Shown here piece after piece: positions 1-64,000 of a DNA stretch of 64,000 nt. Every line of letters starts with the position of its first letter. The stretch's first letter is position 1. The notes under the pieces were generated by a model, which did not search any database, was not told where the DNA came from, and saw nothing but the letters and a program-made list of their open reading frames with translations. Both the position numbers and the translations under genes were made by a program. Source of the stretch: Alphaproteobacteria bacterium (lineage in GTDB: Bacteria > Pseudomonadota > Alphaproteobacteria > Rickettsiales > SXRF01); the NCBI GenBank assembly GCA_025362975.1, contig JANYES010000019.1, positions 1 to 64,000 of the forward strand, read 5' to 3'.

Positions 1-1
1 C

Positions 2-898
2 GTACAGGAAGTCATCGCTACGGCACTGGGCGGCATGCGGCTGGCAGAATCCGTACAGGAACGGGAACGGTACGGTATCATGTTGCGCTATGACCGTCCT
101 TTCCGTGAATCGATTGAGGACGTAAGCAATATATTAGTTGCAGCACCCGATGGCGCTCAGTTACCGCTGGGTGAATTAGCAACTATTAAGCTCGCACCCG
201 GCCCACAGATGATCGTTTCAGAAAATGCCCGTCTCAATGGCTGGGTGTTTGTTGATATTGTCGGGCGTGATATTGGCAGCTACGTTCAGGAGGCGCAGAA
301 AATTGTCGCGGAAAAGGTGAAATTACCACCCGGCTATTCCATCGGCTGGTCAGGTCAGTTTGAACAAATGCTGGAAGCTCGCGCCCGGCTCAATATTGCT
401 ATCCCTGCCACTATTGCCATTATCTTCGTGTTGCTGATCCTGCATTTCGGCAGGCTGGATCGCACGCTGATAGTGATGCTATCCCTGCCTTTCGGGCTGG
501 TCGGAGGCGTATGGGCGCTTTATCTGGCGAACTATAACTTCTCCGTTGCCGTAGCAATCGGCTTTATAGCTTTAGCAGGTATTGCCGTCGAAACCGCAGT
601 AGTGATGTTGATCTATCTCGATCAGCAAGTGCGCCACCATCCTCCCCAAAACCTCCATGAACTATTCGATGCGGTGATGCATGGCGCAGTTTTACGCGTG
701 CGCCCCAAGCTGATGACAGTATCGGTCATCATCGCTGGTTTGCTACCGATCTTCTTTACTGAAGGCTTCGGCTCGGACGTAATGCGTAGGATCGCCCTGC
801 CGATGGTAGGGGGTATGGTATCAACTACACTGCTTACGCTAATCGTGATTCCAGTGGTGTATTATCTCTATGAGGGAAGACATTATTTACGTAAATAA
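2..898 (+). CDS. CusA/CzcA-family heavy-metal efflux RND pump, C-terminal part (cut by window edge)
   Basis: This is the C-terminal ~298 residues of an inner-membrane RND transporter of the CusA/CzcA heavy-metal type; the reading frame is open from the first bases, so the gene starts outside the window. The visible part holds the end of a periplasmic pore domain (…GWSGQFEQM…, typical of the family) followed by the last transmembrane bundle: hydrophobic segments begin at IAIPATIAIIFVLLIL and continue through GIAVETAVVMLIYLDQQ and a final VIPVVYYLYEG. Such pumps use the proton gradient to drive Cu/Ag or Zn/Co/Ni out through a CusCBA-type tripartite complex. The following repressor and CDF exporters fit a metal-resistance cluster. 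Which metal it exports cannot be read, because the substrate-site segments of the protein lie outside the window. Confidence 0.92.
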   Translation, partial: VQEVIATALGGMRLAESVQERERYGIMLRYDRPFRESIEDVSNILVAAPDGAQLPLGELATIKLAPGPQMIVSENARLNGWVFVDIVGRDIGSYVQEAQKIVAEKVKLPPGYSIGWSGQFEQMLEARARLNIAIPATIAIIFVLLILHFGRLDRTLIVMLSLPFGLVGGVWALYLANYNFSVAVAIGFIALAGIAVETAVVMLIYLDQQVRHHPPQNLHELFDAVMHGAVLRVRPKLMTVSVIIAGLLPIFFTEGFGSDVMRRIALPMVGGMVSTTLLTLIVIPVVYYLYEGRHYLRK

Positions 899-922
899 TT
901 CTGACTTATTTGAGTATCTTAT

Positions 923-965
923 TTGACTTTTAGATTGACACCCCGGTATCCTCCCCCCTAGGATA
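923..965 (+). promoter_or_regulatory. Promoter with overlapping CsoR/RcnR-type operator
   Basis: A -35-like TTGACT (923-928) and a -10-like TATCCT (947-952) are 18 bp apart. The -10 is also the left arm of an inverted repeat, TATCCT (947-952) and AGGATA (960-965), enclosing a run of six C (953-958). A-T-rich dyad arms around a G/C tract are the known operator style of the DUF156 (CsoR/RcnR) repressors, one of which is encoded immediately downstream. The layout predicts autorepression of the regulator and its exporter genes. Promoter strength and operator function are inferred. Confidence 0.55.
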
Positions 966-970
966 TGCGA

Positions 971-1240
971 ATGACAGCACACACTTCCCATTCCGATATT
1001 ATCAAACGCCTGAAACGCGCCAGCGGGCATTTGAATAAGATCATCACAATGATCGAAGTAGAAACGCCTTGCCTTGACGTTGCGCAGCAAATGCAGGCTG
1101 TCACCAGCGCTCTCATTAATGCCAAACGTGCTTATGTGCAGGATCACATTGAGCATTGTCTGGATGAAGAAACGAAAGGAATGAGTACTGAGCAGAAAGA
1201 TCGGATTGCTGAGTTTAAAGAAATCGCCAAATATTTATAA
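971..1240 (+). CDS. CsoR/RcnR-family (DUF156) metal-sensing repressor
   Basis: A small all-helical DNA-binding repressor that releases its operator when it binds metal. The start at 971 is preferred over the in-frame ATG at 965, because AGGA (960-963) lies 7 nt ahead of 971 but would touch the 965 codon. The protein then has 89 residues. Family ligand positions are visible: Cys34 in ETPCLD, then His59 and Cys63 in DHIEHCL. A Cys, His, x3, Cys set is the copper(I)-CsoR pattern, whereas the nickel/cobalt RcnR pattern has a second His in place of the last Cys. His62 next to Cys63 leaves some ambiguity. It sits 10 bp ahead of the CDF exporter gene and probably forms an operon with it, the Nramp-like gene and the second CDF gene. 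Confidence 0.88.
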   Translation: MTAHTSHSDIIKRLKRASGHLNKIITMIEVETPCLDVAQQMQAVTSALINAKRAYVQDHIEHCLDEETKGMSTEQKDRIAEFKEIAKYL

Positions 1241-1250
1241 AAGGAAGCAC

Positions 1251-2597
1251 ATGCGCATTAACCAAAAAGAACATGGCCCACATGGTGGCAGCTGGGTGAA
1301 AACCGACTCAGGTTTGGTGGAGATTAGTGTTTTTGAAACAGGAGTGCCGCCACGCTTCCGGCTTTATTTCTATGATTTCGATGGCAAACCTGCCCTATTA
1401 CAACATGCCGGTGACATATCTTTGCAAACTTTGCGTTTGGGCGGAAACCGGCAAGACTTTATCTTCCGGCAGGAACAGGATTATTTGGAGGCAACCACCG
1501 AATTACCTGAACCCCATGAATTTGAGGTAACGCTCGGTATTGGGCATAGAGATCATACCCATAGCTATCAGGTGAAATTCACCGAAGAAGGGCATAGTCA
1601 TGGGCATGAGGGACACGCACACGGAGAACATGGTCATGACCACGGCGACCACGCACACGATCATGGCGATGGCATGTGGGGCAAGCTGCGCGGTTTATTC
1701 GGCCATTCGCATTCCATTGCGGATAAGACGGATACGGCGATGGAATCACATGAGCTTGGTATCAAGACGCTTAAAACTACGTTGCTCATTCTCGGTGTAA
1801 CCGCAGCGTTTCAGTTAGCTATCGTGCTAGCGTCGGGTTCGGTGGCACTTTTGGCCGACACCATTCATAATTTTGCTGATGCCAGCACCAGCATTCCCTT
1901 GTGGATTGCTTTTGCCTTAGCACGGCGCGGAGCTAGCCGTAAATTTACCTATGGCTATGGCAAGGTCGAGGACGTAGCTGGCGTGTTGATCGTGTTGATT
2001 ATCTTTTTCTCTGCCTGCGTCGCCGCATATGAATCCATCCGCAAAATCATCCATCCGATGCCTATTGATAACCTCGGCTGGGTGATCGCAGCGGCGATTG
2101 TTGGTTTTATCGGCAATGAATGGGTAGCCATGTACCGCATCCGCGTCGGAAAGCAAATCGGCTCCGCCGCGTTAGTGGCGGATGGCTATCATGCAAGAGT
2201 TGATGGCTTCACCAGTTTGGCAGTATTGCTCGGCGTTGTTGGCGTGTGGATTGGCCTACCGATTATCGATCCGCTGGTGGGAGTTGGTATCACCATCGCT
2301 ATCTTATTCATCGTGAAAGATGCGGCTAAATCGGTATGGGTTCGCTTGATCGATGGTATCGAGCCGGAAATCCTGGCGGAAATTGAGCATGCTCCTACCC
2401 ATGTAAGCGGTGTCACGCGTGTGCATGACGTGCGGGCGCGTTGGATTGGCCATCGCGTTCATACAGATGTGGTTATTGACGTTAACCCCGATTTATCAGT
2501 ACGCGAAGCAGACGAGATGGCAAAAAAAGTGGAACAAGAATTGCGGAATCATGTTCGACTTTTAGGAAGTGCAGTCGTGCGGGTGCGGCCAACCTAA
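1251..2597 (+). CDS. Cation diffusion facilitator (CDF) metal exporter with N-terminal extra domain
   Basis: Inner-membrane metal/proton antiporter of the CDF family, 448 residues. The ATG at 1251 follows an AAGGAAG ribosome-binding site. Residues 1-105 form an unusual soluble domain starting HGPHGG…, resembling the N-terminal segment of some CzcB/CusB-type RND adaptors. A His/Asp/Gly-rich stretch (about 112-160, repeated HGH/HDH) probably collects metal. The CDF core follows, with HNFAD near residue 205 and HARVD near 313, the two HxxxD motifs of the zinc/cadmium-type transport site, and a C-terminal cytoplasmic domain. The usual CDF length is about 300 residues, so the N-terminus is the odd part. 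It probably exports a divalent cation to the periplasm for the CusA-type pump encoded upstream. The metal is not certain. Confidence 0.92.
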   Translation: MRINQKEHGPHGGSWVKTDSGLVEISVFETGVPPRFRLYFYDFDGKPALLQHAGDISLQTLRLGGNRQDFIFRQEQDYLEATTELPEPHEFEVTLGIGHRDHTHSYQVKFTEEGHSHGHEGHAHGEHGHDHGDHAHDHGDGMWGKLRGLFGHSHSIADKTDTAMESHELGIKTLKTTLLILGVTAAFQLAIVLASGSVALLADTIHNFADASTSIPLWIAFALARRGASRKFTYGYGKVEDVAGVLIVLIIFFSACVAAYESIRKIIHPMPIDNLGWVIAAAIVGFIGNEWVAMYRIRVGKQIGSAALVADGYHARVDGFTSLAVLLGVVGVWIGLPIIDPLVGVGITIAILFIVKDAAKSVWVRLIDGIEPEILAEIEHAPTHVSGVTRVHDVRARWIGHRVHTDVVIDVNPDLSVREADEMAKKVEQELRNHVRLLGSAVVRVRPT

Positions 2598-2612
2598 TAA
2601 TATGGATAGAAT

Positions 2613-3881
2613 GTGCAAAATAATCTCACGGAAAAAAAGCCGATCTTAAAAAGGTTCTTCACCGCTCTTGGCCCCGGTTTAGTGACCGGAGCGGCAGACG
2701 ACGATCCGTCAGGCATTGCGACTTATTCCATTGCAAGAGCGCAGCTTGGTACATCATTGCTATGGATGGCATGGATTACATGGCCGCTGATGGCCGCAGT
2801 GCAAATGATGTGCGCCCGCATAGGGATGGTGACAGGTCAAGGGCTTGCGGGCGCGTTGAGTAAAAAGATTCCTAAATCCATTTTGGTTATCTTTTGTTTC
2901 GCGCTGCTCATTGCCAATACTATCAATATAGCAGCCGATCTTGCGGGTATGGCCGATGCCGCTGAATTGTTGAGCGGGATAAGTTCGCATTTTTACGTGG
3001 TTATTTTTGGAGCAGGTATTGGATTCAGCATTGTAAGGTTTCGTTACCATCAGATTGCCAACATACTAAAATGGCTTGCCCTCTCTCTGTTCGCCTATGT
3101 AATTACGGCATTTATTATCCATCCTGATTGGTCGCTGGTGGTAAAACAAACCTTTTCTGTTTCCATTCCGAAAAGCAAAGAAGCATGGCAAACTATTGTC
3201 GCTATCCTGGGCACCACCATTAGTCCCTACCTTTTCTTCTGGCAGGCGGCGCAGGAAGTGGAAGAGGAAAAGGCGATGGGGCGGCGTATGCAGGCCCGTC
3301 TCGGTGCCACTAAAATCGAACTTATAGACCGTATGATGGATGTGGGAGCAGGCACTTTTCTCTCCAATATCGTTATGTTTTTTATTATCCTGACAACCGC
3401 CCTAACGTTAAACGCGCATGGTATCACCAATATAACCTCCTCGAAGGAAGCGGCGGAAGCATTGCGACCGTTAGCAGGAAACTTGGCCACCTTGCTTTAT
3501 ACCGTGGGTATCGTAGCAGTTGGGTTACTGGCTATTCCTACGCTTGCAGGCTCAGCGGCTTATGCTTTTGCCGAAACATTTGACTGGTCGCAGGGGCTTG
3601 ATGAAAAGTTGAAGCAGGCGAGAGCGTTTTATGCCGTCATCATTTTTTCCGTCCTTTGCGGTATCGGCCTCGATTTTTTAGGCATTAATCCAGTGCAAGC
3701 ATTGTTTTGGTCAGCAGTGGTGAATGGCTTGCTGGCACCCTTCCTTCTGATCGGAATCTTTCTCGTTGCAAGAGATAGGAAAGTCATGGTGAACCAACCC
3801 AGTTCTAAGCTCAGCCAAATAATTGTGGCAATCACTATTGTCCTTATGTTCGGAGCGGCGGTGGGAATGTTTACAGTTTGA
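2613..3881 (+). CDS. Nramp-family divalent metal transporter, variant site motifs
   Basis: A 422-residue multispanning membrane protein with the Nramp (MntH/SLC11) opening GPGLVTGAADDDPSGIATYS and about eleven hydrophobic segments. It starts with GTG, 15 bp after the CDF stop. In canonical Nramp the first transmembrane helix carries DPGN and the sixth carries MPH; here these are DPSG (residues 31-34) and ISPY (about 203-206). The conserved Asn and the metal-coordinating Met are therefore missing. Such substitutions are seen in Nramp relatives that move hard ions rather than Mn or Fe, so the substrate may be Mg, Al or another ion (inference). Its place between two exporter genes under a metal repressor suggests a resistance role rather than ordinary Mn uptake. 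Confidence 0.85.
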   Translation: MQNNLTEKKPILKRFFTALGPGLVTGAADDDPSGIATYSIARAQLGTSLLWMAWITWPLMAAVQMMCARIGMVTGQGLAGALSKKIPKSILVIFCFALLIANTINIAADLAGMADAAELLSGISSHFYVVIFGAGIGFSIVRFRYHQIANILKWLALSLFAYVITAFIIHPDWSLVVKQTFSVSIPKSKEAWQTIVAILGTTISPYLFFWQAAQEVEEEKAMGRRMQARLGATKIELIDRMMDVGAGTFLSNIVMFFIILTTALTLNAHGITNITSSKEAAEALRPLAGNLATLLYTVGIVAVGLLAIPTLAGSAAYAFAETFDWSQGLDEKLKQARAFYAVIIFSVLCGIGLDFLGINPVQALFWSAVVNGLLAPFLLIGIFLVARDRKVMVNQPSSKLSQIIVAITIVLMFGAAVGMFTV

Positions 3882-3901
3882 AGAATTACCAGGAGAAATA
3901 T

Positions 3902-4828
3902 ATGGCGCATAACCATTCACACGACGATCATCACCACGGCCATTCGCATGCGCCAACGAGCTTCGGACGCAGCTTTTTGATCGCTGCCAGCTTGAATAGT
4001 GTTTTTATCGTCGCAGAAATTATTTACGGCATCAAAGCTAACTCACTTGCATTGCTGGCCGATGCTGGACACAATTTTAGCGATGTGATCGGGTTATTGT
4101 TAGCGTGGGGCGCATGGTGGCTTTCCAAGCGTGCGCCGACGCCGTACTATACTTATGGCCTGCGCAGCACTTCGATCATGGCGGCGCTGATCAATGCCGT
4201 AATGCTGTTGGTGGCGATTGGGGGCATAGCTTGGGAGGCATTACAGCGGTTCAGCGCGTATGAAGCAGTTGCTGGCGACATTGTAATGTGGGTAGCGGGC
4301 TTAGGTATTCTGATTAACGGCTTCACGGCCTGGATGTTTAGCAAAGGCCAGGAGGATTTGAATATCAGAGCCGCTTTCCTGCATCTGGCTTCGGATGCAG
4401 TGATATCGGTCGGCGTGGTGATTGCCGGATTTATCATGGCGCGCACCGGCTGGCTATGGCTCGACCCCACGGTAAGCCTTGCAATTTCAGCGGTCATTAT
4501 TTGGGGAACGTGGGGATTGTTGCGCGATTCGGTAAATCTTGCGCTGCATGCAGTACCGACCGGCGTTGAGTTTGCCAAGGTAAAAGACTATCTTGCAGGA
4601 CTTCCAAACGTGAAGGAAGTACATGACCTGCATATTTGGGGTATGAGCACTACCGAAGTTGCGCTTTCAGCGCATCTTCTGATACCAGATCAGCACCCAG
4701 GCGATGAGTTTTTAGAAAAGCTAACAGAGACGCTACACGATGATTATGGTATCGAGCATGCCACCATTCAGATAGAAATCGGGAACGGCAAACACCGCTG
4801 CGCGCTCGCCCCTGATGATAAAGTTTAA
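3902..4828 (+). CDS. CDF zinc/cadmium-type exporter (CzcD/ZitB-like)
   Basis: Second CDF antiporter, 308 residues, of the classical CzcD/ZitB layout. The start at 3902 follows AGGAGA; an upstream in-frame TTG at 3878 overlaps the previous stop and is less likely. A His-rich N-terminus (NHSHDDHHHGHSH) precedes six transmembrane helices. HNFSD near residue 56 and HLASD near 161 are the paired HxxxD site motifs. The C-terminal domain carries the usual LHIWGMS segment. Together with the first CDF it gives the cluster two non-identical exporters, one with and one without the extra N-terminal domain. Expected substrates are Zn, Cd or Co. Confidence 0.93.
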   Translation: MAHNHSHDDHHHGHSHAPTSFGRSFLIAASLNSVFIVAEIIYGIKANSLALLADAGHNFSDVIGLLLAWGAWWLSKRAPTPYYTYGLRSTSIMAALINAVMLLVAIGGIAWEALQRFSAYEAVAGDIVMWVAGLGILINGFTAWMFSKGQEDLNIRAAFLHLASDAVISVGVVIAGFIMARTGWLWLDPTVSLAISAVIIWGTWGLLRDSVNLALHAVPTGVEFAKVKDYLAGLPNVKEVHDLHIWGMSTTEVALSAHLLIPDQHPGDEFLEKLTETLHDDYGIEHATIQIEIGNGKHRCALAPDDKV

Positions 4829-4860
4829 GCATTTATATTAAGCGCGGTATCTTACACTTA

Positions 4861-6177
4861 TTAACGCTGCGGCGATACTCTCCATACGACATTTCCTACA
4901 TCATCGGCGACCAGCAGTGCGCCTTTTTTATCCACCGCCACCCCTACAGGACGACCCATCGCTTTGCCATCGGCATTTACGAAGCCGGTAAGTACATCTT
5001 CGGGATTTCCTGCGGGCATACCATTGGCGAAGGGGATAAAAATCACTTTATAGCCGCTACGCGGCTCACGGTTCCATGAACCATGCTGGCCCACGAATGC
5101 GCCACCGGAGTAATGCTTTGACAATAGTTTTCCGCTATAAAATACCAACCCCAGCGAAGCTGTATGCGCTCCAAGCGCGTAGTCGGGCATGATCGCTTTA
5201 GCAACCAGGTCAGGACGCTGCGGTTCCACTCTATCATCGACATGCTGGCCGTAATAGCTATAAGGCCATCCGTAAAATGCTCCATCCTTCACCGAGGTCA
5301 TATAATCGGGGACAAGATCGCTACCAAGCTCATCACGTTCATTCACCGCTGCCCACAGAGCGCCGCTTTGCGGCTGCCATGACATTCCCACTGGATTGCG
5401 CAGGCCGGAGGCGAATATGTGCGATTGGCCGGTGGCAAGATCGATCTCAAGGATGGCGGCGCGGTTGGTTTCCTTGTCCATACCGTTTTCGCCTACGTTG
5501 CTGTTGGAGCCTACCGTGGCATAAAGCCGCTTTCCATCCTTGCTCGCGATGATGTTTTTCGTCCAATGATGGTTGATCGGGCCAGCGGGCAGATCGGTGA
5601 TTTTCTCACCCGGCGCAGAGATTTTGGCATCGCCGCTATGGTAGGGGAATTTTAGAATGGCATCGCTATTGGCGACATATAGATTATTACCGATCAACGT
5701 CATGCCAAAGGGCGAATTCAAGCCTTCCAAAAATGTCGTTTTTGTTTCTGCGATTCCGTCACCATCGGTATCGCGCAAAAGCGTGATGCGGTTGGCGCTT
5801 GGTACGCCAGCGCCCGCTGACTTCATGACCAGTTTCATAACCCAGCCCTTGATGCCCTTGCTATCATCCGGTTTGGGAGGCGCATTGGTTTCCGCAACGA
5901 GTGTGTCGCCATTCGGCAGAACATACAGCCAACGTGGATGATCGAGATTCGCAGCAAAGGCATTTACCGCAAGATTGGCGGCGGCAGTGGGTTTTTTACC
6001 AGCAGGCCAGCCGATTGCTGGGGCAATGTTTAGCGTAGGAATGAGTGTTTGATTGGGTGATGGAAGATTAGGCTGAGCGCCAAAGCCAGCTTCTGGCGGA
6101 AGCTGCGCTGTTTCACCGCAGGCCGCCAAGTTCACAAAAAATAGACCTATTAAGAGAAGACGAACAATGTTGTGCAT
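4861..6177 (-). CDS. PQQ-dependent sugar/sorbosone dehydrogenase-like lipoprotein
   Basis: A 438-residue secreted lipoprotein: the N-terminal hydrophobic stretch [14 protein letters not shown] ends in a lipobox, so Cys20 is the likely lipidated residue. The mature part is a six-bladed β-propeller of the soluble glucose/L-sorbosone dehydrogenase family (…[18 protein letters not shown]…, …[27 protein letters not shown]…, …[12 protein letters not shown]…). Members oxidise sugars using PQQ and Ca in the periplasm, but many are uncharacterised. It is the last gene of a leftward set with the EF-hand, DUF305 and Cys-rich proteins, 69 bp after the EF-hand gene and separated from it by a terminator-like hairpin. 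Its role in a metal cluster is unknown. Confidence 0.85.
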
Positions 6178-6180
6178 ATG

Positions 6181-6240
6181 AAAAAGGGGCGAATAAACTT
6201 CGTACCCACCTTTGAAGGAGGGAAATAGTCTACCCGCCCC
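6181..6240 (-). terminator. Possible terminator after the EF-hand gene
   Basis: On the minus strand GGGGCG (6240-6235) can pair with CGCCCC (6191-6186), followed by TTTTT (6185-6181). The loop is long (about 43 nt) and contains further short complementary stretches. This is compatible with an intrinsic terminator or attenuator between the EF-hand gene and the dehydrogenase gene. The long loop makes it uncertain. Confidence 0.35.
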
Positions 6241-6246
6241 GTGATA

Positions 6247-6537
6247 TTATTTCTTATCCATCATACCTATGTCTTTCATCTCTTTCATTTTCATATCCAT
6301 CATTTCTTGCTTGGACACCATGCCATCATTGTTGGTATCGGCCATTTTAAACATTTTCTCAGCGCCTTCTTCATGTTCTTCCTTGCTGATCATGCCGTCG
6401 CCGTTGGTGTCCATCATCTTCATATGTTTATCGACCATCATTTTCATGTGATCCATGTCCATCATATTATCCATAGCGAAAGCCGAGGTTGCGCTACACA
6501 TGCCGAGAATGCCAATTACTGCGAGAGTCTTTTTCAT
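6247..6537 (-). CDS. Secreted EF-hand protein, Met-rich
   Basis: A 96-residue protein with a Sec signal peptide (MKKTLAVIGILGMCSATSAFA). Two canonical EF-hand loops follow: DTNGDGMISKEE and DTNNDGMVSKQE, each with Asp/Asn at positions 1, 3 and 5 and Glu at 12, so calcium binding is expected. The rest is exceptionally rich in Met, with MDMDHMKMM and MKMKEMKDIGMM stretches, a composition typical of periplasmic Cu(I)/Ag(I)-binding proteins. It lies in a leftward set with DUF305 and DUF326-like proteins. A metal-buffering role in the periplasm is a reasonable inference; no enzyme activity is suggested. Confidence 0.85.
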   Translation of the reverse strand: MKKTLAVIGILGMCSATSAFAMDNMMDMDHMKMMVDKHMKMMDTNGDGMISKEEHEEGAEKMFKMADTNNDGMVSKQEMMDMKMKEMKDIGMMDKK

Positions 6538-6651
6538 AAAAAATCCTATCCTATTATGATATGGACAGGAATTATTCCTAGCCCAGCTTTATCTCTAAAA
6601 AATGTAATATTAATAATCCATGTGTAATATGGTATTTATTACATATGTTTA

Positions 6652-7215
6652 TTACTTCATCGCTTCCCGCATTTGCTTCATCTCAGCGATTTCTTTGGTC
6701 TGCATGTCGATGATTTCCTGCGCTTTGCCCTTCACCATCTTGTTTTTGCCGGATTTGAGTTCAGCTTTCGACATATCTAGCGCTCCTTGGTGATGCTTGA
6801 TAGTCATATCGATGAATTTATGGTCAAAATTCTTGCCTGTAGCAGCTTCGAGCTTACTCATATCCATCATCATCATGCCCGGCAGCTTCATGTTGATGGC
6901 TTCCGGCATGTTCGGTTTCACATCATCACGCATGGCTTTCAGCTCAGGAATTTCCTTTTGCTGGGCATCGATCATTGTTTGCGCTTTATCCCGTAGCTCC
7001 TTGCTTTCTGCTTTATCGACCGCTATCTGGAACATTTTGATGCCCTCGCGGTGATGTTCAGCCATAGTATCAAGATATTGAATATCGTAGGGAGCTTTGG
7101 CCGCATGAGGCGAACTTTGCATCATGGAATCGCTTTTGCTGCGGTCATGGGCAAAAGCGATGGGGGAGAGTGCTAAGGTGAAAGCCAGCGCGGAGGCGGT
7201 CAGAAGCATTTTCAT
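6652..7215 (-). CDS. DUF305 periplasmic protein (copper-associated)
   Basis: A 187-residue secreted protein with a signal peptide ending SPIAFA. It is largely helical and has two copies of the DUF305 signature: MAEHHREGIKM near residue 53 and IKHHQGALDMS near 140. Paired His and nearby Met residues (GMMMMDMS in the linker) are likely metal ligands. DUF305 proteins are frequently encoded beside copper-resistance genes and some bind copper (family knowledge). It begins 1 bp after the stop of the Cys-rich protein gene upstream, so the two are almost certainly co-transcribed. Confidence 0.88.
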   Translation of the reverse strand: MKMLLTASALAFTLALSPIAFAHDRSKSDSMMQSSPHAAKAPYDIQYLDTMAEHHREGIKMFQIAVDKAESKELRDKAQTMIDAQQKEIPELKAMRDDVKPNMPEAINMKLPGMMMMDMSKLEAATGKNFDHKFIDMTIKHHQGALDMSKAELKSGKNKMVKGKAQEIIDMQTKEIAEMKQMREAMK

Positions 7216-7216
7216 A

Positions 7217-7573
7217 TTATGCCGCCTTCTTCATTTTGCCCATTTCGCGGCAGGACTTTGCACAGGCCCGGCATGCTTCAGCGCAGCGTTTCATTTCTTC
7301 ACCACCAATGCTTTCGCATGATTCTGCGCAGGCTTCGCATACATCAGCGCAAGCTGCGCATTCAGATGCATGAATTTGTGAACCTCTGCGCATAAAATCC
7401 GCTGCTGTTTGGCAAGCCTGAATGCAATCGGTCATAAGCTTGACATGCTCGGCCTCGGCATGCTTTCCACCCATTTCTAAGCAGTGATTATAAAGCATAT
7501 CCTGACAGACGTCGCGGCATTCCCAGCATTGACGGATACAGTCTTCCATGTGGGAATCGTGTTGATGTGGCAT
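7217..7573 (-). CDS. Four-helix-bundle Cys-rich copper-binding protein (DUF326/Csp-like)
   Basis: A 118-residue protein with 16 Cys, many in CxxC or CxxxC spacing (CIRQCWECRDVC, CAACADVCEACAESC, CAEACRACAKSC) on amphipathic helices. This is the pattern of the Csp copper-storage family (DUF326), in which a four-helix bundle filled with Cys thiolates holds many Cu(I) ions. The start at 7573 has a strong AGGAGG ahead of it; longer in-frame starts lack one. No signal peptide is visible, so the protein is probably cytosolic, like Csp3 (inference). It is the first gene of the leftward metal-binding set and implies copper as one of the metals handled here. Confidence 0.9.
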   Translation of the reverse strand: MPHQHDSHMEDCIRQCWECRDVCQDMLYNHCLEMGGKHAEAEHVKLMTDCIQACQTAADFMRRGSQIHASECAACADVCEACAESCESIGGEEMKRCAEACRACAKSCREMGKMKKAA

Positions 7574-7674
7574 ATAACCTCCTTCATAAAGTTTGGTGAC
7601 CTTAATGGATATAGGAGGAAGGATGTAAAATATCACTATTGAGAAATAGATTTTTTATCAAATTATCATAAACT

Positions 7675-7864
7675 TAGGAGCTAACTCCTAGGATCTGCAA
7701 ATAACTATTAGGCAGTGACTTGCATAATGATGCTAATGATTTGCAGCGCGATAGCGCTGCGGCACTGGCATATGAGAGAATGCCCTTCGGCATCAATCGG
7801 GGCCAAGCCCCTTCGAAGAGCTGTTACATCGCTCTTCATGAATGAGAATGATCTTCATCATTCT
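7675..7864. ncRNA. Series of stem-loops in a long gene-free stretch; candidate structured RNA
   Basis: The 857 bp between 7573 and 8431 have no convincing gene. Strong inverted repeats stand in series: TAGGAG/CTCCTA (7675-7690), GCAGCGC/GCGCTGC with a GATA loop (7743-7760), ATGCC/GGCAT with a CTTC loop (7780-7793), GGGGC/GCCCC (7799-7811), GAAGAGC/GCTCTTC (7815-7837) and AGAATGA/TCATTCT (7845-7864). Five lie within 122 nt. They could be a structured RNA, a group of terminators or a decayed mobile-element end. I do not recognise the family, and the strand is open. Confidence 0.35.
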
Positions 7865-8103
7865 AGGGAAATGGTTATGCCAGTTAGCCGCTAAGAACTT
7901 CATAGCAAATCACACCTCCACAGGCACATCAAATAAAACCAATGTTGACTGTGACAGCCATTCTCAGCATTATTACCAAATTATAGAAACCTTCTGTAAT
8001 GACCAATAGGAGCTAAAAAACCACTATTTTACACATTCTCTTACACATACACATTTTTGATACTTGAATATTTAGTAAATACAATATGTTATTTTATGCG
8101 TTA

Positions 8104-8161
8104 TTAGACTCAAAATCGAGTGCCGCAAGGCGTGTTGGTTCGAGTCCGACTAGGGGCACCA
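8104..8161 (+). pseudogene. 3' half of tRNA-Leu(CAA), probable integration scar
   Basis: The sequence contains the anticodon loop CTCAAAA, the long variable arm GTGCCGCAAGGCGT typical of tRNA-Leu, a T arm GTTGG-TTCGAGT-CCGAC, acceptor strand TAGGGGC, discriminator A and CCA. The 5' half (expected to start GCCCCTA with a D arm) is absent upstream, so this is not a functional tRNA. Partial 3' tRNA copies are the usual mark of tyrosine-integrase islands, the fragment being carried as the attachment site. The metal block to its left may therefore be an island whose other end lies outside the window. Confidence 0.75.
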
Positions 8162-8363
8162 TTTCGGAATAGCTGTCCCGAAATACGGTTCTAGTCCGCG
8201 TGGGAGCCTGAGTTGGCTCTGGTTCTGAATTTCCGATACCCAATTTGTGCAATCGAGGCATGAATCTTTAGAGTTCAACAAGATGAACGGTTCTAACAAG
8301 TTGAATGACCATATGCTTTTGTTCGACGAATAGATTTATTCGTATATAGCTTCCTTACACTCC

Positions 8364-8385
8364 ATTCGTTACAAATTCGTTACAA
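8364..8385 (+). promoter_or_regulatory. Tandem 11-bp direct repeat upstream of the PepSY gene
   Basis: Two perfect, adjacent copies of ATTCGTTACAA occupy 8364-8374 and 8375-8385, ending 45 bp before the PepSY start. An 11-bp tandem period is the usual spacing for response regulators of the OmpR/PhoB class. No cognate regulator is adjacent, but an OmpR-type pair is encoded at 19.6-21.6 kb beside a paralogous PepSY gene. Nothing else is recognised in 8162-8430, apart from a degenerate T-arm-like GGTTCTAGTCCG near 8188. Confidence 0.35.
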
Positions 8386-8430
8386 GTCGAGACAGATTAG
8401 AAAAACCAAATAATTAGAAAGTAATCATAT

Positions 8431-8832
8431 ATGAAATGGCATATCACTCTGACTCTCCCACTTGTACTATTTGCGTTCACCGCCGCTGCAAACGAACAAA
8501 TAGATAGCAATGCTTGCAGCATTAAAACGCCGAATGATACTGCCGAATCAGAGCTTTCAAAACTCGCCAAGATTACTATGGATGATGCCCAAAAAATTGC
8601 CTTTGATAGCATTAAGGGCAAGAGCAAAAAAGTTGGTGACAAAGAACTTGAAGCGGAACATGGCTGCCTCATATACTCGTTTGATATTCAAGTAACTGGC
8701 AAATCTGGCACTGAGGAAGTTGCCGTTGACGCAGGTACGGGGAAAATTCTTTCGCATACGCACGAAAGCCCCAAACAAGTAAAAGCCGAACAAGTAGAAG
8801 ATAAAGCTGCAGCAGCAAACAAAGGTAAATAA
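8431..8832 (+). CDS. PepSY-domain secreted protein
   Basis: A 133-residue protein with a Sec signal peptide (MKWHITLTLPLVLFAFTAAA) and one PepSY domain. KITMDDAQKIAFDSIKGK opens the domain, and CLIYSFDIQV plus the closing EVAVDAGTGKILSHTHES are its hallmark strands. It is clearly paralogous to the protein at 23529-23918 inside the tRNA-Gly island: the closing strand, AGTGKILSH.HES, is nearly identical. PepSY proteins are periplasmic or membrane-attached modules thought to inhibit peptidases or bind small ligands. It stands alone here between a tRNA scar and a decayed gene, so it may be a leftover of an older island. Confidence 0.85.
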   Translation: MKWHITLTLPLVLFAFTAAANEQIDSNACSIKTPNDTAESELSKLAKITMDDAQKIAFDSIKGKSKKVGDKELEAEHGCLIYSFDIQVTGKSGTEEVAVDAGTGKILSHTHESPKQVKAEQVEDKAAAANKGK

Positions 8833-8965
8833 TATCCACCCAAGCATACAGATTTTCTGCTTCAGCTGCTTCATGTAGCAATTGAATATGGGTTCTAGCT
8901 GCTTTAGAAGTTTTGGCAGTAAAGGTGATTTATCAATCTTCGCCGTGATTAGATGAAATTCAAAC

Positions 8966-9253
8966 TTGATAAAAGAATACGAAGAACAAAAGACACCCGA
9001 GTCGCATTGGGTGCATGATGTCGATAAGCTAGATCCTTTGTTTGTCGCTTTATAGTACGAAGCAAAATATCCGCAGCAAATGGGATTATTCAAAGAGTTT
9101 GCCGATTACGCCGGGCCACGCCTGAAAACAGAAAAGGGCAAAGCTCTATACAGCGACCATGTTGAAAATCAGGTAGCATACCGTCAAGACCATCGTAATG
9201 CATTTAATTCTGACGCATTAACTGCAAGAGGCTCATGGGCAAGCCGAGCATAA
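8966..9253 (+). pseudogene. Decayed HD-domain hydrolase (HDDC2/YfbR-like), C-terminal remnant
   Basis: Reading from 8966 in one frame gives LIKEYEEQKTPESHWVHDVD and KLDPLFVAL, an internal stop (TAG at 9053), then YEAKYPQ… and RLKTEKGKALY up to a TAA at 9251. The EYEE-K-PE…V-D-DKL…YE pattern matches the C-terminal half of HD-domain nucleotidase-like proteins of the HDDC2/YfbR group. No intact N-terminal HD motif is found upstream, so the gene has lost its start and carries a nonsense codon. The stretch is AT-rich like the import block and marks its right edge. The identification rests on this one segment. Confidence 0.5.
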
Positions 9254-9443
9254 AGCATCCGATTATTGGAGAGTTCTATTTATTTCCAAAATCCGGTTCG
9301 AAGTTTCTCCGCGCGGGTGCACCATTACCGCGTAACCAGCTAGGCTATGTGGCGTAGGGCATGACACGAAAGCCACCCGAATAATCAAGTTGGCATTGGG
9401 CGCATAAAAGCGTACATCTACCGTCTGAATCACGGAGGGCGGT

Positions 9444-9671
9444 ATGAGCGACGAAGACATCAAAACCAAGGATAGCAACGGCAATATCTTAAACGACGGC
9501 GACTCCGTGACGCTGATCAAAGACCTGCCCGTCAAAGGTACCAACGTGACGCTTAAGCGCGGCACGAAAATCAGCAATATCCGCCTGACCCATAACGAAG
9601 AGGAAATCGAGTGCAACGCCGAGAAAGTCAAAGGCTTGGTGCTTAAAACCTGCTTCCTGAAAAAAGCCTGA
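9444..9671 (+). CDS. PhnA/YjdM C-terminal-domain protein
   Basis: A 75-residue protein matching the C-terminal domain of PhnA (YjdM): KDSNGNILNDGDSVTLIKDL and VKGTNVTLKRGTKISNIRL are the family strands, ending in LKTCFLKKA. Full-length PhnA has about 110 residues with an N-terminal zinc ribbon that is absent here, so this is a domain-only version. Despite the historical name, PhnA-type proteins are not proven to act in phosphonate use. Its stop shares one base with the ATG of the MazG-like gene, so the two are probably translationally coupled. Confidence 0.85.
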   Translation: MSDEDIKTKDSNGNILNDGDSVTLIKDLPVKGTNVTLKRGTKISNIRLTHNEEEIECNAEKVKGLVLKTCFLKKA

Positions 9672-10246
9672 TGTACGTTTCGGCGCTTGGCGACATTGCG
9701 GGCGCATCGGCGTTTTTGCGTGCGCATGCGCTTGAGGCGAAGGCATCGAAAGCGGGATTTGCATGGCCCGATGCCCGCAGCGTGCTGGAAAAAATACGCG
9801 AAGAGCTGGAAGAAGTTGATCGCGCCGATTCGGCGCATGAAAAAGAAGAACTTGGCGATCTGTTGCTGGCAACGGTGACGCTGGTGTGCTTTTTGAAAAC
9901 CGAGCCGCAGGGGCTGATTGTTCCAGTGCCGGAAGCATCGGCGCAGGCCAGCATCGAGAGTATGGGCGCGAACACGAGCGCGGTTGAAACGGCGCTTGCC
10001 GCCAGCGATATGGACGCCGCGCGGGGGCATATCGCGCAGTTACTCGCTGAAATCACCCGCTATGCGCAGGACCGACATATTGACGCGCAAAGCGCGCTTG
10101 ATGCCGCCAATCGCAAGTTTATTGAGCGTTTCGATTATGTTGGCAAGGCCCTGCATATTGAGGGCACGACGATAGCGCAAGCGTCGCTCGAAACCCTCCT
10201 CCGGCTGTGGGGTGAGGCGAAATATCATTATAATACAGAAATATAA
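9671..10246 (+). CDS. MazG-like nucleotide pyrophosphohydrolase
   Basis: A 191-residue all-alpha protein. The MazG core is visible early: KIREELEEVDRADSAHEKEE followed by LGDLLLATVTLVC gives the EExxE…ExxD metal-binding arrangement near residues 42-60. MazG enzymes hydrolyse nucleoside triphosphates to monophosphates and pyrophosphate, with Mg. A second weak MazG-like segment (FIERFDYVGKAL…LLRLWGEAKYH) closes the protein. An insertion between residues 75 and 140 (PVPEASAQASIESMG…) has no clear homology and is Ala-rich. It overlaps the preceding PhnA-like gene by one base. Confidence 0.78.
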   Translation: MYVSALGDIAGASAFLRAHALEAKASKAGFAWPDARSVLEKIREELEEVDRADSAHEKEELGDLLLATVTLVCFLKTEPQGLIVPVPEASAQASIESMGANTSAVETALAASDMDAARGHIAQLLAEITRYAQDRHIDAQSALDAANRKFIERFDYVGKALHIEGTTIAQASLETLLRLWGEAKYHYNTEI

Positions 10247-10297
10247 AAGTTGTAATCTTTAATTGCTATATTGCTCCTTCATCATCAGGAGGTTTGT

Positions 10298-10769
10298 ATG
10301 GGTTTTAATGCGTATGAAATCGATGCGGCAACTAAGGAAAAGCTGCTCGCCGCCTTTCCACCGAAATACCCGACCGTTCTGGCCGATCACATTACCCAGA
10401 ATTTCGGCGTGGCCGCCGGAACCCCAAATCCGCAGCCAGGCTCGGTGAAAGTCGTGAGCGTGGCCGATGACGGGCGCGGCGTGCCAAATCATCGCCGTGC
10501 CGGAAGTCGGTGGCGGCAGGATTTGCGCGGCAGCCGAAGGGCTGGTCGATATCGGCGTGGTCGAACGCCCGTTTTCGCATTGGGATTTAGCGGCGGCGCA
10601 CGCGGTGATTAAAGCCGCAGGCGGTGAGATTGTCGATGCCACAACTAAAGAGCCGATCAGCTATGCCAATCCTGAACTGTCGCTCACGCCCTGTTTCGGC
10701 GCGAGCCACGAAACGCTGAAATTACTGGGCTTATCGAACGATAGCCCACGCGTCGGGAGGACGATGTAA
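10298..10769 (+). pseudogene. Chimeric remnant: unrelated N-terminal gene fused out of frame to the end of a CysQ/IMPase gene
   Basis: From the ATG at 10298 (strong AGGAGG ahead) the first ~60 codons encode MGFNAYEIDAATKEKLLAAF and YPTVLADHITQNFGV, the opening of a small conserved family with an HITxxFG motif. Around 10480 this similarity stops and the frame runs into junk ending at 10612. In another frame, up to 10769, the sequence reads ICAAAEGLVDIGVVERPFSH and WDLAAAHAVIKAAGGEIVD, the C-terminal part of an inositol-monophosphatase/CysQ phosphatase with its WDxAA metal motif. The simplest reading is a deletion that joined two neighbouring genes. No intact CysQ is present in the window. Confidence 0.6.
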
Positions 10770-10770
10770 T

Positions 10771-11029
10771 ATGCCGGTTTTTGAACGCACGCGCGTGCTT
10801 TGCAACAAATACGATGAGCCGAAGACCATTTTTGGCGAATTCAACGAACGCTTTCGCAAGTGATGATTTCATGAATGCCGGGCGCGCGCTGGAGATGCTG
10901 TTCCACGCTAACGGAGTCTACCCGTTCCAGGCACCTAAGCCGCGCAACGATTACACTATCGGGCTGCCGCCGCAGGGCTTCGACAAGCTCAACGAAATCG
11001 CAGGCCACGAAGCGGGACGCGCTATTTAG
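10771..11029 (+). pseudogene. Short coding debris (two fragments of unrecognised genes)
   Basis: Two short open stretches lie here. One, 10771-10863, encodes 30 residues (MPVFERTRVLCNKYDEPKTI…). The other, from an ATG at 10871 to 11029, encodes 52 residues (…LEMLFHANGVYPFQAPK…). The codon use looks coding and both begin or end abruptly, so they resemble the start and end of one or two genes that lost their middles. I recognise neither. They follow the chimeric CysQ remnant directly, which makes 10.3-11.0 kb a decaying patch in otherwise dense sequence. Confidence 0.35.
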
Positions 11030-11789
11030 CGGATTGCTTCTTAAGCGCCTTGATCAGCAACGCGGTCAGCCTATCCACCGATTGCGGATTTTGCCCCGTG
11101 ATGATCTGCCCATCGTGCACGGCGCTGGGCTTGAATGGCGGTGCGAGCACCATGACCGCACCGCTCATTTCGAGCGCCAAATCGGGATAGGTGGGGACGG
11201 CGTTTTCAAAATGCAGTTGCACTTCTTCCGCCTTGGTAAACGCGGCGATTTTAAGCTTCGGCAAAATCGACTTGTTGTCCTTATCATTGATGCCGAAGAG
11301 CGCCATCGGCGCGTGGTCGAGCGCGGCGATGATTTTGCCTTCGCTATAAAGATGCCACAGTAGACGCGTAAGCGCCTGATTGTCGAGATGGTCCCACATC
11401 ACTCCGTGGCCGCCGGGCATGTAAATGGCGGAATAATCCGCGGATTTGAGATCGGCGAGCGGTGCGGCGTTGTGGAACATCTGCATAGCGTCTTTATCGG
11501 CGAGGAAGCGGGCGTTGGCAGGATTTTTTTCGTCATTGCTGCGCGGATCGATGGGCGGTGTCAGGCCGTTGATCGAGGCCATGCTCACGGCGAATCCCGC
11601 CTGCTTCAGCGCGTAATACGGCACTGCCACGCTCGATAACCACACGCCGGTTTTTTTGCCCGTGCCAAACAGCTCGGCGTTGGAGGTCATCAGGAACAAA
11701 ACTGGTTTGGTTTTGCTGTCGGCGAATGCTGGCTGCGCAAGGCCCAGCAAGGCCGCGAAAAGCAAGACTGCGAATCGGAATAGGTGCAT
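11022..11789 (-). CDS. Secreted DJ-1/PfpI-family protein lacking the nucleophile Cys
   Basis: A 255-residue protein; the start at 11789 gives a signal peptide (MHLFRFAVLLFAALLGLAQP). The fold is DJ-1/PfpI (class I glutamine-amidotransferase-like): YSAIYMPGGHGVMWDHLDN is the family oxyanion-loop region, and IIAALDHAPMAL near residue 153 is the nucleophile elbow. In catalytic members the elbow reads AxCHGP; here the Cys is replaced by Asp (ALDHAP). The usual chaperone, glyoxalase or peptidase chemistry is therefore not expected, and the protein may be a binding module or use a different mechanism. The signal peptide places it in the periplasm, which is uncommon for the family. It converges with the debris at 10.9-11.0 kb. 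Confidence 0.82.
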   Translation of the reverse strand: MHLFRFAVLLFAALLGLAQPAFADSKTKPVLFLMTSNAELFGTGKKTGVWLSSVAVPYYALKQAGFAVSMASINGLTPPIDPRSNDEKNPANARFLADKDAMQMFHNAAPLADLKSADYSAIYMPGGHGVMWDHLDNQALTRLLWHLYSEGKIIAALDHAPMALFGINDKDNKSILPKLKIAAFTKAEEVQLHFENAVPTYPDLALEMSGAVMVLAPPFKPSAVHDGQIITGQNPQSVDRLTALLIKALKKQSAK

Positions 11790-11933
11790 GGTCGTATCCC
11801 CTGTTGCGTCTGTACGGATGAAAAACAACGGAAAAACCGCTTTTAATACCCGTATACGACCATAAATCATAATAAATCGTTAATGAATAAGGCTTATACT
11901 AATTCATTAACTATTTTTACAATACGTTACAGC

Positions 11934-14282
11934 ATGATATCTGGAAGCCCAGTGACACGTCCGGTAGCGACCCGCGAGAGCGGTTTTTCGCTGCTGCAAA
12001 CCAGCATCATCCTGATGATGGCAGCGATGGTGCTGATCTCCTTCGTCCCGGGTCAGGGCGCAGGCGACGCCAACCAGAAACTTCTCGATAGCATCGCCAA
12101 ACTCAACAAAGTTGAAGACGGCATGAACCGCTTCATGGCGGTGCAGGGACGCCGCCCCTGCCCGGCCGATGCCTCCAGGGACGTTAACGCCGCGAATTTC
12201 GGGGTTGAAGCGGGCACGGTTACGCCTAACTCGCCCGTGGGCGGTTGCACGGGCGGCTCGCCCGCCGCCAATATGGGGCCCGACGCAGGCAGCGGGCTGG
12301 TCGTCGCGGGGGCGATTCCCACCAAAACACTCGGTCTGCCGGACGATTACGCGTATGACGCATGGGGCCGTCGCTTCACCTACGAAGTCGATATCCGCGC
12401 CACCAAGGCCAGCACCTGCTATAACCTTCACACCGGCGGCCTCGCCGTCAAAACCCGCGACCCGACCGGCACGGTGCGCAACACCGATAACGTGATGTAC
12501 GCCTACATAACCCACGGCCCGGGCGGCTACGGCGCATGGCCCGCGCAAGGCTCGACACTCGCCAACCGCGTCAACACCGGCATTTCCGATGCCGATAAGC
12601 AGAACAACGCCGGGGTGAACGCTGCCTTCCTGTACAACACCACCAACTTCACCAACACCCTCTACGCCAAAGACCGCACCGCCCAATACGACGACACGAT
12701 TTACTACCTCGACGCGATGAAAAACACCTGCTGCGTGGGACAGGCCTGCAATAACGCCGCGGGCTTCGCCGGGCAAGGCACCGCGACCAATGACGCCGTC
12801 GGCAATGCGCTCATCACCCTCGATTTGAACGGCGACGGCCTGTCCGATATCGCCGTCTGCGCGCCGAACGCCTCACCGGGCGGGCGCACGGGCGCGGGTT
12901 CGCTGTATGTACTGTTCGGCTCGCGCAGCACGTTTTACGGCACGGCGATCAATCTAAGCACGCTCAACGGCTCCAACGGCGTGCGCATCGACGGCACCAA
13001 CGCGGGCGATCATCTATGCTCGAGCCTCGCCACGGGTGACGTCAACGGCGACGACATCAACGATCTTATCATCGGCACCAGCGCCTATGCCAGCAACACC
13101 GGCGCGGTGTATGTCGTGCTCGGCGGCAACGGCGCGTGGCCGTCAAGCTTCACCATCAGCGCGCTCGTCGGTAGCGGCGGTGCGGGCAACGGCACGCGCG
13201 GCTGGCGCATCGACGGCGAAACCACGAGCGATAAATTCGGCAGCTCCGTCGCCTCGCGCGATTTCAACGGCGACGATTTCGACGACATCCTAATCGGCGC
13301 CAACGGCGCGGCGTCCAGCGCTGGCGCGGGATATCTGATCTGCGGCGGCGGCGGCCCGTGGGCGGCGTCAATGTCCATCAGCGGACTTGCGGGAATGCCC
13401 GGCCCGGTGCCGACCTGCGGGATTAAACTCAGGAACAACTCGGGTTTGCCCGACAAGTTCGGAAGCTCGGCGGCGATGGGCAATATCAACGGCGATAACT
13501 ACGCCGACGCCATCATGGGCGCACCTTACGCGCAGGTGGGCGTACGTCCCGAAGCGGGCAAAACCTACGCCATCTGCGGCGGCAACGGCACTTATACCAC
13601 CCCCATCGATATCAACACACTGACCGGCATTCCCGGAGCGCCGGGAAGCTGCGGCACGGTGTTCACCGGGGTGGCCACCCAGCATCATTCCGGCACCGCC
13701 CTTGAGGTCAGCGACATGAACGGCGACGGCATCATGGACGTGGTCATCGGCGCACCCAACGCCAACCCGATGGGACGCGTCAACGCCGGTTCCACCTATG
13801 TGGTCTACGGTAAAGTCAGCGGCTTCGGCGCCACGTTCGACCTCAATACCGTGAATTATAATACAACGGGCTTCCGCATCGACGGGCTGGCCGGCGACCA
13901 GTCCGGCACCTCGCTGCACGGCCACTGCGACGTCAACGGCGACGGCATCCCGGATTTAATCATCGGTGCCCCCTACAAATCGCCAGCGGCGCGCACTTAC
14001 GCTGGCGGCGGCTATCTTATTTTTGGCGCAGCGACGTCCATCTCCACCCTCGATGTCGGCCTGTTCGACGGCAGCCAGGGCGTGGCCCTCTTCGGCGCGG
14101 TGGCGGGCGATCATGCGGGCATGAGCGTTGCCAGCGGCGACGCGTATAATTTCGGCATCTGCAACGTCCTTGTCGGCGCACCCGACGCGCAGGTAGGCGC
14201 CAACACCGGGGCTGGCAGCATCTTCACCGTACTCGGCCAGCACAGTTGGAAAGGCACGTTCGACTTAAGCACCGTACGCTAA
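11934..14282 (+). CDS. Prepilin-like protein with a seven-repeat FG-GAP β-propeller
   Basis: A very large pilin-like protein of 782 residues. Near the N-terminus ESGFSLLQTSIILMMAAMVL gives a type IV prepilin peptidase site (G|F) and the hydrophobic α1 helix; mature position 5 is Gln instead of Glu. A globular section with GRRPCPAD follows, as in other pseudopilin-like proteins. The rest holds seven FG-GAP units (LNGDGLSDIAVCAP, VNGDDINDLIIG, FNGDDFDDILIG, INGDNYADAIMGAP, MNGDGIMDVVIGAP, VNGDGIPDLIIGAP, and a last one without its Ca loop), predicting an integrin-α-like seven-bladed propeller. The start at 11934 is chosen because the 17 codons from the ATG at 11883 are AT-rich and resemble a promoter. 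The assembly operon at 50-56.6 kb may build it into a filament (inference). Confidence 0.85.
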   Translation: MISGSPVTRPVATRESGFSLLQTSIILMMAAMVLISFVPGQGAGDANQKLLDSIAKLNKVEDGMNRFMAVQGRRPCPADASRDVNAANFGVEAGTVTPNSPVGGCTGGSPAANMGPDAGSGLVVAGAIPTKTLGLPDDYAYDAWGRRFTYEVDIRATKASTCYNLHTGGLAVKTRDPTGTVRNTDNVMYAYITHGPGGYGAWPAQGSTLANRVNTGISDADKQNNAGVNAAFLYNTTNFTNTLYAKDRTAQYDDTIYYLDAMKNTCCVGQACNNAAGFAGQGTATNDAVGNALITLDLNGDGLSDIAVCAPNASPGGRTGAGSLYVLFGSRSTFYGTAINLSTLNGSNGVRIDGTNAGDHLCSSLATGDVNGDDINDLIIGTSAYASNTGAVYVVLGGNGAWPSSFTISALVGSGGAGNGTRGWRIDGETTSDKFGSSVASRDFNGDDFDDILIGANGAASSAGAGYLICGGGGPWAASMSISGLAGMPGPVPTCGIKLRNNSGLPDKFGSSAAMGNINGDNYADAIMGAPYAQVGVRPEAGKTYAICGGNGTYTTPIDINTLTGIPGAPGSCGTVFTGVATQHHSGTALEVSDMNGDGIMDVVIGAPNANPMGRVNAGSTYVVYGKVSGFGATFDLNTVNYNTTGFRIDGLAGDQSGTSLHGHCDVNGDGIPDLIIGAPYKSPAARTYAGGGYLIFGAATSISTLDVGLFDGSQGVALFGAVAGDHAGMSVASGDAYNFGICNVLVGAPDAQVGANTGAGSIFTVLGQHSWKGTFDLSTVR

Positions 14283-14357
14283 CGAATACGGGGCTTGCAA
14301 ACGGCGCTTCCATCGCGTAAAAAATCCCTGAAGCAACTTTCAGATTTTTTCCACCGC

Positions 14358-15131
14358 ATGAATTTCCTAGCTCCTATCGGGCGCGTTTTCCTCGATTTCC
14401 TTTCTGCAACGGGCCGTCTGGCCCTGTTCGTGTGGGCCGCGTTGAGCGGTATCCTGCGCCGCCCGTTTTATACGCGCATGCTGCTTAAACAGCTTGTTGA
14501 GCTGGGCTATTATTCCCTTCCAGTTGTCGGCATGACGGCGATTTTCACCGGCGCTGCCCTTGCGCTTCAAACCTATTCCGGGTTTTCGCGCTTTAATGCC
14601 GAAAGCTCGGTGGCCATTGTGGTAGTGCTGGCGATTACACGTGAGCTTGGCCCCGTCATGGCCGGGCTGATGGTGGCCGGGCGCATCGGTGCGGCCTATG
14701 CCGCTGAAATCGGCACCATGCGCGTGACCGAGCAAATCGACGCGCTGACGACACTATCCACCGACCCCTATAAATACCTCGTGCTGCCGCGCCTGCTGGC
14801 GGGGTTGACCATGCTGCCGATACTGGTGCTGGTGGGTGATATCCTCGGCGTGTTCGGCGGCTACATGGTGAGCGTGCACAAGCTGCATTTCGCGCCGATG
14901 CCTTATCTTAAATCCACCGCGCAGTATTTGCAGCAGAAGGACGTCGTGTCCGGGTTGATCAAGGCGTCGGTGTTCGGGTTTATCATTTCGCTGATGGGTT
15001 GTTACCACGGGTTCCACTCCAAGGGCGGTGCGCAGGGCGTAGGTGCTGCGACCACGCATGCGGTGGTGTCGGCGTCGATCCTGATCCTGCTTTCCAACTA
15101 TGTTTTAACGGCGTTACTGTTCGGCAAATGA
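14358..15131 (+). CDS. mlaE: MlaE-family ABC transporter permease
   Basis: A 257-residue inner-membrane permease of the MlaE (DUF140) family, which moves phospholipids or other lipids between membranes as part of the Mla/Mce-type complex. Family signatures include the conserved core TRELGPVMAGLMVAGRIGAA and the following MRVTEQIDAL. Translation may begin at ATG 14358 (MNFLAPIGRVF…) or at an in-frame TTG at 14295; neither has a good ribosome-binding site, and family length favours 14358. The stop overlaps the ATG of the ATPase gene (ATGA). No mlaD gene follows here. MlaA and MlaC homologues are encoded separately on the island at 21.7-23.1 kb. Confidence 0.9.
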   Translation: MNFLAPIGRVFLDFLSATGRLALFVWAALSGILRRPFYTRMLLKQLVELGYYSLPVVGMTAIFTGAALALQTYSGFSRFNAESSVAIVVVLAITRELGPVMAGLMVAGRIGAAYAAEIGTMRVTEQIDALTTLSTDPYKYLVLPRLLAGLTMLPILVLVGDILGVFGGYMVSVHKLHFAPMPYLKSTAQYLQQKDVVSGLIKASVFGFIISLMGCYHGFHSKGGAQGVGAATTHAVVSASILILLSNYVLTALLFGK

Positions 15132-15895
15132 GCAATCCTAAAATTGAACTTCGCGGTGTCAGCAAATCTTTCGGGGCCAAAACGGTGCTGGACGGGATTG
15201 ATCTGACGGTGGAAAAAGGCGAATCGATGGTGGTGATCGGCGGCTCGGGCACGGGCAAATCGGTGCTGATTAAATGCATCCTAGGCATACTGCAGCCCGA
15301 CGAAGGCTCCATCAAAATCGACGGTATCGAAGTAACCACGCTCTCGCGATACGAGCGGCAGGAAACTATGCGCAAATTCGGCATGCTGTTTCAGGGCGGG
15401 GCGCTGTTCGACTCGATTTCCGTATGGGAAAATATCACCTTTGCGTTGTTGCAGAACAAGCAGATTTCCAAACCCAAGGCCCGCGAGCTGGCGATTGAGA
15501 AGCTGAAATCCGTGGGCCTCGGCCCTGACGTGGCGAATTTGTCGCCTTCGGAACTCTCCGGCGGTATGCAAAAGCGCGTAGCGCTGGCACGCGCGATAGC
15601 CGCAAACCCGGAAATCATTTTCTTCGACGAACCGACAACCGGGCTGGACCCCATCATGGCGGACGTGATCAACCACTTGATCGTTAAATGCTCGAAGGAG
15701 CTGGGTGCTACGACCCTGTCCATCACCCATGACATGGCTAGCGTTCGTTCCATCGCCAACCGCGTTGCCATGCTCTACAAAGGCAAGCTCATCTGGCAGG
15801 ACGATGTATCGCGCATCGATGATAGCGGCAACGCCTATGTGGACCAGTTTGTTCACGGCCGTGCCGAAGGCCCGATTACGGCCGATTTACGCTGA
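15128..15895 (+). CDS. mlaF: MlaF-type ABC transporter ATPase
   Basis: ATP-binding subunit (255 residues) that powers the MlaE permease. Walker A is GGSGTGKS (about residues 38-45), the signature is LSGGMQKR, and Walker B with the catalytic Glu is IIFFDEPTTGLDP, followed by the switch His in ITHDMAS. It starts inside the mlaE stop codon, which guarantees coupled translation. The C-terminal extension (…IDDSGNAYVDQFVHGRAEG) matches MlaF proteins, where the tail helps dimer packing. Together with mlaE it forms a two-gene transport core; partner proteins must come from elsewhere in the genome. Confidence 0.93.
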   Translation: MSNPKIELRGVSKSFGAKTVLDGIDLTVEKGESMVVIGGSGTGKSVLIKCILGILQPDEGSIKIDGIEVTTLSRYERQETMRKFGMLFQGGALFDSISVWENITFALLQNKQISKPKARELAIEKLKSVGLGPDVANLSPSELSGGMQKRVALARAIAANPEIIFFDEPTTGLDPIMADVINHLIVKCSKELGATTLSITHDMASVRSIANRVAMLYKGKLIWQDDVSRIDDSGNAYVDQFVHGRAEGPITADLR

Positions 15896-15997
15896 TTGTA
15901 GAAATTTCACGATTTATTAACGTTTTTACAAAAACAACTTATTGATTTTAATCAATTAACGTTGTCACAAAATCTTAAAAAATATCATTAAATTCTG

Positions 15998-16006
15998 TGC
16001 TATTAT
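15998..16006 (+). promoter_or_regulatory. Extended -10 promoter of the first twin paralogue
   Basis: TGC followed directly by TATTAT (TG at 15998-15999, hexamer 16001-16006) is an extended -10 element in an AT-rich gap, 36 bp before the start codon. No good -35 is seen at the standard distance, as is common for extended -10 promoters. The downstream paralogue has the same element. Confidence 0.4.
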
Positions 16007-16041
16007 AAAGCTCTATCGTGATTAAAAAAACAGGAGCATCT

Positions 16042-17028
16042 ATGGCAGACCCAAAAACGGTAACGATCGGCGCGGATAACAAAGGCGAAATCACTTTTAA
16101 GGCCAATTCCGACGGCACGTATAAAGTCAGCTTCGGCGCTGAAGTGGCGGAAGCCAAGTTTGACCCGAAAACTATGACCCTTGCCATCGATGGCAAAGAC
16201 CGCAAACTCAAACTGCCTTACGAAACCCCGATCCGCGTCGAATTTCAGGCACCCGGCACGCAAGTGACCGGCGGCAGCGTGCGCGTCGCCAAGGAAAGCA
16301 AAGAAAAACCGCTGGTGCTCACCACACGCTGGGACATGGCCGCTGTGCATAGCACTAAGGACGGTCTGGCCAGTAACCCGCGCATCACCGCTACCCCGGA
16401 CAAGGACCTGCAGGTTAGCGCACCGACGAATCATGGCGCTGCGCTCAAATCGCCGCAGGTGATTATCATCGAAAAAGACGCCCCCGGCGCTGATTTCGTG
16501 TCGGCGTCGAAACCGGATGGCAAAAGCTTCCTGACATTAACTTCCGATAAGGAAAAGGCCGTGGATGACTATACCCAAATGCGCATTTCGACGCTCAATA
16601 ACTTCCAGAACATCTTAAAAAAACCGCTGTCGGCGAAGAATACCCCGGCGTTTAAGGAACTCGCCGATCTGCGCCACAGCTACGGTTTCCCGGACAGCAC
16701 GCCGCAGAACGCCAACCAGAAAATCGTGCCTATCGATAAGGCCAAGATTTTGGAAGATTTCAAGAAAGCTGCGGAAAAGGCCAATGAGAAGAAAGACGGT
16801 AAGGAATCCGGCGGCAAAGGGAAATCCGCCTCCGCCGATCCGCTGAAAGACGCGCTGGAACGCGGTCTTGCCACCAGCACGGTTGAAACCGAAGAACCGA
16901 TGGCCCTGCCTAACCGCGACGCCCTCGCCGCAGCGCTTGCTGCGGGTACGAGCGTTGCCGTCGGCGGTGCAGCGAGCCTCCCCCCGGCCCTGAAAGCTGC
17001 TGCGATTGACAAGGGTGGCCGCGGCTAA
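16042..17028 (+). CDS. Unrecognised protein, twin paralogue 1
   Basis: A 328-residue protein I do not recognise. The start at 16042 follows CAGGAG. No signal peptide or membrane segment is visible. The N-terminal 200 residues are β-rich and polar (VTIGADNKGEITFKANSDGT…). A Lys/Glu/Gly-rich linker (about 245-270) leads into a C-terminal module, DPLKDALERGLATS then EEPMALPNRDALAAALAAGT and SVAVGG. The same module, in the same place, closes the next gene's protein, and both share a mid-protein segment ending in FLTL/FLTF. The two genes are therefore tandem duplicates that have diverged mainly in their N-terminal parts. Function and location are unknown. Confidence 0.8.
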   Translation: MADPKTVTIGADNKGEITFKANSDGTYKVSFGAEVAEAKFDPKTMTLAIDGKDRKLKLPYETPIRVEFQAPGTQVTGGSVRVAKESKEKPLVLTTRWDMAAVHSTKDGLASNPRITATPDKDLQVSAPTNHGAALKSPQVIIIEKDAPGADFVSASKPDGKSFLTLTSDKEKAVDDYTQMRISTLNNFQNILKKPLSAKNTPAFKELADLRHSYGFPDSTPQNANQKIVPIDKAKILEDFKKAAEKANEKKDGKESGGKGKSASADPLKDALERGLATSTVETEEPMALPNRDALAAALAAGTSVAVGGAASLPPALKAAAIDKGGRG

Positions 17029-17050
17029 GGCTAGTTTTCGCCGAGTAATA

Positions 17051-17059
17051 TGCTATAAT
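17051..17059 (+). promoter_or_regulatory. Extended -10 promoter of the second twin paralogue
   Basis: TGC plus a perfect TATAAT (17054-17059) forms an extended -10 promoter, 31 bp before the start codon of the second paralogue, so this gene has its own promoter. The -35 region (near 17031) is poor. AGAGG at 17081 is the ribosome-binding site. Confidence 0.5.
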
Positions 17060-17090
17060 GCCCGTCTGCATATAGTAACCAGAGGTTTTT

Positions 17091-18161
17091 ATGGCTGATA
17101 AACTCGTCCAGGTTAAAGATAAAACCAACGCCCAGATCGTGATGATCTACCAGACCGAAGGCGCCAACAAAGGCACCTACAAGGTCACCGTCGACGATAA
17201 GGTGCTGCTCAACGATTTCAAAGCGACCGACACGCTGCATGTCGACGGCCCGGCTGGCGCACACGCCACGCTCACCATCGCCGATAATGCCGACCCCGCA
17301 ACCAAAACCGCCGGCGGTTTCCCACCGCGCGTGCGCATGGATTTAACCGCCAACCTCGTCGGCGGTTCGTTCCGCCAGACGAAAAACAGCAAGGCAATGA
17401 TTCGCATGTCCGCGCACCATGCCAGTGTTATCGGCCTGACCACCATCCCCATTCCCGAAGTCGATAAAGAAGGCAAACCCGTACTTGATAAAGATAAAGA
17501 GCCGAAGCTGACCGGCAAAATCGAACTGTCCAGTCCGGATAAGGCTTACACTTCGCCTAAGGGTGCTACCAGCCTGCAAATGAGCCACCGTGCCCGCCCG
17601 GCCACCCTCATCGTCGAAGACGGCGCACCAGGCGTACAGTTTTTAAATCCGGGCGACAAACCCGCGCCGGGAAAAGTAGTTGAGCCGTTCCTGACTTTTG
17701 CCAAACCGGGTGCTGGCGATGTCGGCGAACCGGTCAAAGGCCAGAAACTTAATATCGGCTCCGAAGGCGGCTACGACAAATTCCGCGAATCGATTCTTAA
17801 ACGTTCCGAAGGCATCATCAACCGCACCGACCCCGCCATTAAAACCGAAAAAGACTTCGTGGAAAAAGCCAAATACCACGGGCTGGACCGTATCGAGCCA
17901 AAGACTGTCGGCAAGGTGAAAGTGATCAATGAAGAACCACACAAAGAGCCGGAAAAAAAGGGTGATAAAAGTAAATCGTCTGTCGATCCGATGAAAGATG
18001 CACTGGAGCGCGGCGTGGCTGCCGCAGATATAGAAGAACCGGCAGCACTACCTAATCGTGACGCGCTCGCTGCGGCGCTGGCCACGGGCACGAGTGTCGC
18101 CGTCGGCGGTGTTCCAGCACTGCCTGTAGCAGCCAGAGCCACGGACAAAGGCAGGGGATAA
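17091..18161 (+). CDS. Unrecognised protein, twin paralogue 2
   Basis: A 356-residue protein, tandem paralogue of the preceding gene and also unrecognised. It lacks a signal peptide and membrane segments. Shared landmarks are TLIVEDGAPGVQFLNPGDKP in the middle (compare IIIEKDAPGADFVSASKPDG in the twin) and the C-terminal DPMKDALERGVAAADIEEPA, ALPNRDALAAALATGTSVAV module with the same Lys-rich linker before it. The near-identity of the last ~45 residues against weak similarity elsewhere suggests selection on the C-terminal module, for example as a targeting or interaction tag (inference). It ends just ahead of a hairpin and the tRNA-Gly gene. Confidence 0.8.
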   Translation: MADKLVQVKDKTNAQIVMIYQTEGANKGTYKVTVDDKVLLNDFKATDTLHVDGPAGAHATLTIADNADPATKTAGGFPPRVRMDLTANLVGGSFRQTKNSKAMIRMSAHHASVIGLTTIPIPEVDKEGKPVLDKDKEPKLTGKIELSSPDKAYTSPKGATSLQMSHRARPATLIVEDGAPGVQFLNPGDKPAPGKVVEPFLTFAKPGAGDVGEPVKGQKLNIGSEGGYDKFRESILKRSEGIINRTDPAIKTEKDFVEKAKYHGLDRIEPKTVGKVKVINEEPHKEPEKKGDKSKSSVDPMKDALERGVAAADIEEPAALPNRDALAAALATGTSVAVGGVPALPVAARATDKGRG

Positions 18162-18180
18162 CTTATCAATCCCTCACCCG

Positions 18181-18199
18181 TCATTCCCAAAGGGAATGA
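18181..18199 (+). terminator. Hairpin after the twin paralogues
   Basis: TCATTCCC (18181-18188) and GGGAATGA (18192-18199) form a perfect 8-bp stem with an AAA loop, 19 bp after the stop of the second paralogue. The following T tract is weak (TTGACTTT). It probably ends transcription before the tRNA gene. Confidence 0.5.
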
Positions 18200-18238
18200 T
18201 TGACTTTCCGCCGCGCAATCCTTAAAGCCTCAGATGAT

Positions 18239-18312
18239 GCGGGTGTAGTTCAATGGTAAAACGGCAGCTTCCCAAGCTGCATACGAGGGTTCGATTCCCT
18301 TCACCCGCTCCA
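18239..18312 (+). tRNA. tRNA-Gly(CCC), island integration site
   Basis: A complete 74-nt tRNA including an encoded CCA. The acceptor stem GCGGGTG pairs with CACCCGC; the anticodon stem-loop GCAGC-TTCCCAA-GCTGC gives anticodon CCC (glycine); the T arm is GAGGG-TTCGATT-CCCTT. The last 27 bases recur at 29352-29378, marking this tRNA as the attachment site of the genomic island that follows. The gene stays intact because the island carried a copy of its 3' end. Confidence 0.97.
18286..18312 (+). repeat. Left attachment repeat (3' end of tRNA-Gly)
   Basis: The 27 bases from AGGGTTCGATT to CCGCTCCA cover the T arm, acceptor strand and CCA of the tRNA. They match 29352-29378 with one difference (C here, A at 29365). 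This is the attL of the island. Confidence 0.9.
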
Positions 18313-18338
18313 TTATTTTTCAATGACTTAGATGCATA

Positions 18339-18358
18339 TGCAGTAAAAATGCAGTAAA
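18339..18358 (+). repeat. Putative integrase arm-binding sites, left end
   Basis: TGCAGTAAA occurs twice (18339-18347 and 18350-18358), 11 bp apart, just inside the left attachment repeat. The same word recurs just inside the right end (29269-29277), with variant and inverted copies beside it. Short repeats at both ends of an island near the att sites are typical integrase arm-type or excisionase sites. Nothing else is recognised in 18313-18437. Confidence 0.45.
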
Positions 18359-18437
18359 CTGACATGCAAAAATAATCTTTTCTCTTCTAATTCATAAGTG
18401 AAACGGTAAGCATGAGAGGACTGTCTGGCTAAAGCTT

Positions 18438-18776
18438 TTAAGCTTCCAGAAGTATCTGTGCGGCACGAGGTGGAAGTTTTGAGGTTACAAGAGCTGTTTT
18501 GCTATCGCGTTGTTTGGGTAAAACTTTTTTCAACCCATTTTGGCTATTGCGCCAGCGGACAAAATCTTTCCAGAAGATAACACCGCGAAATACGGGAAAT
18601 CCCGGAAGATGAAACCACTCACGTGCCGTTGAATAGGATACGCCAGCACAGACGGCAAATTCTTTGGCGTTCAAAGCTTGATCCAAATGCCGCTTCTCCA
18701 TGACGGCTTCAAGCGTGATGCCTCGCAATTGCTTATCTTGCCTTTGAGCTGCACGCGTTAGGGTTTTGCTAGCCAT
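18438..18776 (-). CDS. Excisionase/AlpA-like helix-turn-helix protein
   Basis: A 112-residue basic protein. The central segment LNAKEFAVCAGVSYSTAREW followed by FHLPGFPVFRGVIFWKDFVR has the winged-helix pattern of recombination directionality factors (Xis/AlpA), which steer tyrosine integrases towards excision. The ATG at 18776 is preferred over an upstream TTG (18791). It lies directly inside the left attachment repeat and 17 bp after the TraJ-like gene, in the same direction, so the two probably form an operon controlling excision and mobilization. Confidence 0.6.
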   Translation of the reverse strand: MASKTLTRAAQRQDKQLRGITLEAVMEKRHLDQALNAKEFAVCAGVSYSTAREWFHLPGFPVFRGVIFWKDFVRWRNSQNGLKKVLPKQRDSKTALVTSKLPPRAAQILLEA

Positions 18777-18793
18777 ATGCAATGCCACCAATG

Positions 18794-19168
18794 CTAAAAT
18801 TTCTGCACCGTCTCAAGCAGCAAGTCTTGAATTGCTTGAATGTTATGCAGCAATGTATGAATATTCGGCAACTCCTGTTCCTTAGCTAATGCCTGCCAGC
18901 CGTCATTATTGGTTAGCCACATTTTGAGCAGGCCGCCCAATCTTCCAAGGTCGGAATTGACTTTAGACATTTCCATCACTGCATCGGCATCAAAGATGCC
19001 TTTGGGCTTGTAATGCAATCCAAGATTGCGCAAATAGGTGGCAACTGACATGGAGCAATTTTTAGCATTCTGTTTGATAGCTATATTTTCTGCGGGTAAT
19101 ACAGGCACGCGAAGATGATGTATTCGTTGCCTCGATCTCGATGGTTTCATGTCCATAAGATTGCCCAT
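18794..19168 (-). CDS. TraJ/MobC-like relaxosome accessory protein
   Basis: A 124-residue protein with the layout of RP4-type TraJ/MobC proteins. A ribbon-helix-helix-like N-terminus (HLRVPVLPAENIAIKQNAKN then SMSVATYLRNLGLHYKPKG) is followed by the conserved MEMSKVNSDLGRLGGLLKMW helix. TraJ binds oriT near the nick site and recruits the TraI relaxase (RP4 knowledge). The gene starts about 150 bp from an RP4-like oriT and reads away from it, as expected for a traJ beside its origin. No relaxase gene is present, so it would have to work with a relaxase from a helper element. Confidence 0.72.
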   Translation of the reverse strand: MGNLMDMKPSRSRQRIHHLRVPVLPAENIAIKQNAKNCSMSVATYLRNLGLHYKPKGIFDADAVMEMSKVNSDLGRLGGLLKMWLTNNDGWQALAKEQELPNIHTLLHNIQAIQDLLLETVQKF

Positions 19169-19315
19169 AAAGTAGCAATTAACGCCTCACATGGCGCATA
19201 ATTCTAGTTTACAACCATTACATGTTCTATGGGAGTGGTAGCCAGTGCCATAATATGTAGGAGTAATCCTGTTTATGTCGTCGGAGATGGGATTTGGAGG
19301 GGCTTTTTCTTAAAC

Positions 19316-19409
19316 AAGGCGGCAGCTAGATGCCCAAAGGGACAACTTATCGTTGAGCACAAAGTGCGAATAAGATGTAATGTTGGCCAACATTACACAT
19401 CCTGCCCAC
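19316..19409 (+). other. oriT: RP4/IncP-type origin of transfer, left copy
   Basis: Landmarks in order: CGTTGAGCAC (19351-19360), GTGCGAATAAG (19364-19374), a perfect 20-bp palindrome GTAATGTTGGCCAACATTAC (19377-19396), then ACATCCTGCCC (19397-19407). In RP4 oriT the same blocks appear in the same order (CGTTGAGCAC…GTGCGAATAAG, an inverted repeat, then TATCCTGCCC with nicking at ATCCTG/C). The predicted nick is after 19404 on the + strand, so transfer would lead rightward into the cargo. The rest of 19169-19562 holds nothing else convincing. An inverted second copy lies at 28106-28199. Confidence 0.85.
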
Positions 19410-19562
19410 TTTACTTCCTCAACTTTCTCTATAACCTAGTTAGCTCACTTTGGACAGTAAAGGAAATGCGCTAAAAAAATAATATGGATATAAATAATCC
19501 TCAAAACGCATTAATCTTTAAGCGATAATTTACCCCCCCCGTGCTCAAAAAATCAGTTATTT

Positions 19563-20216
19563 ATGCGCATATTATTAATTGAAGACGATCCGTTACTTGG
19601 TAAAGCACTGGAAACCGGGCTTAAGCAAGCTGGCTATAAACCGGAATGGATGCAAGACGGGGAAAGCGCGTTGCTAGCAGCGCAGGTCAATGTTTTCGAC
19701 GCCATCGTGCTCGACATTAATCTACCCAAATTATCGGGGCTGGAGGTGCTCAAGCAAATCCGACTGTCTTCCAATGTACCCATTATTATCATGACTGCCC
19801 GCTACAGCCTCGACCAGAAGGTCGAAGGGCTTGACCTAGGCGCGGATGATTACCTTGTAAAGCCTTTTGAGCTACCTGAATTGTTAGCCCGTCTTCGGGC
19901 GATTGTACGGCGTAGCCAGAATCGCACTAATCCTATTATTAGCTGCATGGACGTAGAACTCGATACCGTGGCTCGCACCATCAAAAAATCAAACGAATGG
20001 ATTAAACTTTCCGCCAGAGAATACCAGATAGTTGCTTTGCTCATGCAACGCGTAGGTAAAATCGTAAGCAAATCAGAGCTTGAGGAGCAAATCTATAGCT
20101 GGGATGGCAGTGTCGAAAGCAATACCATAGAAGTCGGTATTTATAATATCCGCAAGAAACTCGGGCATGAGCTTATCACGACTATTCGCGGCGTAGGCTA
20201 TGTAGTCAATCCATGA
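19563..20216 (+). CDS. OmpR-family response regulator
   Basis: A 217-residue two-component response regulator. The receiver domain has the acidic pocket (EDD at 7-9), the phosphoacceptor Asp51 in VLDINLP and the later TAR and KPFELPELLARL segments. The C-terminal winged-helix DNA-binding domain ends …SNTIEVGIYNIRKKLG…IRGVGYVV, typical of the QseB/PmrA/TctD group. Its stop overlaps the start of the sensor kinase gene by 4 bp. Candidate targets are promoters with 11-bp-spaced direct repeats at 21596-21614 (before mlaA) and 8364-8385 (before the other PepSY gene); this is inferred from spacing only. Confidence 0.95.
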   Translation: MRILLIEDDPLLGKALETGLKQAGYKPEWMQDGESALLAAQVNVFDAIVLDINLPKLSGLEVLKQIRLSSNVPIIIMTARYSLDQKVEGLDLGADDYLVKPFELPELLARLRAIVRRSQNRTNPIISCMDVELDTVARTIKKSNEWIKLSAREYQIVALLMQRVGKIVSKSELEEQIYSWDGSVESNTIEVGIYNIRKKLGHELITTIRGVGYVVNP

Positions 20217-21577
20217 TAAAAAAATCACTTACTACCCAATTATTAAAAACAGTCACATTACCGATTATTACAGTGATAATTGTGGTGGGAATCCTAGCGT
20301 ATTGGAGTTCTGAAGATGAAATTTTTGAAGTCTATGATTCACAGCTTATCACGATGGCGAATGTGTTATGGTCAATGGATAAGAGTGGACATAATCCAAG
20401 CCAAACTCCAACTAAGGTGACATCCGAAAGCCTGAATCTTTCAGAGGAAAATCAGGCAGCCTTAAACGAATATGCCAAATGGCGTTCTTTCCGTTACTGG
20501 AAGAATGGCAAGCTTGTGATTGCTTCCGACAATGCACTGCCAGAATCCACCCCTCCCTTTCTAGAAGGCTTCACCGATACAGTGCTGACAGACGGGGAAT
20601 GGCGTGTGTTTTCCCTTTATATCAAGGATGAACACAGTATCGCGGAAGTCGCTGAAAAACGCACGGCGCGAAGTGAAATTATCGAGAAGATAATGACGGG
20701 ATTGCTATTACCGCTTATACTCTCACTACCCGTTATCATATTTTTTATCTGGAAAGGCATTCAATGGGGTCATAAAGACTTGCGGCGGTTTACTTCTGCC
20801 ATTAAAAGACGCTCTCCTGATGATTTATCGAATATAAATACAGCGCATATTCCGCATGAAATAGAACCGTTGGCCGAAGCTATCAATCAATTACTTGCCA
20901 AGCTAAAAAATTCACTGGCGCAAGAGCGGCTTTTTACTGAAAATGCTGCGCATGAATTACGCACCCCCTTAGCCATATTAAGCATCCAGACCAATGTTAT
21001 CTTTAATGCCCATAACCAGGGCGAACGCGATAGTGCCTTACAAGAGCTGTCCAAAGGTGTAAGTAAAGCCTCGAAGCTGCTAGACCAATTGCTTTTACTG
21101 GCAAGAATCAGCCATCAGATCATTCCACTCGCACCAATTACCCTGTATGACCATACACAAAAAGCTGTTAAGGCCGCTTACCCTGAAGTGCTGAAGAAGA
21201 AAATTGACATATCTTTAGGTGGCAAAGAAAACATAAAAATACTCTCAAATGCACCGTTTTTAGCCATCTTGCTTGGCAATCTCATTGATAACGCCATCAA
21301 GTACTCCCCCATTGAAGGCAACATCACATTAAGTGTTGGTATGGATGAGAATATACCCACTCTAATGATTGTCGATAATGGCTCCGGCATTCCTGAAAAT
21401 GAATATCCAAATGTTTTCAAACGTTTTTACCGGCTTGAAGGCAATACGCAGGAAGGTAGTGGCCTAGGGCTTGCCATTGTCCAAAATATTGCAGAAATTC
21501 TGAATATTAGAATTATGCTTTTCACTCCCACCACCCATCAGGGGCTTGGTATAAAGCTATCATTTCTAGCTCTTTAG
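20213..21577 (+). CDS. Sensor histidine kinase (QseC/TctE-like)
   Basis: A 454-residue membrane kinase, partner of the regulator upstream. A transmembrane helix near residues 15-30, a periplasmic domain to about 160 (…WRSFRYWKNGKLVIASDNAL…) and a second transmembrane helix (ILSLPVIIFFIWKG) lead to HAMP, the phosphoacceptor H box NAAHELRTPLA (His about 246), and an ATPase domain with N box GNLIDNAIKYS and G boxes DNGSGIP and GSGLGLAI. The signal sensed is unknown. Neighbouring cargo (MlaA, MlaC, PepSY) suggests envelope stress or lipid imbalance as the input, but that is inference. Confidence 0.93.
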   Translation: MIKKSLTTQLLKTVTLPIITVIIVVGILAYWSSEDEIFEVYDSQLITMANVLWSMDKSGHNPSQTPTKVTSESLNLSEENQAALNEYAKWRSFRYWKNGKLVIASDNALPESTPPFLEGFTDTVLTDGEWRVFSLYIKDEHSIAEVAEKRTARSEIIEKIMTGLLLPLILSLPVIIFFIWKGIQWGHKDLRRFTSAIKRRSPDDLSNINTAHIPHEIEPLAEAINQLLAKLKNSLAQERLFTENAAHELRTPLAILSIQTNVIFNAHNQGERDSALQELSKGVSKASKLLDQLLLLARISHQIIPLAPITLYDHTQKAVKAAYPEVLKKKIDISLGGKENIKILSNAPFLAILLGNLIDNAIKYSPIEGNITLSVGMDENIPTLMIVDNGSGIPENEYPNVFKRFYRLEGNTQEGSGLGLAIVQNIAEILNIRIMLFTPTTHQGLGIKLSFLAL

Positions 21578-21595
21578 ACGTATTCCCTCTCACAC

Positions 21596-21614
21596 TTCAG
21601 TTTTCATTCAGTTT
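21596..21614 (+). promoter_or_regulatory. Direct repeat upstream of mlaA-like gene, possible regulator site
   Basis: TTCAGTTT occurs at 21596-21603 and again at 21607-21614, an 11-bp period on the same strand, 62 bp before the mlaA start. Tandem sites with this spacing are what OmpR/PhoB-class regulators bind, and such a regulator is encoded immediately upstream. The match is short and could be chance. Confidence 0.35.
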
Positions 21615-21675
21615 GGCAGAGTAGTTTTGCCAATTGTTAAGAACTGGGCATAGCAGTGCCCTTGGGAATAAAGCT

Positions 21676-22434
21676 ATGACTATTTTACCTAAAATACGAA
21701 TACTGGCTTTGGGCATGGTGTCTGCCGCCATTTTTTCGTCTATGGCCAATGCTGCAAACATGGCGAATGATGATGAACTGGATATACCCGTTGCTTCAGC
21801 TGAGGTTCCGGCGAACGATTCGCTGGAAGGGTTTAATCGCCCCATTTTCTCTTTTAATGTCACGTTGGATAAATATGTTTTGAAGCCAGTTTCCAAGGGG
21901 TATCACTGGGTTTTTCCTGGTGTAGTGCGTGAGTCGATTGGCAATGTTTTCGATAATCTCGGTGAACCCGTCAATTGTATCAACGGCATTTTGCAATTAA
22001 ACCCGCAAAAGAGTTTCACTGCCTTCTGGCGGTTTGCATTAAATTCCACCTTTGGCTTTGCAGGATTACGCGATTTTGCCGGGCATGACGCAGGGTTAAT
22101 CCATCATAAATATTCTTTTGGCGAAACATTGGAAACCTATGGGGTTGGCTCTGGTTCTTACCTTGTCGTGCCTCTGCTTGGGCCATCCACAGTGCGTGAT
22201 GCGGCGGGTGATGTGGTGGATACTGTCATCGACCCATTCACCTATATTACCCCGGCACGGATTGATAATGCGCTGACAGTGGTGGAAGTGGTCGACCAGC
22301 GCGACCAGAACGCGACACTGATTGATGAGATTTACGACAATTCGCTTGAACCATACATTGCAATGCGGAGTGCCTATTTACAGAATAAAAGCTTTGTTTC
22401 CCGTAATGGCAAAATCAAACAACTCGATGACTAA
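21676..22434 (+). CDS. mlaA: MlaA (VacJ)-family outer-membrane lipid-asymmetry protein, no lipobox
   Basis: A 252-residue MlaA homologue. The family core is clear: DSLEGFNRPIFSFNVTLDKY, LKPVSKGYHWVFP, then FGFAGLRDFAGHDAG and YLVVPLLGPSTVRDAAG. MlaA sits in the outer membrane and removes misplaced surface phospholipids, passing them to MlaC. Most homologues are lipoproteins; here the signal peptide (MTILPKIRILALGMVSAAIF…ANA) has no Cys at the cleavage site, so it is probably cut by signal peptidase I. It precedes the MlaC homologue gene by 24 bp. Chromosomal mlaE and mlaF lie 6 kb to the left, outside the island. Confidence 0.92.
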   Translation: MTILPKIRILALGMVSAAIFSSMANAANMANDDELDIPVASAEVPANDSLEGFNRPIFSFNVTLDKYVLKPVSKGYHWVFPGVVRESIGNVFDNLGEPVNCINGILQLNPQKSFTAFWRFALNSTFGFAGLRDFAGHDAGLIHHKYSFGETLETYGVGSGSYLVVPLLGPSTVRDAAGDVVDTVIDPFTYITPARIDNALTVVEVVDQRDQNATLIDEIYDNSLEPYIAMRSAYLQNKSFVSRNGKIKQLDD

Positions 22435-22458
22435 TTATCAAACCAAAGGACACACTTC

Positions 22459-23115
22459 ATGAAACACATTCCCATTGTACCCGCTATCCTTCTTGCCGCC
22501 TTTCTCCAGTTACCTGCCAGTGTTTCCTATGCTGCGGATTCCAGCCAGCATGTAGCGAAGCAAGCGGCCAAGGACACAGCCATGACCAAGGAAGTATTTA
22601 TTGATAACATGGCGGAACAAGTAACAAATGTGCTGAAAAACGATAAGAAAAGCTTTGCCGAAAAACAAGCTGCACTACGCAGCATGTTTGCGGAAGTCGT
22701 CGATACGGATTGGATTGCCAAATTTGTGCTGGGTAAGGCATGGAAAGAAGCGACACCACAGCAAAAAGAGAAATACACCGAACTTTATCGCACTTACCTG
22801 ACCGAAACCTATGTCTCCAAATTTGATGAAGAATCGGGAAGCAAGGTGAAGGACATCAAAGTCAAAGGCATTAAAGAAGCTTCAGGCGACACGTTCTCTG
22901 CCCATACTGAAATCGTGCAAAGTGGTACTGAGCCTCCTGTAAAAGTGGATTACCTGCTGCGCCAGAAAGAAGGGCAGTTTAAGGTGATTGACATCACCAT
23001 CGAAGGCATCAGCCTGCTTGCCACCCATCGGCAGCAATTCAGTGCGCTGGCGAATGCAAACGGTATCGACGCGGTCATTACAAAACTGACCGAATTCACT
23101 ACTCACAAAGCATAA
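22459..23115 (+). CDS. mlaC: MlaC-family periplasmic phospholipid carrier
   Basis: A 218-residue secreted protein; the signal peptide ends PASVSYAA. The mature protein has the MlaC/Ttg2D layout: repeated helices (QVTNVLKNDKKSFAEKQAAL), the AxFVLGKAWKEATPQQKEKY segment, and the β-sheet part (YLLRQKEGQFKVIDITIEGI) that forms the lipid pocket. MlaC carries phospholipids across the periplasm between MlaA and the inner-membrane Mla transporter. The gene has its own ribosome-binding site (AAAGGA) and follows mlaA in one operon. An mlaA-mlaC pair on a mobile island without the inner-membrane transporter is unusual. Confidence 0.93.
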   Translation: MKHIPIVPAILLAAFLQLPASVSYAADSSQHVAKQAAKDTAMTKEVFIDNMAEQVTNVLKNDKKSFAEKQAALRSMFAEVVDTDWIAKFVLGKAWKEATPQQKEKYTELYRTYLTETYVSKFDEESGSKVKDIKVKGIKEASGDTFSAHTEIVQSGTEPPVKVDYLLRQKEGQFKVIDITIEGISLLATHRQQFSALANANGIDAVITKLTEFTTHKA

Positions 23116-23177
23116 CGGCATTGGGCAGGGCGTAGAATAACCCTGCCCATCACTCACATGCCAATGTTTCACTCAAC

Positions 23178-23199
23178 CAGCGGTTGGCATGTACCGCTG
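23178..23199 (+). promoter_or_regulatory. Hairpin just ahead of the small-protein gene
   Basis: CAGCGGT (23178-23184) and ACCGCTG (23193-23199) form a 7-bp stem with an 8-nt loop, ending 2 bp before the strong AAAGGAGG ribosome-binding site of the small gene. There is no T tract, so a 5' leader structure is more likely than a terminator. Confidence 0.35.
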
Positions 23200-23216
23200 A
23201 TAAAGGAGGTCAATGT

Positions 23217-23426
23217 ATGACTAACATTAGCAGTGCGCCTGTCGCGTCACTGTCGCTGCCTAAAACTGCCCCTGTGGCAGCTGGCGGCGATATTGATGGA
23301 GATGGGGCGGGAGGCGGGGCTGTGAAGCAACCTGCTCCGCAAAGCAGCAATTTCTCAAATTCAGCGGTAATACTGAGTTTGAGTCCGGCTGCACAAGCTA
23401 TTGTCAATGGTACAAGCGGCGCATAA
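23217..23426 (+). CDS. Small Gly/Ala/Pro-rich protein with SLSPAAQAIV motif
   Basis: A 69-residue protein of unknown function, preceded by a very strong AAAGGAGG. It is low in complexity (Ala, Gly, Pro, Ser) and has no signal peptide. The only conserved part is the C-terminal VILSLSPAAQAIV. The 137-residue protein at 27673-28086, at the other end of the island cargo, carries a matching VNVSLSAPAQAVV in a similarly disordered context. The two probably belong to one family of short, mostly unstructured proteins. No function is proposed. Confidence 0.65.
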   Translation: MTNISSAPVASLSLPKTAPVAAGGDIDGDGAGGGAVKQPAPQSSNFSNSAVILSLSPAAQAIVNGTSGA

Positions 23427-23490
23427 GTAGCGTCGTAAAAACCACCCCTGACGTTTTTATGAGTTCATGAAAGCGTTAGGGGAATATTTT

Positions 23491-23511
23491 GAAGCGTTAT
23501 TTCGACGCTTC
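23491..23511 (+). terminator. Hairpin between small-protein and PepSY genes
   Basis: GAAGCGT (23491-23497) and ACGCTTC (23505-23511) form a 7-bp stem. A second, longer imperfect stem lies just upstream (CCCCTGACG near 23445 with CGTTAGGGG near 23473). The absence of a T run makes the terminator assignment tentative. Confidence 0.3.
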
Positions 23512-23528
23512 ACCACACTAAATAAAAG

Positions 23529-23918
23529 ATGGTTATGATGCGAATTATTATCCCAACACTGCTGATAATAGGCTTATCCACGCCAGTCCTTGCGGAAGGG
23601 CTTTCATGTAGCATTCGCCCAGCAGCAGATACACCTACCATCGACCTTCCCAATCTTGCAAAGATTACTCAAGCGGATGCGCAAAAAATTGCTCTTGATG
23701 ATGTTAAAGCAAAAAACAAGAAAACGCTTGATGGTGAGTTAGAAGTTGAAAATGGATGTCTTATCTATTCCTTCGACATCCGCATTACTAAAAAATCAGG
23801 GCTTGAAGAAATTATGATTGATGCCGGAACGGGAAAAATCCTTTCACATAAGCATGAAAGCGCCGCACAAGAGGCCGTCGAACATGCCCAAGATGCCAAA
23901 TCCTCAAAAATGCCTTAA
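23529..23918 (+). CDS. PepSY-domain secreted protein (island copy)
   Basis: A 129-residue secreted PepSY protein. The signal peptide ends STPVLAEG; the domain runs from KITQADAQKIALDDVKAK to EIMIDAGTGKILSHKHES. It is a paralogue of the protein at 8431-8832, with nearly the same closing strand and a conserved central ENGCLIYSFDI. Translation may begin at any of three nearby ATGs (23529, 23535, 23538). The next gene encodes a COG4705 membrane protein, and a two-component system lies upstream; sets of these three kinds are found together in other proteobacteria (from memory), which suggests a shared envelope-sensing function. Confidence 0.85.
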   Translation: MVMMRIIIPTLLIIGLSTPVLAEGLSCSIRPAADTPTIDLPNLAKITQADAQKIALDDVKAKNKKTLDGELEVENGCLIYSFDIRITKKSGLEEIMIDAGTGKILSHKHESAAQEAVEHAQDAKSSKMP

Positions 23919-23940
23919 TAGCAACATGAACATCATAGCT

Positions 23941-24690
23941 ATGAAGCATCAACCAAGCATGAGCAAAGTGCCTGTCGTCACTCTGGCTTTCTGGGTCATT
24001 AAAATCCTTGCGACAACGCTGGGTGAAACGGGGGGTGATGCCGTATCCATGTCGATGAACCTTGGCTATGCTATAGGCAGCGTCATTTTTATTGGTTTTT
24101 TCCTTGTGAGCGTAATTGCTCAAGTAACTGCAAAATCTTTTCATCGCTTTTTATATTGGGCAGTTATCGTGGCAACCACTACAGCTGGCACAACAATGGC
24201 AGATTATGCGGATCGTTCCCTTGGCATTGGTTATATAGGGGGTTCCCTTGCGCTTTTTGCCATGCTGATGGCGGTGCTTGGATTGTGGTATCTCGCTGTC
24301 GGCTCTGTATCTGTAACGCATATTACTTCACGTAAAGTCGAAACATTCTACTGGGTTACTATCCTGTTTTCCAACACGCTTGGAACCGCTCTTGGTGATT
24401 TCCTTGCTGACAGTTCCGGGCTTGGCTATGAAGGCGGCGCGCTGGTTTTCTCCGCCTCGTTAGTGTTAGTAGCTGCCGCTTATTACTATACGAAATTATC
24501 TCGCACTTTATTGTTCTGGGCAGCCTTTATCCTCACTCGTCCACTGGGTGCTACGGTCGGGGATATTCTTACCAAAACACATGAGCATGGGGGGCTGGAC
24601 TTAAGCCGTTTCAGTTCTTCAGCAGTCATCGCCATCCTTATGGTTGTCTGTATTTTATGTACGTCCAGAAAAGCTGGCAACCATTCATGA
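23941..24690 (+). CDS. COG4705-family multispanning membrane protein
   Basis: A 249-residue inner-membrane protein with eight hydrophobic helices and the COG4705 hallmark, a repeated unit: VIKILATTLGETGGDAVSMS, then ATTTAGTTMADYADRSLGIG, then ILFSNTLGTALGDFLADSSG, then LTRPLGATVGDILTK. Each repeat carries a Thr-x-G-x-x-x-x-D type motif inside a helix, so a fourfold internal repeat with buried acidic residues is visible. This would suit a cation transporter, but function is unproven. The start is uncertain (ATG at 23926, 23941 or 23959). It follows the PepSY gene by about 22 bp and is probably co-transcribed. Confidence 0.8.
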   Translation: MKHQPSMSKVPVVTLAFWVIKILATTLGETGGDAVSMSMNLGYAIGSVIFIGFFLVSVIAQVTAKSFHRFLYWAVIVATTTAGTTMADYADRSLGIGYIGGSLALFAMLMAVLGLWYLAVGSVSVTHITSRKVETFYWVTILFSNTLGTALGDFLADSSGLGYEGGALVFSASLVLVAAAYYYTKLSRTLLFWAAFILTRPLGATVGDILTKTHEHGGLDLSRFSSSAVIAILMVVCILCTSRKAGNHS

Positions 24691-24710
24691 TACCTGTGGA
24701 TAGGCGAACC

Positions 24711-25472
24711 ATGATTGAAAAACGCGATAGCTGGGATATTGAAAAATACCAAAAACTGGTAAACTCCTTGCCAAAGGCAGGGACTATTGCACTTACTTTC
24801 CTCCAGCCTAATGCGGGAGAGAAAATTCTGGATTTAGGTTGCGGCGAAGGCACATTAACAGAAAAAATCCAGTCTATGGGTTGCCATACGCTAGGCATTG
24901 ATTCCAGCCCCAAGATGATCAAAGCCTGTGCATCACGTAATATAAACGTGCAACTCATGGATGCGCGCTTTCTGAAGTTTGATGAAGAGTTCGATGCCGT
25001 ATTTTCTCATGCTTCGCTTCACTGGATGAATGGGGCTGAAATGGTGGTGAAAGGCGTTGCTAAGGCATTAAAAAATGGCGGACGGTTTATTGCAGAGTGT
25101 GGCGGCATCGGAAATGTCAGCATTATTGAATCGAGCCTGATAAACGCTGTCATCAACGCCGGATTCGATGCTCACAGCCCTTGGTACAATCTTGATGAAA
25201 CCGATTACAAAGCCATGCTTGAAAGTCATGGGCTTAAGGTTGAGTTCATTCACCTGATTCCCATCATGGAGCCTTTACGCAATGGTATTCGAGCATGGCT
25301 TGAAATTTTCGCACATCAGTTTCTGATTGCCGTTCCTCATGAAATGCACAGCCATATTTTTGATGAAGCCGAAAAACTCATGCGCCCTTTATTATGCAAT
25401 GAAGAGGGAATGTGGCACGCTGATTATGTTCGGCTGTCAGTGAAGGCGATAAAAACACCTGTTTCTGCTTGA
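24711..25472 (+). CDS. Class I SAM-dependent methyltransferase
   Basis: A 253-residue methyltransferase. Motif I is KILDLGCGEGTLTEKI, followed by the acidic residue in LGIDSSPKM and a post-motif FDAVFSHASLHWMNGAEMV, as in trans-aconitate-methyltransferase-like enzymes that act on small molecules. An alternative start at 24687 would overlap the upstream stop (ATGA). The substrate cannot be inferred. It lies between the COG4705 gene and the broken TPR-sulfotransferase gene, all in one direction. Confidence 0.88.
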   Translation: MIEKRDSWDIEKYQKLVNSLPKAGTIALTFLQPNAGEKILDLGCGEGTLTEKIQSMGCHTLGIDSSPKMIKACASRNINVQLMDARFLKFDEEFDAVFSHASLHWMNGAEMVVKGVAKALKNGGRFIAECGGIGNVSIIESSLINAVINAGFDAHSPWYNLDETDYKAMLESHGLKVEFIHLIPIMEPLRNGIRAWLEIFAHQFLIAVPHEMHSHIFDEAEKLMRPLLCNEEGMWHADYVRLSVKAIKTPVSA

Positions 25473-25479
25473 GGGTAAA

Positions 25480-27500
25480 ATGCCTGCATCCAAGGAAAAG
25501 GCTGTAATACACTGGCTCGGAAGGTCTTATACCCTTGCACAGGCAAACGTATTGGCAGTCAAGGAATACACGCGCAAACATTACAAAACCGTCGCAGGTA
25601 TTTACCGCCTTATTCTTGCCAGAACTCCTGACGATGTAGATGCCTGTAATAATCTGGGATGCGCCTTGCGCGAAATGGGTCGTTATGATGAGGCTTTGGC
25701 TATTTACGACAAGGTTATAGCGCTTAAACCCGACTATGCTATGGCTCACAATAACCGGGGAGTCATACTGCAAACGCTGAAACGGTATGAAGAGGCTTTG
25801 GTGAGTTGCGATAAAGCCATTGCACTCGAATCCACATACAGCATGGGTTGGCAAAACAGGGGAACCATCCTTCAGGATATGGAACGCTATGATGAGGCTC
25901 TGGCAAGTTATAACCAGGCCATCAATCTTAAAATCGATAATGCTGCACTATGGTATAGCCGTGGCATTACACTGCATGAAATGAAGCGGTATAAAGATGC
26001 GCTTGCCAGCTACGATAAAGCGGTCAAACTCAAACCGGATTATGCCAAGGCGTATAATAACCGTGCCCTGACCCTCCATGCCATGACGCTCTACACCAAG
26101 GCGTTAGCAAGTTATGCTAAAGCCATAGTGCTAAAGCCTGATTCTGCCATGCTCTATAATAACCAAAGCATAACCTTGCTTGAAATCAGTTGCTACAGCG
26201 ATGCGCTGATAAGTAGCGACAATGCCATTGCCCTTGACCCCGACTATGCGGAAGCCTAGTACAATCACAGCGCGGCTTTACGGGAATTAAAGCGATATGA
26301 CGAGGCACTGGCCAGTTGTGACAAAGCCATAGCACTTAAGCCGGACTACGCGATGGCTTACAATAATCGGGGCGACATTTTGGTGAGCAAGGGCGATATG
26401 CCAGAAGCAGAGGAAATGTTTGCCAAAGCACTTTCGCTAAAACCGGATTTTGCAAATGCCTTTATCAATCTGACCAGTATCCGAAAGTATTGTAACGTTA
26501 ATCATGTGGATATAAAGACCATTCAAACAATACTCACTAAACCTGATACCTCGTCAGATGATAAAGAATTGCTATATTTCGCGTTGGGCAAATTTTTGAT
26601 GATTGCGGTGCTTATGATGAGGCGTTTGAATATTACCGGCAGGACAACCAACTCTGTAATGCTAAGGTTTGTTATAATGCCAAAAAATTAAGCAAGTTTG
26701 ATGACGATATCATCAATGTATTCAGCAAAGATTTGCTGAATACATTGCTTTCGATTGCGCCGGACTGCCCATCCCCTTTGTTTATTGTCGGTATGCCACG
26801 GTCAGGCATTACGCTTATGGCGAGTATTTTATCCAATCACCCCGCGATACATACCGCAGGGGAATTATCCACAATAATAGACTTTACCTCACAATTACCA
26901 AAACTAATGGGAAACATCATAGCCTATCCGCAAGCAGCGAAGCATATTGTTCCTGCTGTCGCCTCACATTTTATCCACACCTATAATGCCCGACTGAAAC
27001 GTGATGCTCCACCTGATATTACCTACATTATTGACAAGCAACCGCTCAATTTCAGGCATCTTGGGTTAATCGCCATGTTGTTTCCCAAGGCACGGATTAT
27101 TCACTGTACTCGCCATCCTTTAGATACCGCTCTTTCCAATTATTTCCAGCGTTTTTTATTGTCTCTTGATTATTCATTCGATTTAGAAAATGTCGGGCAT
27201 TTTTATAATCAATATGCAAAAGTCATGAAGCATTGGCGTAAAATTATTCCTTTGCCACTACTTGAAATCAGCTATGAGGATATGATTGCAGGTACGGAGC
27301 AAACAGCGCGACAAGCGATAGAGTTTCTGGATTTGGAATGGGATGAGCGATGCCTTTCTCCCCATACCAATCCATACGCAGTAGAAACCGCTAGCAAATG
27401 GCAGGTGCGTCAACCGATATACCAGCAATCCGCGGGAAGATGGCGGCATTATGAGAAACATCTGGAACCTCTGAAAGAGATACTGCAATTTTGTCAGTAA
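25480..27500 (+). pseudogene. TPR-sulfotransferase gene broken by a stop and a frameshift
   Basis: The intact reading begins at 25480 with tandem tetratricopeptide units of 34 residues (pattern YDEALA-YDKAIALKPDYA-A-NNRG), about eight in all. TAG at 26257 interrupts the seventh (…DPDYAEA*YNHSAALRELKR…), probably from TGG. The reading then resumes in the same frame until a T run at 26593-26597, where one missing T shifts the frame; the shifted frame continues YDEAFEYYRQ into a sulfotransferase domain (FIVGMPRSGITL with the 5'-PAPS loop, later RIIHCTRHPLDTALSNYFQR) ending at 27500. TPR-sulfotransferases modify surface or secreted molecules. The gene is probably inactive unless these are sequencing errors. 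Confidence 0.85.
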
Positions 27501-27672
27501 GACGTTTGGAAACAAAACGACATAATCAAACAACATATTGATTAGTTTGTATTAAGTTTATTCCGCCAATCGTATTGCAACCAGCTAATTAATTACTTAG
27601 TAACGTTTAAAGCGTACTATAAACAAGTGCTATATGTAATGGCATGAAACATCTCATGTAGGAAACAATATC

Positions 27673-28086
27673 ATGACATCTATCAGCACACCGGTTACTC
27701 CTGTAGTAATACAAGCACAGTCGCCAAGCCCACAGGTTAAACAGGCGATAGCATCCCCTTCAAGTTCTTCTGAAAGTACCTTCGGAGAAGCAGTGAATGT
27801 GAGTTTAAGCGCACCTGCACAGGCAGTTGTTGCAAATCAGCCTGCGTCTTCCAGCACTTCCCCTGAGACTTCATCCGCACCTGTTACACCACGAGCTAAA
27901 GAGCAAGCATCTGTAGCACCCACCGCAGCACCTGTTGTTAATATCGCCGCACTTATCTCCGCCGCCAAACAGAAGGTAGCACCTCAAGTAGGCATAAATG
28001 GTGCGAGTGATGTTGTGGATAGCAAAGGCAATATCAGCAAAGTCCAGCTGGCTATCGAAATCGCTGAACAAGCAAGAAAAGGCTAA
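27673..28086 (+). CDS. Ala/Pro/Ser-rich protein with SLSAPAQAVV motif
   Basis: A 137-residue protein of unknown function, low in complexity (Ala, Pro, Ser, Val, Thr) and probably disordered, without a signal peptide. Near residue 40 it has VNVSLSAPAQAVV, matching the C-terminal motif of the small protein at 23217-23426. A short ordered-looking C-terminus (VNIAALISAAKQKV … KVQLAIEIAEQARKG) may form a helix. Upstream, 27501-27672 shows no gene. It is the last cargo gene before the right-hand oriT copy. Confidence 0.65.
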   Translation: MTSISTPVTPVVIQAQSPSPQVKQAIASPSSSSESTFGEAVNVSLSAPAQAVVANQPASSSTSPETSSAPVTPRAKEQASVAPTAAPVVNIAALISAAKQKVAPQVGINGASDVVDSKGNISKVQLAIEIAEQARKG

Positions 28087-28105
28087 GCCAAGATGTAATA
28101 ACGAG

Positions 28106-28199
28106 GTGGGCAGGATGTGTAATGTTGGCTAACATTACGTCTTATTCGCACATTGTGCTCAACGATAAGTTGCCCTGCCGGGCATACGGCTACCGCCTT
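28106..28199 (-). other. oriT: RP4/IncP-type origin of transfer, right copy (inverted)
   Basis: Reverse complement of this stretch reproduces the left oriT with few differences: CGTTGAGCAC, GTGCGAATAAG, the arm repeat with one mismatch (centre TAGC rather than TGGC; palindrome region 28119-28138), then ACATCCTGCCC. The predicted nick is on the minus strand at CAGGAT (28111-28116). Transfer from here would lead leftward into the cargo, mirror-symmetric to the left copy. The stretch ends 2 bp from the integrase stop codon. Confidence 0.85.
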
Positions 28200-28201
28200 A
28201 A

Positions 28202-29251
28202 TTAACCCCTTATGGCCTGTGTAGGAAATTGCACTGCGTCACGCCATTGTGCCACGTCTTCGACTTTTTCCCGTTGGTAAATCTGGTGAATCAAGTCAGA
28301 GGAATGATTGACGAGGCGCATCGCCACTTCACGAGGCACACCCGCACGGCGTAGTCGATTAACGTAGGTGACGCGCAAGCAGTGGAAACATAAATGTGAC
28401 ATTTTGATTTAAATAAAAAATTGCTGCCAGCGGCGTGATGGCTGGAAGGGGAATTCAACTGTGAATTCCTGCTTTGCTTTATGAATGCGTTCAAATAATG
28501 GGCGTAGTGCAGACGGCATCGGAACAGAGAATGCCCGATCTTCGCCGCCTTTCGGTGAAGGGAAAGTGATTTTGTTCTCTTTAAAATCAATACAGTGGAG
28601 CGGCAAGCGCGTTTCTCGCAAACGACAGCCCGTATGCAGGGAAATAGCAAACGCAATTTGCATCCACTCCGGTTCGCTTTTCAATGCTTCTTGGATTACA
28701 TGTATTTCTTTATCCGTCAGTTCTGGCTTCTTAGCAGCCTTGTCACGACGTAGCTTGAGGCTTACAAGCGGGTTGGCATCGGCATGGCCAAGACGTACTG
28801 CTTCACCCATAATCATGGCGAGGAGCTTCAATTCCATAATGGCGGTATTGCGCCCGCTTGTTTTACCGGTTTTCTTTTTGTAACTTGTACGCCACTCAAT
28901 ATACTCCAAAGCATTGCGGTAGGTAATGGCACGGGGTGAATGGTAGTGGTTTTCTTGCAGCCAGCTTGCTAGCCAAGACCAGTTACCGGTATAACGCTGG
29001 AAAGTGCTAGGGCTTTCGCAATGGCGTTCCAGATACTGATGCACCCAGCTATCCCAGCCGCCACCGCTAAGTTCACCTACGTTACGGTTGAGTTCTTTGG
29101 CTTCCAGTTGCGCACGTAGGACACGTGCCTTGACCGTTTCTGCGGGATCATCTGCCCGCAGGCCGGTGGATTTATTACGACGCGTTCCGTCACTATCCAT
29201 GAATTGGACGAACCAGAAGGGCGAGTTTTTCTTCTTGTAAATGGAGGCCAT
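28202..29251 (-). pseudogene. Tyrosine recombinase (integrase) interrupted by an in-frame stop
   Basis: Transcribed leftward from 29251. The first 280 residues (MASIYKKKNSPFWFVQFMDS …) contain the SAM-like and core domains and the first catalytic Arg (LHTGCRLRETRL); then TAA at 28409 ends the reading. In the same frame the rest follows immediately: CFHCLRVTYVNRLRRAGV with the HxxR pair, LVNHSSD, and YQREKVEDV with the nucleophile Tyr, up to 28202. With one stop codon replaced, the protein would be a complete ~349-residue integrase. As written, catalytic His, Arg and Tyr are cut off, so the island probably cannot excise on its own. Confidence 0.85.
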
Positions 29252-29259
29252 AAAACGAG

Positions 29260-29286
29260 TGCAGTTTGTGCAGTAAACTTACTGCA
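29260..29286. repeat. Putative integrase arm-binding sites, right end
   Basis: TGCAGTTTG (29260-29268), TGCAGTAAA (29269-29277) and an inverted TTACTGCA (29279-29286) lie just upstream of the integrase start and match the TGCAGTAAA pair at the left end (18339-18358). The arrangement fits integrase arm-type sites that may also regulate the integrase promoter. Confidence 0.45.
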
Positions 29287-29351
29287 CAAATTCAGAAATT
29301 CAAGGGAAAATATAGCACTATCAACCACTATAAACCATCATCCTAGTAACA

Positions 29352-29378
29352 AGGGTTCGATTCCATTCACCCGCTCCA
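29352..29378 (+). repeat. Right attachment repeat of the island
   Basis: A copy of the last 27 bases of tRNA-Gly with one change (A at 29365). It marks the right edge of the island; core sequence resumes after it. The 110 bp to the next gene contain a short dyad (TATACCA/TGGTATG, 29431-29449) and no gene. Confidence 0.9.
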
Positions 29379-29488
29379 GTCTCTTAGAGCCTCCTTAGGT
29401 ATCAGCAACTTATTGCTATTACTAACTTTCTATACCATTAGTTGGTATGGAACACTTATAGCATTATTTAAAGCCGGATATAGCCTAT

Positions 29489-31108
29489 TTAACTGGCAAG
29501 CATACTCAGCGCCACGGCCTCGGCGATTTTGATGCCGTCGACACCGGCGGACAAAATCCCGCCCGCGTAGCCAGCGCCTTCCCCGGCGGGGAACAGGCCC
29601 TTAGTGTTGAGGCTTTGAAGACTCTCGTCGCGCTTGATGCGGATGGGCGAGGAGGTGCGGGTTTCAACGCCGGTGAGCACAGCATCTGGCATGTCGTAAC
29701 CTTTGATCTGGCGGCCGAAGGCGGTGAGTGCTTCGCGGATGGCGCTGATGGCGTAGTCGGGCAGGCAGGAGGATAAATCCGTGGGCGTGACGCCGGGTTT
29801 GTAGGAGGGGATGATATCGCCCAGCGACGTGGACGCGCGACCCGCGATGAAGTCGCCGACGCGCTGGGCGGGAGCCGCGTAGGTGCTGCCGCCGGCGATG
29901 AAGGCGGCGGATTCCCAGATGCGCTGGAAATCGACACCCGCGAGCGGCCCGCCGGGATAATCGACTTCCGGGGTGATGCCGACAACGATGCCCGCGTTGG
30001 CGTTGCGCTCGGCGCGCGAATACTGGCTCATGCCATTGGTGACGACGCGGTTTTCCTCGGAGGTGGCGGCGACCACCGTGCCGCCCGGGCACATGCAGAA
30101 GCTATACACGTCGCGCCCATTTTTTGCGTGGTGGACGAGCTTGTAGTCGGCAGCACCTAAGATGGGATTGCCAGCGCTCGGGCCGAAACGCGCCACGTCG
30201 ATCAGGGACTGCGGATGCTCGATGCGGAAGCCAATGGAAAACGGCTTGGCTTCGACGTAGACACCGCGGTCGTGCAGCATCTGGAACGTATCACGCGAGC
30301 TATGTCCGATGGCGAGCACCACGTGGTCGGAGGCAATATGCGTGCCGTCGGCGAGCACCACGCCACGCACATGGCGCGTGGCGTTGGCGTGTGTGTCGAC
30401 ATCGAGGTCGGTGACGCGGCTTTCGAAACGGTATTCGCCGCCGAGGGATTCGATGGTGGCGCGCATGTTTTCGACCATTTTGACGAGGCGAAACGTGCCG
30501 ATATGGGGGTGCGCTTCGATCAGGATTTCAGGGGGCGCTTCGGCTTTGACAAATTCGGTGAGAACTTTGCGGCCGAGATGACGCGGGTCTTTGATCTGGC
30601 TGTAGAGCTTGCCGTCGGAAAACGTGCCCGCCCCGCCCTCGCCGTATTGGACGTTGGATTCGGTGTTTAGGATGGATTTTCGCCACAATCCCCACGTGTC
30701 CTTGGTGCGCTCGCGCACGACCTTGCCGCGCTCAAGGATGATCGGTTTGAAGCCCATCTGGGCGAGCAGCAATGCGGCGAACAGGCCGCATGGCCCGGCG
30801 CCGATGACGATGGGGCGGGATTTCAAATTCGCGGGCGCTTTGGCCACGGGTTTGTAATCAATATCCGGCGTGGGCTTCACGTTTACGTCTTTGACGTAGC
30901 GCTTAAGGATTCCCGCTTCGTCTTTCACCTCAACATCGAGGGAATAAATCAGCACGATACTGGCTTTCTTGCGCGCGTCATGAGCGCGGCGGAAAACTGT
31001 GCACGAAAGCAGTTCTTTCGGCGTGATTTTGAGGCGCGCTAGGGCGGCCTGCGCGATGGCTTCGGGCGGGTGGTCCAGCGGGAGTTTGATTTCGGTGAGT
31101 CTCAGCAT
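29489..31108 (-). CDS. FAD/NAD-dependent oxidoreductase (COG2509-like)
   Basis: A 539-residue flavoprotein of the COG2509 group. A small N-terminal domain (1-95; PPEAIAQAALARLKITPKEL) is followed by the FAD-binding dinucleotide fold IVIGAGPCGLFAALLLAQMG. Further signatures are YGEGGAGTFSDGKLYSQIKD, VVLAIGHSSRDTFQ and the closing GLFPAGEGAGYAGGILSAGV. Enzymes of this group are uncharacterised dehydrogenases found widely in bacteria. It is the last gene of the leftward set, 37 bp after the spermidine-synthase-like gene, and may or may not be functionally linked to the polysaccharide genes. Confidence 0.88.
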   Translation of the reverse strand: MLRLTEIKLPLDHPPEAIAQAALARLKITPKELLSCTVFRRAHDARKKASIVLIYSLDVEVKDEAGILKRYVKDVNVKPTPDIDYKPVAKAPANLKSRPIVIGAGPCGLFAALLLAQMGFKPIILERGKVVRERTKDTWGLWRKSILNTESNVQYGEGGAGTFSDGKLYSQIKDPRHLGRKVLTEFVKAEAPPEILIEAHPHIGTFRLVKMVENMRATIESLGGEYRFESRVTDLDVDTHANATRHVRGVVLADGTHIASDHVVLAIGHSSRDTFQMLHDRGVYVEAKPFSIGFRIEHPQSLIDVARFGPSAGNPILGAADYKLVHHAKNGRDVYSFCMCPGGTVVAATSEENRVVTNGMSQYSRAERNANAGIVVGITPEVDYPGGPLAGVDFQRIWESAAFIAGGSTYAAPAQRVGDFIAGRASTSLGDIIPSYKPGVTPTDLSSCLPDYAISAIREALTAFGRQIKGYDMPDAVLTGVETRTSSPIRIKRDESLQSLNTKGLFPAGEGAGYAGGILSAGVDGIKIAEAVALSMLAS

Positions 31109-31144
31109 GGCATGCTTGTATCGCCAAACGCGGGCAAAATCGAG

Positions 31145-32566
31145 CTATTTCCGGTCCAGCGCCCAGGTGTTTTTATCGTCGGTGTAGACGGTTAAGTCAT
31201 TAGATTCGCTGTTATTGTAGTAAATATACAGTGCATTGGCCGCTGGTAAAGGCGCGATGCCGCCAGTACCGGCCCATGCGTTATAGGGCGCAAAAAGCTG
31301 ACGCGTAGCGTGCGGGAAGACGCTCAGGAAGGTGTTGGAATAGCGCACGCTGAATCGGTCGCCCATGTTGGGCAAAGTATGCACGTTGGCTATGACGATG
31401 CCATCGGGCTTCAGGCGGCGCTTCACTTCTTGCAGGAATTCCTGCGTAACCGTTTCCATAGGGATGGAGCGGATATTGGTATAAACGTCTATAATTACGA
31501 GGTCATACGCGTGTGTGTCGCCGTGCACGAAGGCGCGCGCTGAGGCGGGCACGAAATGCTTGTTAGGCGTGAGTTTTGCTTTGAGGAAATTTTCTTCCGC
31601 GATCTTGAGCAAATCCTTGTCGATGTCGACGAAAGTGTAATGATTGATGGTATCGGAAAGCCCCATCGTAAACCCGCCAGCGCCGATGACGAGGATGTCG
31701 CGTGGGGGATTGGCGGCTTGCAGAGGCTTAAGGAAATTATCGTCGATATAACGGATATAGTTGAATTTATACGATTCCGGGTCGATGGCGCCGATGGCCG
31801 AGGAGTTGGAATGGTTGAGCGTTAAATAGCGCACGCCGTTAGTTTCGCCGACCATCGCGAGGTTGTAGTCGTTATTGGAAACGACGCCGATATTGCGCAT
31901 CGATTCGCTGCTGTTGAGCATGACAACCAGCGACAGGATAACTGCACCGGTGATGGTTTCCGAGGATAAGAAACGGCGCGACAATAACGGAATCAGCAGG
32001 AATAACAGCCCCATCGTGATGACAACCGTAATGTGAACACCAAGCCACATCATCAGCACCAGCGTGGAAAACACCGAGCCGACGAACGAACCTGTGGTCG
32101 AAAAAAATAACATTTTGCCGGTGATTTCGCTGATGCGCTGGCGCGAGAAATAATTGCTCACCAGCGGTACGGTTTGCCCGAGCACGAAGACGGGCCAGAC
32201 GGTAAACAGCAAGCAGTAAATAGTCGTCTGAGCGAGGCGATGGGACACGCCCGCGGCGGTGAGCAGAGTGAAGAATGCGTTCATGAACGGATATGACAAG
32301 CCGATGCCTAAGATCGCCAGCGCATAGAGAATGTTTTTGAGCAGGATGCTGCGCGCGGAACGCTTGGTGCGCTTGAGCGCCTGCCCGCCGCGATGGTAGC
32401 CTACGGCAAGGGGCATCAGTACGGCGCTGATGATAATCGACACCGTGTCGGTGCCGGAGCCGACGAAGGGGATAAGCTCGCGGATGGTTAGCAATTCGCA
32501 GGATAAGACAACGTAGCCTTCGATGAAGATGATGAAAAAAAGCAGCGCGAGTTTCGAGGGTTTCAT
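31145..32566 (-). CDS. Membrane-anchored spermidine-synthase-like protein
   Basis: A 473-residue fusion. The N-terminal ~210 residues are hydrophobic and form six to seven transmembrane helices (LALLFFIIFIEGYVVLSCEL …), as in fused MFS/spermidine-synthase proteins. The C-terminal soluble part has the spermidine-synthase/methyltransferase fold: DILVIGAGGFTMGLSDTI, the acidic VDIDKDLLKIAEE and YDLVIIDVYTN. Proteins of this architecture are common but mostly of unknown function. It overlaps the carrier-protein gene by 4 bp, so it belongs to the Dlt-like operon, an association suggesting a role in modifying a surface polymer. Confidence 0.82.
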   Translation of the reverse strand: MKPSKLALLFFIIFIEGYVVLSCELLTIRELIPFVGSGTDTVSIIISAVLMPLAVGYHRGGQALKRTKRSARSILLKNILYALAILGIGLSYPFMNAFFTLLTAAGVSHRLAQTTIYCLLFTVWPVFVLGQTVPLVSNYFSRQRISEITGKMLFFSTTGSFVGSVFSTLVLMMWLGVHITVVITMGLLFLLIPLLSRRFLSSETITGAVILSLVVMLNSSESMRNIGVVSNNDYNLAMVGETNGVRYLTLNHSNSSAIGAIDPESYKFNYIRYIDDNFLKPLQAANPPRDILVIGAGGFTMGLSDTINHYTFVDIDKDLLKIAEENFLKAKLTPNKHFVPASARAFVHGDTHAYDLVIIDVYTNIRSIPMETVTQEFLQEVKRRLKPDGIVIANVHTLPNMGDRFSVRYSNTFLSVFPHATRQLFAPYNAWAGTGGIAPLPAANALYIYYNNSESNDLTVYTDDKNTWALDRK

Positions 32567-32796
32567 GTGAGCATGATTAGCGCGTCGACCGTGTCGATCA
32601 GTTCCTGGTCGAAGCCGATGGCGGAAAAATCGACGTCGAATTCTTTTTCGAGGAAGACCACGGTTTTGACTGCGTTTAACGAATCCAGCCGCCCACTGGA
32701 AAACAGCGGCTCGTTATCGGCAAACGGCAGGGGGTCTCCCTTATCGCGGAGCAGTTCAGTGAGGAAATCGCGGATTTTTTTGTGGTTGTCGGTCAT
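32563..32796 (-). CDS. Acyl/aminoacyl carrier protein (DltC-like)
   Basis: A 77-residue carrier protein. GRLDSLNAVKTV places the phosphopantetheine Ser at residue 39, inside the DSL motif of acyl and peptidyl carriers. It is encoded between an adenylating ligase plus MBOAT protein upstream and the spermidine-synthase-like protein downstream, overlapping both neighbours by 4 bp. By analogy with DltC it would hold an activated amino or acyl group as a thioester for transfer across the membrane. The cargo group is not known. Confidence 0.88.
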   Translation of the reverse strand: MTDNHKKIRDFLTELLRDKGDPLPFADNEPLFSSGRLDSLNAVKTVVFLEKEFDVDFSAIGFDQELIDTVDALIMLT

Positions 32797-34181
32797 GCCC
32801 GCATTGTCCCTGAGAACCCGAAAAGATGCAATAAGAACTCTAAATGCTGCGCCAGATGCGCGTCTCGCCCCTCATAGGCGAATACCTGTAACAGGCAGAA
32901 AAACAACCAGACCCGGGCGCGGCCTAGCAATGCGTTGCGAGGTTTTGGTTTCGCCAGTTGCGAACAGCAGATGCCGAGGGTGAGCAAAAGCGCGTAAAAT
33001 GCGTAGGTCTGGAAACCGGTGATGGCATCTACTAACCCGAACTCGGCAACGGCGCGGATATCTTTGAAGAAATGGAATACGATATTGCCCACGCAGGACG
33101 CCATGAACGTGGCGAATAGCAAACGCAGACGCTCGTGGTGTTTGAAGCAGCGCAGGAAGGTGGGGTAGAAGAAAAAATCCACCAGCAGCTCTTTGAAGTA
33201 GTAATAATACCGATTCCAGAATTCCGCGATGGTGGCGGCGCTGAACGGGTGGTAGGTGTTGCGCAGCAAGTTGAATCCGGCCACCCGCGCACACGCGACG
33301 AACGCATTGCCCAGAAATGCTAAGCGCAGCACGGATTCGATGAAGGCACAAAATAGACTCGCCCAGCAGGTATACCACGGGTACGGTGAGCCTTCGAGCT
33401 GGCGGATAAAGGCGTGCTGGTCACTTGGGATATTGAGCTTGGCATGGGCGATGAAGACGAAAATCACGAGGAACATTTTCAGGAGCATGCATTCCAGAAG
33501 CAGCGCTAGCCCGCGCACTTGCATGGCGGCGAGCTGGCCAGCGTCTTTGGCTTGCAGCTTGGTTAGGTTTGCTAAGCCTTTACCCAGCGGGACGATAGAG
33601 ATGTTCCAGTTCCAGAACGCATGGAATGCGCCAAGCTGCAAAGGAAGCCTGCGCTGCTTGTGGTTATGGTCGATCAGCGCATAAGCGAAAAACCAGAGGT
33701 AGGAGGAAAACACGTTGATAAATTCCCACAGCGTTACCAGCGCTACGCCGTGCACCAGGTGCGAATCGGCAAAGAGCAGGAGCGCGAATAAAAATACCAG
33801 CAGTGATAGCACCGGACGGCGAATCCGCCGCACTCGCATGATGTGCAGCGTAAGCCCCGCGAGCAGGAAAAACACGGCCAGCATGGCATAGCGTAAGCTT
33901 GGCAGGTCGATGTCTACATGCTCACGATCGGCGATCATTTGAGACAGCGTCGGATTATACCAGAATGGGTGCACCAGCAGCGAAGCAAACGTGGCCGTCG
34001 CCACAATGCGCCAGCGCTGCGCGGGCGCGAACGTGCAGCCCACCAGCGCCAATATCGCGATAGCCCATACCGGCACGGAATCGACCATCGTGGAAAAGGC
34101 GAAACCGAACACGGCGAGTAAGAAGCACTTGCCCGCGACTGTTTGCGCAAAGTCTCGCGCGCTGGTTTCGAGTTTCAGCAT
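32793..34181 (-). CDS. MBOAT-family membrane O-acyltransferase (DltB-like)
   Basis: A 462-residue membrane protein with about eleven hydrophobic helices. The MBOAT signature is present: NTYHPFSAATIAEFWNRYYY followed by FKELLVDFFFYP, and a downstream conserved His in GNIVFHFF. MBOAT proteins such as DltB or AlgI move acyl groups from a thioester carrier in the cytosol to a polymer outside. The gene overlaps the carrier-protein gene by 4 bp and the adenylating-ligase gene by 7 bp, giving the exact Dlt gene trio, though in a Gram-negative polysaccharide locus without teichoic acid. Confidence 0.82.
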   Translation of the reverse strand: MLKLETSARDFAQTVAGKCFLLAVFGFAFSTMVDSVPVWAIAILALVGCTFAPAQRWRIVATATFASLLVHPFWYNPTLSQMIADREHVDIDLPSLRYAMLAVFFLLAGLTLHIMRVRRIRRPVLSLLVFLFALLLFADSHLVHGVALVTLWEFINVFSSYLWFFAYALIDHNHKQRRLPLQLGAFHAFWNWNISIVPLGKGLANLTKLQAKDAGQLAAMQVRGLALLLECMLLKMFLVIFVFIAHAKLNIPSDQHAFIRQLEGSPYPWYTCWASLFCAFIESVLRLAFLGNAFVACARVAGFNLLRNTYHPFSAATIAEFWNRYYYYFKELLVDFFFYPTFLRCFKHHERLRLLFATFMASCVGNIVFHFFKDIRAVAEFGLVDAITGFQTYAFYALLLTLGICCSQLAKPKPRNALLGRARVWLFFCLLQVFAYEGRDAHLAQHLEFLLHLFGFSGTMRA

Positions 34182-35677
34182 TCGCCAGCGTCCAGCCTGG
34201 CGATTAACGCTTTGCGGTCAACTTTGCCGTTGACGTTGAGCGGCAGTGTGTCAAGGATATGGGTGTTGGCGGGCACCATGTAGGGCGGCAATCGCTTGCG
34301 AATGGCATCGCGGATGTCGCTCGGAGTACGTGCCGTTGACGAGGCGAACGCGACGATACCGCTGGCGGTGCCATGCTCCATCGGCCACGCCACGGCGGCG
34401 ACCATATCGCTGCCGCAAATGTCGCGCAGATGCGCTTCGATTTCTTCGAGTTCGACGCGGTAGCCGAGCACTTTGACCTGATTATCGATGCGGCCCAGAT
34501 GGTGGTAATTGCCGTCGGCGTCCTGCATGGCGAGATCGCCGCTCAAATACCAGCGCGTGCCGTCGATGGTGCGGAAACGTTGTTCGGTTAGATGCGGGGC
34601 GTTGAAATATCCCGTGGCGAGCTGCTCGCCGGCAAGGGCGAGTTCACCGGGCTGGCCTTGCGGCACGGGTTGCAGGTGCTCATCGACGATGACAGCTTGT
34701 GTGCCGGGGAATGCTTTGCCGATGGCGATGATATCGCGCCCGGGCGTGACCAGGGGTGTGGCGGTCATGATGTGCGAGGTGCAGATGACGGTGGTTTCGG
34801 TGGGGCCGTAGGTGCAGTCGATGACGCTGTTTGGCGCGGCTTCGCGCCATGCGAGCGCTGCGGTAAGCGGCAGAGCTTCACCTGCGAAAAGTGAACAGCG
34901 TAAAGTAGGGAACAGGCCGGGGGTGAGAATGCCCATGTTTTTCATCAAGGTGATGACTGACGGCACGGAAAACCAGAAGGTGAGCTTGTGGCCCTGCACG
35001 AATTTGACGGGGGCCATAACCTGTGTAGCGGGAATCAGGTGTAACGATGCCCCGGCGTTCCATGTGGTGAACATGTTGGAAACCGAGAGGTCGAAGCTTA
35101 AATCCACGGGTTCGGCGACGCGGTCTTCGGGCGTGAGGTGGTGCTTGTCCTGAAGAACCCGCACGTAGCAATCCAACGCGCTGGCAGGGATCATCACGCC
35201 TTTGGGGGCACCTGTGGTGCCGGAGGTGAAGATGATATAGGCGGTGTCGGCGGGCTGCCATGCGACGGGCGTGAATGCGATGGGGGTGGGCAGGGAATCT
35301 GTGGGTGCCAGAAGGTGAGCGGGGCATGCGGCGCGGATATTATCGGTGAGCAACTTGGCACCGTTGGCATCGCAGATCAGCGCGTCGAGGTGGGAGAGTT
35401 CGAGCACGGCTTTTAAGCGGTCCGGCGGGAGTTTGAGGCTGATGGGAACGTAGGTCGCCCCTACCCAACTAGCAGCTAGCACACCGGCGCAAGCCTCGAT
35501 GCTGCGAGAGCCGAGAATGCCTACGCGCTCTGGGCGTTTGCCTGCGGGCAGCCATGCAGCAATTTTGCGGACGAGCAAGGAAAAATCGCGATAGTTAAGC
35601 TCGCGCTGCGTTTCGGAAATAGCGAGGCGATCGGGATAGGTCAGGCTACTTAGGTAAAATGGCTGCGCGGGATTCAT
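34175..35677 (-). CDS. Amino-acid/acyl adenylating ligase (DltA-like AMP-binding)
   Basis: A 500-residue stand-alone adenylation-domain protein. Core motifs are IIFTSGTTGAPKGVM (A3), DCTYGPTETTV (A5), YLSGDLAMQDADG (A7), GRIDNQVKVLGYRVELEEIE (A8) and the catalytic Lys in NVNGKVDRKAL (A10). This matches NRPS-type and DltA-type enzymes that activate an amino acid as adenylate and load it on a carrier protein. The adjacent carrier and MBOAT genes fill the remaining Dlt roles. Which amino acid it activates would need specificity-pocket analysis; D-alanine is only the analogue. Confidence 0.88.
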   Translation of the reverse strand: MNPAQPFYLSSLTYPDRLAISETQRELNYRDFSLLVRKIAAWLPAGKRPERVGILGSRSIEACAGVLAASWVGATYVPISLKLPPDRLKAVLELSHLDALICDANGAKLLTDNIRAACPAHLLAPTDSLPTPIAFTPVAWQPADTAYIIFTSGTTGAPKGVMIPASALDCYVRVLQDKHHLTPEDRVAEPVDLSFDLSVSNMFTTWNAGASLHLIPATQVMAPVKFVQGHKLTFWFSVPSVITLMKNMGILTPGLFPTLRCSLFAGEALPLTAALAWREAAPNSVIDCTYGPTETTVICTSHIMTATPLVTPGRDIIAIGKAFPGTQAVIVDEHLQPVPQGQPGELALAGEQLATGYFNAPHLTEQRFRTIDGTRWYLSGDLAMQDADGNYHHLGRIDNQVKVLGYRVELEEIEAHLRDICGSDMVAAVAWPMEHGTASGIVAFASSTARTPSDIRDAIRKRLPPYMVPANTHILDTLPLNVNGKVDRKALIARLDAGEC

Positions 35678-35706
35678 GCGCTGAAGCTACTGTAATTTAC
35701 ATGCAA

Positions 35707-37164
35707 TTACATCGTTTTTTTGCGCACCCATAATTTAGGCGGTCTGCAGGCAGCAAGCCCTGACGCAAGCAACACGCCGCCCACAACGATACTCGCGAGC
35801 AACCCTCCGAGCGGCGATAGCGACAGCCCGCGGAAGAGGAGCGCCAACGGCAGCCATGCGATCACGATGGCAAGGGCCGTGGTGAGATAGGCGCGCGCAG
35901 GACGGTGGCTTGAGAGCTTCAAGCTGTGTGCGGCACGCACCAGCCACCAGACCGGCACAAGCTGGATTGCGGCAAACATCAGCGCCATGCCAGGGAGTCC
36001 TGCCAGCGCCTTGCCGACCAGACAGGCAGGCAAGACGAGCACCGCGAGTAAAGCGTTGGCGACCAGCGGCCCGCGCGGGGCTTCATGTGCGTAGAGAATC
36101 TGCTGCCAGACAGTAGCGAGCAGCATGCCCGGCAGCGCCCAGACGCCAATGGCGAACACCTGTGCCACCGCATCGACATCTTCACCGGTCATGCGGCCAT
36201 ACTGGAAGCACAGCGCGGTGATGTCATGACTGGCGAGCGTAAGCGATAGGCACAGCGACAGCGACAGCACCCATGTGCACTGGAGCGTGATGGCGTTGAC
36301 GTTATCGTTGCTGGTCCCTGCCCCACGACGCTGCACGAGCCACGGTAAAAGCACCATCTGGATGGTGGTTTGTGCCAGCATGGCGGGGGTGGAAATGAGC
36401 TTGAATGCGTAGTTAAAAATGGCGATGCCGCTGCCCGTGATAGCCAGCGCGATGTACGGCGCGTATTGCGGGAACATGCTGAAGATGTTGCTGGTGGCGG
36501 TGGTGAGGTAGCTTTTGAGTAGGAGTTTATCGAGTTTCCAGCCGGTTTTTAACATGACGATGGGCCGGGGCAGAATGTCATCGACGCGGTAAAACGCGGC
36601 CGCATGGAACATCAGGCGGATGAGGACGGCGAGGAACACGTAGCCCGCGAGGGTGGCGACGCTGGCTTTGGCGAGCCACAGCGCGAGGATGATGACCACG
36701 TTGAAAATGGCGTTGGCGAATGCCGGAACGGTGTAGCGTCCTCGAAATTGCAGCCATGCGGTGAGGATGGAATTGGCGGCCGTCATGGGAAGCGTCAGTA
36801 GGAAAAGCAGCAGCATCCAGCCGTGGCCGATGGCATCGGCGATGTGACCGGCGGTGTAGAACACCACCAGCGCGACAACAACGAAAATGCCCACGCTGAG
36901 GAGCAAGGATTGCCAGAAAATCGCGAGCGCCTCCTCGCGCGATGCTTTGCCGAAGGCGGGAATCAGCGTGGCCGAGGCGCCGCCGCCGATGAGCGTCAGC
37001 GTGATATAATCCGGGATGATGAGCAGCAAGATGGCCATGTCGGCCTCGTGCCCGACACCGAACGTTCCGGCGAGCAGCATTTCGCGGGCTAACCCCACAA
37101 GACGGCCCACAAGCATCCCGATGGTCACCAGCATGCCTGCGGAAAAGAGCGAGCGCAGCGTCAT
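35707..37164 (-). CDS. MurJ/MviN-like lipid-linked glycan flippase
   Basis: A 485-residue membrane protein of the MOP superfamily with about 13 hydrophobic helices. The N-terminus (GMLVTIGMLVGRLVGLAREM then GVGHEADMAILLLIIPD) is characteristic of MurJ/MviN-type flippases. In this locus it more probably flips a lipid-linked polysaccharide unit than lipid II, because it stands between an adenylating ligase and a sugar-amidotransferase gene (inference). It ends 29 bp before the ligase gene. Confidence 0.85.
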   Translation of the reverse strand: MTLRSLFSAGMLVTIGMLVGRLVGLAREMLLAGTFGVGHEADMAILLLIIPDYITLTLIGGGASATLIPAFGKASREEALAIFWQSLLLSVGIFVVVALVVFYTAGHIADAIGHGWMLLLFLLTLPMTAANSILTAWLQFRGRYTVPAFANAIFNVVIILALWLAKASVATLAGYVFLAVLIRLMFHAAAFYRVDDILPRPIVMLKTGWKLDKLLLKSYLTTATSNIFSMFPQYAPYIALAITGSGIAIFNYAFKLISTPAMLAQTTIQMVLLPWLVQRRGAGTSNDNVNAITLQCTWVLSLSLCLSLTLASHDITALCFQYGRMTGEDVDAVAQVFAIGVWALPGMLLATVWQQILYAHEAPRGPLVANALLAVLVLPACLVGKALAGLPGMALMFAAIQLVPVWWLVRAAHSLKLSSHRPARAYLTTALAIVIAWLPLALLFRGLSLSPLGGLLASIVVGGVLLASGLAACRPPKLWVRKKTM

Positions 37165-37168
37165 GGTT

Positions 37169-38464
37169 TTATGTGTTAAAGACGGAGTGCCTTAGTTTCC
37201 ACTGGCCGTTTTCGTACTTCCACAAATGCGGCGAGCGGAATTCGTCGCAAAGTTCCGCGAAGGTTTCGCGCGTCATGATCGGGTGTTTGAATTTAGCCAC
37301 GATATCTTTACCGAACTCTTTTTCGCGAATGGACATGTATTCGAATACTTCTTTTTCGAAGCGGGAGGGGTATTCGCCGTCGAATTTCTTCACCAGCGCC
37401 ACGCCTTCGTCGTAATCGATGTCGCCGGAGCGGATTTCCTGCGAGGCGTCGTAGGTGGCACGTCCGATGCCGAATTTAATGAAAGTGGTGTAGTAGTGGA
37501 AATCGTCGACCTTGTCGTCGATGGAATTGTATTTCGAATACGTGCCAAGCGTGCGTTCCGGGGCGGCCTGAAAATCGCCGTGTTCGACGGCGTAGTAATA
37601 GGCTGATTGCGGGTGCCATTTGATGTAATGGCCTAGCCAATGGACTTCGATGCCCTTGTCTTCGACGACTTGGGGGTCGATGGGCATGTAAGGTTCGAAA
37701 TCGTGTTGCTTGAAGCCGAAATCTTCTTTCAGTTCCTTGAACGACGTACCGCCGAGGAAGACGTCGGAATCGTCGGAGCTGGTGAAATATTCGTATTCCT
37801 TGAAGTCGCGCTTGGAGCTTTCGTTCTGGGCGGCGGGGTTACCGTATTCGGTGCCGGATTCGCCGTAGAAGATGAGTTTAATATCGTAAAGCGCGGCCAT
37901 TTTAGCGGCTAGATGACGCTGTCCGATGATGAAAGGCTGGAACGGATGCAGCAGGCGTTCGGTGGAAAGGCGGGTAAGCAAGCGGTGCACGCGACCGTTG
38001 GGGGTGACGAGGTTATTGTCGAAGCCCGCATGGATCCACGCTTGCATGTTTTCCCAGCCCCAATCGGTGTAGATATGCGGCGCCCAGGTGACGGTGAGCG
38101 GGTTCATGCCGTATTTGTATTTGAGCAGGTGGGCTTGCATGAAGCTGTCCTTGCCGCCCGAGCCGGGGACGAGGCAGTCGTATTTCGTGCCGCCTGAGCG
38201 ATGGGGGGCGAGCAGCGCTTCGAGCTGGCGCTCGCGCTCGGTCCAGTCCACTTCTTTTTTGTGCTGTTTGGTGAGGCAGGCGTCGCAGATGCCGTTGGTG
38301 AAAGCAATCACTTCTTTTTTGGTGGCGCGGGTGTGTTTCTGCTCGATGGTAGAGTTGGGGCGCTGGTTGGAGATGACGCAGGTTTTGCAGAATTCCACCT
38401 GTTGCGGCAGGCCGTAATAAGCCTCGTTAGGTGCGTCGGTTTCGTACTTTGCCAGCTTATTCAT
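37169..38464 (-). CDS. N-acetyl sugar amidotransferase (PseA/WbpG-like)
   Basis: A 431-residue ATP-dependent sugar amidotransferase. A CxxC pair in VEFCKTCVIS and another in GICDACLT resemble a zinc ribbon, and the PP-loop ATP-binding motif is VPGSGGKDSFMQ. PseA-type enzymes turn an N-acetyl group into an acetamidino group on pseudaminic or legionaminic acid or related sugars. The presence of NeuB-, NeuC- and NeuA-type genes in the diverging operon fits this role. The start at 38464 overlaps the glycosyltransferase stop by 8 bp. Confidence 0.9.
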   Translation of the reverse strand: MNKLAKYETDAPNEAYYGLPQQVEFCKTCVISNQRPNSTIEQKHTRATKKEVIAFTNGICDACLTKQHKKEVDWTERERQLEALLAPHRSGGTKYDCLVPGSGGKDSFMQAHLLKYKYGMNPLTVTWAPHIYTDWGWENMQAWIHAGFDNNLVTPNGRVHRLLTRLSTERLLHPFQPFIIGQRHLAAKMAALYDIKLIFYGESGTEYGNPAAQNESSKRDFKEYEYFTSSDDSDVFLGGTSFKELKEDFGFKQHDFEPYMPIDPQVVEDKGIEVHWLGHYIKWHPQSAYYYAVEHGDFQAAPERTLGTYSKYNSIDDKVDDFHYYTTFIKFGIGRATYDASQEIRSGDIDYDEGVALVKKFDGEYPSRFEKEVFEYMSIREKEFGKDIVAKFKHPIMTRETFAELCDEFRSPHLWKYENGQWKLRHSVFNT

Positions 38465-39710
38465 ATAATGTGTCCAGAATGATGGTTGCAATCTTGGCGC
38501 TTGCGGGGTCGCGCGGTAACAAATGTTTAGCCTTATCGCGGATTTTCTCAAGTTTTTTGTTGTCGGTCAGGGCGCTGAGAATTTCGTCCGTGAGTTCGCA
38601 ATACCCGTTGACGCCCCACGCCACGCCCATGCGCGCCAGCGGCATATCGTCATGGAAATCAGCATCAAGTTGCAAAATCCGCTTGCTCATGAGCGAGGCT
38701 TCGAGGGCGACCGTCGTGGTGCGGGCGATGAGCAGGTCAATATTGGCGAGCAATGCGTGGAGGTCGCAATCGGCGGCGAGATAGGCGTCTTTCTTACCTT
38801 GGAGCCACTCGATATACAGCTCGCGGGCTTGCGAGGGGTGCGGGCGAATCAGGTATACCGCGCCGTTGATGATGGTGGCCTCGTAACAGGCGTTCATTTC
38901 TTGCAGTATATCGGCGTCGGTTTTGAAATACGAACGTTTTTCAGGGGGGTGCCAGTAAGCGGGCATGTCGGCATGGAGCACAATGTTGCGGCCCGCGGCA
39001 GCCGGGAAATGGGCTTTAATCCATGCCACGTCCTTGTCTTTGGGCAGGGTCAGGATGGTGTCGAAGGCGGGATTGCCGGTGTAATGAAAGGTGCTTGCGG
39101 CAGGATTGAGCAGACCGTCTTCCATGAATTTATTTTTGGCGAATTCATTGAGGAAAGTCACGTGTTTTGCTTGCAGGATGTAGCCGCCGAGGCCGGTAAA
39201 TAAATCGGTCATGATGAGCGTCGGGATGCCGCGCTTATTGGCGGTTTCGATGGCGGCGGCTTCGCTGCGCGGGGAGTTGGAAGTGATGACCATGTCGGGT
39301 TTTACATCATCCATGATGCGCTCCATGATGGTCAGCGGGTAGAACGCGTGGCGGATTTTGGCCGCGAATTCGGCTTCCGCGCCTGCTTTGCCTAGGCGGC
39401 TGACCAAATCTTTGTAGTTGAGGCCGAGATAGGCGACGGAGTCTTCAAGCGGAATGCCGATGGTCGGGGAATGGTGGATTTTGGCCAGTTCCGTGCCCCA
39501 TGCAAGCGCGTCGGCGTCCGCCACCGGGTCGAGATAGTCAGTAAAACCGATGCAGTCCACGCCGTTGCGGTTGAGGGTAAGCTTTGCCGCAGGCAGACCA
39601 AGCACGGTGATATCGACCTCCGCATTCGCTTTGCGCAAAGCATGCACCACCGGGTAGACCATATGCGCGTGGCCGCCACCGTAGGTCACAAATAAAAGCT
39701 TCTTTTTCAT
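38457..39710 (-). CDS. GT-B-type glycosyltransferase-like protein
   Basis: A 417-residue cytosolic protein of GT-B fold. The N-terminus KKKLLFVTYGGGHAHMVYPV resembles MurG and related transferases; FHYTGNPAFDTIL and VYLIRPHPSQ are typical of GT-B proteins and NDP-sugar epimerases. It has no membrane segments. It probably adds a sugar to a lipid-linked intermediate of the locus, but an epimerase-like role cannot be excluded. The start at 39710 is 46 bp from the diverging phosphosugar transferase gene, which makes it the first gene of the leftward operon. Confidence 0.75.
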   Translation of the reverse strand: MKKKLLFVTYGGGHAHMVYPVVHALRKANAEVDITVLGLPAAKLTLNRNGVDCIGFTDYLDPVADADALAWGTELAKIHHSPTIGIPLEDSVAYLGLNYKDLVSRLGKAGAEAEFAAKIRHAFYPLTIMERIMDDVKPDMVITSNSPRSEAAAIETANKRGIPTLIMTDLFTGLGGYILQAKHVTFLNEFAKNKFMEDGLLNPAASTFHYTGNPAFDTILTLPKDKDVAWIKAHFPAAAGRNIVLHADMPAYWHPPEKRSYFKTDADILQEMNACYEATIINGAVYLIRPHPSQARELYIEWLQGKKDAYLAADCDLHALLANIDLLIARTTTVALEASLMSKRILQLDADFHDDMPLARMGVAWGVNGYCELTDEILSALTDNKKLEKIRDKAKHLLPRDPASAKIATIILDTLYE

Positions 39711-39756
39711 GGTGATCTTACTATAGATAAGTGGCCCACTAGTCAACCGGACCGCC
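39711..39756. promoter_or_regulatory. Divergent promoter region of the polysaccharide locus
   Basis: The only gap between the two outward-reading polysaccharide operons, 46 bp long. It contains a -10-like TATAGAT near 39722 and a short palindrome ACTAGT near 39738. Both operons must start here or within neighbouring coding sequence. No specific operator is recognised. Confidence 0.4.
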
Positions 39757-40314
39757 ATGCTCAAGACGTTAATCGACCGAACCGCCGCCTTACTGACCCT
39801 CACCCTGCTTTTCGTGCCGATTTTCGTGCCGCTGTGGATTGCGATCTGCGCGACCTCGCGCGGCGGGGCGATTTATAGCCAGACCCGCATCGGTCTTGGC
39901 TGTGCGCCGTTCCAGCTGTATAAATTCCGCTCCATGCGAGTAGGCTCCGATAAGGCAGGTTTCCAGACACAGTCAGGCGACCCGCGCATTACGCCCATCG
40001 GGCGTTTCATCCGCAAAACCAGCCTTGATGAGCTGCCGCAATTACTCAACGTACTCAAAGGCGACATGAGCCTGATCGGCCCTCGCCCGGATACGCCGAT
40101 GCAAAAATCCAATTACACCGAAGAAAATTGGACGCTTCGCCACACCGTGCGTCCCGGAATTACCGGCCTTGCGCAGGTCAACGGTCGCAGCGATATTTCC
40201 ACAGAAAACCGCCTCGCCCTCGATCTCGAATACGCACGCGCCCACACGCTTGCAATGGACCTGTCCATCCTACTCAAAACCTTGAAGATTGCGCTTGGAA
40301 AAGGTGCGAACTGA
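39757..40314 (+). CDS. Polyprenyl-phosphate phosphosugar transferase (small PglC/WcaJ type)
   Basis: A 185-residue initiating phosphoglycosyl transferase. A membrane-inserted helix (LLTLTLLFVPIFVPLWIAI) leads to the catalytic core: YKFRSMRVGSDK, the conserved acidic TSLDELPQLLNVL, and MSLIGPRPD. Such enzymes transfer sugar-1-phosphate from a UDP-sugar to undecaprenyl phosphate, the first membrane step in glycan assembly. It lacks the extra N-terminal domains of WbaP/WcaJ, so it is of the minimal PglC type. It begins the rightward operon. Confidence 0.92.
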   Translation: MLKTLIDRTAALLTLTLLFVPIFVPLWIAICATSRGGAIYSQTRIGLGCAPFQLYKFRSMRVGSDKAGFQTQSGDPRITPIGRFIRKTSLDELPQLLNVLKGDMSLIGPRPDTPMQKSNYTEENWTLRHTVRPGITGLAQVNGRSDISTENRLALDLEYARAHTLAMDLSILLKTLKIALGKGAN

Positions 40315-40380
40315 GAGCGTTGCACAAGCGCGTTTTATCACATATAGTGCGGTTTTAGCTTTTGAGGGATGCAAGGAAAG

Positions 40381-41727
40381 ATGAACAAGACATATGTGGT
40401 GGTGGGTGCTGGTTTTCGTGGTTTTTGCGATGCGATGCAACTGCTTAACGCTGGCCATAAAGTATATATTATCGACAAGGAGCCGTTTTTCGGTGGGATT
40501 TCCTATTCGATCGATCTGAAAGGGTTTGCTGTCGATAAAGGCGTGCATATGTTCGACGGCGTGCCGGCAGCACTCGGCGATATCGTCACAGAAATCATGG
40601 ACGGCAAGGTGCGCACTATCGATTTTGTCTCAGTCAGCGCGTTTAATGGCAAATTGACCGACGGGTTTTCGCTGCCGGATTTATCCTCGCTCGATGAAGC
40701 AACCAAAGCGCAGATTACTACGGAATTAAAGGCGCTGGCCGCCACCAATGGGAGTGCGCGCACACCTAAGAACCTGACCGAATTGCTTGAAGACCGCTAC
40801 GGCAAAACCGCCGGGCATATTTTCGCCGGAATTTTCCGTGATATTTACAACATCGACGCGAATGTGGTGCAGCCCGACGCGATTTCCAAAACCTCGCTCG
40901 GACGCCTGAAATACTTGGACGACCCCGAGATGGTGGCGCTGAAACAATCCAGCCCCTTCCTCGATAATGTCCTCGCGGCACGCCGCAAATCGATGGGTAA
41001 AGTCGATGATTTCGTCTCCGTCTATCCCGACACCGGCGAAGCGATGCGCGGCTGGTGCACGCGCGCGGCCACTTGGCTGGAGAAAAAAGGCGCGGTGATG
41101 TGCCTGGGTGAAAATATTACCGCTATTGAAAACGGCAGCGATAACATCACTATCGTCACTGATAAGCGCCGCATAGAGGCGGATAAGATTATCTGGACCA
41201 ATGACAACACGCAAGCACTAGCCAAAACATTGGGCTTTGAATTTGATTTGAACGACTATATTTCCGGCACGCCGATGCTGTTCGCCGTGATGATTACACA
41301 GGCGAAACACATCAAAGACTTCACCTATTTACAGAACTTCAATCCCGAAGGCATCACCTTCCGCTCAGCGTCTGCCGGGATTTACGGCAACCAGATTACG
41401 TCGGAAGGCGCAAGCTTCATCACCTGCGAATGCCCCGCCGCTATCGGCTCGATCGAATGGGAAGCGTTCAAGGAATTGCACATGCCTATCTGGGAAGAAT
41501 GCAAAGCGCTCGGTGTCGTTTCCAGCGACGCGACATTGCTCGACCACGCAGTTATCCGCCTGCCCTCAACGTTCAAAGTCGCCAAGCTCGGCTATGACGA
41601 CAAGATCGCCGAGTTCAGCGACGAAGTGCGCAAACGCAATCCGCGCATCCTCTTCCGCGACGTCAAACCCTTCTTCCGCCGCGATATCTATCTCGATTCG
41701 CTGCACCTGCTGTCGCTAGTGGCCTGA
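40381..41727 (+). CDS. FAD-dependent oxidoreductase (amine-oxidase/UGM-like)
   Basis: A 448-residue flavoprotein. The Rossmann motif VVVGAGFRGFCDAMQLLNAG with a following acidic IIDKEPFFGG marks an N-terminal FAD fold of the amine oxidase/UDP-galactopyranose mutase/protoporphyrinogen oxidase group. The start at 40381 has AAGGA directly upstream; an in-frame ATG at 40369 does not. It overlaps the next gene at its last base. In nonulosonate and glycan loci such flavoproteins oxidise or isomerise sugars, but the substrate is unknown. Confidence 0.8.
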   Translation: MNKTYVVVGAGFRGFCDAMQLLNAGHKVYIIDKEPFFGGISYSIDLKGFAVDKGVHMFDGVPAALGDIVTEIMDGKVRTIDFVSVSAFNGKLTDGFSLPDLSSLDEATKAQITTELKALAATNGSARTPKNLTELLEDRYGKTAGHIFAGIFRDIYNIDANVVQPDAISKTSLGRLKYLDDPEMVALKQSSPFLDNVLAARRKSMGKVDDFVSVYPDTGEAMRGWCTRAATWLEKKGAVMCLGENITAIENGSDNITIVTDKRRIEADKIIWTNDNTQALAKTLGFEFDLNDYISGTPMLFAVMITQAKHIKDFTYLQNFNPEGITFRSASAGIYGNQITSEGASFITCECPAAIGSIEWEAFKELHMPIWEECKALGVVSSDATLLDHAVIRLPSTFKVAKLGYDDKIAEFSDEVRKRNPRILFRDVKPFFRRDIYLDSLHLLSLVA

Positions 41728-42425
41728 TGGAAACGTTGGCCAAAGATTACACGCAACACTGGGACGAAAAATTCTCCACCCGCGCGTGGGGCCGCTATCC
41801 GCCGGAAGATTTCGTGCGTTTCATGGGCCGAAATTTCAAGGATGCCGATAAGGCGAAGGTGAACGTACTCGAAGTCGGCTGCGGGCCGGGCGCGAATGTG
41901 TGGTTCCTGCACCGCGAAGGTTTTTGCGTCTCGGCCATCGATGTTTCGCCTGCCGCTATCGGGCTGGCAGGCACACGACTCGATACGGAAAATAAGGATT
42001 GCCGCAGCCCGCAAACGGATTTGCGCGTTGGCAATTTTTCGCAGCTGCCGTGGCAGGACAATCATTTCGACGTGGTAGCCGATATTTTTGCGCTCTATGC
42101 CAACACCACGAACATCATCGAAAACGCGCTGACAGAAATCCAGCGCGTAATGAAACCCGGCGGGTTGTTCTACGCAAAACTCTGGGGCACGCGCTGCACT
42201 GGCTACGGCACCGGCAACGAGCTGGAACCCGGCACGTTCGATAATATTCCAAGCGGGCCGTGCGCGCATATGGGTGTGTCACATTTCTTCACCCGCAAGG
42301 GCGTGGATGCGTTGTTCTGCAAGTATTTCGACACCATCGCTATCGATACGATTTTCCGGACGGACGTTAGCGCCAAACAGGATATCGAAGAATTGCACTG
42401 CCAATTCAAAAAGGCCGCGGCCTAA
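41727..42425 (+). CDS. Class I SAM-dependent methyltransferase
   Basis: A 232-residue methyltransferase. Motif I is VLEVGCGPGANVWFL with the acidic residue in AIDVSPAA; the post-I region DNHFDVVADIFALYAN follows. It starts at the last base of the previous stop and ends in the next gene's start, so it is tightly coupled. In this locus it may O- or N-methylate the nonulosonate or another glycan sugar (inference). Confidence 0.88.
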   Translation: METLAKDYTQHWDEKFSTRAWGRYPPEDFVRFMGRNFKDADKAKVNVLEVGCGPGANVWFLHREGFCVSAIDVSPAAIGLAGTRLDTENKDCRSPQTDLRVGNFSQLPWQDNHFDVVADIFALYANTTNIIENALTEIQRVMKPGGLFYAKLWGTRCTGYGTGNELEPGTFDNIPSGPCAHMGVSHFFTRKGVDALFCKYFDTIAIDTIFRTDVSAKQDIEELHCQFKKAAA

Positions 42426-43582
42426 TGCGCAGCATCTATTTCATCACACTCAGCCGCTCCGATTATGCCAGCACGCGCCCCGTCATACGCGCGGCACTCG
42501 CCGATAACGAGATTGACGCGAAGGTGATTGCGGGTGGCAGCCATTTGCTTAAGCGTTTCGGCAACACCATCGAACAGATTGAAAAAGACGGGCTTCCCGT
42601 GCATGCTACCGCCGATTTCCTGTTCGAAACCGACAACAGCCCGCAAGATCTGGCGGCTGCTTACGCCCGCGCGGTGAAGGTCTTCGTCGATATTTTTACT
42701 AAGGGCGCGCCCGACGCCATCTTCATCGTCGGGGACCGCTGGGAAATGCTGGCGGTGGCGAGTGCTGCGTCGATGTTGCAGATTCCTGTTATCCATCATT
42801 CCGGAGGCGATATTACGCAGGGCTCAAGCGATAACCAGACTCGCTATGCGCTTTCCTGCCTTGCACACCTGCATCTTGTGGCACTTCCGCAGCACCGCGA
42901 ACGCCTGCTGAACATGGGCGAAGAAGACTGGCGCGTGATTACTACGGGGGAACCGGCGCTTACTGAACTGGCGTATTTTGCGCAAGCGGCGGGCGATATT
43001 TACGCGAAATTCTGGCTGAACAAAAACGAATCGTTTGCGCTTGCGACCTTCCATCCGACCTCGTTCGATACGGTGGCGCCGGAAGAACAGATCGAACGTT
43101 TCCTTGCGATTCTTGATAATATCAGCATGCCGATTATCCTGACCGCCCCGAATCCGGACGGCGCAAGTGAGCTGTTTTTCCAAAAAATGAAAGCATTCAC
43201 GCAGACGCACGCCAACGTGCAGATGCATGAAAGCTTAGGCATCGAAACCTATTACGCCGCAATGGCGCATGCTGCCTTTATGATAGGCAATTCCTCCAGC
43301 GGTCTATGGGAAGCGCCTAGTTTTTCGCTGCCGGTGATCAATATCGGCCCGCGCCAGCAGGGTCGCGTGCATGGCGATAACGTCGTGAACGTGGCGCTTG
43401 AGATCGAAGAGGCCAAGGCAGCTATCGCCAAAGTTTCCGCACCGGAATTCCGCAAAACCCTAACAGGCGCGAACCCTTACGTCTATCCCGGCACGCTGAA
43501 AGTGATTCTCGACAGCATCAAACAGCCTTACCCCAAGGCCATCCTGCTCGCCAAGCACTTCATCGACCCACTGCAGCAATGA
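42425..43582 (+). CDS. UDP-GlcNAc 2-epimerase, hydrolysing (NeuC/LegG-like)
   Basis: A 385-residue GT-B-fold enzyme. The N-terminus YFITLSRSDYASTRPVIRAA matches the NeuC group, as do GSSSGLWEAPSF (from GNSSSGLWEAP) and INIGPRQQGRVHGDNVVNV, the closing active-site loop. It releases the nucleotide from an NDP-HexNAc while inverting C2, giving the free ManNAc-type sugar used by the NeuB-type synthase two genes downstream. The order epimerase, acyltransferase, synthase, oxidoreductase, cytidylyltransferase is typical of nonulosonate loci. Confidence 0.9.
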   Translation: MRSIYFITLSRSDYASTRPVIRAALADNEIDAKVIAGGSHLLKRFGNTIEQIEKDGLPVHATADFLFETDNSPQDLAAAYARAVKVFVDIFTKGAPDAIFIVGDRWEMLAVASAASMLQIPVIHHSGGDITQGSSDNQTRYALSCLAHLHLVALPQHRERLLNMGEEDWRVITTGEPALTELAYFAQAAGDIYAKFWLNKNESFALATFHPTSFDTVAPEEQIERFLAILDNISMPIILTAPNPDGASELFFQKMKAFTQTHANVQMHESLGIETYYAAMAHAAFMIGNSSSGLWEAPSFSLPVINIGPRQQGRVHGDNVVNVALEIEEAKAAIAKVSAPEFRKTLTGANPYVYPGTLKVILDSIKQPYPKAILLAKHFIDPLQQ

Positions 43583-44604
43583 CCACCCACGGTATCATCC
43601 CCGCGCATGAACGCGCTGCATGGCATGCGCAACTGGCCCCTTTCGGCCAGATCGATGCCACGTATCTGCCGGAATACCATCTGGCTTACGCGCTTCGCAT
43701 CAAGGATTCGAAGCCGCTGCTGTGGCATTACAGCGATAATGACGGGCATTTCGTCTATCCTTTTTTGCTCACGCCCGTAGCGGGCACCAGCCATTACGAT
43801 ATCACTGGTATTTACGGCTACACCGGCCCGATCGCCACGAGAGACGCAGTCACGACACGCGCATGGCAACAGTTCGACGCCTATGCGGCCAAGCAGAATA
43901 TCATTGCCGAATTCATTCGATTCAGCCCGTTTAACGAAAACCAGCGCTTCGCTCATCCGGGCACGCGGATCGAGCAAAACCGCACGCTGGCCGCCTCGAA
44001 CCTGCCTTTGAGCGAAGAAGAACTCCTGCAAAAACTTGGGCCCAAAACCCGCAACATGCTGCGTAAAGCCGCAACCGCTGGGCTTGCCGCGCGCGAGCTG
44101 GCGCTGCCTGCGGGACTTCCCGCTTTCCGCGCGCTGTACGAAGATACGATGAACCGCAACAAAGCACCGGAGTTTTTCTGGTATGACGATGCGTATTACC
44201 AGAACCTGATGCTGCTCGGCTATGGCTTGCGCCTGTTCGGCGTGTTCGCGGGCGAGGCGCTGGTGGCGGCAAGCATGTCGGTGTCGCACGGGGCGTCGGG
44301 ACTGTATCATCTCGGCGCGAGCCTGCCGGAGCATGCGAAGTCAGGGGCGGGAAATCTGGCGCTGTTTGAAATGTCGCGGGGGCTGATGCGCGCTGGCGTT
44401 ACCTTTATCAACATGACCGGCGGGCGCACGATGGCGGCCGACGACCCGCTACTTCTATTCAAAAAAAGCAATGCAACCGGCACGGCGGCGTTTTATATTG
44501 GCAAACGTATTCTGGATGAAACCGCCTATGCGAGTGTTCGCGAGGCATGGGCAAAAGAACATGGCGACCCCGGCACAGGGCGTATTATTTTCTGGCGATC
44601 ATAA
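43579..44604 (+). CDS. GNAT/FemAB-like acyltransferase
   Basis: A 341-residue protein with the double-GNAT (FemAB-like) fold: an N-terminal half beginning HERAAWHAQLAPFGQIDATY and a second half with KTRNMLRKAATAGLAAREL and GLYHLGASLPEHAKSGAG. FemAB-like proteins add amino acids or acyl groups to amino-sugars and peptidoglycan. Inside a nonulosonate operon, between the 2-epimerase and the synthase (overlapping the former by 4 bp), it is a candidate for N-acylation of the sugar product (inference). Confidence 0.75.
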   Translation: MTTHGIIPAHERAAWHAQLAPFGQIDATYLPEYHLAYALRIKDSKPLLWHYSDNDGHFVYPFLLTPVAGTSHYDITGIYGYTGPIATRDAVTTRAWQQFDAYAAKQNIIAEFIRFSPFNENQRFAHPGTRIEQNRTLAASNLPLSEEELLQKLGPKTRNMLRKAATAGLAARELALPAGLPAFRALYEDTMNRNKAPEFFWYDDAYYQNLMLLGYGLRLFGVFAGEALVAASMSVSHGASGLYHLGASLPEHAKSGAGNLALFEMSRGLMRAGVTFINMTGGRTMAADDPLLLFKKSNATGTAAFYIGKRILDETAYASVREAWAKEHGDPGTGRIIFWRS

Positions 44605-44613
44605 GGACAGGCA

Positions 44614-45669
44614 ATGGATTTTGTATCGAAACAATTTGATTTTAAACCTGGGGAACGTTGCGTCGTTATCGGCGAAATCGGCGTCAACCATAACCGCGAC
44701 GAGGCGATGCTGTTTCGCCTGATCGACGAAGGAATCGCCGCAGGGCTCGACATCATCAAGCTGCAGCGCTTTATTTCTGAAGAAGAAATATCCACTTTCG
44801 CTGCCGCTACGGATTACCAGCAAAGAGCTGGGCAAGGCGACAACCAGCTGGCGATGGCCAAGAAGCTTGAGTTGCCCGATGAATGGATTGTGAAGGCGTT
44901 CGAGTATTGCAAAGAAAAAAAGATTGGTTTCCTGTGTACGGCGTTTGAGCATAGCAGCGTGGATTTCCTTGCCAAGAAACTCGGCGTGAAGGCGGTCAAA
45001 GTCCCCTCGCCTGAAATTACCAATAAGCCGCTGTTACAGCATATGGCGCGTTCGTTCGAGCATCTGCTGATTTCCACGGGTGCGAGCTACATGGATGAAT
45101 GCGCGAAAGCGCTGGAATGGGTAAACGAAGTGGGAACGCGAGAACTGGCGTTGATGCACTGTGTGTCGGAATATCCGGCACCGGTGGAGCAATCGAACCT
45201 GAAAGCGATGCGCACTATGCAAGACACGTTCGGGCTGCCGGTAGGGTATTCTGACCACACGCCGGGACATGTGGCGGGCGTGGTAGCGGCAGGGCTTAGG
45301 GCGGCGATGCTGGAGAAGCATTATACGCTCGATAAAAACCTGCCGGGACCAGACCATAAGGCGTCGCTGGATATTGCGGAATTGCGCGAGTATGTGAAGG
45401 CCGTGCGCGCGGCAAGCGCGTCACTTGGTGACGGGGTAAAACAGCCGGTGGCGGCGGAATCGGCCAATCGGGCGCTGATTCGTAAAAGCGTGGTGTGCGC
45501 GGCCCCTTCGATGAAGGCGGGAACGGCGGTGATGCTGGAAATGTTAGGCGTAAAACGCCCGTGGACGGACGGTGCGGTGGAACCCTATGATATCGATAAA
45601 ATCTGTGGTAAAACGCTAAAGAAAGACAAGCAGCACGATCAACCCATCATGTGGTCGGATTTTAAATGA
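44614..45669 (+). CDS. Nonulosonate synthase (NeuB/LegI/PseI-like)
   Basis: A 351-residue enzyme of the sialic-acid synthase family: GEIGVNHNRDEAMLFRLIDE, the metal/phosphoenolpyruvate region CTAFEHSSVDFLAKKLG, and DHTPGHVAGVVAAG are landmarks. It condenses a ManNAc-type sugar with phosphoenolpyruvate to make a nine-carbon α-keto acid. The C-terminus (IRKSVVCAAPSMKAGTAV) is the antifreeze-like SAF domain found in NeuB proteins. Which acid it makes (sialic, legionaminic or pseudaminic) cannot be told from sequence alone; the PseA-type gene favours an acetamidino-modified one. Confidence 0.92.
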   Translation: MDFVSKQFDFKPGERCVVIGEIGVNHNRDEAMLFRLIDEGIAAGLDIIKLQRFISEEEISTFAAATDYQQRAGQGDNQLAMAKKLELPDEWIVKAFEYCKEKKIGFLCTAFEHSSVDFLAKKLGVKAVKVPSPEITNKPLLQHMARSFEHLLISTGASYMDECAKALEWVNEVGTRELALMHCVSEYPAPVEQSNLKAMRTMQDTFGLPVGYSDHTPGHVAGVVAAGLRAAMLEKHYTLDKNLPGPDHKASLDIAELREYVKAVRAASASLGDGVKQPVAAESANRALIRKSVVCAAPSMKAGTAVMLEMLGVKRPWTDGAVEPYDIDKICGKTLKKDKQHDQPIMWSDFK

Positions 45670-46685
45670 CCAAGCTTTTGTGCATCAGCCTCGGCAGTAT
45701 CGGCAAGCGCCATGTGCGCAATGCGCGCACGCTTGCGCCCGATGCAAAGATCGCCGTGTATCGCCAGCATACGCGGGGGGATGCCAGCGTGCCGGAGCAT
45801 ACGGACGTGCTGCTTTCCAGCATGGAAGAAGCTATGGCCTTTGAGCCCGACGCGGTGTTGATTTCCTCGCCCGCGAGCGAGCATATCGCCAATGCGAGCG
45901 CGTTTATCGCGCGCGGTACGCCGATGTTTATTGAAAAACCGCTGGCTGCGAACATGCAGGTGTTAGGCGATTTTGTCGCGCAAGCGAAAACGGCAAAAGG
46001 CTTTATCATGGTAGCGTACGTGCTGCGCTTCCTGCCGGCGCTGTATAAAATCAAACACATGATCGCGGACGGAATGCTCGGCGCGGTGTATACGGCGCGG
46101 ATTGAAGTGGGACAATATTTGCCGGACTGGCGGCCGGATTCGGACTACCGCGAGGGCGTAAGCGCGCAGAAAAAACTCGGCGGCGGGGCGCTGCTGGAGC
46201 TGAGTCATGAGATCGATTATGCCACGTGGCTCTTTGGGTTTCCGCGCAGCATTCAATGTAGCTGCAGCACACTGAGCGCTCTGGATATCGATGTGGAAGA
46301 CAGTGCGCAGCTGGTGATGGAATATGCGCATAAGCGCGTCGATGTGCAGCTGGATTTCTTGCAACGCACAGCTAACATGGCGGTGCAGATCGTGGGCGAA
46401 AAAGCAACGCTTTACGCTGATTTGATCAAGGAAGAGCTGCGGCTGGTAACGCCGGAGGCGCCGAACGGCGTGCGCGTGGAATGCGAAAAACTCCCAAACG
46501 GGAATGATATTTACCTGCGCCAGTGCGATTATTTCTTCAGTAAAGCGCTGCCCGGTTATGCACCGCGCTATGGTGCGGATGGGATTGAACCAGCGAGTGT
46601 GGAAAGTGCCGCGCAGGTGCTGGCCCTTGTCGATTTAGCCAAGAAAGCGAATGAAACCGGCATGCGCTTGAAGGTGGCGGCATGA
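45666..46685 (+). CDS. Gfo/Idh/MocA-family oxidoreductase
   Basis: A 339-residue NAD(P)-dependent sugar oxidoreductase. The dinucleotide fold begins LCISLGSIGKRHVRNARTL; the EKPLAANM motif holds the catalytic Lys, and a conserved LGGGALLELSHEIDY His follows. Such enzymes oxidise or epimerise ring carbons of sugars. Its place between the synthase and cytidylyltransferase genes, overlapping each by 4 bp, is recurrent in nonulosonate loci of flagellin-modifying bacteria (from memory). Confidence 0.9.
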   Translation: MTKLLCISLGSIGKRHVRNARTLAPDAKIAVYRQHTRGDASVPEHTDVLLSSMEEAMAFEPDAVLISSPASEHIANASAFIARGTPMFIEKPLAANMQVLGDFVAQAKTAKGFIMVAYVLRFLPALYKIKHMIADGMLGAVYTARIEVGQYLPDWRPDSDYREGVSAQKKLGGGALLELSHEIDYATWLFGFPRSIQCSCSTLSALDIDVEDSAQLVMEYAHKRVDVQLDFLQRTANMAVQIVGEKATLYADLIKEELRLVTPEAPNGVRVECEKLPNGNDIYLRQCDYFFSKALPGYAPRYGADGIEPASVESAAQVLALVDLAKKANETGMRLKVAA

Positions 46686-47383
46686 GCGGGTTTGCAGCGT
46701 TTATTTTTGCTCGCGGTGGCTCCAAGGGCGTGAAGCAGAAAAACATCATGCCGGTGGCGGGAAAACCGCTGATTGCGCATAGCATTGAATCGGCGTTAGC
46801 GAGTAAATTTGTGGACCAGGTGATCGTGTCGACAGATGATGCGGCGATTGCGGATGTTTCAAAAAAATACGGGGCGGATGTGTTGCAGCGGCCCGCCGAA
46901 CTCGCATCGGATACGGCATCGGAAATCCTGTCGTGGCGACATGCGATCGATAGTTTTCCAGAATTGTTTAAAGACAGGAAACAGCCGTTTATTTCGCTGC
47001 CTGCGACCTCGCCCCTGCGCGCCAGCGAAGATGTCGATGCGGCGATCACGAAGTTTGCGGAAGGCAAATGCGATGTGCTGTTTGGCATCAGCCCGGCGCA
47101 CCGCAACCCCTATCTCAACATGGTCGTCGTTGATGACAATGATTTGATTGCGATTGCGATGAGCGGCTCATCCGCCGTGCGCAGGCAGGATGTGCCGGCG
47201 ATGTATGACGTGACGACCTGCGTATATGTGGCCGATAGCAAATATGTGCAGTCTTGCGCGAAGCTGATGGAAGGGCGCGTCGGTTATGTGAGGATTCCGC
47301 CGGAGCGCGCGCTTGATATCGATACGTATTATGATTTACATCTGGCGGAGCTTCTGCTCAGCCAGCCATTTAAAGGACAATGA
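46682..47383 (+). CDS. CMP-nonulosonate cytidylyltransferase (NeuA/LegF-like)
   Basis: A 233-residue cytidylyltransferase. The nucleotide-binding loop FIFARGGSKGVKQKNIMPVA with the following GKPLIAHSIESAL, and LQRPAELASDTASE are family marks. It activates the nine-carbon sugar with CTP to CMP-sugar, the donor for a transferase. It follows the oxidoreductase gene (4-bp overlap) and precedes an SDR gene, completing a minimal NeuC, NeuB, NeuA set in one operon. Confidence 0.92.
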   Translation: MSGFAAFIFARGGSKGVKQKNIMPVAGKPLIAHSIESALASKFVDQVIVSTDDAAIADVSKKYGADVLQRPAELASDTASEILSWRHAIDSFPELFKDRKQPFISLPATSPLRASEDVDAAITKFAEGKCDVLFGISPAHRNPYLNMVVVDDNDLIAIAMSGSSAVRRQDVPAMYDVTTCVYVADSKYVQSCAKLMEGRVGYVRIPPERALDIDTYYDLHLAELLLSQPFKGQ

Positions 47384-47384
47384 C

Positions 47385-48155
47385 ATGACAGGATTTGTGG
47401 CGGCCATTACCGGCGGTGCGGGGCATCTGGGTCAATCATTTGCGCATAAACTGGCGGCGCGCGGGGTTGATGTGGCGGTGCTTGATAAGAATGCGGCGTC
47501 GGGCGAGGCGTTTGCAGCCGAGCTGGTCAAAACCTATGGCGGCAAGCACAGCTTTATCGAAGCGGATTTGATGCAGCCGGAGACGTTTGCTGCGGTGAAG
47601 AATGCTGTCGAAATGCGCTACGGGCGGCTGGATTACCTCGTTAATAATGCGGCGTTTTACGACGATACGCCGGGCTGGGGCGGGCCGTTTGAAGCCGAGG
47701 GTTACGAAGCGTGGATGAAGGTGATGCGCGTCAATCTGCTCGCGCCGTTTTTCCTTGTGCAGGCGCTGCATGCGCTGCTGAAAACGTCGCCAGACGCCGC
47801 CATCGTTAATATCGGCACGATGTATGCGGTGACCGGCCCGGACCACGGGCTGTATGAGGGCACGGATATGTGCAACCCGGCCGCGTATACGGCGAGCAAA
47901 GGCGGACTGCTGTCGACCACACGCTGGCTGAGCACGGTGCTGGCACCTGAGGTGCGCGTCAACATGGTGTCGCCGGGTGGTATCGAGCGCGGGCAGAACC
48001 CGGTATTCATGGAGCGCTACCATAAGCGCACGCCGCTGGGGCGCATGGGCAAGGAAAGCGACGTTTCCGGCATGGTGGCATTTTTATTGTCGCCGGAAGC
48101 GGCGTATATCACCGGCCAGCACATCGTGATCGATGGCGGGTGGACGGCATGGTAG
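47385..48155 (+). CDS. Short-chain dehydrogenase (PtmA-like)
   Basis: A 256-residue SDR. The NAD-binding motif is TGGAGHLGQSFA, the structural NNAAF follows, and the catalytic Ser/Tyr/Lys set appears as NIGTMYAV…NPAAYTASKGG. SDRs of the PtmA type are recurrent companions of nonulosonate genes. It begins 1 bp after the cytidylyltransferase stop and overlaps the methyltransferase gene by 7 bp. Confidence 0.88.
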   Translation: MTGFVAAITGGAGHLGQSFAHKLAARGVDVAVLDKNAASGEAFAAELVKTYGGKHSFIEADLMQPETFAAVKNAVEMRYGRLDYLVNNAAFYDDTPGWGGPFEAEGYEAWMKVMRVNLLAPFFLVQALHALLKTSPDAAIVNIGTMYAVTGPDHGLYEGTDMCNPAAYTASKGGLLSTTRWLSTVLAPEVRVNMVSPGGIERGQNPVFMERYHKRTPLGRMGKESDVSGMVAFLLSPEAAYITGQHIVIDGGWTAW

Positions 48156-48886
48156 ACGCGAGCGTCCAGCGCCAGAATACGCTGCGCGCGTATGACGCGA
48201 TTGCGCCGCTTTATGCGGAATACTCCGAGAAATACCGCAATTATTTAAGCGCGGTGGACGCGATGGCGATCGAGCATCTGAAGCCCGGCATGCGCCTGCT
48301 CGATGTTGGCTCGGGCGATGGCCGCAGGCTGGCTAAAATTACCTCTGCCGTGGGTTTGACCGATGTGGTGTCGGTGGAACCAAGCAAGGAAATGGCTGCG
48401 TTGTGCCGCAAGGCAACGGGCTTCAATGTGTATGAAATGTGCGGGGATACTCTGAGCGATTTGCCCGAAGCGCCGTTCGATGCGATGAGCGCGCTGTGGA
48501 ACGTGTTCGGGCATATGGCCAATTCTGAACTACGCATCAAGACGCTTGTCTGCATGGCGGGTAAGCTGAAGCCGGAAGGCTTCATCATGCTCGACGTCAA
48601 CAACCGCCACAACCAGCTTTCCTACGGGCGCTGGAACGTGTTTAAACGCCGCATCATTGACGTGATTGCTTTCGATGAAACGCGCGGCGACGCGTATTAC
48701 GACTGGAATATCGGCGGGCAATCTTTCCTGGCTTCGGGGCATTTGTTTACGCCGGGCGAAATGGCCGGGCTGTTTGCCAGAGCCGGGTTGCGGGTTACTG
48801 AGCGCTGGTCGATCAATTATGCCACGGGCGAACGCTCGAAATCACCGTTCAATGGGCAGCTTTTCTATGTGCTTAAGCTTGCTTAA
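48149..48886 (+). CDS. Class I SAM-dependent methyltransferase
   Basis: A 245-residue methyltransferase and last gene of the rightward operon. Motif I is LLDVGSGDGRRLAKI, with the acidic residue in VSVEPSKEM; the post-I region is DAMSALWNVFGHM. The start at 48149 overlaps the SDR stop. The substrate is presumably a sugar of the locus. A short CTTAAG-CTTG-CTTAAG dyad (48871-48886) overlaps its end. Confidence 0.88.
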   Translation: MVDASVQRQNTLRAYDAIAPLYAEYSEKYRNYLSAVDAMAIEHLKPGMRLLDVGSGDGRRLAKITSAVGLTDVVSVEPSKEMAALCRKATGFNVYEMCGDTLSDLPEAPFDAMSALWNVFGHMANSELRIKTLVCMAGKLKPEGFIMLDVNNRHNQLSYGRWNVFKRRIIDVIAFDETRGDAYYDWNIGGQSFLASGHLFTPGEMAGLFARAGLRVTERWSINYATGERSKSPFNGQLFYVLKLA

Positions 48887-48964
48887 GTCTTATAATATCT
48901 TGACAAAACTAACTTTCCTTAATTCTTAACATTCGAAACGCTCAGCATAAGCTAAGATAATGGG

Positions 48965-49603
48965 ATGCGTGATCAAATTTCACATCAATTTGCTATTGAA
49001 TTCGAAGAGCGTTATGGCCTGAACGGTATCGCCGGGCGATACGTGTTTCCCGAGGAACCCGGCTTTGACCGGCTGACATTGCAGCACAAGGTCTGGGAAA
49101 TTTACGATACGGAAAAACACCCTGCCCTGCTTGACGCGCGCGTCCAGCAATTCGCAGCGGCGCTCAATCATCCGGTGACGCTGGAGCAGATCAGGGAAAA
49201 CGATCAGGTGTGCTACTATTTTGCTACATTCATGCAGCATCAGGAATTGCTGGAAATGCTGACTGTTTATGAAAAACTGGCCGCGCTGAATCCGCAAGCG
49301 GCGGCGCAACTGCGCTTCGATAAGGATGACAGCAAGGAAGTGCTCGACGTAGTGCACGGCATGGTGTCAGGCTTCAGCCCCGAGGATATCAACCATTATC
49401 TGGAATCCTTCCGCCATGAGGGCGGATTTATGGCGCTAGAGCAAACACCTAAAGAGCAGGCGCGTATGGTGCTAACCACGCGGATTAAAGACCAGATCGG
49501 CGACATACCCAGCTGGCGTCCCGCCACGTCGACACTTGAAAAAATCTGGGAGCAGGTAAAACAGCGCTCGCCGGAAATCGACACTGGCGTCAGGCAGCCC
49601 TGA
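48965..49603 (+). CDS. Unrecognised soluble protein
   Basis: A 212-residue protein that I do not recognise. It is acidic, mostly helical, has no signal peptide or membrane segment, and contains no repeat. Distinct segments include FEERYGLNGIAGRYVFPEEP near the start and SGFSPEDINHYLESFRHEGG in the middle. It converges on the ABC ATPase gene, overlapping it by 14 bp. It stands between the glycan locus and the pilus-like operon without evident tie to either. Confidence 0.7.
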   Translation: MRDQISHQFAIEFEERYGLNGIAGRYVFPEEPGFDRLTLQHKVWEIYDTEKHPALLDARVQQFAAALNHPVTLEQIRENDQVCYYFATFMQHQELLEMLTVYEKLAALNPQAAAQLRFDKDDSKEVLDVVHGMVSGFSPEDINHYLESFRHEGGFMALEQTPKEQARMVLTTRIKDQIGDIPSWRPATSTLEKIWEQVKQRSPEIDTGVRQP

Positions 49604-50312
49604 TCGATTTCAGGAAGGCTTTTTCCAGCGAGGCTTCCTGGTATTTTTCCTTGAATTCATGCGGCGTGCCAATGAAGAACAACTGCCCGGAATGAATCAC
49701 CCCGATACGGTTGCAAATTTCGTCGATGTCCGACAGGATGTGCGAGGAGAAGAAGATGGTTTTGCCAAGCTCGCGGTTATCCATCAGCACCTGCTTGAGT
49801 TTGATGCGCGCGCTCGGGTCGAGGCCGCTCATCGGTTCGTCGAGAATCAGCAGCGACGAGTCGATCAAAAACGCACCCAGCAGGCCAAGTTTCTGGCCCA
49901 TACCTTTGGAATACGAGCCGACGCGCGAATCCAGCACGTTGGGGTCGAGGTCAAGGCGCACGGCGTATTGGCGGGCGAGCGCCGCATCGAGTTTCTTCCC
50001 GTAATACGACAGAGCGATATCAAGGTATTCCAGACCTTTCAGGTAGCGTGAGGGCTGGAATTTTTCAGGCAAATATGACAGGTTTTTGCGAGCGCGCAGA
50101 TCGGTTGCCGGAATATCGAACAGCATAGCGCCGCCTGATTCCGCGTCGATCAAATCGAGCAAAATTTTGATCAGCGTGGTCTTGCCCGCACCGTTTAAGC
50201 CGATGAGGCCGAAGATTTCGCCGGGCACCAGCGAGAAGCTGATTTCCTCAAGAACTTTGCGGTTTGCATAGCTCTTGTGCACGGCCTGAACTTGTAGTGG
50301 CGATGCGCTCAT
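49590..50312 (-). CDS. ABC transporter ATPase (ABC-2 type), no permease nearby
   Basis: A 240-residue ATP-binding protein. Walker A is GLNGAGKTTLIKIL, the signature is SYSKGMGQKLG and Walker B is LLILDEPMSGLDP. The SKGM signature variant with DEPMSGLDP is typical of ABC-2-type exporters. The start at 50312 follows GGAGGAG. A permease would be expected next to it, but none is within reach. It is downstream of, and possibly co-transcribed with, the pilus-like operon. Confidence 0.88.
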   Translation of the reverse strand: MSASPLQVQAVHKSYANRKVLEEISFSLVPGEIFGLIGLNGAGKTTLIKILLDLIDAESGGAMLFDIPATDLRARKNLSYLPEKFQPSRYLKGLEYLDIALSYYGKKLDAALARQYAVRLDLDPNVLDSRVGSYSKGMGQKLGLLGAFLIDSSLLILDEPMSGLDPSARIKLKQVLMDNRELGKTIFFSSHILSDIDEICNRIGVIHSGQLFFIGTPHEFKEKYQEASLEKAFLKSIRAA

Positions 50313-50313
50313 A

Positions 50314-50445
50314 TTAATCTCCTCCGAGTCCAATACGCTTGTAGGTTTTATCCAATGCTTTTACCCCTACATCATTTTTCATGTCCTCGGTACTCATATT
50401 CTCAGGATTTTTATCCGGGGCGGCTTTGGCAGACTGGTCGACCAC
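50314..50445 (-). other. In-frame 43-codon extension after the PilP-like gene
   Basis: Directly after the TAA at 50449-50451 the same frame stays open for 44 more residues, including a GTG at 50445, and encodes VVDQSAKAAPDKNPENMSTE and DMKNDVGVKALDKTYKRIGL. It ends at 50314, only 2 bp before the ATPase start. The composition is coding-like and highly polar. Either the PilP-like gene recently gained a stop codon, or a very small separate protein begins with GTG. A terminal extension by stop readthrough is a third option. Confidence 0.4.
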
Positions 50446-50448
50446 GGG

Positions 50449-51168
50449 TTAGGGTTCGTTGGGGCGCAGGTTAACCGTCATCGGCGCGAGCTTACCTTCG
50501 GCGGCGCGCATGACATAGGTCGAGAATGTCTGGTTGGGCAACAGCGTGAACGTGACAATGCCATTGACACGGTCGAACGTCACATCCGGATTCGGACCGC
50601 GATCCCAGCTTTCCATGACCTTGTCGAGCTTCTGCGGATGCCATTCCAGCGTCACCTTGTCGCTATCGACCCCCACCACGCGCAGCTCGGCGTTCTGCTG
50701 CGGGACTTGTGAGGAGAAACGCTGGCCGTTAACCAGCACTACCCAGTCATCCGATGTGTGGTAGACCAGTGAATTAAGGAAAAACTGTGGATAGGTGAAC
50801 ATTTTCGGCTCGGGTGGTTTGGCGGGCGCGGTGTCGGTCAACTGGTTCAGGAAGTCGTTGGCCTTGGTTTCGCCGGTGTTTTGCTTTTCCCGCTTGGAGC
50901 GCTCATACGCCTCCAATGCGTTTTTGACGCGCTGCAAATCTTCATGGCTGAAGAAAATGCTTGTCGGCGGCGTGTTATCGGGTTTTTCCTCCGGTGCGAC
51001 GACCACAGGCGTAATCACCGGCACACCCGCTGCAGTGGCAGGCGCGCTTGCATTGACCTGCGCCATGATTACCTGCGCCCCCATCAGCGCGAAACACAGC
51101 AGCGCCAGCCCCGGCCCGCGCCACGCCAGCCGCCACATTCCGGGCATAATGTTACGGTTTGGCTGCAT
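50449..51168 (-). CDS. PilP/GspC-like periplasmic protein of a pilus/secretion operon
   Basis: A 239-residue secreted protein. From M at 51168 or 51147 a signal peptide or membrane anchor follows (GPGLALLCFALMGAQVIMA). A Pro/Val-rich linker then leads to a β-rich domain, YHTSDDWVVLVNGQRFSSQV then LRVVGVDSDKVTLEWHPQ, which resembles PilP/GspC homology regions. In type IV pili PilP links the inner-membrane PilMNO assembly to the secretin. It overlaps the PilO-like gene by 17 bp. No secretin gene is in the window. Confidence 0.6.
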   Translation of the reverse strand: MQPNRNIMPGMWRLAWRGPGLALLCFALMGAQVIMAQVNASAPATAAGVPVITPVVVAPEEKPDNTPPTSIFFSHEDLQRVKNALEAYERSKREKQNTGETKANDFLNQLTDTAPAKPPEPKMFTYPQFFLNSLVYHTSDDWVVLVNGQRFSSQVPQQNAELRVVGVDSDKVTLEWHPQKLDKVMESWDRGPNPDVTFDRVNGIVTFTLLPNQTFSTYVMRAAEGKLAPMTVNLRPNEP

Positions 51169-51856
51169 GCGGCACCTGTGCAGCTGGGGTTGCGGGAGAA
51201 GTGGCGGTGGCAGGGGCCGAAGCGGCTTTTTCCGGATCGATGCTGTTAATGCCGAACCAGACAAAGCGGATTTCCGCCTTCACCAGTGCGGTTTCGCCTT
51301 TTTGCTTTATCTCAAGCAGTGTCTCTTCATTGAGCGGGCGCTGCTGTGTGACGTTGAAGCGAATCAGCTTGCACACGCCTGGCAATTCGTCGCGCAGGGA
51401 ATTGACCAGCTGGAAAATGCCCTGATCGATCGTGACGTCGAAGCCTACCGTCACGTCCGCGAAATTCACGTTGCTGTTTTTATGCTTGAAAATAACGTCT
51501 TTGACATCCTGCACCTGCGTCACCGACATGCGCATGCCGTTTAAGCCGTACTGCGCCTTGTACTGATTGAATTTCTCCTGCACGCCCTGGCGATTGATCA
51601 CCAGCCTGCCGTCTTCCTGCTTTCTCTTGACCTCGTTGTACAAGTCGATGTTTTTTTGAATGTTGGTGAAGCGTCCGCGCAACGTGTTCATTTCTAAATC
51701 AATGGCGTCGACCTGTTTTTGCAGGCTCTTGTTGCTGGAATCGTAGTCATCGTCGATGGCGCTGATGAGATACACGATCGCGCCAAGAACAAGCACGACT
51801 ACCACCACCACGATGGCTTCAATGAAGGACTGCCGTTTGAGCTTGTCGTACTTCAT
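51152..51856 (-). CDS. PilO-like inner-membrane assembly protein
   Basis: A 234-residue protein with one N-terminal transmembrane helix (FIEAIVVVVVVLVLGAIVYL), then a coiled-coil stretch (SLQKQVDAIDLEMNTLRGRF) and a compact α/β domain (VNFADVTVGFDVTIDQGIFQLV). This is the PilO/GspM layout, whose dimers bridge PilN and PilP in the periplasm. The C-terminal tail is Ala/Pro-rich. It begins 1 bp after the PilM/N-like gene stop. Assignment is by layout and gene order; direct sequence similarity is weak. Confidence 0.6.
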   Translation of the reverse strand: MKYDKLKRQSFIEAIVVVVVVLVLGAIVYLISAIDDDYDSSNKSLQKQVDAIDLEMNTLRGRFTNIQKNIDLYNEVKRKQEDGRLVINRQGVQEKFNQYKAQYGLNGMRMSVTQVQDVKDVIFKHKNSNVNFADVTVGFDVTIDQGIFQLVNSLRDELPGVCKLIRFNVTQQRPLNEETLLEIKQKGETALVKAEIRFVWFGINSIDPEKAASAPATATSPATPAAQVPHAAKP

Positions 51857-51857
51857 G

Positions 51858-53552
51858 TCATTGCTCCTTGAACGTGAGCGTCACGTCTGGCGCTTCTTTG
51901 TTCGCGGCTGCGGCCTGCGCGGCGGCGCTGTCGAAATTAACGTTGAGATTGTCGGTTTCAGTGTATTTCGCGGGCAATTTGCTGAAGGCGATATCGAAGG
52001 TTTTAAACTGCAGTTTCAAATCTTCGAGCAGTTTTTTCGAGAGTGCCTTGAAGGTTTCCGCATCGTTGACACCGGGGAATTGCAGCAGGATCGTCACGAC
52101 CATTTTAGGCGGCAGGAGCGCGTTACCAATAGCAGTTTTATCATCCACCGACCAGTCGAAGCTTTTGATCACAATGGGTGATTTGAGCGTTTGCTGTACT
52201 TTATTGATAAAGCCGAACGGCAGCTTCGTCTGCTTAAGCAGCAGCTGGTACTGGTCCATCAGATCGCCGGTGTGGTCGACGTCGAGATTGGAGGCTTTGA
52301 TTTCATCGTGAAGGTCGTTCAGATTGCGCTGGTGTACGTGCTTGGCTTGTTCGAGATCTTCCGAATCAAGGTATTTCAGGTAAATATCGGAAGCGATGCT
52401 GCCTGCATAACCAAGCACGCCGAGCACCATTAGCGCCGACATCATGCGCTGCGCGCGGAAAATATTATACAGCTTGTCGTAGCGCTTCGATTCCGGCGTG
52501 GTGAGCGTCAGCACGTGCTGCGTGCTGGTGGCGATACTGGCGGCGAGGATCACGTCGCCGAACTGATCGCTCGGCTGGGTGGCGCCTTCGATACCCAGAT
52601 ACTGTGCCACCTCGTACGGCGTCAGCACGTTGAAAGAATTGCTGACAATCTTGTTTTTATCGATAAGCGGCTTGATGGCCGCCGAGGCGATGATGTATAC
52701 ATCCAGCCCAGTCTGCACGTTGAAGGTAAGCCGCTTCATGTACTCGATCGTGCTTTGCATTTCCTGTTCTATATTGCCCGCAATAACTTCGGGCGTCGAC
52801 TCGCCGATGGGCTGCGACATGCGTGTGAAGATGATGCGCCCGTCGCGCAGCACGACCTGCCGGAACCCGCCGACCTTGTTGTGGCTGACAAAGAATTTCC
52901 AATTGGTCGGCGTCGGTGTGACGCGTTCTTCTTTCTGGGTTTTCTTTTTGATTTTGACTTTTTTAACGCCCGATTCGAGGCGCATCGATTCTTCGAGTTT
53001 CCTGATCACGATCTCCGTTTCCACCGAGACGAGATAAATGCCCTGGAACCGATTCGGCAGCCCCTGCACAAAGTCGAGCCAAATCAACACCTGACGGCTG
53101 CGCTCGATGGACACCATCAGGAAGTTCCAGTCCTTGCGGCCTTTTTTCTCGCGCCCTAAAAGAATCGCGCCCTTGATATCGGTCGGCGCGAAGTCGCGCT
53201 GGAGGCGGCGGTCGATGAGTTTTTTTACGCTCATGGACGACACCGGCGGCAGCGTTTGCTGCGTGTAATTCTGATCCATCGAATCAAGCGCGATAGAAAT
53301 CGGCGCCTTGGTATCTTGATCTAAACTCGTCTTGAGTTCCTGCAGGTTCTGCTCGCTGGCGTCGGGCACGAACTGGCGGCTGATTACATTGTTGAGCTTG
53401 ATATACAGCAAAATCGCGCCTTCATCGCCGATAAACAGCACGAAACGCGAGCCGCGGAGGAACTTGTGGTGTTTCTTTTTTGCAGCTTTCCCTTTGGCGT
53501 CATCCGCCTCGTCGTCAACGTCTCGCGCGCGTTTTCCTAGGGTCAGAGCCAT
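51858..53552 (-). CDS. PilM/PilN- or GspL-like fused assembly protein
   Basis: A 564-residue protein. A Lys-rich cytosolic N-terminus and an actin-like region (FVLFIGDEGAILLYIKLNNV … GRIIFTRM) are followed near residue 380 by a transmembrane helix (MMSALMVLGVLGYAGSIASD) and a periplasmic coiled coil plus α/β domain (…TAIGNALLPPKMVVTILLQF). This corresponds to PilM and PilN joined in one chain, the arrangement also known for GspL. It would anchor the assembly ATPase to the membrane platform. It ends 1 bp before the PilO-like gene. The similarity is structural rather than close. Confidence 0.6.
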   Translation of the reverse strand: MALTLGKRARDVDDEADDAKGKAAKKKHHKFLRGSRFVLFIGDEGAILLYIKLNNVISRQFVPDASEQNLQELKTSLDQDTKAPISIALDSMDQNYTQQTLPPVSSMSVKKLIDRRLQRDFAPTDIKGAILLGREKKGRKDWNFLMVSIERSRQVLIWLDFVQGLPNRFQGIYLVSVETEIVIRKLEESMRLESGVKKVKIKKKTQKEERVTPTPTNWKFFVSHNKVGGFRQVVLRDGRIIFTRMSQPIGESTPEVIAGNIEQEMQSTIEYMKRLTFNVQTGLDVYIIASAAIKPLIDKNKIVSNSFNVLTPYEVAQYLGIEGATQPSDQFGDVILAASIATSTQHVLTLTTPESKRYDKLYNIFRAQRMMSALMVLGVLGYAGSIASDIYLKYLDSEDLEQAKHVHQRNLNDLHDEIKASNLDVDHTGDLMDQYQLLLKQTKLPFGFINKVQQTLKSPIVIKSFDWSVDDKTAIGNALLPPKMVVTILLQFPGVNDAETFKALSKKLLEDLKLQFKTFDIAFSKLPAKYTETDNLNVNFDSAAAQAAAANKEAPDVTLTFKEQ

Positions 53553-53559
53553 GCGAGGG

Positions 53560-54762
53560 TCATAACTTCATTTTGCTGAAGGATTCGTACAGCGGACCGA
53601 ACACGGCGGCGATTACCCAAAAAATAATCCCGCCCATGACAACCGTCAGGATCGGCTGGATGGCGCCGACCATGCTTTCCACCGAGTCGTTGACTTCGCG
53701 CCCGTAGAAGAAGTTCACGTTTTCCAGCGCTTCTTTCATGTTGCCCGAATCCTCGCCCACTTTGAACATGCGCACGACAAGGTTAGGGAATTGGTTGGAA
53801 AGGCGTAAAGACGATGTCAGCGAGTTACCCTCGCTCACGTTCACGCGCACCAGCTCTACCGATTCGCGCAATACGCGATTATGCACCACGTTGCGTGCGC
53901 CCGAGAGCGATTCCAGCACGTCGATGCCGGAGTTGAACATCACCGAGAAGAAGTGCGTGAAACGCGCCAGATCGATCTTGCGTACCACTGGCCCGATCAG
54001 CCAGACCCTGATGAGCAGCGAATCGGTCTTATATGCCCATTTCTCCGACACGCGGTACATGATCGTGTGCAAGATGATCGAGCCGATGGGCAGTCCGAGA
54101 ATCAGATACCAGTAATTCTGGAACGCCCACGATACCGCGATCAGCGCGCGTGTATGAATCGGCAAGGAGAAACCCTGCGCCACGATGAAGTCGACGAGCT
54201 TCGGAACTACGAATAGCATCATCACCGTAATCACGATGCTGATGACGATCAAAAGCACAATCGGGTAGCGCGTCGCTTTTTTGATTTTGCTGCGAATATC
54301 GGCGGACCATTTGAGATGGTGGCCCAAATGGTGGAATGCGTCGGCGAGGTTGCCGGTTTTTTCACCCGCGGAGACAAGGCCGACGAACACATCGCTAAAT
54401 ACTTTCGGGAAGGTGGCGAGCGCCGCTGAAAGCAAACTACCGTTTTTTACCAGCTCATACACCGCGTTCATGATGTTGCGCAACTTCGCCGACTCGCACG
54501 CCTCGCGCGAATCCATCAGCGAATCCATGAGTGGCACGCCGGCGCGCTCAAGCTGCTCCATGTGCAAACACAGCACGATCAAATCCTTCATGCGCACGGT
54601 GCCGCGCTTGGACTGCTTTTTCACCTTTGCCATTTTCGCTTCGAGAATATCAAGGCCCAGCTGGCGCAGGCGATCCTCCAGATCCAGCTCGTTATCGGCA
54701 TACACGGTGCCGCGAACCCGGCGGCCCGCTTCGTTGATGGCGATGTAATTGAATGATGGCAT
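53560..54762 (-). CDS. GspF/PilC-family inner-membrane platform protein
   Basis: A 400-residue polytopic protein with two tandem GspF domains. The first has LVKNGSLLSAALATFPKVFS and the second EGNSLTSSLRLSNQFPNLVV, each before a hydrophobic segment; membrane helices lie near residues 170-190, 215-235 and at the C-terminus. The N-terminal (INEAGRRVRGTVYADNELDL) matches the PilC/GspF prelude. These proteins form the rotating platform on which the ATPase drives pilin addition. The gene follows the ATPase gene by 3 bp. Confidence 0.9.
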   Translation of the reverse strand: MPSFNYIAINEAGRRVRGTVYADNELDLEDRLRQLGLDILEAKMAKVKKQSKRGTVRMKDLIVLCLHMEQLERAGVPLMDSLMDSREACESAKLRNIMNAVYELVKNGSLLSAALATFPKVFSDVFVGLVSAGEKTGNLADAFHHLGHHLKWSADIRSKIKKATRYPIVLLIVISIVITVMMLFVVPKLVDFIVAQGFSLPIHTRALIAVSWAFQNYWYLILGLPIGSIILHTIMYRVSEKWAYKTDSLLIRVWLIGPVVRKIDLARFTHFFSVMFNSGIDVLESLSGARNVVHNRVLRESVELVRVNVSEGNSLTSSLRLSNQFPNLVVRMFKVGEDSGNMKEALENVNFFYGREVNDSVESMVGAIQPILTVVMGGIIFWVIAAVFGPLYESFSKMKL

Positions 54763-54765
54763 GGG

Positions 54766-56586
54766 TTATAACCTGTCCGATAAATCGATGGAGTACATAA
54801 GTTCTTTGAGCGACGTTTCGCCCGCGAGCGTTCGGCGAATGCCATCATGCTGCATGGTGATGAAACCTTTCGATAGCGCGTATTCCATCAGCACGCGACG
54901 CGTCGAAGACGTGGCGATTAACTCGTCCATGCCGCGGTCCATGCGCAGGATTTCGGCGATGGCGGTACGGCCTTTGTAACCCTTCTGGCCGCAACGTTGG
55001 CAACCTTCGGCATCGTACAATGTCGGCGGGTTATCGGCGTGAACGCCAAGGATCTGGCATTCTTCAGGCGTTGCCGTGTACGGTTTTTTGCAATGGACGC
55101 AGAGGCGGCGCACAAGGCGCTGCGCAAGGCAGCCGATGAGCGAACCGGCGAGCAGATGCGCCGGAACCCCGATATCGCCAAGACGTGGAATGGCGCCGAG
55201 CGCATCGTTGGTATGGAGCGTGGTGAACACCTGGTGACCCGTAAGCGCCGCGCGCATGGCCATCAGGGCCGTTTCCTCGTCGCGCACTTCGCCGACGAAA
55301 ATGATGTCAGGGTCCTGACGCATCAGCGAGCGGATGCCGTTGGAGAAATCTAGCCCCGTGCCTTCGCGCACGTTACTCTGGCGGATAAGCGGCAGCTGAT
55401 ATTCCACCGGATCTTCAAGCGTCATAATGTTGGTGTCGATGCCGTTGATGTAGTTCAGCACCGAGTACAGCGTCGTGGTTTTGCCCGAGCCAGTCGGGCC
55501 GGTCACGATGATGATGCCCTCGGGGCGCTTGAGCATTTTTTTAAGCTCAGACACGTTATGGTCGGAAAAGCCGAGCAACTCCAGCGGCACGAGCGCAGCG
55601 CGGTCGAGAAGACGCATCACCACGTTCTCGCCGTGTACCGTCGGCTGGGTCGCCACACGAAAATCGACTTCGCGCCCGAGCACCGTGAACGTAATGCGTC
55701 CGTCCTGGGGGTTGCGCGTTTCGGCGATGTTCATACCCGACATAATTTTCACGCGCACCAGCATGGCGTTCCAGTAATCGCGATGGAATGAACGCACCTG
55801 TACCATATGCCCGTCGATGCGGTAGCGCAGGCGTAGGAACGAGCCTTCCGGCTCAAAGTGAATGTCCGACGCGCCGATCTTGATGGCGTCCACGAGCAAG
55901 GCGTTCACGAGGCGCACAGTCGGGTTGACGTAGCCTTCCTGACGGCCATCGAATTTGTTAGTGTTGTCGCGGATGCCGGTTTCAATTTCGCCTAAGATGC
56001 CGTCCACGGAAATTTCGTATTCGTAATACTGGTCGATCAGCTCAAGGATTTCCGACTCGGTGCAATACGCCGGCACGATTTTGGTATTGCGCGGCATATG
56101 CCTGCGCACCTGATCGATGGCGAGCAGGTTGTATACGTCAGCCATCGCCAGCGTCAGCTTGTCGCCCTCGTACGCGACGGGAATGACTTTATGGCGCGCG
56201 GCGATTTCTTTCGGGATGCGGCGAACCACCTGGCTATCGAGCATCGTCGATTTCGGGTCAAATTTTTCTGCGCCCGACGATTCGGCGAGGACTTCGCCCA
56301 GTGCCGACTCAGTGATGAAGCCCATTTCCACGAGCAAGGCGCCGAGCAGCTTCTTGGTTTGCTTTTGTTCGGTCAACGCGATGCGCAACTGGTCAGGCGA
56401 AATCAACCCGAGGCCAAGCAGTTTCTCACCAAGACGCACGAGTTTCGGCTGCTCAACGGGTGCCTCTGCCGCAGCCGCCTGCGCTTCCATCGACGGCAGC
56501 ATGGGCGCCTGGTAAGGCACCGTGGGCGTTTCGGCGGCAGGAACGGCGCTTTGCGGATCTTCTGGTGTGGGTGTGCTACTTGACAT
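54766..56586 (-). CDS. GspE/PilB-family assembly ATPase
   Basis: A 606-residue hexameric ATPase for pilus or pseudopilus assembly. An MshE-like N-terminal domain (…LGLISPDQLRIALTEQKQTK…) precedes the catalytic domain: Walker A GPTGSGKTTTLYS (about 362-374), the Asp and His boxes, Walker B DPDIIFVGEVRD and a zinc-binding pair CVHC (about 494) and CQRC (about 526). The start at 56586 is the first in-frame ATG giving a polar N-terminus. It heads the five-gene pilus-like operon. No retraction ATPase (PilT) is seen, so a secretion or non-retracting filament system is possible. Confidence 0.93.
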   Translation of the reverse strand: MSSSTPTPEDPQSAVPAAETPTVPYQAPMLPSMEAQAAAAEAPVEQPKLVRLGEKLLGLGLISPDQLRIALTEQKQTKKLLGALLVEMGFITESALGEVLAESSGAEKFDPKSTMLDSQVVRRIPKEIAARHKVIPVAYEGDKLTLAMADVYNLLAIDQVRRHMPRNTKIVPAYCTESEILELIDQYYEYEISVDGILGEIETGIRDNTNKFDGRQEGYVNPTVRLVNALLVDAIKIGASDIHFEPEGSFLRLRYRIDGHMVQVRSFHRDYWNAMLVRVKIMSGMNIAETRNPQDGRITFTVLGREVDFRVATQPTVHGENVVMRLLDRAALVPLELLGFSDHNVSELKKMLKRPEGIIIVTGPTGSGKTTTLYSVLNYINGIDTNIMTLEDPVEYQLPLIRQSNVREGTGLDFSNGIRSLMRQDPDIIFVGEVRDEETALMAMRAALTGHQVFTTLHTNDALGAIPRLGDIGVPAHLLAGSLIGCLAQRLVRRLCVHCKKPYTATPEECQILGVHADNPPTLYDAEGCQRCGQKGYKGRTAIAEILRMDRGMDELIATSSTRRVLMEYALSKGFITMQHDGIRRTLAGETSLKELMYSIDLSDRL

Positions 56587-56741
56587 AAATAAATCAACAG
56601 GTTGGCGCGCACATACATGCGCGCGTAATCTATTTATAGCCAAAAAGAATTGAAATTAGGTTAAGATGCTGAACCTCAATTGTTTTTCTACGCCGTTGCC
56701 AACGCCAGCCAGCAGCCTGTTTTTACACCCGAAACAGGCGA

Positions 56742-57479
56742 TCAACCGGCCGCTTTGTCTGCGCCCTTACCCGTCATCATTTCCCGCTGGAACGACCAGG
56801 GACCGCGGGCTGGCACGTTCAGCGTGTACTTGATGGGCGCGCCGTTGGCGATTTCATACGTACTGACTGCTTCGGGCGTCATGCTTTCGATGATCATGGA
56901 CAGCGCGCGAAGCGAGTTGCCATGCGCGGCGATCATGACTTTTTCACCACGTTTCATGCGCGGCAGGATTTCTTTATTAAAGAACGGTTTCACTCGCTGG
57001 ACCACGTCTTCGAGCGACTCGGTGCCCTTGCCGTTGGACGGCAGGCCGATGACTTTTTCACCTTTGCCCGGATGATCGGGATGCGCCGGGTGCGCCTCGT
57101 CCATCGGCGGCGGCGGCTCGTTGAAGGAACGGCGGTATTTGAAGAACTGGTCGGGGCCGAATTCTTCGGCTGCCTTGGCCTTGTTCATACCGGTGAGGCC
57201 TCCGTAATGGCGCTCTAGAAGCGCGGGCGCCTGAACGATTTCCTTGGTGGGCATATCCATCGCGGTGAGCGCGATTTTTGCCGTGTCGATGGCGCGCGTG
57301 AGCGTGGACGCGAATACCACGTCCGGCTTGAAATCGTCCTTGCGCAAGATGTCACCGACGCTATGTGCTTGCTGCTTGCCGGTGTCGGTAAGCCCCGTAT
57401 CCACCCATCCGGCGAACACGTCCTTGGCGTTCGCTTCGCTTTGCCCATGACGAATAATCACTAATTGTCCTACGCTCAT
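56742..57479 (-). CDS. gpmA: 2,3-bisphosphoglycerate-dependent phosphoglycerate mutase
   Basis: A 245-residue glycolytic enzyme. The catalytic His is in IIRHGQSEAN, with GWVDTGLTDTGK and the specificity loop ALLERHYGGLTGMNK. The second catalytic His appears in AAHGNSLRAL. It interconverts 3- and 2-phosphoglycerate through a phospho-His intermediate. It lies 12 bp after the large oxidoreductase gene and probably shares its transcript. Confidence 0.95.
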   Translation of the reverse strand: MSVGQLVIIRHGQSEANAKDVFAGWVDTGLTDTGKQQAHSVGDILRKDDFKPDVVFASTLTRAIDTAKIALTAMDMPTKEIVQAPALLERHYGGLTGMNKAKAAEEFGPDQFFKYRRSFNEPPPPMDEAHPAHPDHPGKGEKVIGLPSNGKGTESLEDVVQRVKPFFNKEILPRMKRGEKVMIAAHGNSLRALSMIIESMTPEAVSTYEIANGAPIKYTLNVPARGPWSFQREMMTGKGADKAAG

Positions 57480-57491
57480 TTTTATCTCCTT

Positions 57492-60400
57492 TTAGGCTGC
57501 TTTTTGACGCCATTGCAGAAATATCAGGCACCAGTCGATCCACTGCGCCGTGAGTTTTTCCTGCACGGAATTTTGTTTTAAACGATCATGCAAATGTGCG
57601 AACGATACGTCGTCGAGGAGCTGGTCCTGATTGAAACAGGAATAGACATAGCTCACCTCGCCCGTCTTCGGATCGACATGTTTTTGCAGACATTGCGCAC
57701 AGATTTCCTTCATCATGCACTGCATCGGCGAGTTGATGCTGCCGATGGCCACATGCTCAGGTTTCAGATGCGGATGTAGCACACCATGCCGCGCGAGCGC
57801 CACCGCCTGCATCATCTTATCCGAGCCGATGGCGATAATGTGGTCGACTGATTTAAGCGGCACCGTCATCTCGCCTAATTTTCCTTCGCCGTATGCGCGA
57901 ATCGCCTCGACGATATTGCCGTGGAAGGTTCGGTCCTGAGGCCTTCCGGGCGTGAAATTCGCCTCGTCACAGCACCAGACGATCACGTCGCCCGCCTGCT
58001 CGATTTCTTCGATTTTATACCGGTCGATGGACTTTTTATAGCCCGCGAAATACAGTACTTTCGAGCCTTTCGCGCGCATCGCTTTGCCGATGGAAAACAG
58101 CACCGCATTGCCAAGCCCACCGCCAACCAGCATCACATTTTCGTTTTCTGGAATATGCGTCGGCATGCCCGTCGGGCCCATTAAAATCACAGGTTCGTTG
58201 ATCTCCAGATGCGCGCAAAGATCAGAGGAACCGCCCATTTCAAGCGCAATCACCGACACCAGCCCCTGCTCCTTATCCACCCACGCGCCAGTCATGGCGA
58301 CGCCTTCCATCGCAAGCGTCGTCAGGCGATCATTGACGTTGACCTGCACCGCATGCGCATCGAAATTTTGTAGCCGGTAGAACTGCCCCGGCTCGAACAT
58401 CTGCGCTGCAAGCGGCGCTTTCACCACGACTTCTACGATGTTCGGTGTCAGGCGGTTCACCGCGTGCACGGTGGCGCGGAGCTGCGCGTTCATAATGGTC
58501 AAAAATTCGGCGGACGCCAGCGAAGACACCGGCGCTTTTGTCGCCAGCATGCGCGAAACGACCGGATAACCTTGCTTTGCGCTACCCATCGCCTTCACCA
58601 CGTTGCCAGCGAAGGACGGGTGCAGATCACCAAAGAAGCTCGTGGAACACGCGTTGTCCTCCACCGACATCATCACCTGCACGGTGTTGGGCTTCGACGT
58701 GCGCTCGGGTTTTACCTTATTGCCGCTTTCATCAACAGCCTGAAAATACTTGCCGTCGAGCGAGAAATGCGTGGGGTCTTCACGTTGCAACACCGTGTTC
58801 GGATTCGTACCCGCCGCCACCAGCACGGTGCACGCCGGGATGGTGAAAAGCTCAGCAGAACCTGCTTTTTTGAGCGTAATACTTTCCGCCGCGCCGTGCT
58901 TGTCGACGTCAATGCGCTCAGGTTCAAACATCTCGGCGAAGAAAATACCTTCTTCGAAAGCTTTCTCGACTTCTTCGTGATTCAAGCGGTAGCTCGGCGC
59001 ATCGATCAGTCGTTTGCGGTACACAAGCTTCACCCCGCCCCACTGGTCAAGCAAGCTCCAGACATCCGGGTTTTCCTTGGCTTTTTCATGGCGGATGGCC
59101 TCGGCGTGGCGAATGAATTCTTCGGCAATCACCGTATCTTCCTCGTTCCAGTTTGCTCGCACCGCCTTCACGCCACGCTCGGAAACCAGCATTTCATAGC
59201 GGCTTAAAAACTTTTCTACCTGAATCGGGTAATAAGCCAGTGACTCTGTTGCCGTATCGACCGCCGTAAGGCCACCACCGATGACGACAACCGGCAAACG
59301 CAATTGCAGATTCGCAATCGAATCCTTCTTGCCCGCCCCCGTCAGCTGCAACGCCATAAGGAAATCCGACGCCGTGCGCACACCGCGCGCCAGCCCGTTT
59401 GGAATATCGATCACTGTCGGCTTGCCCGCGCCCATGCACAGCGCAATGTGGTCAAATCCAAGTTTATAAGCATTTTCGTAGGTCAGGCTTGAGCCGAAAC
59501 GCACCCCACCTACCATCGTAAACGCCCCACGGCGTTCCAGCAGCAGGCGCAAAATCTTCAGGTAATTCTTATCCCAGCGCACCGTAATGCCATATTCCGC
59601 TACGCCGCCAAACCCTGCCAGCGAGCGCTCATCCAGCGCTTCGTTGAGGTCGGCGATATTTTTGATCGGAAAAAATTTTACGCGTTTGCCCAGCGGCGTC
59701 ACGCCGGAAAAATCTTCCTTCACCGGCTCGATTTTCAAACCGTCTACGCCCACCACCGTGTGCCCGTCATTGAGCAAATGATGCGCCAGCGTATAACCCG
59801 CCGGCCCCAACCCGGACACGAGCACGTTGTAACCGGTATCGGCCTTAGGCAGCGGACGCTTGAGATTCAGCGGGTTCCAGCGTGTCAGCAGCGAATAAAT
59901 TTCAAACCCGTACGGCAGTTTCAGCACGTCCTTGAGTACATGTCTTTCCACCAGCGGAATGTTCACCGGCTCCTGCTTCTGGTAAATACACGACTTCATG
60001 CAATCGTTGCAGATGCGATGTCCCGTGCCCGCGCACATCGGATTATCCACCGTCACCATCGCCAGCGCGCCAACCGGCACGCCTTCGGATTTCAGCAAAT
60101 TCATCTCGGAGATTTTTTCTTCCAGCGGGCAACCGGCTTGCGGTATATCGAGCGCATTCGTTTTGTAGCCCCCGGTTTTTTCCTTCATGCCCTTCGAGCA
60201 GGAATCCTTGCCCTGATTATGACAAAAAATGCAGTAATTGGCTTGGTCCAGTGCCTGTGCCAGCGTGCCGCCCTCATCGGTTAGCTTAAAACCGTCACGC
60301 TCCCGATAATGGCTTTTCGGCAGACGCAAAATCGTGACACCGTCGCGCACTTCCGTGGCGCAGTGTACAAGGTTCATCGGGTCCAGCTTTTTCGGCTGCC

Positions 60401-60956
60401 TGAATAAAATTCCACCGCCATGCATCTTGCGGCCTTCCACCGAAAGCAACGCCCACGCGGCATATCGCGCGGCGATTTCGATCAGCGATTTGTTATCTTC
60501 TTCCTTTTCCAGCCAGCTCATCACCACTTTGGCAAACACCAGCTCAAACAGCGGATCTTCCACCGGCACAATCGGCAGCATCTGCAATAACATCGGCCCG
60601 CTTACGCGCTCGACTTCTTCCGCCGACAATGCCTTGGCGGCACGGCGCTGCACGAACAGGCGCTTACATGCGTAGAGCGGTGCCAGCGCATGATGTCGCT
60701 CCGCCACGATGCCGATTTCATCGCTGATGCCAAACAGCTTGCCGATAAAATCTTCTACGTGCGGGGCGAGGTCGAGCAGCAGCTGCGAACGCGCTTTGTC
60801 ATCGAGCGACTCAGGCTGCGTGCGCCCGGCCATGAAGCGGTTATGCAACTCCACGTCGGCGGCAATTTCGCCGACAAACGCGGCATCGAGCTTTACCAGC
60901 CCGTCGCGGTTATACAGATCCTCAAATGTAAGGTCCCATTTCAGTTGCATCGTCAT
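57492..60956 (-). CDS. Fused GltD-like and FNR-like (Nfn/Sud-type) iron-sulfur flavoenzyme
   Basis: A single 1154-residue chain. Residues 1-225 are a domain of unknown type. A ferredoxin-like Cys array follows (YCIFCHNQGKDSC, AGCPLEEKI, MCAGTGHRICNDCMKSC), then a GltD-like double Rossmann unit with LVSGLGPAGYTLAHHLL near 374 and VVIGGGLTAVDTATE near 552. From about 835 an FNR/PyrK-like module (FEPGQFYRLQNF, MLVGGGLGNAVLFSIG) ends in a 2Fe-2S Cys set CMMKEICAQC … YSCF near 1078-1105. The two halves match the NfnB-like and NfnA-like subunits of NADH-dependent ferredoxin:NADP oxidoreductase or Sud enzymes, normally separate proteins. Reaction inferred, not shown; an electron-transfer role is nearly certain. 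Confidence 0.85.
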   Translation of the reverse strand: MTMQLKWDLTFEDLYNRDGLVKLDAAFVGEIAADVELHNRFMAGRTQPESLDDKARSQLLLDLAPHVEDFIGKLFGISDEIGIVAERHHALAPLYACKRLFVQRRAAKALSAEEVERVSGPMLLQMLPIVPVEDPLFELVFAKVVMSWLEKEEDNKSLIEIAARYAAWALLSVEGRKMHGGGILFRQPKKLDPMNLVHCATEVRDGVTILRLPKSHYRERDGFKLTDEGGTLAQALDQANYCIFCHNQGKDSCSKGMKEKTGGYKTNALDIPQAGCPLEEKISEMNLLKSEGVPVGALAMVTVDNPMCAGTGHRICNDCMKSCIYQKQEPVNIPLVERHVLKDVLKLPYGFEIYSLLTRWNPLNLKRPLPKADTGYNVLVSGLGPAGYTLAHHLLNDGHTVVGVDGLKIEPVKEDFSGVTPLGKRVKFFPIKNIADLNEALDERSLAGFGGVAEYGITVRWDKNYLKILRLLLERRGAFTMVGGVRFGSSLTYENAYKLGFDHIALCMGAGKPTVIDIPNGLARGVRTASDFLMALQLTGAGKKDSIANLQLRLPVVVIGGGLTAVDTATESLAYYPIQVEKFLSRYEMLVSERGVKAVRANWNEEDTVIAEEFIRHAEAIRHEKAKENPDVWSLLDQWGGVKLVYRKRLIDAPSYRLNHEEVEKAFEEGIFFAEMFEPERIDVDKHGAAESITLKKAGSAELFTIPACTVLVAAGTNPNTVLQREDPTHFSLDGKYFQAVDESGNKVKPERTSKPNTVQVMMSVEDNACSTSFFGDLHPSFAGNVVKAMGSAKQGYPVVSRMLATKAPVSSLASAEFLTIMNAQLRATVHAVNRLTPNIVEVVVKAPLAAQMFEPGQFYRLQNFDAHAVQVNVNDRLTTLAMEGVAMTGAWVDKEQGLVSVIALEMGGSSDLCAHLEINEPVILMGPTGMPTHIPENENVMLVGGGLGNAVLFSIGKAMRAKGSKVLYFAGYKKSIDRYKIEEIEQAGDVIVWCCDEANFTPGRPQDRTFHGNIVEAIRAYGEGKLGEMTVPLKSVDHIIAIGSDKMMQAVALARHGVLHPHLKPEHVAIGSINSPMQCMMKEICAQCLQKHVDPKTGEVSYVYSCFNQDQLLDDVSFAHLHDRLKQNSVQEKLTAQWIDWCLIFLQWRQKAA

Positions 60957-61576
60957 TCCTTTACAAATTGATTCGCGGCCAGCAACCTGTCATGCGTGCG
61001 GCTCAGTAATAGTAGCGCCACGCATGCGCCAACGAGCGCGGTGGCCATGTCTCCTTGCGTGTCCCACGGGTCGCCCTGCGTGCCTAGGAACGCGTCCGCC
61101 GCCTCGCCGTTGTTCACCGCCACGCGCCATTCAAGCAATTCATAGCACGCGCTGATGCCAAGGCAACCAAGGATAATAATAGCCGCCAGCCATTTCCCAG
61201 GTTTTAGAAGGGTCTGTCGCAGCAGCAATTCACGGCCCACTAACGCAGGCACGAAACCCTGAAAAAAATTCCCGATGCGATCATAATGATTACGCGACAG
61301 ATGAAACGCATCGCGCGCCCAGTTGCCTACCGGCACTTGCGCATAGGTGTAATGCGCGCCGATAAATAAAATAGCGCCGTGCAGCGCAATCAGCGGATAG
61401 AGCAGGTTTGTAAGCGGAAACCTGTTATAAGTCGCCATTAGCAGAACGACCGCGATAAATGCCGGGAAGGTTTCCAACCCCCATGTAAACCAGTCATTCG
61501 GGTCCATCGCCGACCAGAACGCGACCGCTGTCAGTTCGGCCAGCGATGCTACGGGAATTGTTTTATTCTGTGTCAT
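60953..61576 (-). CDS. DUF2238 (YjdF-like) membrane protein
   Basis: A 207-residue membrane protein with five to six helices. The family marks are GAHYTYAQVPVGNW then LSRNHYDRIGNFFQGFVPAL and ACYELLEWRVAV … WDTQGDMATALVGA. The function of DUF2238 is unknown. It overlaps the large oxidoreductase gene by 4 bp and the next gene by 4 bp, so it belongs to one leftward transcript with both. Confidence 0.85.
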   Translation of the reverse strand: MTQNKTIPVASLAELTAVAFWSAMDPNDWFTWGLETFPAFIAVVLLMATYNRFPLTNLLYPLIALHGAILFIGAHYTYAQVPVGNWARDAFHLSRNHYDRIGNFFQGFVPALVGRELLLRQTLLKPGKWLAAIIILGCLGISACYELLEWRVAVNNGEAADAFLGTQGDPWDTQGDMATALVGACVALLLLSRTHDRLLAANQFVKE

Positions 61577-61950
61577 TGCGCCCCCGTCTTCGGATGGATG
61601 ATGATTTTCTTACCTGCGAGCGCCTTGCCGATCCAGTTGAACGATTGCTCGCGGCTGATCAAATATGTGCTGCTTGCGACATCGTCCGGTAGCGGCACGA
61701 CATCCTTGCTTAAATCCCATTTCCGCCGCGGCGGTGTGCTGTCTTCCAGCAGTATCAGCGTATTGGCCTCGACCCAAAGGACCACCGGCGTTTTTCCCTT
61801 GGGAACATAGAATGTATTAAACGCATAATGCGTTGCCTGCGTATCGTCTACCAGTGCTTGCAGCGCAGGCTTGATCCACCCGCGGTCCTGCGCATAGCCA
61901 GCCACCGGCAACAGTGCCAATATAAACGCAACGATACGCAGCAAAGCCAT
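61573..61950 (-). CDS. Small secreted protein, unrecognised
   Basis: A 125-residue protein with a clear Sec signal peptide (MALLRIVAFILALLPVAGYA|Q). The mature part is short and β-rich (TPVVLWVEANTLILLEDSTP) with no Cys pairs or recognised motif. It overlaps cysN by one base at its start and the DUF2238 gene by 4 bp at its end. No function is proposed. Confidence 0.7.
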   Translation of the reverse strand: MALLRIVAFILALLPVAGYAQDRGWIKPALQALVDDTQATHYAFNTFYVPKGKTPVVLWVEANTLILLEDSTPPRRKWDLSKDVVPLPDDVASSTYLISREQSFNWIGKALAGKKIIIHPKTGAQ

Positions 61951-63902
61951 TAAATTCCCGTGCCCGCGTAATCGCCGGAACCTTCGATGGCCATGTTCTT
62001 GACCGGATCGACGAGCTGGTGCTCGACATAATGCACGAGCGTGTTTACGCCGTCATCGACGCTGCTGATATCGGTATCGATAACGAGATCAGGATTCTGC
62101 GGTTCTTCATACGGCGCGGAAATACCGGTGAATTCCTTCAGCTTGCCTTCGCGGGCTTGCTTGTACAGGCCCTTTGTATCGCGCTTTTCACAGGCCCCCA
62201 GCGAAGCTTTGATGTAAATATTGTGGAAATAATCCGGCGCGATGGAACGCGCGTTGCGGCGATCTTCGCGGTATGGCGAGATGAACGACGCGATGACGAT
62301 CATGCCAGCTTGTGCCATCAGGGCCGCCATTTCACTCACGCGGCGGATGTTTTCCGAGCGATCTTCGGGCGAAAAACCGAGATCGCGGTTGAGGCCTTTG
62401 CGCACCATGTCGCCGTCGAGGCAGACGACTTGATAGCCCTTATCGAACAAGCGGCGTTGTAACTGCTTCGCGAGCGTCGATTTGCCCGAGCCGGACAGCC
62501 CGGTAAACCACAGAATCCCGCCGTTATGGCCGTTGACTAAAGCGCGGTGTTCGGGGCCGACGCCGAAATCAACATCGAAAATATTCTTCGATTTAACCTG
62601 ACGCGAATCTGCGCAGCGCTGGTCGAAGAAGCCTTCGGTGGAGATGATGCCGCCACCCGCCACGTCGTAATCCTGTACGATCACAAAGCGCCCAAGCTTG
62701 GGGTTGGCGTTGAAATCATCAACCGCCGTGAGCCCGCGCATGCGGAAGACTACTTCAGCGACGTTGCCGCGCTCGACGCGATCGGCTTTGACACGCGCCA
62801 GCGTGTCGGAGTTGATGACATGTTCAATGGTTTTGACTTCAGCTAGGATTTCCGTGGTCGCGAGTTTGATCTTGTAACGTTTTTGCAATTCCAGCGGCTT
62901 ATGGCCGAGCCAGAAAATGCGGGCGCGGAAAATGTTGGTAACCATCGGCGAGTTTTCGGTATGGCTTGCCACGTGGCCGCGCTCCACGAAAATCTGGTCC
63001 TCAAGCGTGATGCCGACGGACTGCCCGGCGCTCAGCTGCGTCACCGGTTTGCCCGGCGGCCATGCTTCGATACTGGCGACTTTCACTTGTGTGTTGGTCG
63101 GCGAGAAGATAATGGTGTCGCCCACTTTCAGCTTGCCGGTTTCAATACGCCCGACGATGATGCGGCGCTCGTCGAATTTGTACACATCTTGCACTGGGAA
63201 GCGCAGCGGCAGATGATCGGCGGGTGCGGCGACTTCGAACTTTTCGAGCATCTTGGTAACGGCAGGGCCTTTGTACCATGTCATGTGCTCGGAGGGGCCG
63301 GACATGCAGTCGCCTTCGCGCGCGGAAACGGGGATAAAGCACAGCGGCTCGACGCCAAGACCGCCCAGATATTCACGGTAATCGCGCTCGATCTGGCGGA
63401 ACACGCCTTCGCCGTAATCGACCATGTCCATCTTGTTGACGATGACGGCGATCTGTTTTACGCCGAGCATTTGCAGCAGGTAACCGTGGCGCCTGCTTTG
63501 CTCGCGGATGCCTTCTTTCGCATCGATCAGCACGAGCGCGGCATCGGCCTGGCTCGCGCCGGTAATCATGTTTTTGAGGAATTCCTTGTGACCCGGTGCA
63601 TCGATGATGACCACATCGCGCGACGGGGTTTTCAGCCAGATTTGCGTCGTGTCAATGGTGATGCCCTGATCGCGTTCGGTCTGCAGCGCATCCATGAGGA
63701 ACGACCATTCGAAAGGCATGCCGCGCTTTTTACAACTAGCTAAAATCGCTTCGACTTTGCCATCCGGCAGCGATTGGGTGTCATGCAGCAAACGCCCAAC
63801 GAGCGTGGATTTTCCGTGGTCGACATGGCCGACGATAACGAGCTTGAGCTGATCGCGTTGAGTAGATGGCTGGATCTTTGGTAAGGTACTTGCCTGTGTC
63901 AT
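61950..63902 (-). CDS. cysN: Sulfate adenylyltransferase subunit 1 fused to adenylylsulfate kinase
   Basis: A 650-residue bifunctional protein (NodQ-type CysN-CysC). The N-terminal GTPase has IVGHVDHGKSTLVGRLL near residue 25, the DAPGH G3 box and NKMD G4 box, followed by EF-Tu-like β-barrels. From about residue 470 an APS-kinase domain begins (GLSGSGKSTLAKQLQRRLF) with the FISPYREDR and IYIKASLGACEKRD signatures. With CysD it makes adenylylsulfate and then PAPS from sulfate, ATP and GTP. PAPS is also the donor for sulfotransferases such as the broken one on the island. Confidence 0.95.
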   Translation of the reverse strand: MTQASTLPKIQPSTQRDQLKLVIVGHVDHGKSTLVGRLLHDTQSLPDGKVEAILASCKKRGMPFEWSFLMDALQTERDQGITIDTTQIWLKTPSRDVVIIDAPGHKEFLKNMITGASQADAALVLIDAKEGIREQSRRHGYLLQMLGVKQIAVIVNKMDMVDYGEGVFRQIERDYREYLGGLGVEPLCFIPVSAREGDCMSGPSEHMTWYKGPAVTKMLEKFEVAAPADHLPLRFPVQDVYKFDERRIIVGRIETGKLKVGDTIIFSPTNTQVKVASIEAWPPGKPVTQLSAGQSVGITLEDQIFVERGHVASHTENSPMVTNIFRARIFWLGHKPLELQKRYKIKLATTEILAEVKTIEHVINSDTLARVKADRVERGNVAEVVFRMRGLTAVDDFNANPKLGRFVIVQDYDVAGGGIISTEGFFDQRCADSRQVKSKNIFDVDFGVGPEHRALVNGHNGGILWFTGLSGSGKSTLAKQLQRRLFDKGYQVVCLDGDMVRKGLNRDLGFSPEDRSENIRRVSEMAALMAQAGMIVIASFISPYREDRRNARSIAPDYFHNIYIKASLGACEKRDTKGLYKQAREGKLKEFTGISAPYEEPQNPDLVIDTDISSVDDGVNTLVHYVEHQLVDPVKNMAIEGSGDYAGTGI

Positions 63903-63917
63903 AGGGTGGATTCCTGA

Positions 63918-64000
63918 TTACATATAGCCGTCGGCGCGCAAGCGCTCGAAGCTGGATTCGTCTTCGTCGGCGCCCATCGGGCGGCCGGATCGTTCGGAGA
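63918..64000 (-). CDS. cysD: Sulfate adenylyltransferase subunit 2, C-terminal end (cut by window edge)
   Basis: The last 26 codons, ending SSFERLRADGYM and a TAA at 63918-63920, read into the window edge. The ER-GR…DE…S-E-…GY tail matches the C-terminus of CysD, the ATP-pyrophosphatase subunit that pairs with CysN. The gene ends 15 bp before the cysN start, the standard cysD-cysN order. Confidence 0.85.
   Translation of the reverse strand, partial: SERSGRPMGADEDESSFERLRADGYM

Follow-up and report, generated by a model that had tools for sequence, protein, structure and literature searches.

Facing pairs of putative IncP/RP4-type transfer origins at the cargo borders of genomic islands in an alphaproteobacterial draft genome

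The stretch of DNA analysed here (the window, 64,000 nt; all unlabelled coordinates are window positions) contains two similar sequences in inverted orientation on either side of a block of genes, which raises the question of whether they are transposon ends or a pair of transfer origins (oriTs) and, if the latter, what such a pair would do. The initial annotation had described near-identical inverted copies of about 94 bp. The copies and their inversion were recovered by a repeat search of the window, and only the length proved slightly short, the arms (19310-19409 and 28106-28205) being 100 nt long, 86% complementary, and 8696 nt apart. Each copy contains, in order, CGTTGAGCAC, a small hairpin, GCGAATAAG, an arm repeat, and ATCCTGCCC. 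Within the window only these two copies matched TTGAG..GCGAATAAG..ATCCTGCCC in that order, as did 0 of 100 dinucleotide shuffles, and the right copy was found by the left-copy query in a whole-genome scan with an E value of 1.1e-27, which places the pair far beyond chance; a chance origin was rejected on both counts. The arm repeat of the left copy, GTAATGTTGGCCAACATTAC, forms a perfect palindrome of 20 bp, as had been noted, or of 22 bp counting the flanking T and A, and that of the right copy has one central mismatch. The features of the locus are as follows.

18239-18312, + strand: tRNA-Gly (ccc), the integration site (ARAGORN)
18293-18312, + strand: left attachment repeat, the 3' end of the tRNA gene, 19/20 identical at 29359-29378
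18438-18791, - strand: HTH/excisionase-like gene, weak PHROG matches (HTH, E 0.0015, the best; excisionase, 0.009)
18794-19168, - strand: NikA/TraJ-like relaxosome accessory gene (Pfam NikA-like, 1.6e-17)
19310-19409, + strand: left putative oriT unit, core 19351-19409, predicted nick 19404/19405, DNA fold z -3.1
19563-28086, + strand: cargo (ORF list, Pfam), family-matched ORFs all on +
28106-28205, - strand: right putative oriT unit, core 28106-28164, predicted nick 28111/28110, DNA fold z -2.6
28202-29251, - strand: tyrosine recombinase frame, PHROG integrase match (2e-20) on the open N-terminal part
29359-29378, + strand: right attachment repeat, 1 mismatch in 20 to the tRNA-Gly 3' end

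The RP4 oriT region has the block order and layout of the IncP type. The blocks of this type (IncP/RP4, MOBP11), namely TTGAG, GCGAATAAG, the arm repeat, and YATCCTGY, are all present in order, and the exact cut at the last of them, the nick consensus, is presumably made after the G. The MOBP nick consensus is given as (C/T)ATCCTG(C/T) in the available part of a published account (PMC3772185). From a reading of the sequence, the predicted nicks were placed as in RP4, after ATCCTG; with the left core on the + strand and the right core on the - strand, both point inwards, and both predicted nick strands lead into the cargo, as had been proposed. The two hairpins of the oriT covary. In an alignment of 13 copies, fitted to the model's own structure, pairing held in 98.7% of their cells and 5 of the 12 pairs showed two-sided changes, a result reached by 0 of 500 shuffles, and slid versions were only 20-53% paired; the number of further pair types did not rise above shuffles (279/500).

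Comparison with the IncP type was made through plasmid pAKD4, which we take to be an IncP-1 plasmid. In pAKD4 (GQ983559, MOBP), traI and traJ lie on one strand and the oriT motif faces traK. The block order, the arm repeat adjoining the nick consensus, and a traJ-type gene upstream on the opposite strand are shared with the left copy of the window; no such gene lies beside the right copy. In the plasmid a single oriT adjoins a traI and a traK of its own, whereas the window island has two facing oriTs and neither gene. The TraJ-like gene reported beside the left copy (18794-19168) had TraJ as its best NCBIfam model (7e-35; 120 bits, below the curated cut-off of 134), and its protein and the TraJ region of pAKD4 share 45% identity over 116 aa. 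A plasmid search with the left copy as query returned partial matches, none covering 80%. A block-pattern scan of genome contigs yielded 44 stretches. Many of them are named as Alphaproteobacteria or Burkholderiales, and one stretch (L075) looks like a chance match. The block order, the TraJ-like neighbour, the MOBP nick consensus, and the covarying hairpins bear out the assignment made in the initial annotation, and the two copies are, judged from sequence, IncP/RP4-type oriTs.

The presence of an island was likewise upheld. It spans about 11 kb (about 18313-29378) at the tRNA-Gly gene, with attachment repeats (86% identical over 37 nt in a longer form), an integrase gene, and a GC content of 0.44-0.49, against 0.55-0.57 outside. 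The gene at 18438-18791 had no match in Pfam and NCBIfam searches. The cargo ORFs with Pfam matches include a response regulator, a histidine kinase, MlaA, MlaC, PepSY, and DUF347, and there are further methyltransferase, TPR, and sulfotransferase ORFs as well as unknowns. The tyrosine recombinase frame, which runs at its end (28202) just into the right oriT unit from outside, has one in-frame stop at 28409 in plain translation, so the island may be fixed in place. No PF03432 relaxase was found in the island by profile search, TraI, VirD4, TraF, and TrbL had no match in the window, and there was no replication gene among the window proteins tested; the element is a chromosomal island at a tRNA gene and does not qualify as an autonomous replicon. 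A joined-flank query found no uninterrupted site in 8 relatives; the tRNA-Gly was matched in all 8, and the right flank on its own in 3.

The suspicion that the pair is meaningful was strengthened by the source genome, a draft of 28 contigs (98.3% complete, 3.6% estimated contamination). It carries eight oriT copies, two of them single and six in three inverted, inward-facing pairs. The single oriTs, at C16:36701 and C3:80005 (contigs of this genome), each adjoin NikA and TraI genes (Pfam), VirD4- and TrbL-like genes, and one that we take to be TraF-like; the two elements are called ICE-like here on this gene content. The genome has two PF03432 relaxases, one beside each single oriT, and these two relaxase-bearing elements, of matching oriT type, are candidate helpers in the same cell. 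The second pair (C16:139118(+)/147798(-)) is 8.7 kb apart beside tRNA-Met and encloses a Zorya system, with zorA, zorB, zorC, and an open frame of 1279 codons, assigned as zorD by position, not by model, which stops some 50 nt short of the right copy. Outside this pair lie a serine recombinase and NikA on the left, a gene of unknown function on the right, and a 17/20 repeat of the tRNA-Met end at C16:148775-148794. The third pair (C23:3127(+)/7614(-)) is 4.5 kb apart beside tRNA-Pro and encloses a type IIG restriction enzyme along with two small genes that had no Pfam match, with a tyrosine recombinase outside on the left and AlpA on the right; within the 16 kb examined there was no NikA and no attachment repeat within 5 mismatches of 20. 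In all three pairs the main cargo ORFs run in one direction, and the three islands have different cargo and different recombinases and backbones around the same oriT type.

Within the three pairs the cores are identical at 56/59, 52/59, and 57/63 positions, while the flanks have fallen to 57-74% over 42 nt upstream and to about 50% over the next 100 nt on either side; by a reading of the alignment, 11 of the 16 core differences lie in hairpin loops or the spacer and most others are in the Zorya pair. Conservation of the cores beside diverged flanks argues that both copies of each pair stayed functional. Recent duplication is unsupported, given the diverged flanks in all three pairs and, for the C23 pair, a left copy that is 90% identical to its partner and 94% to ICE3. 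Across islands, core identity is 76-95% over about 60 nt. Similar to the C23 pair are the oriTs of the resident ICE-like element ICE3 and of a relaxase-bearing element from the same genus, and the window and Zorya pairs are of another subtype; as each pair shares one subtype, an expansion of helper range through two subtypes is also unsupported. The C23 oriTs are the closest to a resident ICE-like oriT (94% and 91%, versus 84-89% for the other two islands), and in this one case an island without NikA has the oriTs nearest a resident one, as a borrowed relaxosome would require.

In the close oriT family, pairs were found in 3 of the 4 islands that lack a relaxase and in none of the 6 elements that bear one, a tally that leaves out three more divergent Azospirillum matches and includes two relaxase-bearing elements cut by contig ends (ICE3, 2.6 kb past the oriT on the leading side; G010:C24, on the relaxase side at a distance of 0.8 kb). 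The remaining relaxase-less island (G014:C19) has a tRNA-Thr, a perfect attachment repeat, NikA, cargo, and one oriT, and no PF03432 relaxase was found in its genome. A rule that relaxase-less means paired fails in the wider set. Among the 44 block-pattern stretches (up to 8 kb each), a TraI-like match was found in 12 and a recombinase match without TraI in 22, of which one (L054) has TraI just beyond the stretch, as others may; on these counts, a lone oriT with no relaxase close by seems to be a common arrangement and pairing a rare one. Whole-genome scans with a broad model (R2; up to 150 candidates scored per genome) covered 38 oriT-bearing genomes, namely those of 43 of the 44 stretches (not L075) and that of G014; inverted oriTs less than 20 kb from each other turned up in one genome of a first 25 and in none of a further 13. 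The one genome is an Azospirillum (G726) with oriTs at 2110-, 2362+, and 20299- of a plasmid-like contig with a Rep_3 initiator; among the 13, G1117 carries two oriTs separated by 34 kb on one strand. The search for paired oriTs that the initial annotation had suggested thus gave two more pairs in the source genome and 1/38 genomes elsewhere. With the source genome counted in, a narrow model (R1) matched 3/16 genomes of the family, 3/343 of the order, and 7/385 of the class. Surveys of the class and phylum gave matches in at least 6 of 384 and at least 9 of 397 other genomes, with no nearby inverted pair among the best 12 candidates per genome, a depth at which weak copies may be missed. In IMG/VR, 0 stretches were found with the first pattern, 9 with a looser one, and 5 loci with the NikA profile; none of these 14 loci had two oriT matches at an R2 E value of 0.1.

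The most probable reading, in our judgement, is that of an ~11-kb relaxase-less mobilizable island that would be mobilized in trans by resident conjugative elements, from either strand and cargo first. It builds on the sequences, the three such pairs, the two relaxases, and the attachment repeats, and a mobilizable island is favoured by the integrase with its attachment repeats, an oriT without its own PF03432 relaxase, and a resident matching helper. The relaxase, coupling protein, and secretion channel would be borrowed from resident elements sharing the oriT type, and the island itself would contribute the integrase gene (now interrupted) and the NikA/TraJ-type adaptor. The resident TraI, with the NikA of the island or of the helper, would nick either oriT of the excised circle, and the nicked strand would pass across the cargo and then the rest of the circle until it reached the oriT at which it had started. 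With two functional-looking oriTs facing across the cargo, either strand would be nickable and the cargo would go first whichever was used. Inverted oriTs could not trap each other, because on the displaced strand the partner copy is present as its complement; since the strand from the left nick would meet the right copy as a complement without a nick site, relaxase action alone would not delimit the enclosed segment. Neither a second orientation of that segment nor an exchanged cassette was seen. The second start site has probably been retained for the higher or better insured mobilization that it gives, and a second copy may provide more initiation, cargo-first entry, and bidirectional transfer; by analogy with plasmids, the inverted arrangement may reflect the loss of same-strand pairs to relaxase-mediated deletion. 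Against this reading stand the stop in the integrase frame, the lack of an empty site in the 8 relatives, and a draft genome with 3.6% contamination, as well as the one-oriT island of G014 and the rule of single oriTs in the wider set, which imply that two copies are not needed for a relaxase-less life style.

Neutral redundancy, in which a second oriT was gained by chance and inverted pairs persist undeleted without advantage, is an unlikely but serious competitor. The survival bias for opposite strands in staphylococcal plasmids, as far as the available part of that study goes (PMC4652767), and the rarity of paired islands outside the source genome are what it would predict, but it fits poorly with the occurrence of three pairs in a single genome, each facing inwards from the borders of its cargo, and with the retention of both cores beside diverged flanks. 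A two-way conjugation cassette is less likely again: a helper relaxase would send both complementary cargo strands, each cargo first and then the opposite flank, and their annealing in one recipient would give double-stranded cargo with homology on both sides. If so, neither lagging-strand priming nor a working integrase would be needed to establish the cargo, which could also be exchanged between islands at the oriTs. That the oriTs serve mainly as homology or relaxase-recombination borders for cargo exchange between islands appears quite improbable; different cargo and backbones surround the same oriT type, with the oriTs at module borders, but neither a shared backbone with swapped cargo nor the reverse was seen, and 76-95% core identity over about 60 nt is short for homologous exchange. 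Terminal inverted repeats of a transposon family, suggested by long near-identical inverted repeats around cargo, can be dismissed with near certainty, as the same sequence stands singly beside NikA and TraI genes in relaxase-bearing elements, which refutes this reading, and beside traJ in an IncP-type plasmid, no transposase family was found among the window cargo proteins tested (Pfam), and a target duplication is not evident at the outer edges on reading the sequence.

The relaxase-less mobilizable island preferred here has several known counterparts. SGI1-type mobilizable genomic islands carry one oriT. As described in excerpts of the literature, they are likewise integrative and helper-dependent, with an oriT and accessory mobilization proteins, but their oriT and proteins are unrelated to those of the window island (PMC6414798, PMC9299015). 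The paired arrangement had been thought undescribed, and this part of the initial annotation does not stand: the available portions of published reports already place inverse oriTs on one element in IncX/R6K, staphylococcal plasmids, and pBuzz. IncX/R6K plasmids have two oriTs within long inverted repeats, together with a self-encoded relaxase (taxC) and plasmid replication, whereas the window island is integrative and relaxase-less (PMC3402527). The inversely oriented oriTs of pBuzz (Moran and Hall 2019) are mobilized without a relaxase of its own by a co-resident conjugative plasmid, but pBuzz is a 2-kb rolling-circle plasmid without cargo framing and with another oriT type; pCERC7-family plasmids also combine their own NikA-type adaptor and oriT with a borrowed relaxase, but are small and have an IncI-like oriT (PMC9282650). 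The staphylococcal pWBG749-type plasmids use a relaxase in trans, and all 42 with two oriTs have them on opposite strands; relaxase recombination is offered as the reason, and deletion between same-strand oriTs of pWBG762 was seen in 1 of 11 exconjugants. They are plasmids with mostly mixed oriT subtypes (58/67), whereas each pair in the source genome has one subtype (PMC4652767). Dual oriTs are also named for ICEclc, pAD1, and R6K (PMC5587640). Among the matches listed from the open-licence full-text literature, in the portions available, no report of inverted oriT pairs framing integrative-island cargo was found; this framing may be new, for which such an absence is weak evidence.

The sequences suggest that the three islands are hitchhiking elements that could be moved from either end by another element's transfer enzyme. 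Relaxase-less islands are hard to recognise as mobile, and a facing oriT pair at the cargo borders would provide a readable signature; it also makes it possible to test cleanly whether transfer rises with a second, inverted oriT. Because the enclosed genes include an anti-phage or restriction system in two of the three cases (Zorya and type IIG), the layout may carry such genes, and it may be one way in which these defence genes travel on the conjugation machinery of other elements.

The integrase frame of the window island (28202-29251, minus strand), recognized by its PHROG match, was found by plain translation to contain a single in-frame stop at 28409, and the island may therefore be immobile and fixed in place. 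This frame ends inside the right oriT unit, at that unit's outer edge. Inside the island, ORF calls and Pfam matches gave three TPR and sulfotransferase ORFs that look like fragments of one broken gene:

25480-26259, plus strand
26353-26691, plus strand
26733-27500, plus strand

A repeat search showed that two neighbouring ORFs at 16018-18161 (plus strand) share a C-terminal stretch (80% over 79 nt), and the pair are probably tandem paralogues.

An island at a tRNA-Thr gene (L114, contig G014:C19, 6460-15618) lacks a relaxase but has NikA and a single oriT. Among its cargo is an ORF that, judged by eye, is arginyl-tRNA-synthetase-like. The PF03432 search found no relaxase of this family in genome G014. 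Three RP4-type oriTs, with both strands represented, lie together with a Rep_3 initiator on an Azospirillum contig (G726:C22; L110, L111), two of them back to back and separated by 185 nt, and the sole PF03432 match of that genome is on a different contig. RP4-type oriTs were also present, with NikA- and TrbL-like genes, on three IMG/VR contigs filed as viral (L146, L147, and L149), so that these contigs probably represent conjugative elements. In the PHROG search, the NikA proteins of the islands matched phrog_19586.

In a genome of the same genus, a tRNA-Met gene (L113, G010:C24) is the site of a single oriT with a serine recombinase and a TraI gene, the latter truncated by the contig end. 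The corresponding place in the source genome (L009, G000:C16), where the tRNA-Met neighbours were alike when compared by eye, is occupied by the Zorya island.

Serine recombinases adjoin RP4-type oriTs at further loci from the block-pattern scan of genome contigs (L036, L037, L038, L042, L044, L065, L066, and others), the hosts being Thalassospira and other Alphaproteobacteria. In this group ACGACAG occurs shortly past the nick; L044 also has the complement of this sequence upstream. At these serine-recombinase loci, the attachment site and the oriT may be one place.
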